This document shows, piece by piece, positions 1 to 64,000 of a DNA stretch of 64,000 nucleotides. The stretch is from Acidovorax sp. GBBC 1281 (GTDB lineage Bacteria > Pseudomonadota > Gammaproteobacteria > Burkholderiales > Burkholderiaceae_C), in NCBI RefSeq assembly GCF_028473645.1, contig NZ_CP097269.1, forward strand, positions 814,001-878,000, given 5' to 3'. How positions within the stretch are numbered: position 1 is the first letter of the stretch; every line of letters starts with the position of its first letter. The translations under genes and the position numbers were made by a program. Below the pieces are notes generated by a model, which worked only from the letters and a program-made list of their open reading frames with translations, ran no database searches and was not told where the DNA came from.

Positions 1-1
1 G

Positions 2-106
2 CTGGCCGACGCGCAATGGGGCCGGCAGTTCGCCGAGGCCGCCAGCGCCGCACTGGCCCGCCCGATCGTGCGGGTGGATGTCCCGGCCATGGCCGTGACG
101 TATTGA
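2..106 (+). CDS. C-terminal end of an unidentified protein
   Basis: An open frame enters from the left edge and stops with TGA at 104-106, giving the last 34 residues of a protein (ending PAMAVTY). The fragment is too short to assign. It converges on mpl, which is on the other strand. I do not recognise the family. Confidence 0.5.
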   Translation: MADAQWGRQFAEAASAALARPIVRVDVPAMAVTY

Positions 107-147
107 AGAGGGGCGGAGGGTCGCCTTCTGCGCTATCGGTCGAATCG

Positions 148-195
148 GCCTCCAGTGCATATTCTACTAGGGCATGCTGCTATTATTTTGATAGC
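148..195 (-). repeat. 48-bp two-hairpin repeat, copy A
   Basis: Read on the minus strand this is GCTAT-CAAAATA-ATAGC followed by GCCCTAG and TGCACTGGAGGC. It matches, at the same 48-bp length, the copies at 20601, 37073 and (degenerate) 44096. Each copy can fold into a short AT-rich hairpin and a second GC-richer hairpin. This copy overlaps the end of mpl and supplies its TAA stop codon. Confidence 0.75.
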
Positions 196-1592
196 GAATC
201 GATGAGCTTGCCGTGGATGCCGCCGAAGCTGCCATTGCTCATGCACACGATGTGATCGCCCGGCCGGGCCGCCTGGGTGATCTGTCCGATCAGCGTGCCG
301 ATGTCCGCCGCAGTCCGGGCCTTGTCGCCCAGCGGCGCGAGCACCTGGGCCGCGTCCCAGTCAAGGCCGGCGGTGTGGCAGAACGCCAGGTCGGCCGGCT
401 CCAGTGCCCAGGGCAACTGCGATTTCATGGTGCCCAGCTTCATGGTGTTGCTGCGCGGCTCGAACGCCGCGAGGATGCGCGCCGTCGGGCCCACGCTGCG
501 GCGCAGCCCGTCCAGCGTGGTGCGCAGGGCGGTCGGGTGGTGGGCGAAGTCGTCGTACACCGCGATGCCGCGCACGGTGCCGCGCAGTTCCATGCGCCGC
601 TTCACGTTCTGGAACCGCGCCAGCGCACGGCCGGCCTCTGCCGGCGCCACGCCCACGTGGTGGGCGGCGGCGATGGCGGCCAGCGCATTCAACTGGTTGT
701 GCACCCCGGTCAGCGCCCATTCCACGCGGGCCACGGTCCGGCCCTGGTAGAGCACATCGAAGGCGTGCGGCTCGCCCTGGGCCGTGAAGTCGCTCACCAG
801 CGCGCCGAAGCTCGCCACCTCGCTCCAGCAGCCGGCATGCAGCACGCGGGCCAGGCTTTCCTCCAGCCCGTTGACCACCACGCGGCCCGACGGCGGCACC
901 GTGCGCACCAGGTGGTGGAACTGCCGCTCGATGGCCGGCAGGTCGTCGAAGATGTCCGCGTGGTCGAATTCCAGGTTGTTCAGCACCGCGGTGCGGGGGC
1001 GGTAGTGCACGAACTTGCTGCGCTTGTCGAAGAACGCGGTGTCGTATTCGTCCGCCTCGATCACGAACACGGGCGCATCGCCCGCCACGCCCGGGCCGGC
1101 CACCGGACGGCGCGCGGCGCCCAGCCGGGCCGACACGCCGAAATCCAGCGGCACGCCGCCCACCAGGAAGCCGGGCTGCAGGCCCGCGCATTCCAGAACC
1201 CAGGCCAGCATCGACGTGGTGGTCGTCTTGCCGTGGGTGCCCGCCACGGCCAGCACGTGCCGGCCCTGCAGCACGTGCTCGGCAAGCCACTGGGGGCCGC
1301 TGGTGTAGGCGGCGCCGGCGTCGAGGATGGCCTCCATCAGGGGGAATTTCGGCGTGCCGTCGGGCAGGCGCGCGCGGCTGACCACGTTGCCGATCACGAA
1401 CGCATCGGGCGCCAGCGCCATCTGGTCCGCGCCGTAGCCTTCGATCAGTTCGATCCCCAAGGCGCGCAACTGGTCGCTCATCGGGGGGTACACGCCGGCG
1501 TCGCAGCCGGTGACCTTGTGGCCCGCTTCGCGCGCCAGTGCCGCCAGGCCCCCCATGAACGTGCCGCAGATGCCCAGAATGTGAATATGCAT
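183..1592 (-). CDS. mpl: UDP-N-acetylmuramate:L-alanyl-gamma-D-glutamyl-meso-diaminopimelate ligase
   Basis: Murein-recycling ligase: it attaches the tripeptide L-Ala-gamma-D-Glu-meso-Dap, released from old peptidoglycan, to UDP-MurNAc in the cytoplasm. The 469-residue protein has the N-terminal Rossmann-like start IHILGICGTFMGG, the ATP-binding loop GTHGKTTTT at residues 118-126, the Mur-ligase central motif EADEYDTAFFDKRSKF and a C-terminal domain ending in a small-residue-rich loop. The length fits Mpl, and the IHILGICGTFMGG start distinguishes it from MurC. The start is ATG at 1592. The last codons and the stop lie inside a 48-bp repeat. AmpD, another recycling enzyme, is in the same window at 14193. 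Confidence 0.95.
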   Translation of the reverse strand: MHIHILGICGTFMGGLAALAREAGHKVTGCDAGVYPPMSDQLRALGIELIEGYGADQMALAPDAFVIGNVVSRARLPDGTPKFPLMEAILDAGAAYTSGPQWLAEHVLQGRHVLAVAGTHGKTTTTSMLAWVLECAGLQPGFLVGGVPLDFGVSARLGAARRPVAGPGVAGDAPVFVIEADEYDTAFFDKRSKFVHYRPRTAVLNNLEFDHADIFDDLPAIERQFHHLVRTVPPSGRVVVNGLEESLARVLHAGCWSEVASFGALVSDFTAQGEPHAFDVLYQGRTVARVEWALTGVHNQLNALAAIAAAHHVGVAPAEAGRALARFQNVKRRMELRGTVRGIAVYDDFAHHPTALRTTLDGLRRSVGPTARILAAFEPRSNTMKLGTMKSQLPWALEPADLAFCHTAGLDWDAAQVLAPLGDKARTAADIGTLIGQITQAARPGDHIVCMSNGSFGGIHGKLIDSLSK

Positions 1593-1654
1593 GGGCGCAG
1601 ATTCTAAGGTTCCAGGGCTGCAAGGCCGCCCGCGCAGATCCCTCTTGCCTCGAT

Positions 1655-1673
1655 AGCTACATTTTCAATAGCA
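1655..1673 (+). repeat. AT-rich half of the 48-bp repeat, degenerate
   Basis: GCTACATTTTCAATAGC resembles the first hairpin of the 48-bp repeat (GCTAT ... ATAGC), but the second half is not recognisable. It lies upstream of mpl and of the next gene. Possibly a decayed copy. Confidence 0.3.
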
Positions 1674-1750
1674 AGGTCCACGATGGGGTGCCCCATGCCC
1701 CTGCCGGATGCGGGCGTTTTCCCGGGCCGCCTTCTTGCATTGAGGCCACA

Positions 1751-2377
1751 ATGGACCCTTCCCCCCACCCGATCGCCGCCATGCCAAACGCCCTCGCCAC
1801 CGAGATCGCCAACGCCGCGGCCCGCATGGTCGTCGAAGAAGGCCTGGAATGGGGCCCGGCCAAACGCCGGGCCGTTCGCCAATTGGGCCTGCCCACCCGC
1901 ACACCGCTGCCCGACAACGATCTGATCGAGGACGCCGTGCGCGAGTACATCGGCCTGTTCTGTGCCGACACCCAGCCCCAGGAATTGCTCGCGCTGCGGC
2001 AGCTGGCGCTGATCTGGATGGAGCGCATGGAGACGTTTCGCCCGCACCTGGGCGGAGCGGTGTGGCATGGCACGGCGACCCGGCTGTCCGACATTTATCT
2101 GCAGTTGTTCTGCGACGACTGCAAATCTGCCGAGATCGCGCTGATCGACCACCATGTGGACTACGAGCCGCGCACCGTCACCGGCTTCCATGGCGAGTCG
2201 GTCGAGGCGTTGAGCCTCTCCAGCCATTCGCCGGTGCTGGGCGAGATGATCGGCGTGCACCTTTTGATCTATGACCTGGATGACCTGCGCGGCGCATTGC
2301 GCCCCGATGCGCGGGGCCGGGCACCGCGCGGAGACATTCGCGCCGTGCGCAAGCTGTTGGAAAGCCCTCCCGAATGA
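1751..2377 (+). CDS. conserved hypothetical protein
   Basis: A 208-residue, probably mainly alpha-helical soluble protein without signal peptide or membrane segment. I do not recognise a domain. It has aromatic- and acid-rich stretches (LFCDDCKSAEIALIDHHVDY) and a basic, disordered-looking C-terminus. I chose ATG 1751; ATG 1781 (MPNALATEI) is also possible. It overlaps the next gene by ATGA at 2374-2377, so the two are probably translationally coupled. Real coding is supported by that coupling and by codon use like its neighbours. Confidence 0.75.
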   Translation: MDPSPHPIAAMPNALATEIANAAARMVVEEGLEWGPAKRRAVRQLGLPTRTPLPDNDLIEDAVREYIGLFCADTQPQELLALRQLALIWMERMETFRPHLGGAVWHGTATRLSDIYLQLFCDDCKSAEIALIDHHVDYEPRTVTGFHGESVEALSLSSHSPVLGEMIGVHLLIYDLDDLRGALRPDARGRAPRGDIRAVRKLLESPPE

Positions 2378-2994
2378 ATGTGTCACCGCCCTCCGATACG
2401 GGCACCCCTATGTCCCCACCCGACACCCGCCCGGCCCCCGCGGCCGGGTCCGATGCTGCGCCCCAGGCTTCGCGCCGCAGGCTGATGGCGTATGCCGGCG
2501 TGGCCGCCGCCGCCGGGCTGGGCGGTGCAGGGCTGGCGTGGTGGCGGTTCCAGCCGCACACGGTGCTGTCCGGCGCCGAAGCCGCCCTGTGGGCCCAACA
2601 GTTCGAGGCGCCCTCGGGCGGCGAGCCAGTGGCGATGGAGCGTTTTCGCGGCAAGCCGCTCCTGGTGAACTTCTGGGCCACGTGGTGCCCGCCCTGCGTG
2701 GACGAGCTGCCGCTTTTGAATGCCTTCTACCGTGAACATGCCGCCAAAGGCTGGCAAGTCGTGGGCCTGGCGATCGACCAGCCCTCGTCCGTACGGCAGT
2801 TCCTGGGGCGCCTGCCGCTGGATTTCCCGGTGGGACTGGCGGGGCTTTCGGGCACCGAACTGGGCCGTTCGCTGGGCAATCTCACTGGAGGCCTGCCTTT
2901 CAGCGTGCTGATGGGTGCAGATGGCAGCATCGTGCACCGTAAAATGGGCCAGGTCACCGCAGAAGACCTCACCCAATGGGCTTCCCTGGGATAG
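2374..2994 (+). CDS. TlpA/ResA-like thioredoxin-fold protein
   Basis: Membrane-anchored thiol-disulfide oxidoreductase expected to act on the periplasmic side. Residues about 35-57 form a twin-arginine-like or anchor segment (RRRLMAYAGVAAAAGLGGAG followed by LAWW). The redoxin domain starts near residue 70 and has the active site WCPPC at 104-108 with the usual FWATWCPPC context. Its 206 residues are typical for TlpA-family reductases used in cytochrome c maturation or envelope thiol repair; the exact partner cannot be told. The start overlaps the upstream stop (ATGA); an in-frame ATG at 2410 is an alternative. Confidence 0.85.
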   Translation: MNVSPPSDTGTPMSPPDTRPAPAAGSDAAPQASRRRLMAYAGVAAAAGLGGAGLAWWRFQPHTVLSGAEAALWAQQFEAPSGGEPVAMERFRGKPLLVNFWATWCPPCVDELPLLNAFYREHAAKGWQVVGLAIDQPSSVRQFLGRLPLDFPVGLAGLSGTELGRSLGNLTGGLPFSVLMGADGSIVHRKMGQVTAEDLTQWASLG

Positions 2995-3102
2995 CGGTCT
3001 GCAATCCACCGCGAAGATCAATGAATTTGCGCCCAAATACCGGCCATAGGTCGAATTTGGGGTAAATTCGCGCCCTATTTTGTTTTTGGCGTTGGAGTTC
3101 CC

Positions 3103-3552
3103 ATGGATTTGCGAAAACTCAAGACCTTGATCGACCTCGTGTCCGAGTCGAATGTGTCAGAACTCGAGATCACCGAGGCAGAAGGCAAGGTCCGCATCGT
3201 CAAGAGCGGCGGTGCGGTGGTCCAGCAATATGTGGCCGCACCCGCCCAGCAGGCACCGGCCCCCGCGGCGGCCGCCGCAGCGCCGGTGGCCGAACTGCCC
3301 GCTCCGGCCGCCCCGACCGGCCACATCGTGAAGTCGCCCATGGTGGGCACGTTCTACCGCGCTTCCAGCCCGGGCGCCAAGTCGTTCGTCGAAGTGGGCA
3401 GCCAGGTCAAGGAAGGCGAGACGATCTGCATCATCGAGGCTATGAAGATCCTCAACGAGATCGAGGCCGACAAGTCCGGCACCGTCACCCGCATCCTGGG
3501 GGAGAACGGCCAGGCGGTGGAATACGGGCAGCCCCTGTTCGTGATCGAATAA
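3103..3552 (+). CDS. accB: biotin carboxyl carrier protein of acetyl-CoA carboxylase
   Basis: Carries the biotin that shuttles carboxyl groups between AccC and the carboxyltransferase in the first step of fatty acid synthesis. The 149 residues show the order expected for AccB: an N-terminal helix ([16 protein letters not shown]), an Ala/Pro-rich linker (about 45-72) and a C-terminal biotinyl domain with EAMKI around residue 115, where the Lys is biotinylated. A GGAG ribosome site lies about 10 bases before the ATG. accC follows after 176 bases. Confidence 0.97.
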
Positions 3553-3619
3553 ATTGCGCATGTCTTCCTCGGTCCTTGTCGGGCGCGCCGGCCTCGTTGC
3601 CGGGCGCCAGGGAACGTCC

Positions 3620-3736
3620 ATGTTTCAGAAAATCCTCGTCGCCGGTGCCGGCCGTCTTGCCCCGGGCAAGGCTACGCCAACCGCACTCGCATGCGCCCGC
3701 GCATGGGTGATGAGCCGCGAAGAAACCTATGTTTAA
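3620..3736 (+). other. accC-start-like leader ORF between accB and accC
   Basis: ATG at 3620 opens a frame whose first eight residues are MFQKILVA; the true accC start is MFKKILVA. The frame is one base out of register with accC and stops with TAA at 3734-3736, over the accC start codon region, so it could couple translation. A further degenerate repeat (TCCTTGTCGGGCGCGCCGG, from 3573) precedes it. It looks like a decayed tandem duplication of the accC 5' end; whether it is translated is unknown. Confidence 0.5.
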
Positions 3737-5078
3737 GAAAATTCTCGTTGCCAATCGCGGCGAAATCGCATTGCGCATCCAGCGCGCCTGCCATGAACTC
3801 GGCGTCAAGGCCGTCATGGTGTATTCCGAGGCGGATCGCGATGCCAAGTACGTGAAGCTGGCCGAAGAGGCGGTGTGCATCGGCCCCGCGCCCTCGCCGC
3901 TGTCCTACCTCAACATGCCCGCCATCATCTCGGCCGCCGAGGTGACCGATGCGGAGGCCATCCACCCCGGCTACGGCTTCCTTTCCGAGAACGCCGACTT
4001 CGCCGAGCGGGTGGAAAAGAGCGGCTTCCAGTTCATCGGCCCCACGCCCGAGTCGATCCGCACCATGGGCGACAAGGTCTCGGCCAAGCAGGCCATGATC
4101 CGCGCGGGCGTGCCCTGCGTGCCGGGCTCCGAAGGCGAGCTGCCGGAAGACCCGGTGCAGATCCGCCGCATCGCCAAGGCGGTGGGCTATCCCGTCATCA
4201 TCAAGGCCGCGGGCGGCGGCGGCGGACGCGGCATGCGCGTGGTGCACACCGAGGCGGCGCTCGTCAACGCGGTGCAGATGACCAAGGCCGAGGCCGGCGC
4301 GGCGTTCGGCAATCCGGCCGTGTACATGGAGAAGTTCCTCCAGAACCCGCGCCACATCGAAATCCAGATCCTCGCGGACAAGCACCGCAATGCGGTCTAT
4401 CTGGGCGAGCGCGACTGCTCCATGCAGCGCCGCCACCAGAAGGTGATCGAGGAGGCGCCTGCGCCCGGCATCCCGCGCAAGCTGATCGAGAAGATCGGCG
4501 AGCGTTGCGTGGCCGCATGCAAGAAGATCGGCTACCGCGGCGCGGGCACGTTCGAGTTCCTGTATGAAAACGGCGAGTTCTACTTCATCGAGATGAACAC
4601 CCGCGTGCAGGTGGAGCACCCGGTGACCGAATGGATCACGGGTGTGGACATCGTGAAGACGCAGATCATGGTCGCCGCCGGCGAGAAGCTGCCCTTCACC
4701 CAGCGCCAGATCGAGATCCGCGGCCACGCCATCGAATGCCGCGTGAACGCCGAGGACCCGTACAAGTTCATCCCCTCGCCAGGCCGCATCACCATGTGGC
4801 ATGCGCCGGGCGGCCCGGGCGTGCGCGTCGATTCGCACGCCTACACCAACTACTACGTGCCGCCGAACTACGACTCGATGATCGGCAAGATCATCGTGCA
4901 CGGCGACACGCGCGAGCAGGCGCTGGCCCGCATGCGCACGGCGCTGTCCGAAACCGTGATCGAGGGCATCAACACCAACGTGCCGCTGCACCGCGAGCTG
5001 ATGGTGGACGCCAAGTTCGTGGCGGGCGGCACCAACATCCATTACCTGGAAGAGTGGCTGTCGCAGCACAAGCGCTGA
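3729..5078 (+). CDS. accC: biotin carboxylase subunit of acetyl-CoA carboxylase
   Basis: ATP-dependent carboxylation of the biotin on AccB. The 449 residues match the normal length. Visible features: N-terminal domain [17 protein letters not shown], glycine-rich ATP-grasp loop [10 protein letters not shown] at about 160-169, the metal/catalytic stretch [14 protein letters not shown], and the C-terminal domain with [11 protein letters not shown]. accB is just upstream and prmA follows after a hairpin. The interval to accB contains a partial copy of the accC start. Confidence 0.97.
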
Positions 5079-5102
5079 GATCGCCGCGCGTGGTGGTTTT
5101 GC

Positions 5103-5142
5103 ATGCTGGCACCTGGCAACGGGTGCCAGCATTTTCGTTTTC
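5103..5142 (+). terminator. hairpin terminator or attenuator after accC
   Basis: An 11-bp perfect stem (ATGCTGGCACC, 5103-5113, with GGTGCCAGCAT, 5122-5132) with an 8-base loop is followed by a T-rich run (TTTCGTTTTC). It lies 25 bases after accC and 16 bases before the prmA start, so it should reduce read-through into prmA. Confidence 0.75.
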
Positions 5143-5157
5143 TCCCGGAGGTCTCCC

Positions 5158-6060
5158 ATGTTTGAGCTGAGCCTGATGTGCCCCGAAGACCGGGTCGAGT
5201 CCCTGAGTGATGCGCTCGATGCGCTGCAGGCGCTGAGCGTGTCGGTCGAGGATGCCGACGCGCAGACCGATGCCGAGCAGGCGCTGTTCGGCGAGCCCGG
5301 CATGCCGCCGCCCAAGGACGGCTGGCAGCGCAGCCGGGTGGTGGCGCTGTTCCAGAACGAAGCCGAAGCGCAGGAGGCGCGGGCCTTGCTGGAGGTGCAG
5401 GACTTCTTCGAGGGCTGCCGCGTGCTGGGCGTGGCCACCGTGCCCGAGCAGGACTGGGTGCGCCTCACGCAATCGCAGTTCGCGCCGGTGGACATCACGC
5501 CGGATTTCTGGATCGTGCCCACCTGGCACGAGCTGCCGGCCCAGGCCACGCGCAGCATCCGGCTCGATCCCGGACTGGCGTTCGGCACCGGCACGCACCC
5601 CACCACGCGCATGTGCCTGCGGTGGATCGCGGCGAACGGCGCGCCGCACGGCGCCAGCGGCAACCCGCTGGGCCGCGTGCTCGACTATGGCTGCGGCTCC
5701 GGCATCCTGGCCATCGGCGCCGCCAAGTTCGGTGCGACGGATGTCGATGCCGTGGACATCGATCCGGCGGCCGTGGAGTCCACGCGTTTGAACGCCGAGG
5801 CCAACGGCGTGGCGCTGAAGGCGGGCCTGCCCGACCAGGCCAGCGGCACCTACCAGACGGTGCTGGCCAACATCCTCGCCACACCCCTCAAGGTGCTGGC
5901 GCCGCTGCTGTGCGCGCATGTGGCGGCCGGCGGCCATCTGGTGCTGGCCGGCATCCTGGAGCGCCAGGCCGACGAGCTGAAAGAGGCCTATGCGCCGTGG
6001 CTGCCCCTGGAGGTGGCCGACACGCAGGAGGGCTGGATCCTGATGGTGGCCGCGCGGTGA
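5158..6060 (+). CDS. prmA: ribosomal protein L11 methyltransferase
   Basis: SAM-dependent methyltransferase that trimethylates ribosomal protein L11 (N-terminal amine and lysines). The 300-residue protein has the N-terminal substrate-binding domain (about 1-110), the conserved LDPGLAFGTGTHPTTRMCL segment, the SAM loop VLDYGCGSGILAIGAAKFGA and the post-motif ANILATPL. The accC-prmA order is common in proteobacteria. A GGAGG ribosome site precedes the ATG. Confidence 0.95.
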   Translation: MFELSLMCPEDRVESLSDALDALQALSVSVEDADAQTDAEQALFGEPGMPPPKDGWQRSRVVALFQNEAEAQEARALLEVQDFFEGCRVLGVATVPEQDWVRLTQSQFAPVDITPDFWIVPTWHELPAQATRSIRLDPGLAFGTGTHPTTRMCLRWIAANGAPHGASGNPLGRVLDYGCGSGILAIGAAKFGATDVDAVDIDPAAVESTRLNAEANGVALKAGLPDQASGTYQTVLANILATPLKVLAPLLCAHVAAGGHLVLAGILERQADELKEAYAPWLPLEVADTQEGWILMVAAR

Positions 6061-6118
6061 CGGGCAGGGCCGTGCCGCCCTTCGGGCGGGCATGGCGCCC
6101 ACCTACAATCCCGAGCCG

Positions 6119-7708
6119 ATGAGCCAGATCACACGCTGCCCCGCCTGCGGCACGACCTTCAAGGTCGTCGCGGACCAGTTGCGCATCTCCGATGGGTGGG
6201 TGCGGTGCGGGCAGTGCAAGGAGGTCTTCGATGCGGCGGCCCATCTGGTGCGCTCGGCGTCGCAGGACCTGCTGCCGGAAATGGCCATTCCCGACGCTCC
6301 GCGCGCGGCCGTGCGGCCGCCGGCGCCTGCCGAACGGGCCTGGGGGGCTGGCGCGACGAGCGTGCCGCAACCCTCTCCAACAGCACCCGCGCCCGGCGTG
6401 CCACGCGGGCCCACCGCCTCTGCGGCTCCGGCACCGCCACATTCATTCCCCCCAACGCCAGCAGCGCCGGCAGCACTGCTGCCGATGGACGACCCCGCCC
6501 CGCCCGCGCCGCTGGAGGTTCCGGAGACCCCGCCGGTGCCAAGCTACCTCGCCGCGCGGCCGCTGGCGTCGCCGGGCGTGGAGCCGCCCGCCGACTGGAG
6601 CCTGGAGCCTGCGTCTCCGCTGGTTTGGCGAACCCGCTCAAGCGCGACGGATTCCACTGCCGCGCCGGCCAAGCCCGTTCTACCTCCACTGCCATCGGGA
6701 TGGTCCTTGCCGGGATCGGTGCCCGCCGCTGAACGGCCCATCGGTGCGGTGCCCGCCGCCTCGACACCCCCGCAGGACGAAGCGGCGGTGGCAGGGCGCG
6801 CGCGCAGCGCAACGCCACCCGAGCCAGCGGGCTATGAACTGCCCTTCGCGGAGTTGCGCGATTCCGAATGGCCCGACGATCTGGACGATGGGCCGCTGCA
6901 AGCCGCCGCCGATGTGCCGGATGGTCATGGGCGGCAGGCTTCGACCGACGATGCCATCGCCAAAGCGGTGGCCATGGACATGGCCCTGGAAGCCATCGAT
7001 GCCGACACCGATCCGGTGGCCATCGCCACGCAGGCCGGTGGTGGGCTGGAGGGCGTGGTGGCGTTGCCGGCAGAAGCGGCCATCGCCTCTGCGGCCCTGG
7101 CCGGTGCGCAGCCTTCCGTTCACCGCCTGCCGCTGCACTCGCCTGCGAAAGACGATGACGAGGACGACGATGCGGTGCATGCCACGGCCGCTGATGAGCC
7201 GGGCTTCATGCGCGCCGCGCGCCGCAAGGCCTTCTGGGGCAAGCCGGCGGTGCGGGCCGGCCTAGCCGTGCTGCTGATGGCCCTGGCCGCAGGCCTCGGC
7301 CTGCAGATGGCGGTGCAGGAGCGCGACCAGCTGGCATCGCAGTACCCCGGTGCGCGGCCCGTCCTCCAGGCGCTGTGCGCGCCGCTGCAATGCACCATCG
7401 CCGCCCCGCGCCGCATCACCGAGGTGGTGATCGACAGCTCGTCCTTCAACAAGGGACGGGGCGACTCGTACCAGCTGGCCTTGTCCATCAAGAGCCGTGC
7501 CGGTTTTGCCGTGGCCATGCCGTCGGTGGAGCTCACGCTGACCGACACGCAGGACCGGCCGGTGCTGCGCCGCGTGCTGCAGCCCCAGGACCTGGGGGCG
7601 CCCGCGGAGATCGCGCCCGGCGGCGAATGGAGCGGCACCTTGCCCATGGTGGTGGCCACGGGCGGCGCGCGCGTCTCCGGCTACCGTGTTCTGGCTTTCT
7701 ATCCCTGA
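6119..7708 (+). CDS. DUF3426 zinc-ribbon membrane protein
   Basis: The 529-residue protein starts with an MJ0042-type zinc ribbon (CPACGTTF ... VRCGQC, about residues 6-32), has a very long Pro/Ala-rich, probably disordered middle, a single membrane helix (AVLLMALAAGLGLQMAV, about 385-400) and a C-terminal DUF3426 domain. The function is unknown; the architecture suggests a cytosolic ribbon and a periplasmic beta domain. I prefer the ATG at 6119 because the ribbon starts immediately after it; an upstream in-frame ATG at 6092 exists. A TACAAT box at about 6103 could be its -10. Confidence 0.85.
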   Translation: MSQITRCPACGTTFKVVADQLRISDGWVRCGQCKEVFDAAAHLVRSASQDLLPEMAIPDAPRAAVRPPAPAERAWGAGATSVPQPSPTAPAPGVPRGPTASAAPAPPHSFPPTPAAPAALLPMDDPAPPAPLEVPETPPVPSYLAARPLASPGVEPPADWSLEPASPLVWRTRSSATDSTAAPAKPVLPPLPSGWSLPGSVPAAERPIGAVPAASTPPQDEAAVAGRARSATPPEPAGYELPFAELRDSEWPDDLDDGPLQAAADVPDGHGRQASTDDAIAKAVAMDMALEAIDADTDPVAIATQAGGGLEGVVALPAEAAIASAALAGAQPSVHRLPLHSPAKDDDEDDDAVHATAADEPGFMRAARRKAFWGKPAVRAGLAVLLMALAAGLGLQMAVQERDQLASQYPGARPVLQALCAPLQCTIAAPRRITEVVIDSSSFNKGRGDSYQLALSIKSRAGFAVAMPSVELTLTDTQDRPVLRRVLQPQDLGAPAEIAPGGEWSGTLPMVVATGGARVSGYRVLAFYP

Positions 7709-7741
7709 TCTTCGGATCTTTTCTTCTTCACCGGATTTGTT

Positions 7742-8638
7742 ATGGCTGCCTTGATTTGCGGTTCCCTGGCGTTCGACACCATCATGACTTTCGAGGGCCG
7801 CTTCGCCGAGCAGATACTGCCGGACCAGCTGCACATCCTGAACGTCTCGTTCCTCGTGCCTTCCCTGCGCCGCGACTTCGGCGGCTGCGCCGGCAACATC
7901 GCCTACAGCCTGAAGCTGCTGGGCGGCGATCCGGTGCCCATGGCCATGCTGGGCAGCGACGGCGCCGGCTATCAGGAGCGCCTGCGTAGCCTGGCCATCG
8001 ACACGCGCCACGTGGGGCAGGTGGATGACCTCTACACGGCCCAGGCGATGATCATGACCGACCGCGACAACAACCAGATCACGGCCTTCCACCCCGGCGC
8101 CATGATGCAGGCCCACCGCTCGCGCATCGTGGCCGAGCCCGACGTGCGCCTGGCCATCATCGCGCCCGATGGCCGCGACGCCATGCTGCAGCACGCCGCG
8201 CAACTGGTCGAGGCGGGCATTCCGTTCGTGTTCGATCCGGGCCAGGGCCTGCCCATGTTCAACGGCCAGGAACTGGCGCAGTTCATCGATCAGGCCACGT
8301 GGATCACCGTGAACGACTACGAAGGCCGCATGCTGTGCGAGCGCACGGGCTGGAGCCTGCAGGACATCTCCCGCAAGGTGCGGGGTCTCGTCGTCACGCT
8401 GGGCGCCGAGGGCTGCGACGTGTGGGAGAACGGCGAGCGCACCAACGTGCCGGTCGCGGCGCCGGCCGAGGTGGTCGATCCCACCGGCTGCGGCGACGCC
8501 TGGCGGGGTGCGCTGCTTTTCGGGCTGGAGCGCGACTGGCCCCTGGTGCGCTGCGCCGCGCTGGGCAACCGCATGGGCGCGCTCAAGATCGCGCAGCGCG
8601 GGCCGCAGAACTACGTGCTCGACTTCCACCCCGAGTAA
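7742..8638 (+). CDS. PfkB-family carbohydrate/adenosine kinase
   Basis: ATP-dependent sugar or nucleoside kinase of the ribokinase fold. The 298 residues contain the N-terminal GGCAGNIAYSLKLLGG motif (substrate lid and binding) and the C-terminal signature DPTGCGDAWRGALL, whose Asp is the catalytic base. Adenosine kinase-like sequences have this form, but the substrate cannot be fixed from sequence alone. The gene follows the DUF3426 gene by 33 bases. Confidence 0.88.
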   Translation: MAALICGSLAFDTIMTFEGRFAEQILPDQLHILNVSFLVPSLRRDFGGCAGNIAYSLKLLGGDPVPMAMLGSDGAGYQERLRSLAIDTRHVGQVDDLYTAQAMIMTDRDNNQITAFHPGAMMQAHRSRIVAEPDVRLAIIAPDGRDAMLQHAAQLVEAGIPFVFDPGQGLPMFNGQELAQFIDQATWITVNDYEGRMLCERTGWSLQDISRKVRGLVVTLGAEGCDVWENGERTNVPVAAPAEVVDPTGCGDAWRGALLFGLERDWPLVRCAALGNRMGALKIAQRGPQNYVLDFHPE

Positions 8639-8684
8639 GCGCAGGGGCACAGGCCTGCCGCCGCACGATGCGTGTGCAGCGGGC

Positions 8685-8714
8685 ATAAAAAAACCCGGTG
8701 CAGGGCACCGGGTT
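8685..8714 (-). terminator. intrinsic terminator of the histone-H1-like gene
   Basis: A 10-bp stem (AACCCGGTGC with GCACCGGGTT) with loop AGG is flanked on the left by an A-run, which is a U-run on the minus strand. It is 27 bases after the minus-strand gene at 8741. Confidence 0.85.
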
Positions 8715-8740
8715 GGCGGGACTTCCCGTGGACGTGAGCC

Positions 8741-9349
8741 TTACGGCTTGCCACCCGTGGGGAAGGGCCAGGCGGCCTGGGGGTTCAGCGTGGTCTGGGC
8801 TGCAGGCGCGGGCGCAGGGGCCTTGGCGGCTTTCTTGGGCGCGGCGGCCTTCTTGGCGGCCGGTGCTGCGGCAGGCTTCTTGGCAGCAGGTGCGGCCGAG
8901 GTCTTCTTCGCCGACGTCACGGCCTTCTTGGTCGCGGTCGCTGGCTTGGCGCTGGCCTTCTTGGCTGCCGGTGCTGCCGCCTTCTTGGCAGGTGCAGCCG
9001 ACTTCTTCACGGCCGTTGCCTTCTTCGCTGGCGCTGCGGCTTTCTTGGCCGGAGCAGCGGCCTTCTTGGCCGGCGCTGCTGCCTTCTTCGCAGCCGTCAC
9101 CTTCTTGGCGGGGGCGGCGGCCTTCTTGGCGGGCGCTGCCTTCTTCGCTGGGGCGGCGGCCTTCTTGGCCGGTGCTGCCTTCTTCGCAGCCGTTACCTTC
9201 TTGGCGGGGGCGGCGGCCTTCTTGGCCGGAGCGGCCTTCTTCGCCGGAGCGGCGGCCTTCTTGGCTACCGCCGCCTTCTTGGCGGGGGCGGCGGCTTTCT
9301 TCGCGGGTACTGCCTTCTTGGCGGCGGTCTTTTTCGCAGTTGCCATCAT
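8741..9349 (-). CDS. alanine/lysine/proline-rich histone H1-like DNA-binding protein
   Basis: 202 residues made almost wholly of AAAPAKK and TAAKK units between a short start (MMATAKKTAAKK) and a non-repetitive tail ending WPFPTGGKP. The composition matches the bacterial histone-H1-like/AlgP class of nucleoid proteins, thought to bind DNA through lysine-rich tails. Larger repeats are visible: a block of the form VTAAKKAAPAKK recurs about every 30 residues. An AAGGAG ribosome site lies just before the ATG pair. Such genes often vary in repeat number between strains. Confidence 0.85.
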   Translation of the reverse strand: MMATAKKTAAKKAVPAKKAAAPAKKAAVAKKAAAPAKKAAPAKKAAAPAKKVTAAKKAAPAKKAAAPAKKAAPAKKAAAPAKKVTAAKKAAAPAKKAAAPAKKAAAPAKKATAVKKSAAPAKKAAAPAAKKASAKPATATKKAVTSAKKTSAAPAAKKPAAAPAAKKAAAPKKAAKAPAPAPAAQTTLNPQAAWPFPTGGKP

Positions 9350-9408
9350 TTTCTCCTTGGGTCAATTTGCAAAGAGCACTCCACGCCTGCATTGGACATG
9401 GAGCGATC

Positions 9409-9438
9409 CATGGCGATGGGACGAGTCCCATCGCCATG
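9409..9438. other. perfect 13-bp inverted repeat between the H1-like gene and nrdB
   Basis: CATGGCGATGGGA (9409-9421) and TCCCATCGCCATG (9426-9438) pair perfectly around a 4-base loop. No T-run follows on either strand. It lies downstream of nrdB and about 60 bases upstream of the H1-like gene, so it could end or protect the nrdB transcript or act as an operator for the H1-like gene. Confidence 0.6.
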
Positions 9439-9528
9439 AACACGGGAACGCCCCGCACGGCAGGACTTCGCAGCGCTACCGGTCTGGGACGTGGAATGAA
9501 AATGCATGGCCTGGAATGTGTCGGGAGG

Positions 9529-10725
9529 TCAATCCCAGGACAGTGCACCGCCGGACTGGTACTCGATGACGCGGGTCTCGAAGAAGTTGCGCTCCTTCTT
9601 GAGGTCGATCATCTCGCTCATCCAGGGGAAGGGGTTTTCTTCGTTGGGGAACAGCGCCTCCAGGCCGATCTGCGTGGCGCGGCGGTTGGCGATGTAGCGC
9701 AGGTAGCCCTTGAACATGGAGGCGTTCATGCCCAGCACGCCGCGTGGCATGGTGTCTTCGGCGTATTGGTACTCGAGCTCGACGGCTTTCATGAACAGGC
9801 CGTTGATCTCTTCCTTGAACTCCGCGGTCCACAGGTGCGGGTTCTCCAGCTTGAGCTGGTTGATCAGGTCGATGCCGAAGTTGCAGTGCATCGATTCGTC
9901 GCGCAGGATGTACTGGTACTGCTCGGCGGCACCGGTCATCTTGTTCTGGCGGCCGAGCGCGAGGATCTGCGTGAAGCCGACATAGAAGAACAGGCCTTCC
10001 ATCAGGCAGGCGAACACGATCAGCGACTTGAGCAGCGTCTGGTCGGTCTCGGGCGTGCCGGTCTTGAAGTTGGGGTCCATGATCGCCTCGATGAAGGGGA
10101 TCAGGAACTCGTCCTTGTTGCGGATGGAGGCGACTTCGTTGTACGCGTTGAAGATCTCGCTCTCGTCGAGGCCGAGCGATTCGACGATGTACTGGTAGGC
10201 GTGCGTGTGGATCGCTTCCTCGAAGGCCTGGCGCAGCAGGAACTGGCGGCATTCGGGCGCGGTGATGTGGCGGTACGTGCCCAGCACGATGTTGTTGGCG
10301 GCCAGCGAATCGGCGGTCACGAAGAAGCCGAGGTTGCGCTTGATGATGCGGCGCTCGTCTTCGGTCAGGCCGTTTGGGTCTTTCCACAACGCGATGTCGC
10401 GCGTCATGTTCACCTCTTGCGGCATCCAGTGGTTGGCGCAGGTGGCGAGGTATTTTTCCCAGGCCCACTTGTACTTGAAGGGCACCAGCTGATTGACGTC
10501 GGTCTGGCCGTTGATGATGCGCTTGTCGGCGGCATTCACGCGGCGGTGCACGGTGTCGGAGGGCGGGGCCGAGGGGGTGGGCGTGCTGCCGGTGGGCAGG
10601 CTTTCGGCGGGTGCCGCAGCGGCTTGCGAAAGCGCGGACGGCGACTCCGCCGGGCGGTTGTTTTGCAGACCGCCGTCCAAGAGTTTCTGCGATGAGGGCT
10701 TGACTTCTTCGTCCCAGGTCAGCAT
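9529..10725 (-). CDS. nrdB: class Ia ribonucleoside-diphosphate reductase, beta subunit
   Basis: Provides the diiron-tyrosyl radical cofactor for NrdA in making deoxyribonucleotides. The 398-residue protein begins MLTWDEEV and has an unusually long, Pro/Ser-rich N-terminal extension (about residues 10-60) before the ferritin-like core (carboxylate motifs near [12 protein letters not shown] and [14 protein letters not shown]). It is in the same direction as nrdA, with 137 bases between them containing a strong hairpin. The reading frame extends upstream, but MLTWDEE with a GGAAAA ribosome site is the likely start. Confidence 0.95.
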
Positions 10726-10815
10726 AGGTTTTCCAATGGTCGGATTATGAAAGCAGCGCTGCAAAATTAAAAGCGCTGGAGCGTGATACAGCCATGTTTT
10801 TGTTGCTTCACTGCA

Positions 10816-10853
10816 CATGCGCGGCACCCTGATAGATCAGGGTGCCGCGCATG
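10816..10853. other. 18-bp perfect inverted repeat between nrdA and nrdB
   Basis: CATGCGCGGCACCCTGAT (10816-10833) is followed, after AG, by its exact reverse complement (10836-10853). This very stable stem begins 9 bases after the nrdA stop on the minus strand. No U-run follows in that direction, so partial attenuation, or protection of the nrdA mRNA end, seems more likely than full termination. Confidence 0.75.
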
Positions 10854-10862
10854 GCGTGCGCA

Positions 10863-13805
10863 TCACTGGCAGGCTTCGCAGGTCGGGTCGTCAATCGCGC
10901 AGAACTTCACGTCGGTCGCGGGCAATGCCGCGGCCTGTGCCTGTGCTGCGGCCGCAGCGGCTTCGAGCGCGCTGGGCTTGGATGCGGCCTGTGCGCCGCC
11001 GCCGTTGGTGCCCGACGACACGGCGTTGAGCTGGCGCGTGTTCACGGTGCTCATCTCGACGTGCGTGGCGCTTTGCGTGCGCAGGTAATACGTGGTCTTG
11101 AGGCCGCGCACCCAGGCGAGCTTGTAGGTGTCGTCGAGCTTCTTGCCCGATGCGCCCGCCATGTAGATGTTCAGGCTCTGCGCCTGGTCGATCCATTTCT
11201 GGCGGCGCGATGCGGCCTCGACGAGCCACGACGGCTCGACCTCGAAGGCCGTGGAGTACAGCGCCTTGACGTCCTGCGGCACGCGGTCGATGGAGTGCAG
11301 CGAACCCTTGAAGTGCTTGAGGTCCATGACCATCACGTCGTCCCACAGGCCCAGGCGCTTGAGGTCGCGCACCAGGTAGCCGTTGATGACGGTGAACTCG
11401 CCCGACAGGTTCGACTTGACCGAGAGGTTGCCGAACGAGGGCTCGATGGACGCATCGACACCGACGATGTTGGAGATGGTGGCGGTGGGCGCGATGGCCA
11501 CGCAGTTGGAGTTGCGCATGCCGTCCTGCGCGATCTTCTTGCGCAGCGCATCCCAGTCCAGCGAGGACGAGCGGTCCACTTCTACGAAGCCGCCGCGGGC
11601 CTTCTCCAGCAGCTCGAGCGTGTCGAACGGCAGGATGCCACGGTCCCACAGCGAGCCCTTGTAGCTTTCGTAGTGGCCGCGTTCCTTGGCCAGCTCGGTC
11701 GAAGCCCAGTAGGCGTAGTAGCAGATGGCTTCCATGGATCGATCAGCGAACTCGACCGCGGCCTGCGACGCGTAGGGAATGCGCAGTTCGTACAGGCTGT
11801 CCTGGAAGGCCATGATGCCCAGGCCCACGGGGCGGTGGCGCATGTTGGACGCGCGGGCCTTTTCGACGGCGTAGTAGTTGATGTCGATCACGTTGTCGAG
11901 CATGCGCATGGCCGTGGAGATGGTCTTGCGCAGCTTGACGTGGTCGAGTTCGCGGCCGTTCGTGCCGTCCTTCAGATGGCGCAGCAGGTTGACCGAGCCG
12001 AGGTTGCAGACCGCGGTTTCGGTGTCGCTGGTGTTCAGCGTGATCTCGGTGCATAGGTTGGACGAGTGCACCACGCCGGCGTGCTGCTGGGGCGAGCGCA
12101 CGTTGCAGGCATCCTTGAACGTGATCCAGGGGTGGCCGGTCTCGAACAGCATGGTCAGGATCTTGCGCCACAGGTCGGTCGCCTGCAGCGTGCGCGAGGG
12201 CTTGATCTCGCCGCGCGCGGCCTTCTCTTCATAGGCCACGTAGGCCTTTTCGAAGTCGGTGCCGAACAGGTCGTGCAGGTCGGGCACGTTGGAGGGCGAG
12301 AACAGGGTCCAGGTGCCCTTTTCCATCACGCGGCGCATGAACAGGTCGGGAATCCAGTTGGCCGTGTTCATGTCGTGCGTGCGGCGGCGGTCGTCGCCGG
12401 TGTTCTTGCGCAGCTCCAGGAACTCCTCGATGTCCAGGTGCCAGGTTTCGAGGTACGTGCAGACGGCGCCCTTGCGCTTGCCGCCCTGGTTCACGGCCAC
12501 GGCGGTGTCGTTCACCACCTTGAGGAACGGCACCACGCCTTGCGATTCGCCGTTGGTGCCCTTGATGTGCGAGCCCAGTGCGCGCACGCGGGTCCAGTCG
12601 TTGCCCAGGCCGCCGGCGAACTTGGACAGCAGCGCGTTTTCCTTGATCGACTCGTAGATGCCATCCAGGTCGTCGGGCACGGTGGTCAGGTAGCACGACG
12701 ACAGCTGCGAGCGCAGCGTGCCGCTGTTGAACAGCGTGGGGGTGCTGGACATGAAGTCGAACGACGAGAGCACCTCGTAGAACTCGATGGCGCGCGCTTC
12801 GCGGTTGTCTTCCTTGAGCGCCAGGCCCATGGCCACGCGCATGAAGAATGCCTGGGGCAGTTCGATGCGGCTCTTGCGCACGTGCAGGAAGTAGCGGTCG
12901 TACAGCGTCTGCAGGCCCAGGTAGTCGAACTGCTGGTCGCGCTCGAACTTCAGTGCGGCGCCGAGCTTTTGCAGGTCGTACTCGAGCAGGCGGGGGTCCA
13001 GCAGGTCGTTGTCCACGCCCTTCTGGATGAACACGGGGAAGTAGTTCGCGTAGGCGGCGCCCATTTCGCCGGGCGCCACGTCGCGGCCCAGCACCTCGCG
13101 CACGATGGTGTGCAGCAGCAGGCGGGCGGTGGCGTAGGTGTAGTCGGGGTCTTTCTCGATCAGGGTGCGGGCGGCCAGGATGGAGGCCTTGTACACCTCG
13201 TCCATGGGCACGCCGTCGTACAGGTTGCGCATGGTTTCGGCCACGATGGGCGCGGCCTGGATGTCGGCGCCCAGGTTGGAGCAGGCGGCCTGGATGAGGC
13301 TCAGCATGCGCGCTTCATCGAGGGGCACGCGCTGGCCATGGTCGATCACGTGCAGGGTAGGCACGGCTGGGGTGCGCTGCTCCTGCTGGTGGGCGCGCTC
13401 CTGCGAGCGGCGCTCACGGTACAGCACATAGGCGCGCGCGACCTCGTGGTGGCCGCCGCGCATCAGGCCCAGCTCGACCTGGTCCTGGACGTCCTCGATG
13501 TGGAACGTGCCGCCGCCCGGGCGCGAGCGCATGAGGGCGCGCACCACGTTCTGGGTCAGGGTGTCCACGACTTCGCGGACACTGGCCGAAGCGGCACCCT
13601 GGGTGCCGTGCACGGCGAGAAACGCCTTCATCAGGGCCACTGCGATCTTCTGCGGTTCGAACGGCACCACCGCGCCGTTGCGGCGAATGATCTGGTAGTG
13701 CGTCAGCAGGTCGCTGCCGGGCTGCGCCGCCGGCGATTCGTCTGCGGCAGTGGGGGCCTGCCCCGTAGCGTTGGTGGTGGATGAAGGGTTTAGCGCAGCT
13801 TGCAT
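10863..13805 (-). CDS. nrdA: class Ia ribonucleoside-diphosphate reductase, alpha subunit
   Basis: Large catalytic subunit that reduces ribonucleoside diphosphates. The 980 residues include an N-terminal ATP-cone domain (about 45-145; VVPFEPQKIAVALMKAF), a long core with the catalytic segment SSNLCTEITLN (radical cysteine) and the C-terminal redox pair CEAC in the last five residues. I chose the ATG at 13805 (MQAALNPSS), which has an AGGA site upstream; the frame stays open to 13901. NrdR boxes lie 97-144 bases upstream. It is slightly longer than E. coli NrdA because of the N-terminal and pre-tail linkers. Confidence 0.96.
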   Translation of the reverse strand: MQAALNPSSTTNATGQAPTAADESPAAQPGSDLLTHYQIIRRNGAVVPFEPQKIAVALMKAFLAVHGTQGAASASVREVVDTLTQNVVRALMRSRPGGGTFHIEDVQDQVELGLMRGGHHEVARAYVLYRERRSQERAHQQEQRTPAVPTLHVIDHGQRVPLDEARMLSLIQAACSNLGADIQAAPIVAETMRNLYDGVPMDEVYKASILAARTLIEKDPDYTYATARLLLHTIVREVLGRDVAPGEMGAAYANYFPVFIQKGVDNDLLDPRLLEYDLQKLGAALKFERDQQFDYLGLQTLYDRYFLHVRKSRIELPQAFFMRVAMGLALKEDNREARAIEFYEVLSSFDFMSSTPTLFNSGTLRSQLSSCYLTTVPDDLDGIYESIKENALLSKFAGGLGNDWTRVRALGSHIKGTNGESQGVVPFLKVVNDTAVAVNQGGKRKGAVCTYLETWHLDIEEFLELRKNTGDDRRRTHDMNTANWIPDLFMRRVMEKGTWTLFSPSNVPDLHDLFGTDFEKAYVAYEEKAARGEIKPSRTLQATDLWRKILTMLFETGHPWITFKDACNVRSPQQHAGVVHSSNLCTEITLNTSDTETAVCNLGSVNLLRHLKDGTNGRELDHVKLRKTISTAMRMLDNVIDINYYAVEKARASNMRHRPVGLGIMAFQDSLYELRIPYASQAAVEFADRSMEAICYYAYWASTELAKERGHYESYKGSLWDRGILPFDTLELLEKARGGFVEVDRSSSLDWDALRKKIAQDGMRNSNCVAIAPTATISNIVGVDASIEPSFGNLSVKSNLSGEFTVINGYLVRDLKRLGLWDDVMVMDLKHFKGSLHSIDRVPQDVKALYSTAFEVEPSWLVEAASRRQKWIDQAQSLNIYMAGASGKKLDDTYKLAWVRGLKTTYYLRTQSATHVEMSTVNTRQLNAVSSGTNGGGAQAASKPSALEAAAAAAQAQAAALPATDVKFCAIDDPTCEACQ

Positions 13806-13901
13806 GAAAGGTCCTTTGGGAGCTGTCGGAAAAGGCGGATCTGGCGGGCCGTAAGGCGGCGCCAAAGCGGAGAACGGGGTGGGGGTTGGGTGCTGGCCCA
13901 C

Positions 13902-13917
13902 ACGCTATATCTAGGGT
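13902..13917 (-). promoter_or_regulatory. NrdR box proximal to nrdA
   Basis: ACGCTATATCTAGGGT fits the NrdR-box pattern (ACACTATATATTGTGT as known from other bacteria) in the conserved core CTATAT. It covers the probable -10 (TATAGC on the minus strand, 13904-13909), which pairs with a -35 TTGCTA at 13927-13932 at 17 bp. The centre is 32 bp from the second box. Confidence 0.7.
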
Positions 13918-13933
13918 GTGCAATGGTAGCAAG

Positions 13934-13949
13934 ACACTACCGGTAGTGT
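13934..13949 (-). promoter_or_regulatory. NrdR box distal to nrdA
   Basis: ACACTACCGGTAGTGT is a perfect 16-bp palindrome with the NrdR-box ends. Its centre lies 32 bp (three helical turns) from the first box, the spacing known for paired NrdR sites in other proteobacteria. It sits just upstream of the -35. Confidence 0.7.
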
Positions 13950-14192
13950 ACAGCGCCCTCTGCTCCGGATTCTGGAAACATGCTGTTTCCATGGCCTGGA
14001 AGCCGTGAGCGAGGCATGGCGCAAAGGCCGTGTGGATGCGGTTGGGAGACGGGAAAACGTGGTCTGGCGCAGGACGCCGGGCGTTTTGACTTCAGGAGCC
14101 GCGTGGGCGCTGTCTTCCATGGCGGGAGGGCAGCGGGCCCAGAGTGTCGCGGTTTGGCGTCCCGCGTGCAGAGGGTTGGGGAAAACCCTCAA

Positions 14193-14817
14193 TTATGGCG
14201 GTGGGCGGGTTGACTTCCGTGGAAACACGGCGGGTGGCCACGGCAGGTCCGCTCGAAGCCGCTGCCAGTCGAAGCCCGGCCCCGGGTCCTGCTTTCTGCC
14301 GGGGGCCACGTCTTCGTGGCCTGCCACGTGGGCGATGGGGTAGCGCAGCGGCAGGTCGGCGCAAAGCCGCGCCAGGGTGGCGTATTGGGCGGGCTCGAAG
14401 GTCTGGCCCTCCAGCCCCTCCAGTTCGATGCCGATCGAGTCGTCGTTGCAGTTGGCGCGGCCCCGATAGCTCGACGGCCCGGCATGCCAGGCCCGCAGAT
14501 CGCAGTCCACGAACTGCCAGAGCCGGCCGTCGCGCTCGATGAAAAAGTGGGCCGACACCTGCAGCCCGCGGATGCCGGCGTAGTAGGGGTGCGCATCCCA
14601 GTCGAGGGTGTTGGAGAAAAGCCGGTGCACCTGCCCGCCGCCGTATTCGCCGGGGGGCAGGCTGATCGAATGCACGACGATGAGATCGATGACCGCCTGG
14701 GCCGGGCGCGGGCCGAAGTTGGGCGAGGGCTCGCGCGTGGCGTCCCGGTACCAGCCGCCGTCCCACACCGGCCTGTCCCCCGCCTCCGGGCAGGGCACTG
14801 GGCCGGGGTGCGGTGCC

Positions 14818-14834
<17 letters not shown>
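14193..14834 (-). CDS. ampD: 1,6-anhydro-N-acetylmuramyl-L-alanine amidase
   Basis: Cytoplasmic zinc amidase that cuts the peptide from anhydro-MurNAc during murein recycling and so keeps the AmpR inducer low. The 213 residues show the amidase_2 fold: [19 protein letters not shown] (zinc His), [22 protein letters not shown] and [21 protein letters not shown] (zinc His and Asp). The ATG at 14834 overlaps the pilR end by 17 bases. The reading frame stays open far upstream inside pilR, but that part is a shadow. Confidence 0.93.
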
Positions 14835-16320
<1,486 letters not shown>

Positions 16321-16338
16321 GGACAGGTGCGGGCAGGG

Positions 16339-18045
16339 TCAGACGACGATTGTGTCAAACAGCGTGGTGTTCGGGTCCTGCGGCCGGGCGTTCTTGCGGA
16401 ACACGACCGTGAACGCGTTGCCGCCGACCGCACCGCGCGCCAGGGTGCGGGTGAGGCGCTGGTAGCCGATCGACGCGCCGTGCCGCTGGCACAGCTCGCG
16501 GCAGATATAGAGGCCCAGCCCGCTGGAGCGGCTTTCCGAGGAAAAGAAGGGCTCGAACAGGTGGCGCTCCACGGTCTTGTCCAGCGGCGCGCCGTCGCTC
16601 CACACCTGCAGCGCCACGGAGCCGGCCGCGCTGACGTAGGTGGCCACGTAGAGCGAGTCGGGCTCGCCGCCCATGTAGCGCAGCGCGTTGTCGAGCAGGT
16701 TGACGAGCACGCGGCGCAGGTGTTCGGCATCGAACTCCACGGGCGCGCGGCCCGCCTCCAGCGCGAGCTGGGCCCGGCGCTTGCCCGGGTCCTGCGCCTG
16801 CCAGTCGCTCCAGACCTGCGCGACCGCATCGCACAGCACGACGGTGGAGCCGGGAGCGTGGCTGATCTGGTGCTGCACCCGGGCGATGTCCAGCACCTCC
16901 TCCGCGATGCGGGCCAGCCGCTCGGCGTTCTGCTGCACCATGTGGGCCAGGCGCTTCTGGCCGGGCTCGTGCAGTTCTTCTTCCAGCAGGGCATTGGCCT
17001 GCATGATGGCCGCGAGCGGATTGCGGATCTCATGGGCCACGGCGGCCGACATGCGGCCCATCGAGGCGAGTTTTTCGGTGCGCAGGCGCGCCTCCATCTC
17101 GCGCAGGTCGTGCAGGAACATCACGCACAGGTGCTCGCCCCCGGTCTCGCGCGCGATCTCCTGCGACGACGTGAGCCAGGCCCGTACGTGCAGCGCCAGC
17201 GGGCTTTGCCCCGGGTGCAGCACGTCCACGTCGGCGCTTTGCGGCTGGCCTTTCTGGAAGGTCTGGCGCGCCATGGCCAGCAGCGGCTTCCAGGGCGAGG
17301 AATGGGCCATGGAGAACGGCAGGGCGTGGCGGGCGTTGGTGCCCAGCAGCCGCAGCGCCGCGGGGTTGGCGATGCGTACGGTGTCGCGCTGGTCCAGCAC
17401 CAGCACGCCGTCCGACAGGTTGTGGATGACCAGGGCGCTCACCTGTTCCTGCACCTTGGCCGCCATCTGGCTGGCCTGGGCCAGTTGCTGCTCCCGGTTC
17501 AGGCGCGAGGCGAGCTGGTGCACCAGGTAGGCGACGATGAAGTAGCCCGTGCCGGTGAGGGCCGTCTGGAAATAGCGCTGCGTGGCGTCGGAGCCGCCGC
17601 TGCTGCCCAGCCACCAGGCCCATGCCAGCAGCAGCAGCGTGACCGCCGCGGTCGTGCCCAGGGCCAGGGTCAGCGTGCCCAGCACGCCGGCCATCAGGAT
17701 GGGCAGGCCGAACAGGGGCGTGAAGTTCATGGAGCCCACGTGCAGGATCTGCAGCGTGCTGATCAAGGCCAAATCCACGCCGATCGAGCACATCCACTGC
17801 AGCCACGAATGGGGCCCGGGCGGCGCATTGCCGGCCAGCACCAGCAGCAGTACGGTGGCCACCAGATAGCCGGCGCAGATGCCCAGGAGCAGGGGTTCGT
17901 AGGACTGGTTCAGCGCCACGCCCAGGCCCTGCAGTAGCAGCAGGGCGGCGGCGACCATGATGCGGCCCGACAGGAAGCTGCCCCACAGCCGGGCGAAGGG
18001 GGCGTCGGCGGACAGCAGGGCGCTGGCGCGTTTCAGGGCCGGCAC
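16339..18045 (-). CDS. pilS: PilS-type sensor histidine kinase
   Basis: 568 residues: about six N-terminal membrane helices (about 25-195), a PAS-like region (about 215-320), a HisKA domain with AVAHEIRNPLAAI (phospho-His) and a HATPase domain ending with GLGLYICRELCQRHG. The architecture is that of PilS, which senses pilin in the membrane in Pseudomonas. The start is GTG at 18045. It is followed by pilR and preceded by a small PP0621-like gene in the same direction. Confidence 0.9.
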   Translation of the reverse strand: MPALKRASALLSADAPFARLWGSFLSGRIMVAAALLLLQGLGVALNQSYEPLLLGICAGYLVATVLLLVLAGNAPPGPHSWLQWMCSIGVDLALISTLQILHVGSMNFTPLFGLPILMAGVLGTLTLALGTTAAVTLLLLAWAWWLGSSGGSDATQRYFQTALTGTGYFIVAYLVHQLASRLNREQQLAQASQMAAKVQEQVSALVIHNLSDGVLVLDQRDTVRIANPAALRLLGTNARHALPFSMAHSSPWKPLLAMARQTFQKGQPQSADVDVLHPGQSPLALHVRAWLTSSQEIARETGGEHLCVMFLHDLREMEARLRTEKLASMGRMSAAVAHEIRNPLAAIMQANALLEEELHEPGQKRLAHMVQQNAERLARIAEEVLDIARVQHQISHAPGSTVVLCDAVAQVWSDWQAQDPGKRRAQLALEAGRAPVEFDAEHLRRVLVNLLDNALRYMGGEPDSLYVATYVSAAGSVALQVWSDGAPLDKTVERHLFEPFFSSESRSSGLGLYICRELCQRHGASIGYQRLTRTLARGAVGGNAFTVVFRKNARPQDPNTTLFDTIVV

Positions 18046-18058
18046 GGGCGGAGGCCTT

Positions 18059-18280
18059 TCACGCCGGCCCTTGGCGCTGGTGCTCGGGAGTGCAGTAGCT
18101 CGCGCCGCCGTCGGTCAGCGCCTCGGAGCGGGGGATGTGCACGCCGCACCGGGCACAGGACACCATGGCCTGCGGCAAGGCGGGGCGCGCCGCGGCGGGC
18201 GGCGGCATCTCCCGGCGCCGCTGGTTGCGCCACACCCCGAACGCGATGACCAGCACCGCCAGCAGGACGAAGTATTTCAT
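18059..18280 (-). CDS. PP0621-family small membrane protein
   Basis: 73 residues: one membrane helix (KYFVLLAVLVIAFGVW), a basic Arg-rich hinge and a C-terminal zinc-knuckle-like part with MVSCARCGVHIPRSEAL and a further Cys. It resembles the PP0621 family of unknown function. Its ATG overlaps the upstream ccsA-like stop (ATGA, 18277-18280), so it is likely translated with that gene. Confidence 0.75.
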   Translation of the reverse strand: MKYFVLLAVLVIAFGVWRNQRRREMPPPAAARPALPQAMVSCARCGVHIPRSEALTDGGASYCTPEHQRQGPA

Positions 18281-19074
18281 GCGGCGCGTCCCAGGACCAC
18301 TTCGAGCACGAAGCGCGAGCCCACGTAGGCCAGCAGCAGCAGGCCCGCGCCGGCATACAGCACGCGCACGGCGCTGCGCCCGCGCCAGCCGAAACGCGCG
18401 CGCCCGATCAGCAGCACCGCGAACGTGATCCACGACAGGACCGAGAACACCGTCTTGTGCTCCCAGTTCCAGGCCCGGCCGTACAGCGTTTCGCCGAACA
18501 GCCAGCCGGCCACCAGCGTGGCGGTCAGCAGCACGAAGCCGGCCATCACGAAGCGGAAGGTGAGGCGCTCCAGGGTGAGCAGGGGAATGCCGCTGTGCGG
18601 GTCCGCGGCCTGGCGGATCTTGCGCTCCGCGCGGGTCATGAGCCAGGCGTGGACCACGGCGGCGGCGAACAGTCCGTAGGACGCGATGCCCAGCGCCAGA
18701 TGCAGCGGCAGCCAGGCGGATGCGTTCACGTGCAGGGGCTGGCCCGGAAACAGCAGCGCGAGCACCACCGCCACGGAGCCCAGGGCACCCAGCAGCCAGC
18801 GGGCCTGGAGTTCGGGAAACATCTGGCGTTCGACGGCATACACGGTGAGCACCAGCCAGGCCGTCATGGAGAGGGCGGGCGCGAAACCGAAGTGCGGCGT
18901 GCCTCCGAGCAGGCTGTAGGCCAGCACCGCCGCGTGCAGGCCCCAGGCGACCCAGAGCGCGGTGCGGCCCGTTTTGCCGCCGAACCGCGCGGCGGCCACG
19001 GCGGGGGCGGCGTAAGCCATCGCCGCGGACAAGGCCAGCAGCCAGCTGACGGGAGACGCACTGGGTAAAATCAT
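18277..19074 (-). CDS. CcsA/YpjD-type haem-handling membrane protein
   Basis: 265 residues with about eight membrane helices and the haem-binding WNWEHKTVFSVLSW motif close to the tryptophan-rich WWD signature of cytochrome c assembly proteins (CcsA/CcmC/YpjD). The role may be haem export or an inner-membrane assembly function. It is divergent from ffh, with 89 bases between the starts. The start is the ATG at 19074. Confidence 0.85.
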   Translation of the reverse strand: MILPSASPVSWLLALSAAMAYAAPAVAAARFGGKTGRTALWVAWGLHAAVLAYSLLGGTPHFGFAPALSMTAWLVLTVYAVERQMFPELQARWLLGALGSVAVVLALLFPGQPLHVNASAWLPLHLALGIASYGLFAAAVVHAWLMTRAERKIRQAADPHSGIPLLTLERLTFRFVMAGFVLLTATLVAGWLFGETLYGRAWNWEHKTVFSVLSWITFAVLLIGRARFGWRGRSAVRVLYAGAGLLLLAYVGSRFVLEVVLGRAA

Positions 19075-19163
19075 GGACTCACAGTTTAGCCCTTCGCCCG
19101 CCCCCGGCGGACCTGCCTGCGGCACCAGCCGCCCAGGCACAGGGGCACTTCCGGAACACTCCT

Positions 19164-20543
19164 ATGGCCTCCGCCCTTACCGAAAAACTCACGCGACTCG
19201 TCAAGGAGATGCGCGGCCAGGCCCGCATCACCGAATCCAACGTCCAGGACATGCTGCGCGAAGTGCGCATGGCGCTGCTGGAGGCCGACGTGGCCCTGCC
19301 GGTGGTGCGCGACTTCATCGCCCGCGTGAAGGAAAAGGCCCTGGGCCAGGAGGTGCTGGGCTCCCTCAAGCCGGGGCAGACGCTGGTGTCCATCGTGAAC
19401 CGCGAACTGGCCGCCACCATGGGCGAGGGCATCGCCGACATCAATCTGGCGGCCCAGCCGCCCGCGGTGATCCTGATGGCCGGCCTGCAGGGCGCGGGCA
19501 AGACCACCACCACCGCCAAGCTGGCCAAGCACCTGATCGAAAAGCGCAAGAAGAAGGTGCTCACCGTGTCGGGCGACGTGTACCGGCCCGCCGCCATCGA
19601 GCAGCTCAAGACCGTGACGGCGCAGGCCGGTGCCGAGTGGTTCCCGAGCACGGCCGACCAAAAGCCCCTGGACATCGCCCGCGCGGCCATCGACTACGCC
19701 AAGCGGCATTACTTCGACGTGCTGCTGGTGGACACGGCCGGGCGCCTGGCCATCGACGAAGCCTTGATGAACGAAATCAAGGAACTGCACGCTGCGCTGA
19801 ACCCGGTCGAGACGCTGTTCGTCGTCGATGCCATGCAGGGGCAGGACGCCATCAACACCGCCCGCGCCTTCAAGGAGGCGCTGCCGCTCACCGGTATCGT
19901 GCTGACCAAGCTGGACGGCGACTCGCGCGGCGGCGCGGCGCTGTCGGTGCGCCAGGTGACCGGTGCGCCCATCAAGTTCGCCGGGGTGTCTGAGAAGATC
20001 GACGGCCTGGAAGTGTTCGATGCCGAGCGCCATGCCGGCCGCATCCTGGGCATGGGCGACATCGTCGCGCTGGTCGAGCAGGTGAGCGCGGGCGTGGACA
20101 TGGAGGCGGCGCAGAAGCTCGCGGCCAAGGTCAAGAGCGGCGACGGCTTCGACCTGAACGACTTCCTGTCGCAGCTGCAGCAGATGAAGCAGATGGGCGG
20201 CCTGTCCAGCCTCATGGACAAGCTGCCGGCCCAGTTCTCCGCCAAGGCCGGCCAGGTGGACATGGACAAGGCCGAGAAGGACATCCGCCGCAAGGAAGGC
20301 ATCATCCAGAGCATGACGCCCCTGGAGCGCCGCAAGCCCGAGCTGATCAAGGCCACGCGCAAGAAGCGCATCGCCGCCGGCTCCGGTGTGCATGTGCAGG
20401 AGGTGAACCGCCTGCTGAACGAGTTCGATCAGATGCAGGGCATGATGAAGAAGATGAAGGGCGGCGGCCTCATGAAGATGATGAAGCGCATGGGTGGCAT
20501 GAAGGGCCTGGGCGGCGGCGGGATGCCGAAGCTGCCGTTCTGA
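19164..20543 (+). CDS. ffh: signal recognition particle protein Ffh
   Basis: GTPase of the signal recognition particle, binding 4.5S RNA and signal sequences of nascent membrane proteins. 459 residues: N domain (1-90), G domain with GLQGAGKTTT (107-116), DTAGRL and TKLDGDSRGG, and a methionine-rich M domain ending in a Gly/Met/Lys tail. The length is normal. It is a single gene with a bidirectional terminator about 220 bases downstream. Confidence 0.97.
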   Translation: MASALTEKLTRLVKEMRGQARITESNVQDMLREVRMALLEADVALPVVRDFIARVKEKALGQEVLGSLKPGQTLVSIVNRELAATMGEGIADINLAAQPPAVILMAGLQGAGKTTTTAKLAKHLIEKRKKKVLTVSGDVYRPAAIEQLKTVTAQAGAEWFPSTADQKPLDIARAAIDYAKRHYFDVLLVDTAGRLAIDEALMNEIKELHAALNPVETLFVVDAMQGQDAINTARAFKEALPLTGIVLTKLDGDSRGGAALSVRQVTGAPIKFAGVSEKIDGLEVFDAERHAGRILGMGDIVALVEQVSAGVDMEAAQKLAAKVKSGDGFDLNDFLSQLQQMKQMGGLSSLMDKLPAQFSAKAGQVDMDKAEKDIRRKEGIIQSMTPLERRKPELIKATRKKRIAAGSGVHVQEVNRLLNEFDQMQGMMKKMKGGGLMKMMKRMGGMKGLGGGGMPKLPF

Positions 20544-20600
20544 CCCGAGCCCCGACGCCCGCCGTGCCGGTCGGATCGTAGGCACCGGCGGTGGTGTTTT

Positions 20601-20648
20601 GCTATAAAAAATATAGCGATATGCCCTAGTGAATCATGCGCTGGAGCC
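20601..20648 (+). repeat. 48-bp two-hairpin repeat, copy B
   Basis: GCTATAAAAAATATAGC then ATGCCCTAGTG and TGCGCTGGAGCC, at the same length and block order as copies A and C. It starts 58 bases after the ffh stop codon. Confidence 0.75.
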
Positions 20649-20760
20649 CGAAAAGACTTTGATCTGTCGGCGCCTGCGCTTGGTGGATGGAGCCCGATCT
20701 CCGAGCTTGGCCGATCGCCACGCGCTCGCACCGGCCCGGTCACCATTCACCTTCCCATAG

Positions 20761-20788
20761 AAAAAGCCGACCCGAGGGTCGGCTTTTT
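20761..20788. terminator. bidirectional intrinsic terminator between ffh and mdoH
   Basis: A 12-bp perfect stem (AAAAAGCCGACC with GGTCGGCTTTTT) with loop CGAG. The A-run and T-run on the two sides allow it to work in both directions for the convergent ffh and mdoH genes. Confidence 0.9.
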
Positions 20789-20835
20789 CATTGAAGCGCC
20801 GCGGTGGGTGGCGCGCGTTGGCAGGTGGATGCCGT

Positions 20836-23130
20836 TCAGGCCGCCTTCAGCACCGGGGCTGCGGAACGCAGGGGGCGGTTCTTCAGCTGGGTGGCATGCA
20901 TCCATGCGCGGCGCAGGACGGGCGGAGACCATGCCTCTTCGGGGATCAGCAGCAGGCGCTGGGCCCGCACGGCACGACCCAGGGCGATCTGGCTGGAAAC
21001 CACCACCAGCGGGATGGACAGGGCCAGCGGCAGGCCGACAGGCATGAGCCAGATCAGCGCGCTCGGGTCGATCAGCGCCACGCCCAAGCCCAGCAGGGCG
21101 ATCACGCCGGTCATCGGGGCCAACTGGCGCACCGCATCGCTCCAGGGCACGGCGTTGGCTTCGCGGGGAGGCGACTTCCATTCCAGCTTCAGGCCGGTGA
21201 GGGCGATGATCACGAACAGCGAATGGGCCAGCATGCGGATCGGGGCCTGCAGGATGGCCAGCACGCTCTCCAGGCCGGCGCTCTTGATCAGGCTGGCGGT
21301 GCCGCCGTACTGCTTTTGCTCGCCCTTCATGAAGATCGCTGCCACGCCCAGAGCGCGGGGCAGGAACAGCATGCACAGCGTCCAGGCCCACAGCGCCATC
21401 AGTTCGCTGGGCAGGATATTCCAGTCGGACACCAGGCGGGCGCCGGCCAGCCAAAGGGCCGTACCGAAGGTGATGAAGGCCAGCCACAGGGGCGCCGACA
21501 GGTAGGCCATGGCGCCGGTGACGAACATGGCGCGGTGCACGGGATGGATGCCGGGCTCGGCCATCAGGCGGGCGTTCTGCAGGTTGCCTTGGCACCAGCG
21601 GCGGTCACGCTGCAGCTCGGACAGCAGGTCCGGCGGTTGTTGCTCATAGCTGCCGACCAGGTCGGACACCAGCCACACGTGGTAGCCGGCACGGCGCATC
21701 AGGGCTGCTTCCACGAAGTCGTGCGACATGATGCCGCCGCTCATGCCGCCGGTGCCCTTGATCGGGGCCAGCGCGCAGTGCTCCATGAAGGGCTGCACGC
21801 GGATGATCGCGTTGTGGCCCCAGTAGTGGGACTCGCCCAGTTGCCAGAACTGCATGCCCAGCGTGAACAGGCGGCCCGTCACGCGGGAGGCGAACTGCTG
21901 TGCACGGGCGTGCAGGGTGACGTGGCCGATGGCCTGGGTGGCGGTCTGGATGATGCCGGCGCGGGGATGCGCTTCCATCAGCTTGGCCATGGAGACGATG
22001 CAATCGCCGCTCATCACGCTGTCGGCGTCGAGCACGACCATGTAGCGGTAGTCCTTGCCCCAGCGGCGGCAGAAGTCGGCCACGTTGCCGGCCTTGCGGT
22101 GGCTGCGGCGGGTGCGCAGGCGGTAGTACACCTCGACCTGCGGCTGGTTGCCGTTGGCGGCCAGGGCGGCGCGCAGGTCTTCCCACGCGGCGCGCTCGGC
22201 GGCGGCGATCTTGGGGTCGTAGCTGTCGGACAGCACGAACACGTCGAAGGTCTTGGCATGCCCCGTGGCGGCCACGGATTCGCAGGTGGCGCGCAGGCCG
22301 GCGAACACGGTGGAGACGTCCTCGTTGCAGATCGGCATGATGATCGCCGTGCGTGCATCGGCGTTCAACGGGTTGTGGCGCACGCTGGCGGCGGACAGCG
22401 CGTGCGCGTCACCCCGCAGCATGACCCAGAAGCCCATCACGCCGGTCAGGAAGCCGGTGACGACCCAGGTGGAGAGCAGGGCGAACAGGGCGAGTTGGCC
22501 GTATTCGAGCCAGGCGCTGTCGTAGCTGGGCTGCACGCCTGCGAACAGCGTGGTGGCGAGCGCACTGCTGGCCACGGTCAGCAGCATGAACACCAGGCGG
22601 CGCTGCTGGGCGGCCTGTTGCCAGGTTTCGGTGATTTCAGAACCCTCGGCGGGGCGGTTGCGCTGGCCGTTCAGGCGCATGAGCAAGGCGGTACCGATGC
22701 TGTTCCAGAAGCCGCGCCATGGCAGGGGCGCCATGGAGCCGCGGTGCACCGGCGGTGCGGTGAGCGAGTTGGGGTGACGCTCTTCGCGCAGCGTGCTGCG
22801 GTCCGAGGCCACCGGCCGGGGGTACGTGGCGCCGCGCCGCGCCACCACGGCGGGTGCGTGCGCGACAGCGCCGACACGTCCTGCACGGGAAGATTGATGT
22901 GGGTCCATGGTTCCCTCACTGCGAAGTTGGGTTGTCGTTGGGGAAGAAGCGGCCGTCCGGCTTTCGGCGACAAACGCGCCGAAGGCCGAGGACGGGGCCG
23001 GACGCGCAGAGGTTTCACCCCGGGCCGCCTGCGCCGGTGGCTGTCCTGCAGCCACTCCTGCTGCAGGTGTCCGGTTCGCTTCAGCGCGGTGCGCTGGGCG
23101 GGCGGTGGAGGAGGAAATTTCTTGCGTCAT
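20836..23130 (-). CDS. mdoH: osmoregulated periplasmic glucan glucosyltransferase
   Basis: Inner-membrane glycosyltransferase that polymerises UDP-glucose into the beta-glucan backbone of periplasmic glucans. The GT2 domain shows VLDADSVMSGDC and the RDRRWCQGN motif; several membrane helices lie on either side. The largest frame gives 764 residues, starting MTQEISSS. An in-frame ATG at 22908 (MDPHQSSRAG, 690 residues) is a good alternative, because a sigma-54 promoter ends only about 14 bases before the first ATG. mdoG, its usual partner, is absent here. Confidence 0.9.
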   Translation of the reverse strand: MTQEISSSTARPAHRAEANRTPAAGVAAGQPPAQAARGETSARPAPSSAFGAFVAESRTAASSPTTTQLRSEGTMDPHQSSRAGRVGAVAHAPAVVARRGATYPRPVASDRSTLREERHPNSLTAPPVHRGSMAPLPWRGFWNSIGTALLMRLNGQRNRPAEGSEITETWQQAAQQRRLVFMLLTVASSALATTLFAGVQPSYDSAWLEYGQLALFALLSTWVVTGFLTGVMGFWVMLRGDAHALSAASVRHNPLNADARTAIIMPICNEDVSTVFAGLRATCESVAATGHAKTFDVFVLSDSYDPKIAAAERAAWEDLRAALAANGNQPQVEVYYRLRTRRSHRKAGNVADFCRRWGKDYRYMVVLDADSVMSGDCIVSMAKLMEAHPRAGIIQTATQAIGHVTLHARAQQFASRVTGRLFTLGMQFWQLGESHYWGHNAIIRVQPFMEHCALAPIKGTGGMSGGIMSHDFVEAALMRRAGYHVWLVSDLVGSYEQQPPDLLSELQRDRRWCQGNLQNARLMAEPGIHPVHRAMFVTGAMAYLSAPLWLAFITFGTALWLAGARLVSDWNILPSELMALWAWTLCMLFLPRALGVAAIFMKGEQKQYGGTASLIKSAGLESVLAILQAPIRMLAHSLFVIIALTGLKLEWKSPPREANAVPWSDAVRQLAPMTGVIALLGLGVALIDPSALIWLMPVGLPLALSIPLVVVSSQIALGRAVRAQRLLLIPEEAWSPPVLRRAWMHATQLKNRPLRSAAPVLKAA

Positions 23131-23143
23131 ACCGGTCTATAGG

Positions 23144-23158
23144 GCAAACCCTGTGCCA
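23144..23158 (-). promoter_or_regulatory. sigma-54 promoter upstream of mdoH
   Basis: On the minus strand TGGCAC (23153-23158), 5 bases, TTGC (23144-23147): an exact match to the -24/-12 consensus of RpoN promoters. Transcription should begin near 23133, just before the first possible mdoH start codon. The neighbouring gene upstream encodes the sigma-54 activator GlrR. Confidence 0.7.
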
Positions 23159-23252
23159 GCTTCTGAAAGTCTTTTTAAATCAAAGACTTACGAAGTTTTT
23201 GGTCTGTAAGTGGTTGTGCGGCGCAGCAAAACCACCTCAAAACGGCCGAATC

Positions 23253-23270
23253 TGTCGGGATTCAGCGACC
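23253..23270. promoter_or_regulatory. candidate GlrR binding site
   Basis: TGTC-N10-GACC, one base from the TGTC-N10-GACA site known for enterobacterial GlrR. It lies about 95 bases upstream of the -24 element, the usual distance for a sigma-54 enhancer. A small hairpin, CGACCCA-TCCC-TGGGTCG (23266-23283), overlaps it. Confidence 0.45.
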
Positions 23271-23312
23271 CATCCCTGGGTCGGAAACCACATTTCCTTT
23301 GAAATCAACGAC

Positions 23313-24713
23313 TTAGTCCTGTCGCTCATCGGCGACATCGTCTGCCGCGCCCGCATCGGCCTTGAAATTGCCGGGGGTCAGCGCGTGCTTTTGCAGCAGC
23401 CGGTAGAACTCGGTCCGGTTGCGCTGCGCCAGGCGGGCGGCGTCGGCCACGTTGCCGTCCGTCATCTTGAGCAGGTCCACCAGATACTCCCGTTCGAACC
23501 GCTGGCGGGCCTCTGCGAAGCTGAGCACCTGGGCCGAGGGCGTGCGCAGGGCGCGCTGTACGAGGCCCAGCGACACCAGGGGCGTGGTGGACAGGGCGCA
23601 GACCTGTTCCACCACGTTGAAGAGCTGCCGCACGTTGCCGGGCCAGGCGGCCGTGGTCAGCGCCTTCAAGGCCTCCGGCGAGAAGCCGGACAGGCGCTTG
23701 TCGTACTTGCGGGCCAGGTTGTCCAGGAAGTGGTTGGCCAGCAGCGCGATGTCCTCGCGCCGGTCGCCCAGCGTGGGCAGGGTCAGCGTGACCACGTTCA
23801 GGCGGTAGTAGAGGTCTTCCCGGAACTGGGCGGCGGCCATGGCCGTTTCCAGATCCCGGTGGGTGGCCGAGATGATGCGCACGTTCACCGGCGTCGCCTG
23901 GCTCGCGCCCACCGGGCGCACGGCACGCTCTTGCAGCACGCGCAGCAGCTTGACCTGCAGGGCGGGCGGCATATCGCCGATTTCGTCGAGCAGCAGCGTA
24001 CCGCCGTCCGCCGCCTGGAACAGGCCCTTGTGGTTGGTCACCGCATCGGTGAACGCGCCCTTCATGTGGCCGAACAGTTCGGATTCGAGCAGCGCCTCGG
24101 GAATGGCGCCGCAGTTGACCGCCACGAAGGGCCGGCTGGCGCGGGGGCTGGCGCGGTGGATGGCGCGTGCCAGCAATTCCTTGCCGGTGCCGCTGTCGCC
24201 CAGCAGCAGCACGCTGGCATCGGACTGCGCCACCATGTGGGCCTCGGCCAGCAGGTCCGCCATGCGGTTGGAGCGGCTGATGATCTCGGCGCGCCAGGCG
24301 TCGTCGGCGCGGGTGGCCTGGGCCGTGGGCGTGCTGAACGCCAGGGCCTGGGCGATCTTGTCCAGCAGGTCCTTGGCGTCGTAGGGCTTGGTGAGGTAGG
24401 TGAAGACACCGCGCGCCGTGGCCTCCACCGCATCGGGAATCGTGCCGTGCGCGGTCAGCAGGATGACCGGCAGCGAGGGGTGGCGCGAGCGCACCTCGTC
24501 GAACAGCGCCAGGCCGTCGCGCCCCGGCAGCCGGACGTCGCTCAGCACGAGCTGGGGACGGTCGATGTCCAGCTGCGCGAGCGCAGCCTCGGCGGAGGTC
24601 ACCGCCGTGACCTCGTATCCCGCGCCCTGCAGGCGCAGGGACAGCAGCCGCAGCATGTCGGCGTCGTCGTCCACCACAAGGATGCGTTGGCGGTGTCCGG
24701 AGGAAGCTTTCAT
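23313..24713 (-). CDS. glrR: GlrR/QseF-type sigma-54 response regulator
   Basis: 466 residues: receiver domain with acceptor Asp59 (VLSDVRLPG), AAA+ domain (about 145-380; Walker A GDSGTGKE, Walker B LLLDEIGDMP) and a C-terminal helix-turn-helix (DAARLAQRNRTEFYRLLQKH). In enterobacteria GlrR, phosphorylated by GlrK, activates sigma-54 promoters of envelope-stress genes. The contact loop reads GAFTDA instead of GAFTGA. The order glrK, lipoprotein, glrR is the conserved glrK-qseG-glrR arrangement. mdoH lies next downstream with a sigma-54 promoter. Confidence 0.9.
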   Translation of the reverse strand: MKASSGHRQRILVVDDDADMLRLLSLRLQGAGYEVTAVTSAEAALAQLDIDRPQLVLSDVRLPGRDGLALFDEVRSRHPSLPVILLTAHGTIPDAVEATARGVFTYLTKPYDAKDLLDKIAQALAFSTPTAQATRADDAWRAEIISRSNRMADLLAEAHMVAQSDASVLLLGDSGTGKELLARAIHRASPRASRPFVAVNCGAIPEALLESELFGHMKGAFTDAVTNHKGLFQAADGGTLLLDEIGDMPPALQVKLLRVLQERAVRPVGASQATPVNVRIISATHRDLETAMAAAQFREDLYYRLNVVTLTLPTLGDRREDIALLANHFLDNLARKYDKRLSGFSPEALKALTTAAWPGNVRQLFNVVEQVCALSTTPLVSLGLVQRALRTPSAQVLSFAEARQRFEREYLVDLLKMTDGNVADAARLAQRNRTEFYRLLQKHALTPGNFKADAGAADDVADERQD

Positions 24714-24732
24714 GGTGGCGATCGGTTGGCGG

Positions 24733-25446
24733 TCAGCGTTGGGGTTCTGCGGCGGGAGGGGGTTGCGCGCCCTTGGCGGGGTCGTTGACGCCGCCGGGCC
24801 GCGCGTTCAGGCTGCGCTCGATGGCGCGCATGGCCTCTAGCCGGTCGTTCAACTGGTCGATCCGCCGCTGAGCATCGCGCAGTTGCTGGTTCTGCCGGTC
24901 CAACTGGTCTTCCAGCCGGCGCTGTTGCAGCAGCCGGCCTTCCAGCAGGCGGGCCAGGGGATGCAAGGCCGGTGCGGGCGCCGTGGTGTCGGCCATCACG
25001 CGCTGCACCAGCCCGAGAGCCCGGGCCGTGTCGGGCGGCTGGCGCGTGTGCATGAGCACGATGGCCAGCTGCAGCGGCTTTTCGGGCGACTGCTGCTGTG
25101 CGTTGGACAGCTGCGTGATCTCGGCGGCAAGCTCTGCCGTGCCCATGCTGCGCACCTTGTCCGCGTACTGCAGCATCTGCCGCGGAACGGAAGGCCGCTG
25201 GCTGCCGTTGTTGTCCTTGCTGGCGGGTTCGGACACCGGGGCGGGGGGCTCGTCGGGCTCTTCCTTCGGCGGCGGGGTGGTGGGTGCGGGCACTTCCACG
25301 GGCGGAGGTGGCGGTGGCGCCGCCGGCGGTGGATTGGCGCAGCCCGTGCTCAGCAGGGCCACCGCCAGCAGCAGGCCGGCCGGCCCGGTGCTGCGCGCAC
25401 CGAAGACCGCTCGCGGGACAGAGTGCGACGGGAAATCAGGAGACAT
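24733..25446 (-). CDS. QseG-like lipoprotein
   Basis: 237 residues starting MSPDFPSHS. A signal peptide ends at the lipobox LSTGC (Cys about residue 37), followed by a long Pro-rich stretch and a C-terminal coiled coil (QRRLEDQLDRQNQQLRDAQ). Position between glrK and glrR and lipoprotein form match QseG, an outer-membrane lipoprotein that interacts with the kinase in enterobacteria; sequence similarity was not tested. The start overlaps the end of the kinase gene by 11 bases. Confidence 0.75.
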   Translation of the reverse strand: MSPDFPSHSVPRAVFGARSTGPAGLLLAVALLSTGCANPPPAAPPPPPPVEVPAPTTPPPKEEPDEPPAPVSEPASKDNNGSQRPSVPRQMLQYADKVRSMGTAELAAEITQLSNAQQQSPEKPLQLAIVLMHTRQPPDTARALGLVQRVMADTTAPAPALHPLARLLEGRLLQQRRLEDQLDRQNQQLRDAQRRIDQLNDRLEAMRAIERSLNARPGGVNDPAKGAQPPPAAEPQR

Positions 25447-26902
25447 GGGGCAATTCAATGCGGAAGGGGGTGCGTTCGCCGTCTTCCACAAGGGTGACGT
25501 GACCGCCGTGGGCGCTCACGTATTCCTGGACGATGGACAGGCCGATGCCCGTGCCGCGTGCGGCGTCCTCGGGTTGGCGCACACCCCGGTAAAACGGTTC
25601 GAAGATGCGGGAGCGGTCATTCTCATGCACTCCGGGGCCGTCATCCGCGAAATCGATGCGAATCCGGTCGGGAAAACGTGACAAGGTGATCCGAATCGTT
25701 CCGCCGCGCGGCGAAAAACGGATGGCGTTCGACAGCAGGTTGCTGACCGCCGGTGCGATCTTCTCCGCGTCGATCTGCAGCGCCACCGGCGCGCCTTCCA
25801 CCACCACGTCGAGCTTCTTGGCCTGCCAGTGCAGGCGCTGGGCCTCCACCTGGCTTTCGATGAGCGCGAGCAGGTCGGTCTCCGCGCGGCGCAACTGGCG
25901 CGCCTCGAACGCCGCTGCATTGAAGCGCAGCAGCGCCTCGATCTCGCCCTGCAGCACCAGGGTGTTCTGGTGCAGGATGTCCACCACCTCGCGCTGGCCT
26001 TCGGTCAGCTCGCCCGTCACGCCGTCCTGCAGCAGCGCCACGCCTTCGCGCATCGAGGCCAGCGGCGTCTTGAGTTCATGGGAGACGTGCCGCAGGAAGC
26101 GGGCTTTGTCGGCATCCAACTCCAGCAGCCGCATGCGGAGCCATTCCAGCTGCTGGCCCACGCGGCGGATGTCCACCGGGCCGGACAGGTCCACCGCCTG
26201 CGACAGGTCGTTCTCGCCCAGCAGGCGGATGGCGTGCTCCATGCGCTTGAACGGCCGGGCCAGCCAGATGCCGAAGGCCAGCGCCAGGGCGAGCGCCAGC
26301 ACGATCACGCCCACCACCTGGTGCGTCACCTCGCGCCGGCTGGCCTCGATCTTCTCCAGCAGCTCGGTGCTGCGCTGCGCATTCATGTCCTGCACGGTCT
26401 GGGCGATGGTGCCGTTGAGCGCGTCCAGTTCAAGGAATAGCGCCGCCACCACCCGCTCGTTTTCCAGCGACAGTGCCGCGGGGCCGTCCAGCAGCGACGT
26501 GACCTCGCCCAGGTGCTTGCGCCACTGGTTGGCCAGGTCCGGCGGCAGGCCCTTGGCCTCCAGCCGCTGCAGGATGTCGCGGGCCTCGCGCGAGACTTCG
26601 TCGAACCGCCGCCGCAGCGACTTGTCGGCCAGCACCAGGGACTGGCGCGCCGCGCGCTCCAGTGTCTGGCTGCGCCCGTTCAGGCTCTGCGCCGAAGCGT
26701 TGAGCTGGATCGCTTCGGCCGCACCGTTGCGGCTCTGGCCCATCAGCTGCTCCAGCGTGAAGATCGCCCGCAGCGAGCTGGCGCCCAGCAGCCCGGCGAT
26801 CAGGAGGAAGGCCAGCAGCAGCATCTGCTGGAACGACAGGCCGCCCAAGGCCGCGACCCCTTGCTGCCGGCGCAGGAAGCGCATCGCGAATGCCACGCCC
26901 AT
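25436..26902 (-). CDS. glrK: GlrK/QseE-type sensor histidine kinase
   Basis: 488 residues: membrane helices near 18-40 and about 190-210 around a periplasmic helical domain, HAMP, HisKA with FLRHVSHELKTPLASM (phospho-His) and HATPase with DDGPGVHENDR and GTGIGLSIV. It pairs with glrR two genes downstream. I chose the ATG at 26902 (MGVAFAMRF), 5 bases after the miaB stop; the frame is open further upstream inside miaB. Position after miaB suggests a shared transcript. Confidence 0.88.
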   Translation of the reverse strand: MGVAFAMRFLRRQQGVAALGGLSFQQMLLLAFLLIAGLLGASSLRAIFTLEQLMGQSRNGAAEAIQLNASAQSLNGRSQTLERAARQSLVLADKSLRRRFDEVSREARDILQRLEAKGLPPDLANQWRKHLGEVTSLLDGPAALSLENERVVAALFLELDALNGTIAQTVQDMNAQRSTELLEKIEASRREVTHQVVGVIVLALALALAFGIWLARPFKRMEHAIRLLGENDLSQAVDLSGPVDIRRVGQQLEWLRMRLLELDADKARFLRHVSHELKTPLASMREGVALLQDGVTGELTEGQREVVDILHQNTLVLQGEIEALLRFNAAAFEARQLRRAETDLLALIESQVEAQRLHWQAKKLDVVVEGAPVALQIDAEKIAPAVSNLLSNAIRFSPRGGTIRITLSRFPDRIRIDFADDGPGVHENDRSRIFEPFYRGVRQPEDAARGTGIGLSIVQEYVSAHGGHVTLVEDGERTPFRIELPHVS

Positions 26903-26907
26903 GCGGC

Positions 26908-28251
26908 TCAGTGCGCCAGCGCCGGCTCGCGCACCACGACCTCGCCGCGCAGGGTGTAGGCCTTGGCCTCGGTGATGGCCACGTCCACCATCTGCCCCAC
27001 CAGCCGGGGCTGGCCGACGAAGTTGACGACGCGGTTGCATTCGGTGCGGCCCATCAGCTCGCTGGCGTCGCGCTTGGAGGCGCCTTCGACCAGGATGCGC
27101 TGCACCGTGCCCACGCGGCTTTCGCTGATCGACTTGATGTTGCCGTTGATCACGGCCTGCAGTTCCTGCAGGCGGCGCAGCTTCACCTCGTGCGGTGTGT
27201 CGTCGTGCAGGCTGGCGGCCGGCGTGCCCGGGCGCGGGCTGAAGATGAAGCTGAAGCTGTTGTCAAAGTGCACGTCGTCGATGAGCTTCATCATCTTGCG
27301 GAAGTCCTCTTCCGTCTCGCCTGGGAATCCCACGATGAAGTCGCTGCTCATGGCCAGGTTCGGCCGGATCGCGCGCAACTTGCGCACGGTGCTCTTGTAT
27401 TCCATGGCGGTATAGCCCCGCTTCATGGCCATGAGGATGCGGTCGGAGCCGTGCTGGACCGGCAGGTGCAGGTGGCTGGCCAGCTTAGGAATGCGCGCAT
27501 AGGCCTCGATCAGGCGCGGCGTGAATTCGTTGGGGTGGCTGGTGGTGTAGCGGATGCGCTCGATGCCTGGAATGTCGGCCACGTATTCCAGCAGCAGCGC
27601 GAAGTCGGCGATTTCCGCCGTGTCGCCCATCTTGCCCAGGTAGGCGTTCACGTTCTGGCCCAGCAGCGTGATCTCTTTCACGCCCTGGTCGGCGAGCCCC
27701 GCGACCTCGACCAGCACGTCGTCGAACGGCCGGCTCACCTCTTCGCCGCGGGTGTAGGGCACCACGCAGTAGCTGCAGTACTTGCTGCAGCCTTCCATGA
27801 TGGAGACGAAGGCGCTGGCGCCTTCCACGCGCGCGGGGGGCAGGTGGTCGAACTTCTCGATCTCGGGAAAGCTGATGTCCACCTGCGGGCGGCGCTGCAC
27901 CTCGCGCTGGGTCAGCAGCTCGGGCAGGCGGTGCAGCGTCTGCGGGCCGAACACCACGTCCACGTAGGGCGCGCGCTTGATGATCTCGGTGCCTTCCTGG
28001 CTGGCCACGCAGCCGCCCACGCCGATCTTCACGCCCCGCTCTTTCAGGTGCTTGATGCGCCCGAGGTCGCTGAAGACCTTCTCTTGCGCCTTCTCGCGCA
28101 CCGAGCAGGTGTTGAAGAGGATCAGATCCGCCTCGTCCACGTTCTGCGTGGGCTCGTAGCCCTGGGCGGCATGCAGCACGTCGGCCATCTTGTCCGAGTC
28201 GTACTCGTTCATCTGGCAGCCGAAGGTTTTGATGAAGACTTTTTTGCTCAT
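26908..28251 (-). CDS. miaB: tRNA-2-methylthio-N6-dimethylallyladenosine synthase
   Basis: Radical-SAM methylthiotransferase that modifies A37 of tRNAs. 447 residues from ATG 28251 ([15 protein letters not shown]). The N-terminal domain has three conserved Cys ([24 protein letters not shown]), the radical-SAM cluster [15 protein letters not shown] follows near residue 155, and a TRAM domain is at the C-terminus. The frame stays open upstream to 28332, but the MSKKV start is the family start. Confidence 0.96.
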
Positions 28252-28367
28252 GGGGAATCTCTGGTGTCGGTAGCGCTGCCCGCGGCCAATGGCGGGCGGG
28301 GCCGTTCGTGCGGCTGGAAAGGGATGGCGCACCCAGCGGCCGCAGCGCTGGCGGCGCCAGAGCCTAT

Positions 28368-28790
28368 TTATCGCTTGGGAATCTCGGATTCGAAGATGAA
28401 ATTGCGGTCCGTCGCCGTCGCACCCTTGCGCGGCTGGGCCGCTTCGTCCTTGCTGAGGATCCAGGCGGTCAGCAGCATGCCGGTGCTCGCCTCGACGACA
28501 TAGTTCACCGTGAACTTCTGCCCGATCACCGAGTGGGCCATGACCAGCGTGTTCTGCGGGCTGAGCAGGCGCATGCCAGGGGCCATGCGGATGGCCTTGC
28601 CATCCAGCTGCGCATCGACGGTGCTGTTGATGGCCAGCGTGCCGCGCAGGGCATTTTCAGGAAAGGTGCGCACGCCGCCCAGGGGGGCGACCACCTGGGC
28701 CGCGGCGGGCAGGACCGCGCCGCAGAGCAGGGCGCCGGCCAGCAAGGGCGCGAAGAGAAAGGAAAACGGGACAGTGGGGCAGCGGTTCAT
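28368..28790 (-). CDS. exported protein of unknown function
   Basis: 140 residues with a signal peptide (cleavage probably after AAAQ, near residue 32) and a small, probably beta-rich secreted domain ([20 protein letters not shown]). I do not recognise the family. It is 116 bases upstream of miaB in the same direction. Confidence 0.7.
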
Positions 28791-28877
28791 GGTTTACATC
28801 CAGGGGCTGGGGGCGCGATTTTACGTGCAGGCCCGAGATGATCGCCGGCCGCGTTGGAGGGGGCGACAAGAAAAGTC

Positions 28878-28905
28878 TTGAACGCCAAAAAAGTCGCGCT
28901 ATAAT
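28878..28905 (+). promoter_or_regulatory. promoter of the tRNA-Met gene
   Basis: TTGAAC (28878-28883) and a consensus TATAAT (28900-28905) with a 16-bp spacer, ending 10 bases before the tRNA. Close to the sigma-70 consensus, as expected for stable RNA. Confidence 0.8.
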
Positions 28906-28915
28906 TGAGGGCTTA

Positions 28916-28992
28916 GGCGCTTTAGCTCAGTCGGTTAGAGCGATGGAATCATAATCCACAGGTCCGCGGTTCGAATCCGTGAAGCGCCACCA
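28916..28992 (+). tRNA. tRNA-Met (anticodon CAT)
   Basis: A 77-base cloverleaf: acceptor GGCGCTT pairs with AAGCGCC, D-arm TAGCTCAGTCGGTTAGAGC, anticodon loop AATCATAATC (CAU), T-loop GGTTCGAATCC and encoded CCA. It has the general elongator form. The first acceptor base pair is G-C (initiator tRNAs have a mismatch here). The 3' end is repeated at 32777, which marks it as an integration site. Confidence 0.95.
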
Positions 28993-28993
28993 A
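28976..28993 (+). repeat. attL-like direct repeat (tRNA 3' end)
   Basis: TCCGTGAAGCGCCACCAA, identical to 32777-32794. It covers the 3' end of tRNA-Met, including CCA, and the base after it. The two copies bound a 3.8-kb stretch that starts with an integrase fragment. Confidence 0.85.
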
Positions 28994-28997
28994 CACC

Positions 28998-29043
28998 AAA
29001 AACCCGTTGTGAGTCAAGCACTTACAGCGGGTTTTGTCTTTTC
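28998..29043 (+). terminator. tRNA terminator supplied by the integrated DNA
   Basis: AAAACCCG (28999-29006) pairs with CGGGTTTT (29028-29035), with an inner imperfect extension (TGTGAGT with ACTTACA), followed by GTCTTTTC. It directly follows the attL repeat and so belongs to the incoming element. Confidence 0.65.
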
Positions 29044-29070
29044 GGTGGGTCGGTGGTTGGTGAGACGGTC

Positions 29071-29280
29071 ATGGCCCACAGGCTCCCGAACCTCTGCAAG
29101 TCGAGGCATGGTGTTTACTATCTTCGGACGTACAGCGATAGCAGAGAGACAAAGGTATCGCTGAGGACAAAGGACTTCAATACTGCGAAAATTTTGATGT
29201 CGCAGTACCACTTCTGGAAGTCCATGTCAATCAAGAAGTTTGAGGCGGATATCGCCAAAGGCATTTTCAAGACTGATGGG
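29071..29280 (+). pseudogene. N-terminal fragment of a site-specific integrase
   Basis: The frame from ATG 29071 (MAHRLPNLCKSRHGVYYLR) matches the short N-terminal domain found in tyrosine recombinases of tRNA-targeting islands (DUF6538-like), with the YYLR and SLRTKDFNTAK features. After about 70 residues it runs into IS5-family sequence, and the catalytic domain is missing. Position and direction, reading away from the tRNA, are typical for island integrases. The exact joint with the IS (about 29280) is uncertain. Confidence 0.7.
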
Positions 29281-30181
29281 AGCCTCTCACAACCCCATGT
29301 TTGACGAATCCGAATAGGGAGGAGTGGGCGCCAGTAGCCGTTTGAGCGTGATGAGGCCCAGCAACGGTCTGCGCCTGGGTGCATGAGGGGCCTTGCAGGC
29401 CCGGTGGCTCAGGCTTTCACCGTTTGCAGGCGCACTTGTGCCTTGCCAGTGGCGGGCTTGAAGAAAGCATCCACGCCCCGATGCAGGAACCAGGCCAGTC
29501 GCTTCATGTTGTAGCAGGCGGCCATCATCGTCATCCCCACCGTGGCGCGCGCCTGTCCGATGGTGCGCACGAACTTGCCCCCCAGGTGGCGGATACCGGC
29601 GAACACGTGCTCCACCTTGGCTCGTTTCTTTGCGATGCGCTGGTTGCGCCCCTTCTGGCATTCGCTCTGTGGTCGGCCCGCCTGCGCACGGCGCTGCATC
29701 GCATCCACGAATCCCAGCACTTTCAGCATCTGGCACCTTTGGCGGCTCGGGTAGGCTTTGTCCGCATGCACTGCCCGCCCGGTGTTGTGCATGTCCAGCA
29801 CCTCATCGAAGTGGTGCCCGTCGTGCTCGCTGGCCGTGCCCGTGGCGAGGCGGCGGATGAAGCCGTGCTTGAGGTCCACGCTCACGCTGAGCTTGTAGCC
29901 GAAGTGGCTTTTGCCGTGCTTCTTCGTGTGCGTGGCCTCCACATCCTTTTGCCTGCGTCGCGCTTGGCTCCAGTCCGGCTGCCCGCCTTGTGCCAGCGTT
30001 CGCCGCTCCTGCTGGCCGATGTGCTGTCGGGGCGCGGGCACCAGCGTGGCATCAATGGCTTGCCCGCCCCGGGCGATGTAGCCGTGGCGCTGCAGTTGGG
30101 CATCCACCCCCTGGAACAAGGCCGTTGCCCCGCCCACGCCAAGGCGCTCGCCAAAGCGCCAGATCGTGTTGCGGTCCGGCT
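29280..30181 (-). mobile_element. truncated IS5-family element
   Basis: Remnant of an IS5-family insertion sequence on the minus strand. Its transposase end and downstream terminal part remain; its upstream part is cut off at 30181 by the IS903-like element. The outer boundary near 29280 is an estimate. Confidence 0.65.
29409..30181 (-). pseudogene. IS5-family transposase, N-terminus missing
   Basis: About 257 residues of an IS5-group transposase: GQAIDATLVPAPRQ (first catalytic Asp), the helical middle, VHADKAYPS (second Asp) and AKVEHVFAGIRHLGG (catalytic Glu). The first 50 or so residues, including the N-terminal helix-rich domain, are lost at the junction with the next IS, whose sequence adds a few foreign residues. 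It is probably inactive. Confidence 0.8.
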
Positions 30182-30327
30182 GGCTTTGTTGCACAAATCG
30201 CGATGCTGATGCCCGTAGACTGACTGCGTGACAGAGACGAAGAACAGGCAGCGGAGCAAGTACCGCACGACGAACTGGAAGGCGTACAACGCGGCGCTGA
30301 AAGCGCGAGGCTCGTTGACGATGTGGC

Positions 30328-31490
30328 TAGTGTCCTGTCCCGTTAATTCGCAGGCACGATAGCTGCATGGTTTCGGGCCATCCTTGAGGTGCCGCCATGC
30401 CCAATGCAACGACCCGAACAGAAATTGCGCTTAGTGAAGTGGAGCGCGCGGAACTGACGTCCATGGCGCGATCACGTTCGCTGCCAGCGGCGTTGTCGCT
30501 CAGGGCGCGCATCGTGCTGACTTGCGAAGGCACAGATAAAGCCAGCACCGCGGTTGCGCAGGCTCTGGGGATCAGTCGTAGCACTGTCACCAAGTGGCGC
30601 GGGCGCTATGCGCGCCATCGCATTGCAGGGCTTTACGACGAGTTGCGCCCGGGTCGCCCCCGCACGGTAGATGACGAGCGTGTTGCTGAGTTGATTACCA
30701 AGACGTTGCACACCAAGCCTGCTGATGGGGGTACCCACTGGAGCACCCGCACGCTGGCCGCCGATACGGGCATCAGCAAGAGCACGGTGGCGCGCTATCT
30801 GCAGACCTTCAACCTCAAGCCGCACCGGGCCGACAGCTTCAAGCTGTCGACCGATCCGCTGTTCATCGAGAAGCTGCGCGACGTTGTGGGGCTGTACCTG
30901 AACCCACCTGACAACGCGCTGGTGCTGTGCGTGGACGAGAAGAGCCAATGCCAAGCTTTGGAGCGTACGCAGCCGATGCTGCCAATGGGGTTTGGCTATG
31001 TCGAAGGTGTCACGCACGACTACGTGCGCCACGGCACCACCACCTTGTTCGCGGCCCTGAACGTGATGAATGGCCAAGTGATCGCGCAGTGCCGGCCCCG
31101 GCATCGTCATCAAGAGTTCCTTGCCTTCCTGCGCGCCATCGACAAGGCAGTGCCCGACGAACTGGATGTGCACTGCATAGCTGATAACTACGCCAGCCAC
31201 AAGCATCCAAAGGTGCGCGCTTGGTTGGCCGAGCGGCCTCGCTGGCACATGCACTTCGTTCCGACCTATTCAAGCTGGCTCAATCAGGTCGAGCGCTTCT
31301 TCTCGATCATCACCACGCGGGCAATCCGCCGTGGCTCGTTCACCAGCGTGAAGGATCTGATCAACAAGATCGACACATTCATCGCGAATTACAACCAGTC
31401 CTGCCAGCCGTTTACTTGGACAGCTACAGCAGACTCCATCCTCGAAAAACTCGCCAGACTATGCGGGCGAATTAACGGGACAGGACACTA
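30328..31490 (+). mobile_element. IS630-family element nested in copy 1
   Basis: 1159-bp body (30330-31488) with perfect terminal inverted repeats beginning GTGTCCTGTCCCGTTAATTC, flanked by the TA duplicated on insertion (30328-30329 and 31489-31490), as expected for IS630/Tc1-mariner elements. Its target was the CTAG in the IS903-like transposase gene. One intact transposase gene fills it. Confidence 0.92.
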
Positions 31491-31491
31491 G
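30397..31491 (+). CDS. IS630-family transposase
   Basis: 364-residue DDE transposase: N-terminal helix-turn-helix pair (VAQALGISRSTVTKWRGRY; LAADTGISKSTVARYLQTF) and catalytic residues in CVDEKSQCQ (Asp), HCIADNYASHKHP (Asp) and SSWLNQVERFFS (Glu). It appears intact. The frame runs through the right inverted repeat and its TAG stop is built from the duplicated TA plus a G of the target. A GAGG site precedes the ATG. Confidence 0.93.
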   Translation: MPNATTRTEIALSEVERAELTSMARSRSLPAALSLRARIVLTCEGTDKASTAVAQALGISRSTVTKWRGRYARHRIAGLYDELRPGRPRTVDDERVAELITKTLHTKPADGGTHWSTRTLAADTGISKSTVARYLQTFNLKPHRADSFKLSTDPLFIEKLRDVVGLYLNPPDNALVLCVDEKSQCQALERTQPMLPMGFGYVEGVTHDYVRHGTTTLFAALNVMNGQVIAQCRPRHRHQEFLAFLRAIDKAVPDELDVHCIADNYASHKHPKVRAWLAERPRWHMHFVPTYSSWLNQVERFFSIITTRAIRRGSFTSVKDLINKIDTFIANYNQSCQPFTWTATADSILEKLARLCGRINGTGH

Positions 31492-32393
31492 ATGAGGGCA
31501 TGCAGTGGTTTGGCACGCCGACCGGCAGGCGTGGACGCAGCCGAACCTTCTCGGACGCAGCAATCCAGTTCTGCCTGAGCATCAAGTGCCTGTTCGGCCA
31601 GCCCTTGCGACAGGCGCTGGGCATGGTGCAGAGCCTGCTGCGGCTGGCAAAGCTGGACTGGCCGGTACCTGACTTCAGCACTGTTTGCCGGCGCCAAAAG
31701 ACCTTGCAGGTCGAACTGAGCTACCAGCGAACCAACTCGCCGCTGCAGTTGCTGGTGGACAGCACCGGCATCAAGTTCCTGGGCGAAGGAGAGTGAAAAC
31801 GCAAGAAGCATGGTGCTGAATACCGGCGCGAATGGCGCAAGGTCCATCTGGGCATCGACGCGCAGACGCTGGAAATACGCGCCATCGAGGTGACCAGCAA
31901 CGCCATTGGGGATGCGCCGATGTTGCCCGGGTTGCTGGCTCAGATTCCCACTGACGAATCCATCGAAAGCGTCAGTGCCGATGGCGCCTACGACACGCGC
32001 GCCTGCCTGGACGCCATTGCCGAGCGGCACGCGATGGCGGTGATCCCGCCCCGCAAGAACGCCAGCCATTGGAAGAAGTCGAGTCCGGGCTCGGCGCATC
32101 GTAATGAGGCCATTCGGGCGTGCCAGCGCCTGGGTCGCGGCATTTGGAAGAAGTGGAGCGGCTACCACCGGCGCAGCCTTGTGGAGACGAAGATGCACTG
32201 CTTCAAGCGACTGGGCGAACGGGTGATCGCGCGCACGTTCGACCGCCAGGTTGTGGAGCTGCATGTCCGCGTGGCCTTGCTCAATCGGTTCAGTCAGATC
32301 GGCCGTCCTCACACCGTGTCGGTGACTGCTGTGGCATAGGTCCGTCTGGGGTTGGGGTCATGCCGTCTGCAATTCGATTTGTGCAACAGCGCC

Positions 32394-32669
32394 ATTGAGG
32401 ATGATCTTCACATAACAGGAGATGATGCAGTAGATTTCATGGAAAAGTTCTTTGATAAATTTGATGTGGATTATCAGGAATTCGAGTTTCAAAGGTATTT
32501 CAACGGAGAAGGCTTCAATCCATTAAAGCTACTGTTATTGCCATTTCCCAGCTTCCGAAGAAAATTTCAAAATGAGGTTGAAAAGGTTCCATTAACCCTG
32601 GGTATGCTTGCAAAGGGTGTCGAGTTGAGAAAGTGGGATACTGAAAAAATTGAAGGGCGCACTGATTGA
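32394..32669 (+). pseudogene. DUF1493 family protein, N-terminus missing
   Basis: The 91 remaining residues (EDDLHITGDDAVDFMEKF, later VPLTLGMLAKGVEL) match the DUF1493 pattern of small acyl-carrier-like proteins of unknown function. The 5' end is cut by the IS903-like copy; the frame happens to continue from a TTG inside the IS end. It is much more AT-rich than the surrounding chromosome, in keeping with transferred DNA. Confidence 0.65.
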
Positions 32670-32776
32670 CCATGCAAGGTGGTACGATCGGTGGCACGGT
32701 CTAGCACACTTTTTTAGACCGACCAGCTAGCCAAAACCGTTATAAATCAACGGGTTATAGGATTGGTGAAGCTTCT

Positions 32777-32794
32777 TCCGTGAAGCGCCACCAA
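32777..32794 (+). repeat. attR-like direct repeat (second tRNA 3' end copy)
   Basis: An exact second copy of the 18 bases at 28976-28993. To its right the chromosome resumes with a hairpin and T-run that look like the original tRNA terminator. Confidence 0.85.
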
Positions 32795-32802
32795 ACAAAA
32801 AA

Positions 32803-32830
32803 GGGGCTGCGTGCAAACGCAGCCCCTTTT
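32803..32830 (+). terminator. original terminator of the tRNA-Met unit
   Basis: GGGGCTGCG (32803-32811) and CGCAGCCCC (32818-32826) form a 9-bp stem with a 6-base loop followed by TTTT. It starts 9 bases after the attR repeat, the normal distance for the tRNA terminator before the insertion. Confidence 0.8.
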
Positions 32831-32929
32831 GCTTTTTCGGCCCGCTGGCGGGCAAGGGATGGTGGGGATTTATGCTTCCCTCGTGCCCCATGGGCCCGGA
32901 GCCCGGCGGCCACGAAAGCCGCCGTCCGG

Positions 32930-33418
32930 TCACCCCATCGCGGCGGGCGCCACCGCCTCTGCCGGCCGCTCCAACGCCGCGCCATCGAACCGTTCCCGCG
33001 CACTGCGGATGTTCCGATGGTTCATTTCCGCCCACTGCAGCAACTGCGACAGCGGCGCCAGCACCGACTGCCCCAAAGCCGACAACCGGTACTCCACACT
33101 GGGCGGCTTGGTCGGAAAGACGTGCCGGGTCAGCAGGCCGTCGCGCTCCAGGGACCGCAGGGTCTGGGCCAGCATGCGCTTGGAGATGTCGGGCACGGCC
33201 CGTTGCAGTGCGCCGAAGCGCAAGGGGGCCGGGGCGAGCGTCAGCAGGATCAGCGTGGTCCATTTGTCGCCGATGTGGTCCAGCACGTCGCGCACCGGGC
33301 ACTGGCCGAGGTCCAGACCTTCGGGGCGCTCGCGCATCCAGGCCTGGGTGGCAGCGAGGGCTTCAAGGGCCTCGGGGGCGGCCGGGGCAGGGGGGTGAGC
33401 GTCAGGTAACCAGGGCAT
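32930..33418 (-). CDS. HxlR-family regulator, QorR/YtfH-like
   Basis: 162-residue winged-helix regulator ([19 protein letters not shown] at the start of the domain; [26 protein letters not shown] in the wing). Redox- or quinone-sensing members have an N-terminal Cys, present here. The start is the ATG at 33418 (MPWLPD). It is divergent from qorB, as in E. coli where ytfH lies next to ytfG (qorB), so it is likely the repressor of that gene. Confidence 0.85.
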
Positions 33419-33498
33419 GAAAAGCTGCCTTCTTGTGGAAGTTGGGGCGGTTCCTAATATAGACCTCCTCTCCAATCCATACCCAGAGGATCTTTGCA

Positions 33499-34374
33499 AT
33501 GTCCACTTCTTCCCCCCGCCTGCTCGTCACCGGTGCCAATGGCCAGCTCGGCCGCTTCGTCATCCAGCAGCTTCTCACGCGGGTGCCGGCCTCGCAGATC
33601 GTGGCCTTGGTGCGCAATGTGGAGAAAAGCGCGTCCGTGCTGCCCGCAGGCATTGAGCTGCGCCAGGCGGACTACGGCGATGCGGCCTCATGGGATGCCG
33701 CGCTGCAGGGCATCGACCGCGTGCTGTTGATTTCTTCCAGCGAGGTCGGCAGCCGGGTCGCGCAGCATGGCAACGTGATCCACGCCGCGGCGCGGGCCCG
33801 TGTGCAGCTGATCGCCTACACCAGCCTGCTGCATGCGGACGTGTCCCCGCTGGGCCTGGCCCAGGAACATCGGGCGACCGAGGCGCTGCTCCAGGCATCG
33901 GGCGTGCCCTTCGTGCTGCTGCGCAACGGCTGGTACACCGAAAACAACCTGATGGGCATCGGCGATGCGCTGGGCCGCGGCGTGCTGGTGGGCGGCTCGG
34001 GCGAGGGGCGCATCGCCTCGGCGTCGCGCGCGGACTATGCAGCGGCAGCCGCCGCCGTGCTGGCCGCCACGGACAGCCCCGCAGGAAAGATCTATGAACT
34101 CGCGGGCGACGATGCCTACACGCGGGCTGAGCTGGCCCAGGAGGTGGCGCGGCAGGCTGGCAAGCCGCTGGTCTACCAGGACATGCCCGAGGCCGCGTAC
34201 CGAGACTTGCTCGTGAGCGTCGGGTTGCCGGCCCCGCTGGCGGCCATGCTGGCGGACAGCGATGCGGGCGCCGCGCGTGGAGGTTTGTTCGACGACGCAC
34301 GCCAGCTCAGCGCCCTGATCGGCCGGCCGACGACGCCCCTGGCGGCATCCGTCGCCGAGGCCTTGAAAGCCTGA
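33499..34374 (+). CDS. qorB: NAD(P)H:quinone oxidoreductase 2-like SDR protein
   Basis: 291-residue atypical short-chain dehydrogenase of the NmrA-like group: Rossmann motif [17 protein letters not shown] and the YTSLLHAD segment. E. coli QorB (YtfG) is of this length and reduces quinones with NADPH. The 80-base interval to the HxlR regulator should hold both promoters and the operator. Confidence 0.82.
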
Positions 34375-34411
34375 CGACCCCAAAAGACCCCAAAACCCTT
34401 TCGATCGCAAG

Positions 34412-34458
34412 GCCGAAGGTGTGCGTCAAGCCCCCGCTTGCGCCCCTTCGGCATTTGC
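34412..34458 (+). terminator. hairpin after qorB
   Basis: GCCGAAGG (34412-34419) and CCTTCGGC (34445-34452), with an inner imperfect stem (GCGTCAAG with CTTGCGC), followed by a short T-run. It lies 38 bases past the qorB stop. The weak T-tract makes it a moderate call. Confidence 0.45.
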
Positions 34459-34530
34459 ATATGTGGTCAAAGTATTTGTATTTCGCATGCAAGGGCCTAA
34501 TGATTTCACAAAACGCATGAAATCAAGCCC

Positions 34531-35520
34531 ATGGAATTGCGCCAGCTCGAAGCCTTCGCCGCGGTGATGTCCACCGGCAGCGTGACCGCGGCCGCGCGCC
34601 TGCTGGACCGCTCGCAGCCCTCCGTCAGCCGCTCTCTGCAGGAACTGGAGGCCGAGATCGGCTATGCGCTCTTCGCCCGCGGCGGCCCGCGCGTCACGCC
34701 GACCGAGCAGGGCTTTTTGCTGTACGAGGACGTGGAGCGCGCACTCGGCGGCCTGCGGCAGATCCGCGATCGCGCCGCCGAGATCGCGCGCGGCGAAGCC
34801 CGGCCCCTGCGCCTGGCCGCCACCTCGGCGCTGGCCGTGGGCCTGCTTCCCCAGGCGCTGCGCCTGGCCGAGCCGCACACCGGCAGCGCCGCCATCCAGT
34901 TGCGCAGCACCTCGCCCGAAGAGGTGGTGCACGCCGTGCTCACGGGCGCGGTGCAATTGGGGGCCACCAGCCTGCCGCTGGAGCACCGTGGGCTGCAGGT
35001 GCACTGGATCGCCCAGACCGCCTGCATGGCCGTGCTGCCGCAGGACGACCCGCTGGCCGCCGAATCGGTCGTGCCGCTGGCGGCGCTGGCCGAGCGCCGC
35101 CTCATCACGCTGAGCAACCCGTTTCGCCTGCGGGGGCGCATCGACCGGGCACTGGCGCAGGTCGGCCGGCCGGGCCTGGCGCGCCGCGATGCCATCGAGA
35201 CCAATTCGTCCGTCAACGCCCAGGCCGCCGTGCGCGCCGGGCTGGGCGTGGCCGTGCTGGAGCCGCTGACCGCGCTGGGCCTGCCCTGCGACGGCGTGGC
35301 CGTGCGGCCGCTGGACACCGACATTCCTTTTTTCTTCGGGGTCATCACGCCCCAGGCGCAGCCCGTCACGCCGCAGGTGCAGGCCGTGGCGGATGCGCTG
35401 CTGCAGGCGGCCCGGCCGCTGCCGGGCTTCGTGCAGCACGCCCCGCAAGCGCATGCCGCGCTGCTGCAGGCGCTCTACGGCGGCGATGCCGGCCCCACTG
35501 CTTCCGAGGTTTCCGAATGA
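34531..35520 (+). CDS. LysR-family transcriptional regulator
   Basis: 329 residues: N-terminal helix-turn-helix (FAAVMSTGSVTAAARLLDRS followed by QPSVSRSL) and a periplasmic-binding-protein-like effector domain. It overlaps the next gene by ATGA at 35517-35520 and reads in the same direction as the whole transporter cluster, so it may regulate that cluster, but the effector is unknown. Confidence 0.9.
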   Translation: MELRQLEAFAAVMSTGSVTAAARLLDRSQPSVSRSLQELEAEIGYALFARGGPRVTPTEQGFLLYEDVERALGGLRQIRDRAAEIARGEARPLRLAATSALAVGLLPQALRLAEPHTGSAAIQLRSTSPEEVVHAVLTGAVQLGATSLPLEHRGLQVHWIAQTACMAVLPQDDPLAAESVVPLAALAERRLITLSNPFRLRGRIDRALAQVGRPGLARRDAIETNSSVNAQAAVRAGLGVAVLEPLTALGLPCDGVAVRPLDTDIPFFFGVITPQAQPVTPQVQAVADALLQAARPLPGFVQHAPQAHAALLQALYGGDAGPTASEVSE

Positions 35521-37070
35521 CGATTGCCACCCCTACCGATTCCACCCTTGCGCCCGCGCCCGCCGGGCTCGCCGCCCTGGAGGCGCGCCTGCGCCAGGAC
35601 CTGCAATGGCTGGGCCTGCCCGCGCGGCGCTGGGTGCCGCCCCGGCTGACCGAGGCGAGCGAGCCGGTGCTGGACGTGGCCATCGTCGGCGGCGGCATGG
35701 CCGGGCTGGCGCTGGGCGCCTCGCTGGCGCACATGGGCGTGCAGGCACCGCTGTTCGACCGCGCGCCCGAGGGCTTCGAGGGCCCCTGGGCGACCACCGC
35801 GCGCATGGAGACGCTGCGCTCGCCCAAGGAGCTGACGGGGCCCGCGCTGGGCCTGCCGGCGCTCACCTTCCGCGCCTGGTTCGAATCGCAGTTCGGCCTG
35901 CCGGCCTGGGCGGCGCTGGACAAGATCCCGCGCCTGCAGTGGATGGATTACCTGCGCTGGTACCGCCGCGTGCTGGGCCTGGACGTGCGCAACCGCCAGC
36001 GCGTGCTGGCTGTGCATCCGCGCGCCGACGGCCTGGTGCGGATCGACCTGGCCGACGATGCCAACGGCGGCGCGCCCCACCACGTGCTGGCCCGCCATGC
36101 GGTGCTGGCCACGGGCCGCGACGGCCTGGGCGGCCCCTGGGTGCCCGACTGGGCGCGGGCGCTGCCGGCGGGCCGCTGGGCGCACTCGGCCGATGTGTGG
36201 GACGGCGCCGCGCTGCGTGGCCTGCGCGTGGCGGTGGTGGGCGGCGGGGCCTCGGCCATGGATTCGGCCGCCACGGCGCTGGAGGCCGGCGCCGCGCGCG
36301 TGGACCTGCTGGTGCGCCGCGCCGAGCTGCCGCGCGTGAACAAGGGCAAGGGCGCGGGCAACCCCGGCATGGCCCACGGCTTCTGGGCCCTGCCGGACGC
36401 GTGGAAGTGGCGCTTTCGCCATTACCTGAACGTGCAGCAGGTGCCGCCGCCGCACGGCAGCACGCTGCGCGTATCGCGCCACGCCAACGCGCACTTCCAC
36501 CTGGGGGCCGGCGTGCACGGCGCGTCCGTGCGGCCCGATGGCGCGCTGCGCCTGGAGACCGCCAAGGGCCCGATCGCCGCGGACTTCGTGGTTTTTTGCA
36601 CCGGCTTTCGCACCGACTGGGCGCTGCGCCCGGAGTTCGCCGCGTTCGCGCCGGCCGTGCGCCTGTGGCAGGACCGCTTCGCGCCGCCGGCCGGCGAGGA
36701 CGATGCCGAACTGGCCGCCTCGCCCGACCTGGGGCCGCTGTTCGAGTTTCAGGAAAAGGCGCCCGGCGCCTGCCCGGGCCTGGACCGCGTGCACTGCTTC
36801 AACTACGGCGGTGCGCTGTCGCAGGGCGCGGGCGCGGGCGACATCCCGCAGATCAGCGATGGCGCCCAGCGCCTGGCGCGGGGCCTGGCCGCCCGCCTGC
36901 TGGCCGACGACGCCGCGCTGCACTACGCGGCCATGCAGCGCTACGAAGAACCCGAGCTGGACGGCGACGAATGGACGCCTGCGGCCTTCCCGGCCTATGG
37001 GCCCGAAGCCGCCGCGCCGGCCGCCAGCGCCCCGGCCCTCCCCGAAAGCGCCCCGGAGGTCACGCGATGA
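35517..37070 (+). CDS. FAD/NAD(P)-dependent oxidoreductase (flavin monooxygenase-like)
   Basis: 517 residues with two nucleotide-binding motifs: VAIVGGGMAGLALGASLA (FAD, about residue 58) and VAVVGGGASAMDSAATAL (NADPH, about 240), and a late FVVFCTGFRTDW motif as in flavin-containing monooxygenases. It probably oxygenates a small substrate imported by the ABC transporter that follows; the substrate is unknown. The ATG overlaps the LysR stop. A 48-bp repeat follows its stop by 2 bases. Confidence 0.8.
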   Translation: MTIATPTDSTLAPAPAGLAALEARLRQDLQWLGLPARRWVPPRLTEASEPVLDVAIVGGGMAGLALGASLAHMGVQAPLFDRAPEGFEGPWATTARMETLRSPKELTGPALGLPALTFRAWFESQFGLPAWAALDKIPRLQWMDYLRWYRRVLGLDVRNRQRVLAVHPRADGLVRIDLADDANGGAPHHVLARHAVLATGRDGLGGPWVPDWARALPAGRWAHSADVWDGAALRGLRVAVVGGGASAMDSAATALEAGAARVDLLVRRAELPRVNKGKGAGNPGMAHGFWALPDAWKWRFRHYLNVQQVPPPHGSTLRVSRHANAHFHLGAGVHGASVRPDGALRLETAKGPIAADFVVFCTGFRTDWALRPEFAAFAPAVRLWQDRFAPPAGEDDAELAASPDLGPLFEFQEKAPGACPGLDRVHCFNYGGALSQGAGAGDIPQISDGAQRLARGLAARLLADDAALHYAAMQRYEEPELDGDEWTPAAFPAYGPEAAAPAASAPALPESAPEVTR

Positions 37071-37072
37071 TT

Positions 37073-37120
37073 GCTATGAAAATAATAGCTATATGCCCTA
37101 GTGGATATTGCACTGGAGGC
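37073..37120 (+). repeat. 48-bp two-hairpin repeat, copy C
   Basis: GCTATGAAAATAATAGC, then GCCCTAGTG and TGCACTGGAGGC; the best-preserved copy. It starts 2 bases after the oxidoreductase stop and 45 bases before the permease start, so it could end or process the transcript within this gene cluster. Confidence 0.8.
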
Positions 37121-37164
37121 CTTTTTGCCTTGAAGCGCTCGCGGCCGCCCGCGGCCCCGCGGCC

Positions 37165-38139
37165 ATGACCGGCTGGCTGCTGCGCCGCCTGGGCCAGGCG
37201 CTGCTGGTGGTGCTGGCCATGACGGTGATCGTGTTCGTGGGCCTGCACGCCATCGGCAACCCGGTGGACATCCTGATCGGCGACGACATGAACCAGCAGG
37301 AGCGCCTGGCCGCCATCGCGCGGCTGGGGCTCGACCAGCCGCTGTGGCGCCAGTACCTGGCCTTCATCGACGGCGCGCTGCACGGCAGCCTGGGCAAGAG
37401 CTTCGTGTACCAGGAAGACGCCGTGCGCCTGATCCTGCAGCGCCTGCCTGCCACACTGGAGCTGGCCCTGGCCGCGCTGGTGCTGGCGGTGGTGCTGGGC
37501 GTGCCGCTGGGGCTTTATGCCGGCATGCGGCCGGACAGCGCGGTGTCCAAGGCGCTCATGGCGATCAGCATCGCGGGCTTTTCGCTGCCGGCGTTCTGGG
37601 TGGCGCTGATGCTCATCATGGTGTTCAGCGTGCAACTGGGGTGGATGCCCGCCAGCGGGCGAGGCGCCACGCGCGAGCTGTTCGGCGTGCCGTGGTCGTT
37701 CCTCACGCTCGATGGCCTGCAGCACCTGGCGCTGCCGGCGTTCAACCTGGCGCTGTTCAAGATCTCGCTGGTGCTGCGGCTCACGCGGGCCGGCGTGCGC
37801 GAGGTGCTGCCGCAGGACTTCGTGAAGTTCGCGCGCGCCAAGGGCCTGTCGCCCGCGCGGGTGATGGGCATGCACGTGCTGCGCAACACGCTGATCCCGC
37901 TGGTCACGGTGCTGGGCCTGGAGCTGGGCTCGACCATCGCCTATGCGGTGGTGACGGAGAGCATCTTCGCGTGGCCCGGTGCGGGCAAGCTGATCCTGGA
38001 CAGCATCAACAGCCTGGACCGCCCCGTGGTGGTGGCCTACCTGATGGTGGTGGTCGTGATCTTCGTGACGCTCAACCTGGTGGTGGATGTGCTCTACCGC
38101 CTGCTGGACCCGCGCGCCCGGGTGGAGGGCGCGGCATGA
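37165..38139 (+). CDS. ABC transporter permease, DppB type
   Basis: 324 residues with six membrane helices and the EAA-type loop (VREVLPQDFVKFARAKGLS). N-terminal MTGWLLRRLGQALLVVLAMT is typical for the first permease of dipeptide/nickel/opine importers. It overlaps the second permease by ATGA. Confidence 0.9.
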   Translation: MTGWLLRRLGQALLVVLAMTVIVFVGLHAIGNPVDILIGDDMNQQERLAAIARLGLDQPLWRQYLAFIDGALHGSLGKSFVYQEDAVRLILQRLPATLELALAALVLAVVLGVPLGLYAGMRPDSAVSKALMAISIAGFSLPAFWVALMLIMVFSVQLGWMPASGRGATRELFGVPWSFLTLDGLQHLALPAFNLALFKISLVLRLTRAGVREVLPQDFVKFARAKGLSPARVMGMHVLRNTLIPLVTVLGLELGSTIAYAVVTESIFAWPGAGKLILDSINSLDRPVVVAYLMVVVVIFVTLNLVVDVLYRLLDPRARVEGAA

Positions 38140-39062
38140 CGCAGCCTGTGGTTTCGCCCGACGCTCCCGTGGCGCGGGGCTTCGACGACCGTTCGATCTG
38201 GTACCGCGTGGCGGCGGATTTCCTGCGCTCGCGCACCGCGGCCGCCGCGCTGGCCGTGCTGGCGCTGGTGGTGATCGCGGCGCTGGCCGCGCCCTGGATC
38301 ACGCCGCAGAACCCCTACGACCTGATGCAGCTCGACGTGCTGGATGCGCGCCTGAAGCCCGGCGCGGCCAACGCCGAGGGCACCTTCACCTACTGGCTGG
38401 GCACGGACGGGCAGGGGCGCGACCTGTACTCGGCCATCGTGTACGGCCTGCGCATCAGCCTGCTGGTGGGCGTGGGCTCGGCCGTGGTGGCGGCGGTGAT
38501 CGGCACGCTGGTGGGGCTGCTCGCGGCCTACGCGGGCGGCAAGGTCGATGCGCTGCTGATGCGCGTGGTCGACCTATTGCTGTCGTTCCCGACCATCCTC
38601 ATGGCGCTGATGATCCTGGCCTACGTGGGCAAGGGCGTGGGCAACGTGGTGCTCACGCTGGTGCTGCTGGAGTGGGCCTACTACGCCCGCACGGCGCGCG
38701 GCCAGGCGCTGGTGGAGGCGCGCCGCGAATACGTGGAGGCCGCGCGCGGCCAGGGCATTCCCGGCTGGCGCATCGTCACCGGGCACATCCTGCCCAATTG
38801 CCTGCCGCCGCTCTTGGTGATCGGCGCGCTGCAGGTGGCGCGCGCCATCACGCTGGAGGCCACGCTGTCGTTCCTGGGCCTGGGCGTGCCGATCACCGAG
38901 CCCTCGCTGGGCCTCCTGATCTCCAACGGCTACCAGTACCTGCTGTCCAACGAATACTGGATCAGCTTCTTTCCCGGCCTGGCGCTGCTGTTCACCATCG
39001 TCGCGATCAACCTCGTGGGCGACCAGCTGCGCGACGTGCTCAACCCGAGGCTGCAGAAATGA
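38136..39062 (+). CDS. ABC transporter permease, DppC type
   Basis: 308 residues: an N-terminal cytosolic segment, six helices and the loop VEARREYVEAARGQGIPGWR. Pairs with the DppB-type subunit. ATGA overlaps at both ends of the gene keep the cluster translationally coupled. Confidence 0.9.
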   Translation: MTQPVVSPDAPVARGFDDRSIWYRVAADFLRSRTAAAALAVLALVVIAALAAPWITPQNPYDLMQLDVLDARLKPGAANAEGTFTYWLGTDGQGRDLYSAIVYGLRISLLVGVGSAVVAAVIGTLVGLLAAYAGGKVDALLMRVVDLLLSFPTILMALMILAYVGKGVGNVVLTLVLLEWAYYARTARGQALVEARREYVEAARGQGIPGWRIVTGHILPNCLPPLLVIGALQVARAITLEATLSFLGLGVPITEPSLGLLISNGYQYLLSNEYWISFFPGLALLFTIVAINLVGDQLRDVLNPRLQK

Positions 39063-40098
39063 TGGGCACCGCATCGTCTTCCCCGATCCCGGCGTCCGCT
39101 GCCGCGGTGCCCGCCGGCGTTCCCACGCTGGAGGTGCGCGATCTGCGCACACGCTTTCACACCCGCGCCGGCGTGCTGCCGGTGGTGGACGGCGTGTCGT
39201 TCACGCTCGGGCGCGGCAAGGTGCTGGGCCTGGTGGGCGAGTCGGGCTCGGGCAAATCCGTCACCGGCTTCTCGATCATGGGGCTGGTCGATCCGCCCGG
39301 CCGCGTGGAGGGCGGGCAGGTGCTGTTCCAGGGCCGCGACCTGACCACGCTGCCGGCCGCCGAGCGGCGCGCGCTGCAGGGCAACCGCATCGCCATGATC
39401 TTCCAGGACCCGATGGCCACGCTCAACCCGGTGCTGCGCGTGGACACGCAGATGATCGAGGCCGTCAAGGCCCACCGCCGCGCCACCACCGCCGAGGCCC
39501 GCGCCCTGTCGCGCGACACGCTGGCGCTGATGGGCATTCCCAGCCCCGACGACCGGCTGCGGGCCTACCCGCACCAGCTGTCGGGCGGCATGCGCCAGCG
39601 CGTGGCGATCGCCATCGCGCTGCTGCACGGGCCCGACCTCGTCATCGCCGACGAGCCGACCACGGCGCTGGACGTGACCATCCAGGCGCAGATCCTGTCC
39701 GAGGTGCAAAAGCTGGTGCGCGAGCGCGGCACCTCGCTGATCTGGATCAGCCACGACCTGTCGGTGGTGGCGGGCCTGGCCGACGAGATCGCCGTGATGT
39801 ATGCCGGGCGCATCGTGGAGCACGGCACGGTGGACGACGTGCTCGACCACCCGCAGCACCCTTATACGCAGGGCCTGATCGGCAGCCTGCCCAGCGCCAA
39901 CCGGCGCGGCGAGCGGCTGCGGCAGATTCCCGGCATGGCGCCGTCGCTGCTGCACATGCCGCCGGGCTGTGCCTTCGCGCCGCGCTGCCCACGCGCCAGC
40001 GCCGCCTGCGGCGTGCCGCCGGCCATCACGCACCCGCGCGCCCAGGCCCCGGCGCACGCGGTGCGGTGCTTCCACCCGGGCACCGGGGAGGGCGCGGC

Positions 40099-40102
<4 letters not shown>
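39059..40102 (+). CDS. ABC transporter ATP-binding protein, DppD type
   Basis: 347 residues with Walker A GESGSGKS, signature LSGGMRQR, Walker [14 protein letters not shown] and the C-terminal Cys-containing oligopeptide-transporter domain ([11 protein letters not shown]). One of the two ATPases for the permease pair. Start ATG-ATG at 39059 overlaps the permease stop. Confidence 0.92.
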
Positions 40103-41163
<1,061 letters not shown>

Positions 41164-41228
41164 GCGCTCACCGTCCAACGCCCGTTGCCCCCGCCGTATC
41201 CCGTTCGTTTTTTCCTGAAAGGCCCGCC

Positions 41229-42809
41229 ATGACTTCCTTCCGCCTCGCCACCCTGGCCGCCGCCGCGCTGCTCGCCGGCACCGGCGCGCTCGCGCAGAAC
41301 GGCAACACGCTGTCCATCGGCTTCGCCGACCCGGTGTCGTCGGTCGATCCGCAGCTCAACAACCACGCGGGCGACCGCTCGCTGGCGCTGCATTTCTGGG
41401 ACTCGCTGGTCAACTCGCGCGACGGCGGCAAGTTGGAGCCGGGCCTGGCCGCCAGCTGGAAGACGCTGGACGACAAGACCTGGGAGTTCAAGCTGCGCAC
41501 CGACGTGAAGTGGCAGGACGGCACGCCCTTCACCGCCGACGACATCGTGTTCTCGTTCCAGCGCGCGCGCAACGTGCCCGGCAGCGTGGCGTCCTATGCG
41601 GGCGCGCTGCGCACGGTCGAATCGACCACGGCCAAGGACGCGCACACCGTCATCGTCAAGACCAACACGCCCAATCCCATGCTGCCGCTGGAGATCGCCT
41701 CGATCTACATCGTGAGCAAGCACGTGGGCGAAAAATCGAAGACTGAGGACTACAACGCCGGCCGCGCCGTCGTGGGCACGGGGCCGTACAAATTCATCTC
41801 CTACGTGCCGGGCGACCGCACGGTGTTCGAGCGCAGCGCGAGCTACTACGGCACCAAGCCGCTGTGGGAAAAGGTGAACTACCGCTACATCAACAACGGC
41901 GCGGCGCGCACCGCCGCGCTGCTGGCGGGTGATGTGGACGTGATCGACAAGGTCGCCGTGACCGACGTGGAGAAGCTGCGCAAGACGCCCAGCGTGAGCG
42001 TGTACACCTACCCCGGCCTGCGCGCGCTGCTGCTGCAGCCCAGCTTCAAGGCCGGCGCCAACGAGTTCGTCACCGACAACGCGGGCAAGCCGCTCGCGCA
42101 GAACCCGCTGCGGGACGTGCGCGTGCGCCAGGCGCTGTCGCTGGCCATCAACCGCAAGGCCATCGTGGACCGCGTGCTGCAGGGCACGGTGACCGAGGCC
42201 AACCAGTGGATGCCCAAGGGCAGCTTCGGCTACAACCCCGAGGTCAAGGACATCCCCTACAACGTGGAGCAGGCCAAGAAGCTGCTGGCCGAGGCCGGCT
42301 TTCCGCAGGGCTTCCAGATCACCATCCACGTGCCCGGCGACCGCTACCCGCAGGCCCCCGAGACCGTGCAGGCCGTGGCCCAGTTCTGGAGCCGCGCGGG
42401 CGTGAAGACCAAGGTGGAGGTGCTGCCCTGGGCCTCGTACGCCAGCCGCGCCAACAAGAACGACTTCGCCGTCAGCGTGATCGCCTGGGGCAACGGCACG
42501 GGCGAGGCCGGCTACGGCCTGCTGCAGACGCTGGCCACCACCGACGCCCAGCGCGGGCGGGGCGCCAACAACTGGGGCCGCTACAGCAATGAAGCGGTGG
42601 ACAAGGCGCTCGACGCCGCCACGGTGGAGTTCGACGCGCGCCGCCGCGAGGCCGTGTTCCGCCATGCCGCCAAGCTGGTCACCGACGACGTGGGCCAGAT
42701 CCCGCTGTTCCACTACCAGAACATCTGGGCCGCCAAGAAGGGGCTGAAGGTCGAGCCGATCCTGAGCGACCGCACCACCGCCCTGCAAGTCACCCGCGTG
42801 GGCAAGTAA
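41229..42809 (+). CDS. ABC transporter substrate-binding protein (SBP_bac_5 type)
   Basis: 526-residue periplasmic binding protein with a Sec signal (MTSFRLATLAAAALLAGTGA, cleavage after ALA) and the dipeptide-binding fold. Markers: SSVDPQLNNHAGDRSLALHF near the N-terminus and TWEFKLRTDVKWQDGTPFTA. With the CMD/peroxidase genes it recalls the KPN_01854-type uptake clusters I know from genome annotation. The ligand is not known. Confidence 0.88.
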   Translation: MTSFRLATLAAAALLAGTGALAQNGNTLSIGFADPVSSVDPQLNNHAGDRSLALHFWDSLVNSRDGGKLEPGLAASWKTLDDKTWEFKLRTDVKWQDGTPFTADDIVFSFQRARNVPGSVASYAGALRTVESTTAKDAHTVIVKTNTPNPMLPLEIASIYIVSKHVGEKSKTEDYNAGRAVVGTGPYKFISYVPGDRTVFERSASYYGTKPLWEKVNYRYINNGAARTAALLAGDVDVIDKVAVTDVEKLRKTPSVSVYTYPGLRALLLQPSFKAGANEFVTDNAGKPLAQNPLRDVRVRQALSLAINRKAIVDRVLQGTVTEANQWMPKGSFGYNPEVKDIPYNVEQAKKLLAEAGFPQGFQITIHVPGDRYPQAPETVQAVAQFWSRAGVKTKVEVLPWASYASRANKNDFAVSVIAWGNGTGEAGYGLLQTLATTDAQRGRGANNWGRYSNEAVDKALDAATVEFDARRREAVFRHAAKLVTDDVGQIPLFHYQNIWAAKKGLKVEPILSDRTTALQVTRVGK

Positions 42810-42812
42810 GGC

Positions 42813-44201
42813 GTGGCCGCGCTCACCATCACCCCCGCCGACGCGCTGATCGACGTGCCCCGGCGCATCGTGGCCACCGGGCTCGTGCCGGGCGAGACGG
42901 TCACGCTGCGCAGCCACACGCTGCGCGGGCCGGCCGTGGCCTGGCGCGCCGAAGCGGTCTTCCGCGCCGACGCCGATGGCACGGTGGACCTGTCGCGCGA
43001 CGCACCGCTGTCGGGCAGCTACGCCGGCGTGTCGCCCATGGGTCTGGTGTGGTCGCAGGTGCCCGACGGCGGGCAGGCGCCGCGCGCGCTGTTCGCCAGC
43101 ACCCCGGCCGCGCCGCTGGCCACCGAGGTCACCCTGGAGCGCGGCGCGCCGGGCGGGGCGCCGCTCCCGGGCCGCTTCGTGCAGCACCTGGTCGGCCCCG
43201 GCGTGGTGCGGCGCGAGCTTCGTGGCGGGGTGCGCGACGAGGGCCTGTCGGGCACGCTGTTCCTGCCGCCGGGCCCGGGCCCGCACCCGGCGGTGCTGGT
43301 GCTCAACGGCTCGGGCGGGGGCATCAACGAGCCGCGCGCCGCGCTGTACGCCTCGCACGGCTACGCGGCGCTGGCGCTGGGCTACTTCCAGTCGCCGGGG
43401 CGGCCCGACCACATCTCGGACACGCACCTCGAATACTTCGAGACCGCGCTCGCCTGGCTGCATCGCACGGTGCGCCCGCGCGGCGGCTTCGTCGCGCTGA
43501 GCGGGCAGTCGCGCGGCGGCGAGCTGGTGCTGCTGTTGGGCACGCTGTTCCCGGAGCAGGTCTCGGCCGTCATCGGCTACGTGCCGGGCGCGGTGGTGCA
43601 CAGCGCGCAGAACGCCTGCAACCCCGCCAACGGCCCCGACAGCCGCAACGGCCCGGCGTGGATCTTCCGCGGCCAACCGCTGCCGCACCTGTGGGAGAAC
43701 AACCGCACGGCCACCTGGGCGCCGTGGGACGAGGGACCCGAGCCGCGCCGCCATGCCAACGCGCTGCTCACCGCGCTGCAGGACGAGGAGGCCGTGGAGC
43801 GCGCCCGCATCCGCGTGGAGCGCATCCGCGGGCCGGTGCTGCTGCTGACCGCCGAGGACGACGGCTCCTGGCCCTCGTCGCGCTACGGCCGCATGGTCGT
43901 GGAGCGGCTCAAGGCCCATGCGCACCCGCACCCGGTGGCGCAGTACGACTACGCGGGCGCGGGGCATTCGATTTTGTTTCCCTACCTGCCCACCACGCAG
44001 ACCGTGTACGCCCACCCGGTCTCGGGCCGGCTCAGCACCGGCGGCGGCGCGCCCGCGCCCAACGCCTGGGCGGACGAACACTCGTGGCGGCAAGTGCTAT
44101 CATTTTTGAAGCAAGCCGCCCTAGAAAAATTTGTGCTGCAGCCCTGCGAACCCTTGAACCCCGGGGCGGCCGACGCGCCGCCGAAACGGAGCCGACCATG
44201 A
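42813..44201 (+). CDS. acyl-CoA thioesterase/BAAT-type hydrolase
   Basis: 462 residues, GTG start at 42813. N-terminal BAAT/thioesterase beta domain (DALIDVPRRIVATGLVPGE) and an alpha/beta hydrolase domain with nucleophile elbow ALSGQSRGGE and C-terminal His in AGAGHS. Related enzymes hydrolyse acyl-CoA or transfer acyl groups to amino acids. Its last 35 codons run through a degenerate 48-bp repeat, so the C-terminus is probably recent. It overlaps the next gene by ATGA. Confidence 0.82.
   Translation: MAALTITPADALIDVPRRIVATGLVPGETVTLRSHTLRGPAVAWRAEAVFRADADGTVDLSRDAPLSGSYAGVSPMGLVWSQVPDGGQAPRALFASTPAAPLATEVTLERGAPGGAPLPGRFVQHLVGPGVVRRELRGGVRDEGLSGTLFLPPGPGPHPAVLVLNGSGGGINEPRAALYASHGYAALALGYFQSPGRPDHISDTHLEYFETALAWLHRTVRPRGGFVALSGQSRGGELVLLLGTLFPEQVSAVIGYVPGAVVHSAQNACNPANGPDSRNGPAWIFRGQPLPHLWENNRTATWAPWDEGPEPRRHANALLTALQDEEAVERARIRVERIRGPVLLLTAEDDGSWPSSRYGRMVVERLKAHAHPHPVAQYDYAGAGHSILFPYLPTTQTVYAHPVSGRLSTGGGAPAPNAWADEHSWRQVLSFLKQAALEKFVLQPCEPLNPGAADAPPKRSRP
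44096..44143 (+). repeat. 48-bp repeat, degenerate copy D, inside a coding end
   Basis: GCTATCATTTTTGAAGC, then GCCCTAG and TGCTGCAGCC: the same length and block order but many substitutions. It is read as the final part of the BAAT-type hydrolase. Confidence 0.5.
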
Positions 44202-45370
44202 CCGATTCCCTCGCCCCCGACTGGGTGGACACCCTGGTGCCGCTGAACCCTGGCGACCCCGCGCACGTGGTGCGCCACCAGCGCGACAAGGTGGTGGCCG
44301 CCACCCAGGGCAGCTACGACAGCCTGTTCGATCCCGCGCTGGAGGGCCTGAGCCTGGCTGAGCGCCTGCTGGCGGCGCGGGCCGTCGCCACCCAGGCCGG
44401 CAGCACGCCGGCGGTGGCGCACTACACGGCGCGGCTGCAGGGCCTGGCCGACCTCACGCCCGCGCAGCGGGAGGCGGTGGCCTCGGGCTCGGCGGCCGCG
44501 GGGGATGCACGCCTGCAGGCCATCCTGCACTTTGCCGAACTGCTGGCCGCGCGGCCGGTGGAAGGCGACCGCGCGGCGCTGCTGCAGTTGCCCGCAGCGG
44601 GCTTGACCACCCCGGCGGTGGTGGCGCTGGCGCAGCTCATTGCGTTCGTGGCCTACCAGATGCGCGTGGTGGCCGGGTTGCAGGCTCTGGCGGCGCTTGG
44701 CGCGCTCCAGGCATCCGTACAGGCATCGGTCGGCGAACCCGCCCCGGCCGCCGCCCCGTTCGTGCACCCCGCCCACCTCCCGAAGCCCGGCGAGCCCGTG
44801 CGCGTGAACGGCTATACCAGCGAGACGCTGGAGTGGAAGGCCTGGTTGCCCGTGCTGGACCTGGAGCAGGCGTCGCCGGCGCAACTGGCGGTGCTGGAGG
44901 CCAGCCACCCCAAGGCCCGGACCAGCGACTATTACCGCGTGCTGGCGCACCAGCCGCGCATCCTGCAGGAGCGTTCGATCGTCTTCAACGCGATCATGTA
45001 CGCGCCCGGCGGCCTGTCGCGCGCCGAGCGCGAACTGGCCAGCGCCGTGGCCTCGCGCGTGAACGGATGCGTGTACTGCGCTTCGGTGCATGCGCAGCGG
45101 TTCGAGCAACTGGCCAAGCGCAACGACGTCATCGTGCAGGTGTTCACCGACCCGCAGGGCGCGGGCACCACGTCACGCGAGCAGGCCATCGTGCAGGCCA
45201 GCATCGACCTCACGCGGTCCCCGGGCGCCTTCGGTGCCGAGCAGGTGCGACCGCTGCGCGCCGCCGGCCTGTCGGACCTGGAAATCCTCGATGCCGTGCA
45301 CGCCGTGGCGATCTTCGCCTGGGCGAACCGGCTGATGCTCAACCTGGGCGAGCCGGTGTTTCCCGGCTGA
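44198..45370 (+). CDS. fused CMD-domain / alkylhydroperoxidase-like protein
   Basis: 390 residues made of two units that I know as separate small families (Avi_7170 and Avi_7169 types in annotation). N-terminal: WVDTLVPLNPGDPAHVVRHQ and the region to about 190. C-terminal: GYTSETLEWKAWLPVLDLEQ up to the AhpD-like active site NGCVYCASVHAQRF (about residue 290), which holds the CxxC and His of peroxidase activity. Possibly it detoxifies peroxide made by the oxygenase upstream. The ATG at 44198 overlaps the hydrolase stop. Confidence 0.82.
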   Translation: MTDSLAPDWVDTLVPLNPGDPAHVVRHQRDKVVAATQGSYDSLFDPALEGLSLAERLLAARAVATQAGSTPAVAHYTARLQGLADLTPAQREAVASGSAAAGDARLQAILHFAELLAARPVEGDRAALLQLPAAGLTTPAVVALAQLIAFVAYQMRVVAGLQALAALGALQASVQASVGEPAPAAAPFVHPAHLPKPGEPVRVNGYTSETLEWKAWLPVLDLEQASPAQLAVLEASHPKARTSDYYRVLAHQPRILQERSIVFNAIMYAPGGLSRAERELASAVASRVNGCVYCASVHAQRFEQLAKRNDVIVQVFTDPQGAGTTSREQAIVQASIDLTRSPGAFGAEQVRPLRAAGLSDLEILDAVHAVAIFAWANRLMLNLGEPVFPG

Positions 45371-45408
45371 CCGCCGGGTGCGGCCGGGGCGCCCCTGGCC
45401 GTGGGGCG

Positions 45409-46140
45409 TCAGATCGCGCAGCCGTCCGGGCCGCAGGCCGGTGCGCCACCGCCACTGCCGGCCGCCGGCCACTGCGCCGGCCCGGCCTGCAGGCGCTGGC
45501 TCAGGTCCGCCGTCCAGGCTTCGGGCCGGCCGAGCCACGGACCGATGTCCAGCGTCTGCAGCGCGGCGCCCGGCCATTGCAGCGCCAGGGTGGGAAAGCC
45601 CTGGCCGCCCGCGCGGGCCAGCCATTGGCGGCTCTCCGCGAAATGCGCCAGCGTGGGGGCTCCCTGCCACTGGGCGAAGGCCGCGCGGAACGCCTGTGCA
45701 TTCAGGCCGAGTTCCGCGGCCAGCGCCTGCAGCACGGCGGCGTCTGCCACGCGGCGGCCTTGTGCATAGTGCGCGTGCTGGACCCGGTGCGCCATCTCCA
45801 GTCCGTGGCCCCCCAGCGCCTGGGCGGCCAGGATGGCGGTGGTCGGCGGCTCCGAATCCATCATCGCCATCGGGTCGCGCAGCAGGCCGTCGAAATACGC
45901 CTCGCCGAAGGGCTGTCCGGTGAGCTGGGCGATGCGCCGGTCGTGCGGCACCACGTGGTCGCGCCACCGGGGCGTGATGGCGATGCGGTTGGGGCCGGCC
46001 AGCATGCCCCCGCCGTGCAGCGCGATTGCCAGGTCCGGCAGCTGCCGCGCAGCCTGCACCAGCGGCGCCGCGGCGTAGCACCAGCCGCACAGCGGGTCGA
46101 AGATGTAGTGCAGCACCGCGGACGGTGCGCCGGCGTTCAT
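45409..46140 (-). CDS. DsbA-family thioredoxin-fold protein
   Basis: 243 residues starting MNAGAPSAVLHYIFDPLCGWCYAAAPLV; the redox motif is CGWC near residue 18. It lacks a signal peptide, so it is probably cytosolic, similar to FrnE/2-hydroxychromene isomerase-like proteins. The C-terminus holds a second Cys-rich tail (APACGPDGCAI). The ATG overlaps the stop of the MBL-fold gene by ATGA. Confidence 0.82.
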   Translation of the reverse strand: MNAGAPSAVLHYIFDPLCGWCYAAAPLVQAARQLPDLAIALHGGGMLAGPNRIAITPRWRDHVVPHDRRIAQLTGQPFGEAYFDGLLRDPMAMMDSEPPTTAILAAQALGGHGLEMAHRVQHAHYAQGRRVADAAVLQALAAELGLNAQAFRAAFAQWQGAPTLAHFAESRQWLARAGGQGFPTLALQWPGAALQTLDIGPWLGRPEAWTADLSQRLQAGPAQWPAAGSGGGAPACGPDGCAI

Positions 46141-47039
46141 TGCGGCCATTTCATCTCGCCCTTCACGACCTTGGCGCCCAGCTCCAGGGAAGACGAGTCG
46201 CCCAGTTGCGGATAACGCTGCTTCATGGCGGCCACCAGCGCCGCCGCATCCTTGGCGCGGGCGGCCTCTTCCTCGAACGCCTGAACGTAGCCGCGGGTGA
46301 ACGCCACCGAGGCCACGCTGCGCGGCTCGCGGCCACTGGCGTCCGGCAGGAAATGGCCGGGCACCACGACCTGCGGCTGCAGCGCGTCGATCTGGTCCAG
46401 GGTGGCGAGCCAGTCGCGGCGCGATTCGGGCGTTGGGGTGTCGGCCATCCAGACGTGGATGTTGGCCGCCACCGGCACGCCCCCGACCACCGCCTTCAGC
46501 GAGGGAAGCCAAGCCACCGTGCGGCCAGGCGTGGGGCCTTTCAGGCCGACCACCTGGATGGCATGGCCCTCCAGCACGAGGGTGTCGCCCTGCAGCGGCT
46601 CGGGCACAACCAGGGCCTTGGGGGCGTTGTCCTTGAGGATGGGTCCCCAGTGGGCGAGCTTGCCGTCCTTGGATGCCCGGATGCCGGCCACCGTCTGTGG
46701 CGTGGCGACGATCCGGGCCGCGGGGAAGGCCGCCTTGATGACATCCAGGCCGAAATAGAAATCGGGGTCCTTGTGGCTGATGTACACCGTGGTCAGCTTC
46801 TTGCCGCTGGCGCGGATCTTCTCCACCAGGGCCTGGGCATCGTCGCGCTGGAATTGCGCATCGATCAGCACCGCTTCGGTCTCGCCGGTGATCAGCTCCG
46901 ACGACACCGGGAACAGGCTCTTGGCGCCGGGGTTGTACACGTGCAACTGCAGTGGGCCGGCGGCCAGCGCCGCGGCGGCGAGGCCGAGGCCGGCGGCGCC
47001 GGCGATCAGGGTGCGGAGGAATCGGAGGGGGCGGTGCAT
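46137..47039 (-). CDS. secreted MBL-fold protein with altered metal motif
   Basis: 300 residues with a Sec signal (FLRTLIAGAAGLGLAAAALA). The metallo-beta-lactamase motif that is usually HxHxDH appears as SHKDPDFYFG, so two of the metal His residues are replaced; a later VVVPGHFLP and VVGLKGPTPGRT fit the fold. The enzyme may bind metal differently or be inactive. It is divergent from a LysR gene that probably controls it, and is followed by the DsbA-like gene. Confidence 0.82.
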   Translation of the reverse strand: MHRPLRFLRTLIAGAAGLGLAAAALAAGPLQLHVYNPGAKSLFPVSSELITGETEAVLIDAQFQRDDAQALVEKIRASGKKLTTVYISHKDPDFYFGLDVIKAAFPAARIVATPQTVAGIRASKDGKLAHWGPILKDNAPKALVVPEPLQGDTLVLEGHAIQVVGLKGPTPGRTVAWLPSLKAVVGGVPVAANIHVWMADTPTPESRRDWLATLDQIDALQPQVVVPGHFLPDASGREPRSVASVAFTRGYVQAFEEEAARAKDAAALVAAMKQRYPQLGDSSSLELGAKVVKGEMKWPQ

Positions 47040-47136
47040 GGCGGGGCTCCTGGTGCGCAATGGACGAAGGGGAATGAGCGAACAGCGAATGGCCCGCATC
47101 GTAGGTTGCCTGGATCGGCCGAAAAACCCCCTACCA

Positions 47137-47153
47137 TGCAATGATTTGTTGCA
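47137..47153. promoter_or_regulatory. LysR-type operator candidate
   Basis: TGCAA-N7-TTGCA, an inverted repeat fitting the T-N11-A rule of LysR sites, 15 bases before the LysR ATG and in the divergent interval with the MBL gene. ATCGATCGATCGA follows at 47153. Confidence 0.4.
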
Positions 47154-47167
47154 TCGATCGATCGAAT

Positions 47168-48118
47168 ATGGACCGCCTCACCGCTGCCGAAGTCTTCGTG
47201 CGCATCGCAGAGCGCGGCAGCATGACCGCCGCCGCCGAATCGCTGGACATGTCGCGCGCCATGGTCACGCGCTACCTCGCGCAGATGGAGACGTGGGCCG
47301 GCGCCCGGCTCCTGCACCGCACCACCCGCCGCCTGGGCCTCACCGCGGCCGGCGAGCAGGCCCTGGCGCGCTGCCGGCGCATGCTGGAGCTGGCCGCCGA
47401 GATGGCGGCGCCGGTGGGCGAGGGGGCCGAGGTGCCGCGCGGCCTGCTGCGCATGGCCAGCTCGCAGTCGCTCGCGCAGGAGGTGCTGTCGCCCGCCGTG
47501 GCCGAGTTCCTGCGCCGCCATCCGCTGGTGGCCATCGATCTACACATCGATTCCCGGCCGGTCAACCTGGTGCAGGAGCGCATCGATCTGGCGGTGCGCA
47601 TCAGCAACGACCTGGACCCGAATCTCATCGCCCGCACGCTGGGCGAGTGCGCATCCGTGGTGTGCGCTGCGCCCGCCTACCTGGCCGCGCACGGCACGCC
47701 GCGCCGCGCGCAGGACCTGGCGACCCACGACTGCCTCACGTATTCGTACTTCGGGCGCAGCCTGTGGGAGTTCACGCACCGGGGCGAGCGAATCGCGGTG
47801 CCGGTGGGCGGCAGCCTGAGCGCCAACGAATCGCAGGTGCTGCTGGCCGCCGCGCTGCACGGCGCGGGCGTGACGCTGCAACCCGTCTATGCCGCCGCGC
47901 CGCTGATCGCCCAGGGCCGGCTCGTGGCGCTGCTGCCGGGCCATGTGCCGCGCACGCTGGGCGTGCACGGCGTGTACGCCTCACGCCGGCAGGTGCCGCC
48001 GGCGCTGCGCGCGCTGCTGGACTTCCTGGTGGAGCGGTTCGCCGATCCGACGCACTGGCAGGCCGGGCCGTCCGCGCCGGCCGCCAAGGCCGCGGCGCGG
48101 GCGAAAAAAAACCGCTGA
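47168..48118 (+). CDS. LysR-family transcriptional regulator
   Basis: 316 residues from ATG 47168 (MDRLTAAEVFVRIAERGSM); helix-turn-helix at about 15-40 and an effector domain. It is divergent from the MBL-fold/DsbA-like pair across 128 bases. The C-terminal tail is Ala/Lys-rich (AAKAAARAKKNR). Confidence 0.88.
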   Translation: MDRLTAAEVFVRIAERGSMTAAAESLDMSRAMVTRYLAQMETWAGARLLHRTTRRLGLTAAGEQALARCRRMLELAAEMAAPVGEGAEVPRGLLRMASSQSLAQEVLSPAVAEFLRRHPLVAIDLHIDSRPVNLVQERIDLAVRISNDLDPNLIARTLGECASVVCAAPAYLAAHGTPRRAQDLATHDCLTYSYFGRSLWEFTHRGERIAVPVGGSLSANESQVLLAAALHGAGVTLQPVYAAAPLIAQGRLVALLPGHVPRTLGVHGVYASRRQVPPALRALLDFLVERFADPTHWQAGPSAPAAKAAARAKKNR

Positions 48119-48178
48119 GGGCAGCGGCGGCGGTGGGCATCGCCGCAGCCCCGGGGCAGGGCCGCGGCGCTGGGCGCC

Positions 48179-48958
48179 TCACTGGTGGGTGAAGGTCGCC
48201 TTGCGCTTGTTCACGAAGGCGTCCATGCCTTCCTTCTGGTCGTGCGTGGCGAACAGTGCGTGGAACAGGCGGCGCTCGAACATCACGCCGTCCGACAGCC
48301 CGCCCTCGAACGCGCGGTTGACCGATTCCTTGGCGGCCATCACGGCAATCTGCGAGAAGTCGCTGATCTGCAGCGCGGCGCCCAGGGCCTCGTCCATCAA
48401 TTGGGCGAAGGGCACGACGCGGCTGACCAGCCCGGCGCGCTCGGCCTCGGCGGCATCCATCATGCGGCCGGTGAGGGCCATGTCCATGGCCTTGGACTTG
48501 CCCACCGCGCGCGGCAGGCGCTGCGTGCCGCCAGCCCCGGGGATGACGCCCAGCTTGATCTCGGGCTGGCCGAACTTGGCGTTGTCGGCCGCGATGATGA
48601 AGTCGCACATCATGGCCAGCTCGCAGCCGCCGCCCAGGGCGAAGCCGCTCACCGCGGCGATCACCGGCTTGCGGATGGAGCGGATGCGCTCCCAGTTGCG
48701 CGTGATGTAGTCGCTCTTGTACGCATCGGCGAAGCTGTACTGCGCCATGGCGCCGATGTCCGCGCCCGCGGCGAAGGCCTTTTCGCTGCCGGTGACGATG
48801 ACGCAGCCGATCTTCTCGTCGGCGTCGAAGGCCTGCAGCGCCTCGCCCAGCTCGTTCATGAGCTGGTCGTTCAGCGCGTTCAGTTGCTTGGGCCGGTTCA
48901 GCGTGATGACGCCGACCTTGTCCGCCTCGATGCGGACCTCGATGACTTCGTAGGCCAA
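48179..48958 (-). CDS. enoyl-CoA hydratase
   Basis: 259-residue crotonase that hydrates trans-2-enoyl-CoA in fatty acid degradation. Oxyanion-hole and catalytic features: [16 protein letters not shown] (first Glu) and [14 protein letters not shown] (second Glu), with the C-terminal AFEGGLSDG segment. The length and motifs fit the short-chain hydratase class (EchA/PaaF-like); the pathway cannot be fixed. Confidence 0.93.
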
Positions 48959-49031
48959 GGGGTATCTCCGTTGCTCGTTGTGATCGGCAGACTATACCCA
49001 AGGGGCTCCGGAAAGCCTCTGCAAGCTTTCT

Positions 49032-50822
49032 CTATTGGCCCGCGCCGCCGTCCAGCCACCGGTTGGCCAGGGCCGCGTCGGCCACCGACAGGCCGATGGT
49101 GTCGACCTCGGCCTCGGCGCCCGCATGGGCCGTCGAGGGCAGTTCCAGCGGCAGCTCGAGCAGCCGCCGGTCCCGCGCCACCAGCGCCGTCACGCGGGGT
49201 TCCACGCCGGCGTAGAGCGGCACGTCGTCCAGCCGCTGCACGCGCCAGGCCTCGCCCTGCACCTCGATCCCCAGCCATTCGTCGCCGGCCGCGAAGCCCG
49301 CCTGCTCGGCCAGGCCGCCGCGCAGCACCACCTTGATCTGCAGGCCCTGGCCCTCCGCCACCCGCACGCCCAGGCGCTGGGCCAGCTGCGCCGGCTCGCC
49401 CTGCAGCGTCACGCCGTTGGCCGCCAGCAGCTCGGCCAGGGGCAGGTCGTCGGTGCCGTGCACCCACTGCGCGATCTCGGTGGCGAACGAGCGGCCCGCC
49501 AGCGCCTGGATCGCGTCGAGCAGGTCGGCTTCGGACATGGGGCCGGCGGCGCAGCGCTCCCACAGGGCGCGCATCACGTCGTCCAGCGTGGCCTGGCCTT
49601 CGCGGCGCAGCGCGAGGTCCAGGCACAGCGCCACCAGCGAGCCCTTGGTGTAGTAGCTCACCGTGCTGTTGGGCGTGTTCTCGTCCTGGCGGTAGTACTT
49701 GACCCAGGCTTCGAAGCTGGCCTGCGCCACCGACTGCACCTTGCGGCCGGGCGTCTGCAGCACCTGGTTGACGGTCTTGGCGAGCAGGCGCAGGTAGGTG
49801 GCGTTGTCGATCAGGCCCGCACGGCGCAGCAGCAGGTCGTCGTAGTAGCTCGTGAAGCCCTCGAAGAACCACAGCAGTCGCGTGTAGTTCTCCTGCGTGT
49901 AGTCGTACTGCGCGAACTCCGCCGGGCGCAGGCGCTTGACGTTCCAGGTGTGGAAGTGCTCGTGGCTCACCAGCCCGAGCAGCGTGTTGTAGCCCTCGGG
50001 CGCGCGTGCCTGGCCGATGCGCGGCAGGTCGCGCCGCCCGCAGATCAGGGCGGTGGAGTTGCGGTGCTCCAGGCCCCCGTAGCCGTCGTCCACCACGTTC
50101 AGCAGGAACAGGTAGTTCTGGTAGGGCGGCTTGCCGCTGCCGTGCCAGAAGCGGATGCCGGCCTCGCAGATGCGGCGCACGTCGGCCACGATGCGGTTGC
50201 CGTCGAATGAAGGCGCGGCGCCCGCGATCACCAGCCGGTGCGGCACGCCACAGGCCGTGAATCGGATGCTCCAGAACGGGCCCATCTCCACGGGGCAGTC
50301 CACCAGTTCGTCGTAGTGCTCGGCGCGGTAGGTGCCGAAGCCCGCGCGCGTGGTCTTCTCGGCGGCGAGCCCGGTGGCGACGGACCAGCGCGCCACGGCG
50401 GGCGTGCTCACGATTTCGAGGTCGTGTCGCGGGGCCTCCTGGCCGTGCACGCGCAGGCACAGGCTGGTGCCGTTGAAGAAACCGCGCGTGGCATCCAGAA
50501 AGGCGGTGCGCACCGAGGTGTCGTAGGCGCAGACTTCATACGTCAGCACCAGCGGGTGGTCGTTGCGGCACTGCACCTCCCAGCGGCACTTGTCCAACTG
50601 GGCGAGGGGCACGTCCTTGCCATCCTGCTGCGCGCGCAGGTTCTGCAGGTTCTTGGCGAATTCGCGCACCAGGTAGCTGCCGGGAATCCAGACCGGCAGC
50701 GACAGCGCCTGCTGGGCCGCGGGCCTGGCGACTGTCAGCGTCACGCTGAACAGGTGGGCGTGCAGTTGCGCGGGCTCGACACGGTAGTGGACGGCGGGGT
50801 GGGCGTGGCGAAGGACGGACAT
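49032..50822 (-). CDS. M61-family metallopeptidase with PDZ domain
   Basis: 596-residue glycyl-aminopeptidase-like protein. An N-terminal beta domain precedes the zinc site HEHFH in LVSHEHFHTWNVKRLRP, and the downstream metal Glu lies in LLWFFEGFTSYYDDLLLRRA. A C-terminal PDZ-like region follows (about 480-570). It has no clear signal peptide, so it is probably cytosolic or peripheral. dsbC is next upstream in the same direction. Confidence 0.9.
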   Translation of the reverse strand: MSVLRHAHPAVHYRVEPAQLHAHLFSVTLTVARPAAQQALSLPVWIPGSYLVREFAKNLQNLRAQQDGKDVPLAQLDKCRWEVQCRNDHPLVLTYEVCAYDTSVRTAFLDATRGFFNGTSLCLRVHGQEAPRHDLEIVSTPAVARWSVATGLAAEKTTRAGFGTYRAEHYDELVDCPVEMGPFWSIRFTACGVPHRLVIAGAAPSFDGNRIVADVRRICEAGIRFWHGSGKPPYQNYLFLLNVVDDGYGGLEHRNSTALICGRRDLPRIGQARAPEGYNTLLGLVSHEHFHTWNVKRLRPAEFAQYDYTQENYTRLLWFFEGFTSYYDDLLLRRAGLIDNATYLRLLAKTVNQVLQTPGRKVQSVAQASFEAWVKYYRQDENTPNSTVSYYTKGSLVALCLDLALRREGQATLDDVMRALWERCAAGPMSEADLLDAIQALAGRSFATEIAQWVHGTDDLPLAELLAANGVTLQGEPAQLAQRLGVRVAEGQGLQIKVVLRGGLAEQAGFAAGDEWLGIEVQGEAWRVQRLDDVPLYAGVEPRVTALVARDRRLLELPLELPSTAHAGAEAEVDTIGLSVADAALANRWLDGGAGQ

Positions 50823-50934
50823 GGTGCGTGCGGCGCTGAAGGGTCGGGGAAGGCCCGGGCCGGCGCAGGGAAGTGGTCCGCGCCGCCCGGCGGTCAGGAG
50901 CGTGCGCCGCGGTGGCCGCCGCGCACGCCGGGGC

Positions 50935-51654
50935 TCAATTGCCGGAGCCGCCGGCGTCGGCCATGCGCTTTTCGACTTCCTGCGCGTTGATCGCGCCCGG
51001 CACGCGGGAGCCGTCGGCGAAGATGATCGTCGGCGTGCCGGTGATCTTGTGCTTCTTGCCGAAGGCCAGGTTGCGCTGCACGGCCGCGGTGTCGCAGCTG
51101 GCGGCGGGCGCCGGCTTGTCGCGCACCATCTGGTCCTGCCAGGCCACCACGCGGTCCTTGGCGCACCAGATGTTGCGGGACTTCTCGGCCGAATCGGGGC
51201 TCAGGATGGGGTACAGGAACATGTACACGGTGACGTTGTCCACGTTCTGCAGGTCCTTCTCGAAGCGCTTGCAGTAGCCGCAGTTGGGGTCCTCGAACAC
51301 CGCGATCTTGCGCTTGCCGTTGCCGCGCACGATGGTGAAAGCATCCTTGAACGGCAGCGCGTCGAAGTCCACCGCGGTGAGCTTGTTGATGCGGTCTTCG
51401 GTCAGGTTGCGGCGGGCCTTGGTGTCGATCAGCTCGCCCTGGATCAGGTAGTTGCCCTTGGCATCGGTGTAGAACAGGTCGGTGCCGATGCGCACCTCGT
51501 ACAGGCCCTGCATGGGCGTGCTGCGCACCTCGTCGATCTTCTCCAGCTGCGGAATGCGGTCGGACAGGGCCTTGCGGATGACCGTTTCCTGGGCGAACGC
51601 GCCGAGGGACAGGGTGAGCGCGGCGCCGGCCAGCAGGGAGGTGATCAGTTTCAT
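50935..51654 (-). CDS. dsbC: thiol:disulfide interchange protein DsbC
   Basis: Periplasmic disulfide isomerase. 239 residues: Sec signal (MKLITSLLAGAALTLSLGAF, cut after AFA), N-terminal dimerisation domain (about 22-85), thioredoxin fold with the active site CGYC at 125-128 and a second Cys pair (IWCAKDR, ASCDTA) that stabilises the fold. Matches the family length. Confidence 0.93.
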   Translation of the reverse strand: MKLITSLLAGAALTLSLGAFAQETVIRKALSDRIPQLEKIDEVRSTPMQGLYEVRIGTDLFYTDAKGNYLIQGELIDTKARRNLTEDRINKLTAVDFDALPFKDAFTIVRGNGKRKIAVFEDPNCGYCKRFEKDLQNVDNVTVYMFLYPILSPDSAEKSRNIWCAKDRVVAWQDQMVRDKPAPAASCDTAAVQRNLAFGKKHKITGTPTIIFADGSRVPGAINAQEVEKRMADAGGSGN

Positions 51655-51741
51655 GCGATTCTTTCGTTCTTCAACTCGTTGTTCATCAATGCGCCGCGGC
51701 GGTCGCCAGCGGCCCGCCTTGCGGCCCTTCGGTCCATCCCG

Positions 51742-52872
51742 TCAACGCAGGCCCATGGCCTGGCGCGTCACCCAATCCTTGAGCGGGCCGCTGCGCTCGA
51801 AGCCCTTCATGCCCCAGTTGCGCAGCGCCGTCAAAGGCCCTTCGCTGCGCGAGAAAAGCTGCTGCAGCCCGTCCATCGTCCAGCCCATCGGCAGCAGGGC
51901 CGCCTTGCGTTCGCGCTCGTACTGGCGCAGCAGCCGCAGATCGCCCACGCCGCGCCAGTAATCGCGCCCGTTCAGCACGCGGGCCAGCGCCTGCGCATCG
52001 CCCAGCCCCAGGTTCAGGCCCTGGCCGGCCAGCGGATGCACGTTGTGCGCCGCATCGCCTGCCAGCACCCAGCTGCGCGCGGCGCCCGGTTGGCCCGGCG
52101 CCGCCATGGGGCCGCACCAGCGGTCCGCGCGGGCCTGCTGCAGCGGCCAGGCCGTGCGGTCCGCGCTCAACTGCAGGGTGCCCAGCGTGTTCTGGCTGGC
52201 TTGCTGGATCTGCTGCTCGAATTCGGTGGGGTCCAGGGCCACCAGGCGCTGCGCCCGGTCCTGCGAGACTGACCAGACGACCGCGACGGAGTTCCCCGCG
52301 GCGCCGTCCAGCGGCAAAAAGGCCAGGATGCCGTCGGGCAGGAACCACTGCCGCGCCACCTGGCCGTGGGGCCGTTCGCACTGCAGCCGGGTGGCGACCG
52401 CGTGCTGCCCATACGGCATGGTGGCGAAGTCCACGCCGAATTCCTCGCGCGTGCGGCTGGCGCGGCCCTCGCACACCACGGTGAGCGCGGCGGGCACCGG
52501 GGCGTCCACCCATTCGGCCTGGGGCTGGAACCGCAGGGCATCGGCCAGGCGGGCCTCCAGCGCGGGCACGTCCACGATCCAGGCCAGCGCTTCGGTGCCC
52601 TGGCGTTCGGCATCGAACGTCACCTCGCCGCCCTGGTCGCCATGCACCTGCATCTGCCGCACCGCGGTGGCGTGGGCGGCATCGGGCCATCCGCGCACCG
52701 ATTCGAGCAGCCCGCGCGAGGCGGCGTTCAAGGCATAGGCGCGCACATCGGCCGCCGGGGGGGCGGGCGTGCCGACCAGGGCCACGCGGAGCCGTTCGCG
52801 GGCCAGCAGCAGGGCCAGGGTGCGGCCCACGACGCCAGCGCCACGGATACATACATCAAAGGTTTGGGCCAT
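51742..52872 (-). CDS. UbiH/COQ6-family FAD-dependent hydroxylase
   Basis: 376-residue flavoprotein monooxygenase like those of ubiquinone synthesis. FAD motif IRGAGVVGRTLALLLARE near the start and GDAAHNVHPLAGQGLNLGLGD near residue 290. The exact ring position it hydroxylates cannot be told. The start is the ATG at 52872 (MAQTFD); an ATG at 52881 would add three residues. Divergent from the MOSC gene. Confidence 0.88.
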   Translation of the reverse strand: MAQTFDVCIRGAGVVGRTLALLLARERLRVALVGTPAPPAADVRAYALNAASRGLLESVRGWPDAAHATAVRQMQVHGDQGGEVTFDAERQGTEALAWIVDVPALEARLADALRFQPQAEWVDAPVPAALTVVCEGRASRTREEFGVDFATMPYGQHAVATRLQCERPHGQVARQWFLPDGILAFLPLDGAAGNSVAVVWSVSQDRAQRLVALDPTEFEQQIQQASQNTLGTLQLSADRTAWPLQQARADRWCGPMAAPGQPGAARSWVLAGDAAHNVHPLAGQGLNLGLGDAQALARVLNGRDYWRGVGDLRLLRQYERERKAALLPMGWTMDGLQQLFSRSEGPLTALRNWGMKGFERSGPLKDWVTRQAMGLR

Positions 52873-52968
52873 GCCGGGCATTGTAGGAGCCGGCCAAGGC
52901 GGCACGGGCGGGCACAATCCCGCTTTCACCGATGGTTTTCGCGCCCGCGCCCCTGGAGCTTTTTCCCC

Positions 52969-53841
52969 GTGACTTTCCGCCCCGACCACGACCTTGCCGG
53001 CACCATCGCGCGCCTGTTCGTCCACCCCGTCAAATCCTGCGCCGGCATCGAAGTGCGCCAGGCGCTGCTCACCGACACCGGGCTGGACCTGGACCGCGCC
53101 TGGATGGTCGTGGACGCGGCCGGCCACTTCCTCACCCAGCGCACGCTGCCGCGCATGGCCCTGGTCCGGCCCCAGCTCAAGGTGCACGAAATGGTGCTGC
53201 GCGCCCCCGGCATGCTGGCGCTGCACGTGGCGATCGACCAGGTGGAAGGCCCCGCCACCGTGCAACTGTGGGACGACACGGTGCCCGCCTGGGACATGGG
53301 CCCGCTGGCCGCCCAGTGGTTCACCGACTTCCTGGGCCAGCCCTGCCGCATGGTGCGGTTCGACCCCGAGCACCGCCGGCTGTCCAGCCCGAAGTGGACC
53401 GACGGCCTGGAGGTGCCCAACCTCTTTTCCGACGGCTTCCCGCTGCTGCTGGCCAGCCAGGCGTCGCTGGACGGGCTGAACGAGCGGCTGCGGGCCGCCG
53501 GCCACGCGGCCGTGGGCATGGAGCGCTTTCGCCCCAACATCGTGGTCGATGGACTGCACGCGCACGACGAGGACCGCATCGACCGGCTCTACATCGGCAC
53601 CGGGGAGGGCGAGGAAGTGCACCTGCAGCCCACCAAGCCCTGCGCGCGCTGCCCCATCCCGGACATCGACCCGGCCACCGCCGCCAGCAGCCCCGAGGTG
53701 AGCGACATGATGCGCACCTACCGCCACGACCGCCGGCTGGGCGGCGCCGTCACCTTCGGCATGAACGCCATCGTGCGCGAAGGCGCGGGCCGCATGCTGC
53801 GCGTGGGCCAGCCCGTCGCGGCCGATCTGCGCTTCGACTGA
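52969..53841 (+). CDS. MOSC-domain protein
   Basis: 290 residues with an N-terminal beta-barrel (ARLFVHPVKSCAGIEV) and a MOSC domain holding the sulfur-carrying Cys in LQPTKPCARCPI. MOSC proteins move sulfur for molybdenum-cofactor-type reactions. Start GTG at 52969. The gene ends 101 bases before ychF. Confidence 0.85.
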   Translation: MTFRPDHDLAGTIARLFVHPVKSCAGIEVRQALLTDTGLDLDRAWMVVDAAGHFLTQRTLPRMALVRPQLKVHEMVLRAPGMLALHVAIDQVEGPATVQLWDDTVPAWDMGPLAAQWFTDFLGQPCRMVRFDPEHRRLSSPKWTDGLEVPNLFSDGFPLLLASQASLDGLNERLRAAGHAAVGMERFRPNIVVDGLHAHDEDRIDRLYIGTGEGEEVHLQPTKPCARCPIPDIDPATAASSPEVSDMMRTYRHDRRLGGAVTFGMNAIVREGAGRMLRVGQPVAADLRFD

Positions 53842-53942
53842 ATCGCCCGTTCGAAAAGGGCCGGGATCCGCCCGGCCGCCAGGGCCCCGGGCCCACCCCG
53901 TAAAATCGCGGATTTGTCTCCCGAACACCTGAAAGCCCTGCC

Positions 53943-55037
53943 ATGAGCCTGAAATGCGGCATCGTGGGCCTGCCCAATGTGGGCAAGTCCACCCTCTTCA
54001 ACGCGCTGACCAAGGCCGGCATCGCCGCCGAGAACTATCCGTTCTGCACCATCGAGCCCAACACGGGCGTGGTGGAAGTGCCCGATCCCCGCCTGCAGCA
54101 ACTCGCCGGCATCATCACGCCCGAGCGCATCGTTCCGGCCATCGTCGAGTTCGTGGACATCGCGGGCCTCGTGGCCGGCGCCAGCCAGGGCGAAGGCCTG
54201 GGCAACCAGTTCCTCGCGCACATCCGCGAGACCGACGCCATCGTGAACGTGGTGCGCTGCTTCGAGGACGACAACGTCATCCATGTGGCCGGCCGCGTGG
54301 ACCCGATCTCCGACATCGAAGTCATCCAGACCGAGCTGTGCCTGGCCGACCTCGCCACGGTGGAAAAGGCGCTCAACCGCTACAGCAAGGCCGCCAAGTC
54401 GGGCAACGACAAGGAAGCCGCCAAGCTGGTGTCCCTCCTCACGCCCATCCAGGCCGCGCTCGACCAGGGCAAGCCCGCGCGCACCGTGCCCTTGAGCAAG
54501 GAAGACGCCCCGCTGCTCAAGCCTTTTTGCCTGATCACCGCCAAGCCCGCCATGTTCGTTGGCAATGTGAGCGAAGACGGCTTCGAGAACAACCCGTTGC
54601 TGGAGCGCCTCAAGGAATACGCCGCCGCCCAGAACGCGCCCGTCGTGGCCATCTGCGCCAAGATGGAAGCGGAAATGTCCGAGATGAGCGACGAGGACCG
54701 CGACATGTTCCTGGCCGAGATGGGCCAGGCCGAACCCGGCCTGAACCGCCTGATCCGCGCCGGCTTCAACTTGCTGGGCCTGCAGACCTACTTCACGGCG
54801 GGCGTGAAGGAAGTGCGCGCCTGGACCATCCACGTGGGCGACACCGCGCCCCAGGCCGCAGGCGTGATCCACGGCGACTTCGAGCGCGGCTTCATCCGTG
54901 CGCAGACCATCGCCTTCGAGGATTTCATCGCCTTCAAGGGCGAGCAGGGCGCCAAGGACGCGGGCAAGATGCGCGCGGAAGGCAAGGAATACGTCGTCAA
55001 GGATGGCGACGTGATGAACTTCCTGTTCAACGTTTAA
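53943..55037 (+). CDS. ychF: ribosome-binding ATPase YchF
   Basis: 364-residue OBG-family P-loop protein that prefers ATP and responds to oxidative stress. Walker [10 protein letters not shown] at 9-17, the switch [18 protein letters not shown], a coiled-coil insertion and a C-terminal TGS domain ([15 protein letters not shown] onwards). The last recognisable core gene before the second foreign patch. Confidence 0.97.
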
Positions 55038-55057
55038 ACCGGCACGCGTCGGTTTTT
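55036..55057 (+). terminator. terminator of ychF
   Basis: A 6-bp stem AAACCG/CGGTTT (55036-55041 and 55050-55055) starts within the stop codon and is followed by T-rich sequence. A second stem, TGGCCGACG with CGTCGGCCA (55064-55089), lies right behind without a T-run. Confidence 0.6.
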
Positions 55058-55058
55058 C

Positions 55059-55431
55059 AAGCTTGGCCGACGTTTGCGGGCGTCGGCCAGCGCTCGGAAA
55101 AATGCAGGCCTGTCTAGTGGCGCTCTCGATTCCTAGATTTCAACAAGAGCGAAATAGCGCTTCTTGGACAGAGCTTTGCCGCAGATGCATATTGCAGTGG
55201 TGGAGTTCGGCCAGTCCGTTGACCTGAACGCTCGCGATAAGCTTCTCGCATCAGACATCTATCGGCCGGCATGCTCTCTTTCGGCTGAACGGCAGTTCAG
55301 GCCAATTTCGGACTTTGACTCATCTCCCATTGGCAGGCAGTTTTAGACCCAAAGCGATTGGTTCCCATTGACGTGGTGTGAAAACACGATCTGCGATTTT
55401 GGGTGGGATGGCTAATGATGTGCTGTGCAAC
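55059..55431. other. low-content interval between ychF and IS copy 2
   Basis: About 370 bases with lower GC than the core. A 60-residue frame (55164-55346, internal MHIAVVEFGQSVDLNARD) is the only sizeable one; it has no known domain and I regard it as doubtful. The region probably marks the left edge of the foreign patch. Confidence 0.4.
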
Positions 55432-55577
55432 GGCTTTGTTGCACAAATCGCGATGCTGATGCCCGTAGACTGACTGCGTGACAGAGACGAAGAACAGGCA
55501 GCGGAGCAAGTACCGCACGACGAACTGGAAGGCGTACAACGCGGCGCTGAAAGCGCGAGGCTCGTTGACGATGTGGC

Positions 55578-56740
55578 TAGTGTCCTGTCCCGTTAATTCG
55601 CAGGCACGATAGCTGCATGGTTTCGGGCCATCCTTGAGGTGCCGCCATGCCCAATGCAACGACCCGAACAGAAATTGCGCTTAGTGAAGTGGAGCGCGCG
55701 GAACTGACGTCCATGGCGCGATCACGTTCGCTGCCAGCGGCGTTGTCGCTCAGGGCGCGCATCGTGCTGACTTGCGAAGGCACAGATAAAGCCAGCACCG
55801 CGGTTGCGCAGGCTCTGGGGATCAGTCGTAGCACTGTCACCAAGTGGCGCGGGCGCTATGCGCGCCATCGCATTGCAGGGCTTTACGACGAGTTGCGCCC
55901 GGGTCGCCCCCGCACGGTAGATGACGAGCGTGTTGCTGAGTTGATTACCAAGACGTTGCACACCAAGCCTGCTGATGGGGGTACCCACTGGAGCACCCGC
56001 ACGCTGGCCGCCGATACGGGCATCAGCAAGAGCACGGTGGCGCGCTATCTGCAGACCTTCAACCTCAAGCCGCACCGGGCCGACAGCTTCAAGCTGTCGA
56101 CCGATCCGCTGTTCATCGAGAAGCTGCGCGACGTTGTGGGGCTGTACCTGAACCCACCTGACAACGCGCTGGTGCTGTGCGTGGACGAGAAGAGCCAATG
56201 CCAAGCTTTGGAGCGTACGCAGCCGATGCTGCCAATGGGGTTTGGCTATGTCGAAGGTGTCACGCACGACTACGTGCGCCACGGCACCACCACCTTGTTC
56301 GCGGCCCTGAACGTGATGAATGGCCAAGTGATCGCGCAGTGCCGGCCCCGGCATCGTCATCAAGAGTTCCTTGCCTTCCTGCGCGCCATCGACAAGGCAG
56401 TGCCCGACGAACTGGATGTGCACTGCATAGCTGATAACTACGCCAGCCACAAGCATCCAAAGGTGCGCGCTTGGTTGGCCGAGCGGCCTCGCTGGCACAT
56501 GCACTTCGTTCCGACCTATTCAAGCTGGCTCAATCAGGTCGAGCGCTTCTTCTCGATCATCACCACGCGGGCAATCCGCCGTGGCTCGTTCACCAGCGTG
56601 AAGGATCTGATCAACAAGATCGACACATTCATCGCGAATTACAACCAGTCCTGCCAGCCGTTTACTTGGACAGCTACAGCAGACTCCATCCTCGAAAAAC
56701 TCGCCAGACTATGCGGGCGAATTAACGGGACAGGACACTA
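55578..56740 (+). mobile_element. IS630-family element nested in copy 2
   Basis: Same ends, size and TA duplication (55578-55579 and 56739-56740) as the element at 30328, and inserted at the same base of the IS903-like transposase gene. So the nest was copied as a unit or recombined, rather than formed twice. Confidence 0.92.
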
Positions 56741-56741
56741 G
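55647..56741 (+). CDS. IS630-family transposase, second copy
   Basis: 364 residues identical in translation to the protein at 30397, including both helix-turn-helix parts and the D, D, E residues. Its TAG stop is again completed by the target TA plus G. Intact. Confidence 0.93.
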   Translation: MPNATTRTEIALSEVERAELTSMARSRSLPAALSLRARIVLTCEGTDKASTAVAQALGISRSTVTKWRGRYARHRIAGLYDELRPGRPRTVDDERVAELITKTLHTKPADGGTHWSTRTLAADTGISKSTVARYLQTFNLKPHRADSFKLSTDPLFIEKLRDVVGLYLNPPDNALVLCVDEKSQCQALERTQPMLPMGFGYVEGVTHDYVRHGTTTLFAALNVMNGQVIAQCRPRHRHQEFLAFLRAIDKAVPDELDVHCIADNYASHKHPKVRAWLAERPRWHMHFVPTYSSWLNQVERFFSIITTRAIRRGSFTSVKDLINKIDTFIANYNQSCQPFTWTATADSILEKLARLCGRINGTGH

Positions 56742-57643
56742 ATGAGGGCATGCAGTGGTTTGGCACGCCGACCGGCAGGCGTGGACGCAGCCGAACCTTC
56801 TCGGACGCAGCAATCCAGTTCTGCCTGAGCATCAAGTGCCTGTTCGGCCAGCCCTTGCGACAGGCGCTGGGCATGGTGCAGAGCCTGCTGCGGCTGGCAA
56901 AGCTGGACTGGCCGGTACCTGACTTCAGCACTGTTTGCCGGCGCCAAAAGACCTTGCAGGTCGAACTGAGCTACCAGCGAACCAACTCGCCGCTGCAGTT
57001 GCTGGTGGACAGCACCGGCATCAAGTTCCTGGGCGAAGGAGAGTGGAAACGCAAGAAGCATGGTGCTGAATACCGGCGCGAATGGCGCAAGGTCCATCTG
57101 GGCATCGACGCGCAGACGCTGGAAATACGCGCCATCGAGGTGACCAGCAACGCCATTGGGGATGCGCCGATGTTGCCCGGGTTGCTGGCTCAGATTCCCA
57201 CTGACGAATCCATCGAAAGCGTCAGTGCCGATGGCGCCTACGACACGCGCGCCTGCCTGGACGCCATTGCCGAGCGGCACGCGATGGCGGTGATCCCGCC
57301 CCGCAAGAACGCCAGCCATTGGAAGAAGTCGAGTCCGGGCTCGGCGCATCGTAATGAGGCCATTCGGGCGTGCCAGCGCCTGGGTCGCGGCATTTGGAAG
57401 AAGTGGAGCGGCTACCACCGGCGCAGCCTTGTGGAGACGAAGATGCACTGCTTCAAGCGACTGGGCGAACGGGTGATCGCGCGCACGTTCGACCGCCAGG
57501 TTGTGGAGCTGCATGTCCGCGTGGCCTTGCTCAATCGGTTCAGTCAGATCGGCCGTCCTCACACCGTGTCGGTGACTGCTGTGGCATAGGTCCGTCTGGG
57601 GTTGGGGTCATGCCGTCTGCAATTCGATTTGTGCAACAGCGCC

Positions 57644-57856
57644 CCTGTGAATCCATCCGTTGCCCATGCTGCACTCATCGCCACTTTCAAGCGGGCCGAG
57701 GCCGATGCCGCTCACAAGTTCGCATTGATCAAAGCGGCTGCGGCTAAGGGCCCCAAGGCAGTCCAAGCCGCCTCCGAAGCCGCCGCAAAGGCAGGAAGAC
57801 GCAGGGACTCGTATGCAAAAAAGCTGAGCAATTTGGGGGTGAGCCTCAAGGATTGA
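57644..57856 (+). pseudogene. 3' fragment of an unidentified gene after IS copy 2
   Basis: 70 residues (HAALIATFKRAEADAAHKF, later SYAKKLSNLGVSLKD) remain after the IS right end and stop at TGA 57854-57856. The alanine/lysine pattern suggests a helical tail. The 5' part was lost with the IS-associated rearrangement. Family not recognised. Confidence 0.45.
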
Positions 57857-57894
57857 GCGCGGCCAAGCCTACAGCGTGATGTGTGGAGAAATGC

Positions 57895-58149
57895 ATGAGC
57901 CGCTTCAGGCTGGTCGCAGCCGTTCGCATCCCAGCCGATGTCCGGCAGCTTTCTGCGGTCAAAGCGGCCGGTCTTGTCGGCAGCGCCTATGGCTGCCGTG
58001 CATTAGCTATGGCCTATCGTTCGGGGTCAGGCGTATATCTCGTCCACAAGCCAGTCATGACCAGCGAGATCCGACCCCTCGAGACCTTCTGGCCGGTGCA
58101 CTGCCATTCGTCGACAACTTGCGCTGCGGCAAGTAATGCCAGCAGTTAG
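57895..58149 (+). CDS. small hypothetical protein
   Basis: 84 residues from ATG 57895 (MSRFRLVAAVRIPADVRQLS) with a possible GGAGAA ribosome site upstream. No recognised domain. It may be a real accessory gene or a remnant; the end of the frame (AAASNASS) looks unspecific. Confidence 0.35.
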   Translation: MSRFRLVAAVRIPADVRQLSAVKAAGLVGSAYGCRALAMAYRSGSGVYLVHKPVMTSEIRPLETFWPVHCHSSTTCAAASNASS

Positions 58150-58182
58150 CATGAATCCAGTCGGCGCTGCAAAACGCTTTCG

Positions 58183-59640
58183 ATGGCCGTTCCTATCCAG
58201 GCGGTTGACGGCTGTATCCATGGGATTGAATTGCGCGATCAGGTAGCAACGATCGCTAGAGAGGGGAATAACTTGGCAGATCTGCAGATCGAGGTAACAG
58301 TCAAAGAGGGTGATTCCAGCACTGCGCGGGGTTCACTCCTGGAGTCTCTCGTTAAGCGAGTACTGATTGCTCTCCAGTACGAGCATGTGCGAACGACAGT
58401 CAAAGTGACCGGCTGCGAACTCGATGTAGTTGCACAGGACAAGCAGACCGGAACTCGAGTGTTAGTCGAATGCAAGGCTTACAGAGACAAGACGCTAAGC
58501 GCTGACGTCCTGACAAAGCTGATGGGAAATCTTGCCTTTAGCGATGAGTACAAAGCGGGTTGGCTGGTCACGACGGGTCCTCTAGGAAAGGAGGCTTTGG
58601 GTCTGGTTGAGCAGCATCGCCAGCGGCCTCCCGAGCAGCGCGAGCGACTTCGAATCTGGGAACCACAGCCGCTTATTGACCTATTGGTTTCAACTGGTCA
58701 GATAGTTCCGGTGCAGAAACTTCAATTGCCGTCGTCGCACGTCGTCTTGGGCAGCCATACGCTCTGCATTACAGACATCGGCGAGTATTGGGCGGTGACC
58801 GCAATCGGCCCCAAGTCGGGCGTGGCCGACACGGTGCTAGCCTTTGATGCAACAGATGGCTCACCTGTAAAGAACGCTGCCCTGCTCCAGCAGTTGGCGT
58901 CCAGAGACTCGAACTTGAAGACCTTAGAGTGGGTTGCGGGAGGCGAGGAAGGCGTCGCTGTTGGCACCGTGGCTGATGCATCACTCCGTCAAGAACTGGA
59001 TAGTATTGCGTCTGTACCGGTTGCTGATGATTGGTCTGACTACCGACCAGCAAGAGCGGAAGACTTCGTAGGGCGAGACGAGCTGTTGAAGGACATCGTC
59101 CGTTACTTTGACGATGTCCGAACTGGTGAATCGGGGGCGCGCCTTCTGGCCATCAAGGCACCATCGGGGTGGGGCAAAAGCTCGTTCTTGGTGAAGCTCC
59201 GATCGGTTTGTCAGCAGGGAAAAAACAAGGACAGGCTTTTTCTCTATGCAGTCGATTGCCGCACCGCAATCTCCCCTCGGTATCCCGAACTTGCATTGAA
59301 GCGATGCATTGACGCGGCCGTCGCGAGCGGCTTTGTCACCGGAGCTGGAAAGCCGTGTCGCGTAACCTCAGCTGGTCAGCCATTCGCAGATCTTTCGATG
59401 CGCGCGGTTCTTGATGAATTGAAAGAAAAGAACAAGGTCATCGTCCTGTTCTTTGACCAGTTTGAAGAGATAACCACCAAGCAAGAGCTAGCCGAGCTGT
59501 TTAATCAGATTCGGATGCTGTGCGCTGCGGTGGAGTCCGCAGACGAGTCAATCGTTTTGGGCTTCTCCTGGAAGACCGACGGCTCGATCCCTACGGATCA
59601 CCCGGCCTATCACGTTTGGCACTCGTTTTCCGATCGACGT
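58183..59640 (+). pseudogene. Mrr-type nuclease / STAND NTPase defence protein, C-terminus cut off by an IS
   Basis: 486 residues remain. The N-terminal Mrr-like restriction nuclease fold (about 45-150) has the catalytic pattern Glu in RGSLLESLVKRV, Asp in CELDVVAQD and the ExK in LVECKAY. A linker leads to a STAND-type NTPase: FVGRDELLKDIVRYF (about 305), Walker A APSGWGKSSF (about 330) and Walker B VIVLFFDQFEEI (about 425). The protein then breaks at the IS903-like copy 3; the sensor repeats usual for this class are missing. Nuclease-STAND fusions of the Avs type act against phages. A TTG at 58273 behind GAGAGGGG may be the true start. Confidence 0.75.
58273..58275 (+). promoter_or_regulatory. 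alternative start codon with strong ribosome site
   Basis: TTG in frame with the Mrr/STAND gene, preceded by GAGAGGGG at 58258-58265. It would start the protein with LADLQIEVTVKEG, directly before the nuclease domain. The ATG at 58183 has no clear ribosome site. Confidence 0.5.
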
Positions 59641-59775
59641 GGCTTTGTTGCACAAATCGCGATGCTGATGCCCGTAGACTGACTGCGTGACAGAGACGAA
59701 GAACAGGCAGCGGAGCAAGTACCGCACGACGAACTGGAAGGCGTACAACGCGGCGCTGAAAGCGCGAGGCTCGTT

Positions 59776-59783
59776 GACGATGT
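59776..59783 (+). repeat. 8-bp target duplication of the IS66 element, left
   Basis: GACGATGT, repeated at 63162-63169. Eight bases is the normal IS66-family duplication length, and restoring one copy rejoins the IS903-like transposase frame. Confidence 0.9.
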
Positions 59784-59889
59784 GTAAGCGTCTTCTCAGT
59801 ACCCTCTGTTTTTGCTGAGGGCTGATGTGCAGGCTCGGTGGTCCATGTACGCTGCGATGGTGTGCATGAAGAACCGCTAATGCACATCA

Positions 59890-60291
59890 ATGAACGATCA
59901 AGACACCCCGAGCAAGCGCCGTCGGCGCGAGCACAGCCCGATGTTCAAGCGCGAGCTGGTCGCACGAAGCCTGGTGCCCGGCGCGTCAGTGGCCGCCGTC
60001 GCGCTGCAGGCCGGCATCAACTCGAACCTGCTGTTCGCATGGCGCCGGATGCACCTGAGCACGCAAGAGCAGCCCCAGACGCCAGCGCCGCCGCAGCCCT
60101 CGCCGATGTTGCTGCCCGTCACCATCGAAGCTGCTCCGGTTGCGCCATGCCCTTCACCCACGGCGGCGGCGCCTCGTCAGCCTGGCGGGACCATCGAGAT
60201 CGATGTCGGCGGGGCGAGGGTGCGATTGCGCGGTGCAGTCGACGAAGCCAGCGTGCGCCATGTCCTGCAGACGCTCAAGGCGCTGGCGTGA
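59890..60291 (+). CDS. tnpA: IS66 accessory protein TnpA
   Basis: 133 residues; N-terminal helix-turn-helix part (FKRELVARSLVPGASVAAVA) as in the first IS66 orf, followed by a Pro-rich linker. Needed, with TnpB, for transposition in this family. Overlaps tnpB (GTGA). Confidence 0.85.
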   Translation: MNDQDTPSKRRRREHSPMFKRELVARSLVPGASVAAVALQAGINSNLLFAWRRMHLSTQEQPQTPAPPQPSPMLLPVTIEAAPVAPCPSPTAAAPRQPGGTIEIDVGGARVRLRGAVDEASVRHVLQTLKALA

Positions 60292-60635
60292 TCGGCCTTC
60301 CCACGAGCACCCGCGTCTGGATCGTTGCCGGCCACACCGACATGAGGAAGGGCTTCAACGGCCTGTCTGCGATGGTGCAGACGGCGCTGGCGGCCAACCC
60401 CTTCTGCGGTCACGTCTTCGTCTTCCGCGGCCGGCGCGGCGACATGCTCAAGGTGCTGTGGTTCGATGGCCAGGGATTGCTTCTGCTGGCCAAGCGCCTG
60501 GAGCGCGGCCGATTCGTCTGGCCGCAGGCGCAAGGCGGCAAGGTCTCGCTCACGCCGGCACAGCTCTCGATGCTGCTCGAAGGCATCGACTGGCGCATGC
60601 CGATGCGCACAGATCAGCCTGCGCTCGCAGCTTGA
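60288..60635 (+). CDS. tnpB: IS66 accessory protein TnpB
   Basis: 115 residues, GTG start at 60288. Signature RVWIVAGHTDMRKGFNGLSA and FVFRGRRGDMLKVLWFDGQG, typical of IS66 orf2 proteins. Coupled to tnpA by GTGA overlap. Confidence 0.9.
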   Translation: MIGLPTSTRVWIVAGHTDMRKGFNGLSAMVQTALAANPFCGHVFVFRGRRGDMLKVLWFDGQGLLLLAKRLERGRFVWPQAQGGKVSLTPAQLSMLLEGIDWRMPMRTDQPALAA

Positions 60636-60712
60636 ACTGGGCTCAAGAATTCGTCTTCTGAACGCGCTGGTCGCGGTCGATTCCGGGTAGGTCCGATGGC
60701 ATAGTAGATGGC

Positions 60713-62278
60713 GTGCCGAACACCGCCAACGCACCCCACACCGTCGACTCGCTGCTGCGTGTCGTGCAGGCCCGTGACGCGGAAGTCGCCCTGCTCAAAC
60801 TGCTCGTCGACAAGCTCAAGGTGCAGTTGCTGCGCCAGGTCCGCGCCCGCTTCGGCGCCTCCAGCGAGCAGTTGGACGATCCGCAGATCGCATTGATCGA
60901 AGGTCTGCCGCTGCATGAACTCGCACCGGTCGGCAAGACACCGAAGGCGCAAGCGGCCAACAGCGAAGGCTTCGACCGCAGCCTGCCCACACACCTGCCG
61001 CGGGAGAACCATGTGTACCGGCCCGAGACATCGGATGCGCGGCGCGATGCCGCCGGCCAGGCCTGCGGCTGCAGCGCATGTGGTGGTCGGCTGCGGCAGA
61101 TCGGCCAGGACGTCTCGGAACAACTGGAGTACGTGCCCTCGCGCTTCAAGGTGATCCGCCACGTGCGCCCCAAGCTCGCCTGCATGGCGTGCGAATCGAT
61201 CTTCCAGGCGCCAGCGCCCAGCCGGCCCATCGCACGCGGCGTGGCCGGCCCCGGGCTGCTGGCCCACGTGCTGGTCGCCAAGTATTGCGACCACCAACCG
61301 CTGTACCGCCAGAGCCGGATCTACGCACGCGAGGGCGTCCTGATCGAGCGCTCCACGATGGCTGGCTGGGTCGGCCAGAGCGAGAAGCTCTTGCACCCAC
61401 TGGTCGCAGCGCTCGGGCGCTACGTGCTGGCGGGCTCCAAGCTCCACGCCGACGACACGCCAGTGGCGGTGCTCTCGCCCGGGCGGGGCAAGACCAAGAC
61501 CGGGCGGCTCTGGGTCTACGTGCGTGACGATCGGTCATCTGCGAGTGCAGACGCGCCCGCGGCGTGGTTGCGTTACTCGCCCGACCGCAAGGGTGAACAT
61601 CCTCAGGCGCACCTGAAGAACTTCAAGGGCGTGTTGCAGGCCGATGCGTATGCCGGCTTCGCCAAGCTCTATGCAAACGGCAACGTCATCGAGGCTTCGT
61701 GCTGGGCGCATGCGCGCAGACCATTCTGGGATCTGCACGAGAGCCAGGGGCGGGCGCAGGGCTCGGTTGCAGAACAGGCCCTTCGGCGCATCGGTGCGCT
61801 GTATGCGATCGAATCCGACATCCGCGGCCGCCCACCGGATGAGCGCTGCCGGGAGCGGCAGGCGCGAGCCGGGCCGTTGCTCGAGGAACTGTTCGCCTGG
61901 TTGCGAGGGATGCTCGGGCAGGTGTGTGCCAAGTCGGAACTCGCACGCGCCATCGGCTACACGCTCACACGGCTCCGGTCGTTGACGCGCTACCGTGACG
62001 ACGGTCGCATCGAGATCGACAACAACGCCGCCGAGCGCGCGCTGCGCGGCGTGAGCCTGGGCCGCAAGAACTTCATGTTCATGGGCTCGGACGCTGGGGG
62101 CGAGCGCGCCGCGGCCATCTACAGCCTGGTGGAGACGGCCAAGCTGAACGGGCTCGACCCCGAGGCTTACCTGCGCGATGTGCTCGGGCGCATTGCGGAC
62201 CATCCGATCAATCGCATCGACGAGTTGCTGCCGTGGAACATCGGCCGACACGCCGAAGACCAACGACAAGCAGCTTGA
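60713..62278 (+). CDS. tnpC: IS66-family transposase TnpC
   Basis: 521 residues, GTG start. N-terminal leucine-zipper-like helix ([18 protein letters not shown]), zinc-binding part ([10 protein letters not shown] ... CMACES), DDE core with [13 protein letters not shown] (Asp), [10 protein letters not shown] (Asp) and [14 protein letters not shown] (Glu), and the IS66 C-terminal domain ([20 protein letters not shown]). Complete. Confidence 0.93.
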
Positions 62279-62280
62279 GC

Positions 62281-62862
62281 ATGGCGAGCAAGGTCCAACG
62301 GATCAAGGCACCAGCGGCGATCCTGCAACTGCACATTGAATTGCGCGGCACCAAGCCCAAGGTCTGGCGCCGCGTCCTGGTGCCAGAGACGATCACCCTG
62401 GCCAAGCTGCATCTTGTGGTCCAGGCTGCCTTCGGCTGGGGCCACTCGCATCTGCACGAGTTCATCGCTGGCGACGGCGAGCGCTATGGCACGCCAGACC
62501 CGATGCACGACGAGCCTGGCTCGATCACCAGCGAAAGCACGCGACTGACCACTGCCCTGAACCGGTCGACGCTGAGCTACGTCTACGACTTCGGGGACTA
62601 CTGGGACCACCGCATCAAGGTCGAGAAGAAGATCGCACCGATGCCGCAGTTCGTGCTCCCGTTCTGTGCCGGCGGTGCCTGTGCAACGCCGCCGGAGGAT
62701 TGCGGAGGCGCACCGGGCTATGCGGAGTTCGTGCGGGCCATGGCGAACCCTGACGATCCCGAGCACGACAACCTGGTCGAATGGATCGGTGCCGATACCT
62801 GGGACCCGTTGGCCTTCGACAGCATCGAGATCAACGACCGGCTCGCCGCGATCAAGGTCTGA
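62281..62862 (+). CDS. pRiA4b ORF-3-like passenger protein
   Basis: 193 residues from ATG 62281. Contains LQLHIELRGTKPKVWRRVLV and YVYDFGDYWDHRIKVEK, the pattern of the plasmid pRiA4b ORF-3 family, and a Cys-rich late part (CAGGACATPPEDCGGAPGY). The function is unknown. It follows tnpC by 2 bases inside the IS66 ends, so it travels with the element. Confidence 0.88.
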   Translation: MASKVQRIKAPAAILQLHIELRGTKPKVWRRVLVPETITLAKLHLVVQAAFGWGHSHLHEFIAGDGERYGTPDPMHDEPGSITSESTRLTTALNRSTLSYVYDFGDYWDHRIKVEKKIAPMPQFVLPFCAGGACATPPEDCGGAPGYAEFVRAMANPDDPEHDNLVEWIGADTWDPLAFDSIEINDRLAAIKV

Positions 62863-62868
62863 GCGACG

Positions 62869-63114
62869 ATGTCTCGGACGAACTACATCAAGGCCCTGAT
62901 CGAGGACGGCGGCGACATCACGATCGGTGCGCTGCCACCGCACGAGTGCGTCGCCACGGCCGCCGATGGCAGCAACTGCCTGGCCATGCTCGTGCGTCGC
63001 GACGGTGAGAGCCTCAACGTCCTGCTCAAACGCTTGAACAAGGCCATCGGCCTGGCTTGGTCAAACGACACGTTCGTTGACGAGGTCAACGACGGCGAGA
63101 GCGACCTGCTGTAG
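62869..63114 (+). CDS. small passenger protein of the IS66 element
   Basis: 81 residues (MSRTNYIKALIEDGGDITIG). No recognised domain. 6 bases after the previous gene and inside the right IS66 end. Probably cotranscribed with it. Confidence 0.7.
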   Translation: MSRTNYIKALIEDGGDITIGALPPHECVATAADGSNCLAMLVRRDGESLNVLLKRLNKAIGLAWSNDTFVDEVNDGESDLL

Positions 63115-63161
63115 TTCTTCCGTCGATCCCGCGTCAAGAGGGGGGCTGAGACGGCGCTTAC

Positions 63162-63169
63162 GACGATGT
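63162..63169 (+). repeat. 8-bp target duplication of the IS66 element, right
   Basis: Second copy of GACGATGT (see 59776). Confidence 0.9.
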
Positions 63170-64000
63170 GGCTAGATGAGGGCATGCAGTGGTTTGGCAC
63201 GCCGACCGGCAGGCGTGGACGCAGCCGAACCTTCTCGGACGCAGCAATCCAGTTCTGCCTGAGCATCAAGTGCCTGTTCGGCCAGCCCTTGCGACAGGCG
63301 CTGGGCATGGTGCAGAGCCTGCTGCGGCTGGCAAAGCTGGACTGGCCGGTACCTGACTTCAGCACTGTTTGCCGGCGCCAAAAGACCTTGCAGGTCGAAC
63401 TGAGCTACCAGCGAACCAACTCGCCGCTGCAGTTGCTGGTGGACAGCACCGGCATCAAGTTCCTGGGCGAAGGAGAGTGAAAACGCAAGAAGCATGGTGC
63501 TGAATACCGGCGCGAATGGCGCAAGGTCCATCTGGGCATCGACGCGCAGACGCTGGAAATACGCGCCATCGAGGTGACCAGCAACGCCATTGGGGATGCG
63601 CCGATGTTGCCCGGGTTGCTGGCTCAGATTCCCACTGACGAATCCATCGAAAGCGTCAGTGCCGATGGCGCCTACGACACGCGCGCCTGCCTGGACGCCA
63701 TTGCCGAGCGGCACGCGATGGCGGTGATCCCGCCCCGCAAGAACGCCAGCCATTGGAAGAAGTCGAGTCCGGGCTCGGCGCATCGTAATGAGGCCATTCG
63801 GGCGTGCCAGCGCCTGGGTCGCGGCATTTGGAAGAAGTGGAGCGGCTACCACCGGCGCAGCCTTGTGGAGACGAAGATGCACTGCTTCAAGCGACTGGGC
63901 GAACGGGTGATCGCGCGCACGTTCGACCGCCAGGTTGTGGAGCTGCATGTCCGCGTGGCCTTGCTCAATCGGTTCAGTCAGATCGGCCGTCCTCACACCG

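Follow-up and report, generated by a model that had tools for sequence, protein, structure and literature searches.

The window examined here (the whole stretch of 64,000 nucleotides that was analysed, G000:C1:814001-878000) contains the N-terminal half of a gene that has been split, and very probably inactivated, in this strain by an insertion sequence (IS) that we take to be of the IS5 type. The gene very probably came by horizontal transfer, and its intact product, of about 912 residues, would be a single-gene STAND defence protein. What is left here is most likely two fragments without function. The architecture, an Mrr nuclease joined to a STAND ATPase, is already known, and the unusual part is the C-terminal tail; we read the gene as a disabled member of an Mrr-STAND defence family whose tail possibly reads DNA.

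The part of the gene within the window lies in an open reading frame on the plus strand that runs from an ATG at 58183 to a stop at 59682 (499 aa). The ATG at 58183 adds 30 residues that are absent from P0002, the closest relative, which is 91% identical across 91% of the query and has the N-terminus MADLQIEV. Because P0002 begins at the position of TTG 58273, and because a GAGAGGGG run stands ahead of that codon, TTG 58273 is the likelier start. The 456 codons from this TTG (58273..59640, plus strand) encode the Mrr nuclease, a middle domain and most of the STAND nucleotide-binding domain (NBD). Native coding stops at 59640, and the IS supplies the final 13 residues of the frame, exactly as the initial annotation had claimed. 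That annotation had also described a nuclease fold with a Glu, Asp, ExK pattern and a P-loop NTPase with Walker A and B motifs, and the profile search agreed, since Pfam detected both domains above their cutoffs. Mrr_cat was placed at 58339..58617 on the plus strand (residues 53-145; E 8.8e-10; 39.2 bits, gathering cutoff 21), with all four catalytic-type residues of the E/D/E-x-K active site present (E24, D51, E66 and K68 in TTG numbering). The nSTAND1 region was placed at 59038..59559 on the same strand (residues 286-459; E 8.3e-9; 36 bits against a cutoff of 27.1), and includes Walker A, APSGWGKSS, at 59158-59184 and Walker B, LFFDQFEE, at 59446-59469. The database cluster of the 499-aa protein (P0001) has three member sequences on two contigs, and a second contig thus encodes a protein at least 90% alike.

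The insertion that splits the gene is 4437 bp long and extends on the plus strand from 59641 through 64000, the end of the window, to extended position 64077 (extended coordinates are L002 positions plus 56000). It was named from its ends, size and transposase, and is bounded by a perfect 9-bp repeat, the target-site duplication GATCGACGT, at 59632..59640 (plus strand) and, beyond the window, at extended 64078-64086. Within it lies a second element (59784..63161, plus strand), presumably of the IS66 type as judged from its ORF content, which is flanked by the 8-bp repeat GACGATGT at 59776-59783 and 63162-63169; the outer IS is old enough to have received it. Behind its transposase genes the nested element carries two extra ORFs, at 62233-62862 (209 aa) and 62869-63114 (81 aa).

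The sensor had been described as missing, with the suggestion that the rest of the gene might be found past 64 kb. A search of the DNA right of 64077 showed that the suggestion was correct and that the sensor is not lost: coding resumes right of the IS with 456 codons and a stop (extended 64087-65457; L002 8087-9457), which encode the last NBD strand, the helical domain (HD), the winged-helix domain (WHD) and the tail. Loss of the sensor by deletion is thereby excluded. A 464-aa ORF at L002 8063-9457 aligns without a stop to residues 369-826 of the relative P0004 (77% identity), whose residues 1-376 are matched by the half inside the window (79%). With 58273-59634 and L002 8087-9454 entered as two rows in the alignment of relatives, the two columns left free between them corresponded to the arginine codons 59635-59640. 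The GxP motif of the helical domain (QGYPW) lies at extended 64207-64221, and the C-terminal half gave no Pfam match at E 0.5. A PIN_12 gene is located at extended 65547-66704 (L002 9547-10704; Pfam E 2.7e-18). A weak check, in which the first 60-70 residues of the ORFs around nine genome loci and 15 viral loci were read and no PIN protein was recognised, spoke against this gene as an obligatory partner of the Mrr-STAND gene.

The gene-splitting IS copy differs from copy 2 at two of the 905 bases compared, and one of the two differences accounts for a TGA at 63478-63480 in its transposase frame, absent from copy 2. A 902-base segment of the IS5-type element has at least 40 near-identical places in genome G000 (for example window 56742-57643), and the sequence points to a large recent expansion of the element in this genome. 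Given the near-identical copies and the low number of differences, the disruption of the gene was probably part of this expansion. Copies 1 and 2 (window 30182-32393 and 55432-57643, 2212 bp each) have no matching 9-bp flanks in the window sequence, unlike copy 3, which splits the gene. At copy 2 the sequence differs from that of G007 by about 460 bp, and this difference, together with the unmatched flanks, suggests that copy 2 underwent deletion or recombination.

Relatives in genomes were found with six exact peptide patterns, and the resulting 18 loci are a lower bound, as are the homologue counts, for which the best 8000 candidates by common words were scored. Ten of the 18 loci encode a single frame of 877-918 aa and four, all cyanobacterial, one of 777-829 aa, such that at least 777 aa are present in one frame at 14 loci; among the remainder, L017 and L019 are shorter, L020 is broken and L018 reaches the contig end. 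These lengths exclude a C-terminus that is absent from the homologues, a possibility against which the initial annotation had proposed to be judged. C-half-only proteins (P0046 and P0053, from Caballeronia sp. LZ001 and Burkholderia sp. AU31652) and a pair of fragments reported on contigs of equal length (P0027 with P0044) hint that the gene has been broken repeatedly elsewhere. The genes of L004 (Brachymonas) and L005 (a 'Bacillota' MAG) have equal length and ends, and equal identity and E-value to the query, and the MAG contig may therefore be mis-binned. Beside other relatives we noticed restriction-type genes, namely a type I R-like ORF, recognised by reading (L010 6729-9938), and a DNA methyltransferase (phrog_67) followed by a 904-aa ORF (L027 1402-5651).

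L005 (a near copy of L004), L013, L015, L017 and L020, as well as the viral duplicates L028, L033, L035 and L037-L039, were excluded from the alignments. Across 30 aligned rows, the nuclease residues E29, D56 and K73 are invariant and E71 is nearly so, and the NTPase residues G302, G304, K305 and D398 are invariant (L003 numbering). Mean pairwise identity among the 21 non-fragment rows was 42.8% in the Mrr domain, 25.9% in the middle domain, 43.7% in the NBD, 42.8% in the helical domain and 47.1% in the winged helix, and 29.3, 26.2 and 22.3% along the tail.

These results can be used to evaluate what remains of the gene in this strain. The IS cuts the NTPase, as the initial annotation stated, but not right after the NTPase core, since the cut falls within the predicted NBD, ahead of its last strand. 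It had further been proposed that the truncated N-terminal half is a useful stand-alone nuclease-NTPase. Although the nuclease and Walker motifs are intact, this half lacks the last strand, the GxP helical domain, the winged-helix domain and the tail; a cut inside the predicted NBD makes a working N-terminal half unlikely, and the 14 loci described above argue that the gene normally has its long form. We consider this proposal scarcely credible. Another explanation is that the protein still works when split, the N-terminal half being expressed from its own promoter and the C-terminal half from a start inside the IS end. Neither half has stops, and a TTG at L002 8063, in the right end of the IS, is in frame with the native codons; however, the same position of the cut speaks against it, and the open frames are equally explained by a recent event, given the at least 40 near-identical IS copies, so that a functional split protein is very improbable.

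In the predicted structure, the intact relative L003, from Polaromonas jejuensis, has an NBD-HD-WHD STAND fold with GxP, and the NTPase core is structurally near 8bob_C (MalT) and ORC1/Cdc6; a Foldseek search of the viral library returned AAA-type matches for the most part. The tail of L003 was modelled largely as tandem winged helices, with beta-wing units at about 621-763 and an all-helical last part. Across ~150 positions, its first ~160 residues can be aligned with the DNA-recognition modules of FokI, Nt.BspD6I and BpuJI as tandem winged helices. The PADLOC and NCBIfam scans gave only weak, partial P-loop or nuclease matches and no family covering the tail, and PHROGs gave no match for L003 and one weak match for L030. 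No family name for an Mrr-nSTAND1 protein was found in titles and abstract starts of the open-licence literature, and no mention of accession WP_000113630 was found in open-licence literature.

Relatives were detected on 15 viral contigs (nine groups at 90% identity), and when the viral library was scanned again, with the L034 protein as query, eight loci came up, seven on contigs already found. In L034 the gene is flanked by Psu (phrog_6366, 2e-100) on one side and an integrase (phrog_1, 5.5e-68) on the other. In E. coli 4/4 the same gene has a 'phage polarity suppression protein' gene as one neighbour and, as the other, an integrase gene that is itself interrupted by IS1, beside ssrA; the E. 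coli relative WP_000113630.1 occupies the psu-int position of a P4 satellite. In all, one of these relatives was matched in 54 of 5426 E. coli genomes, 53 times across 80% or more of the gene. Two loci are P2-type: L030 is flanked by a primase (phrog_1139) and a portal gene (phrog_68), and for L040 only the portal gene is seen, on one side. Matches were also found in 15 of 72,556 plasmid records (six over at least 80% of the query); the 50,697 phage records gave none. The gene of this window is itself located outside any P4- or P2-type element. In its excerpted text, a previous study describes the P4 psu-int and P2 gpA-portal positions as antiviral hotspots (Rousset et al. 2022, PMC9122126). 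The same excerpts describe hotspot STAND proteins that resemble the present ones in having Mrr_cat and STAND domains and in the psu-int position of WP_000113630.1; theirs are 'coupled to C-terminal repeats', whereas the Mrr-nSTAND1 tail is modelled largely as winged helices. The relatives carried by phages and phage satellites probably act as defence weapons.

The GC content of the two halves (55.2% and 58.0%) and of the PIN_12 gene (57.3%) is low compared with the window (67.6%), which indicates that the cargo is foreign. Apart from the strain itself, none of 199 relatives (198 others; E<=0.001) and none of 369 class genomes (368 others; E<=1e-30, at most two candidates scored per listed genome) gave a match to the window gene. 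The site of the cargo was compared within the genus using two genes that, from their sequences, we take to be ychF and yihY. ychF is present in 17 of 17 genus genomes, this strain's included, and yihY is nearby in G007, G006 and G003, as it is in this strain. In place of the Mrr-STAND cargo, G007 has an HNH_2 protein, G006 a metallophosphatase-nSTAND5 protein (PADLOC PDC-S60, 8e-34) and G003 a C5 methylase with GmrSD_N and a sub-cutoff HEPN match. The G006 protein (L069 4480-7290, minus strand), a metallophosphatase-nSTAND_NTPase5 fusion of 936 aa, is itself another candidate STAND-type defence protein. In the other 13 genomes, DNA matching position ~75,500 is found within 1.0-5.6 kb after ychF, as opposed to 20.5 kb here. 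One of those 13, G016, was profile-scanned at the ychF spot and has the candidate defence pair HEC-01A/B directly after ychF (PADLOC 1.2e-183 and 3.1e-89; L072 23-1815), and G013 (L075), judged by ORF starts, has a same-looking pair. The scans of G007, G006, G003 and G016 thus place defence-type genes at this spot in four of 16 relatives, with G013 probably a fifth. The native locus is a variable spot where other members carry different defence-type genes, and the ychF side is a candidate defence hotspot of the genus.

The initial annotation likened the protein to Avs antiphage proteins. The likeness holds for the order of nuclease, STAND module and C-terminal sensor, which is that of Avs4/AVAST, and Avs4 has an Mrr-like nuclease; membership of Avs is not supported. 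The protein differs in its length of about 912 aa, in having no Avs match listed and in a tail modelled largely as winged helices. The listed PDB sequence matches contained no Avs chain, and the PADLOC and NCBIfam listings no Avs profile, although these libraries may not hold Avs4 chains or models, and the lack of an Avs or TPR structure among the 50 tail matches listed is not evidence of absence. The protein differs from MalT and from NLR-type receptors (NLRP3, NOD2 and Apaf-1) in that its effector is a nuclease and its tail, by the model, is not LRR, WD40 or TPR. An Mrr-like effector is also shared with NTP-dependent conflict systems, as the excerpted text of PMC7159879 names an Mrr-like REase clade among the effectors of NTPase-based conflict systems, and the exact Mrr-nSTAND1 architecture was not found in those excerpts.

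One could envisage that the protein is an Avs-like receptor, a reading that departs from our preferred one only in the trigger, with a tail that recognises a conserved phage protein such as portal or terminase and winged helices that serve as a protein-binding scaffold. Winged helices are frequent protein binders, the tripartite order is as in Avs, and the divergence of the tail fits a pattern-recognition sensor. According to the excerpts available of three studies, characterised bacterial STAND receptors sense phage proteins by a C-terminal sensor that is often a repeat domain (PMC12931631, PMC12724215, PMC10907252), the proteins bound being conserved ones and, for Avs4, the portal (PMC12724215). 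On the other hand, no Avs chain or profile was among the matches listed, and the tail is modelled with beta-wings, unlike TPR arrays. We regard such a receptor as quite possible, if short of an even prospect. That the protein has no part in defence and is instead a STAND ATPase for chromosomal maintenance or regulation would be in keeping with the structural proximity of its core to MalT and ORC1/Cdc6; however, the gene found no match in any of the other relatives and class genomes searched, its relatives reside in prophage and satellite hotspots, and its GC content is low, all of which render this role most unlikely.

We therefore return to a STAND defence protein, for which we infer antiphage activity, oligomerisation and DNA cleavage at the level of the family. 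The intact protein would be an alarm of the NLR or Avs type, whose N-terminal Mrr nuclease would be kept idle. Infection would be sensed by the divergent C-terminal tail, whereupon the STAND module would swap its nucleotide and oligomerise, and the clustered nucleases would cleave DNA and so halt the phage, alone or together with the cell. Since the model of the tail consists largely of tandem winged helices, we tentatively prefer DNA read by the tail as the trigger, with confidence slightly less than even; most of the remaining probability falls on a phage protein. The more complete proposal, that a STAND receptor with a restriction-enzyme-like tandem winged-helix reader senses foreign DNA itself and fires Mrr by an NLR-type ATP switch, is put forward as a rather doubtful possibility.

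The locus records a defence-type gene broken amid an IS expansion, at a place where members of the genus keep other defence-type genes. STAND receptors connect the innate immunity of bacteria and eukaryotes, and a family that has kept nuclease and switch together with a winged-helix tail offers a direct test of whether a STAND receptor reads DNA. If the proposal is true, a receptor that senses foreign DNA would link restriction enzymes to NLR-like receptors.
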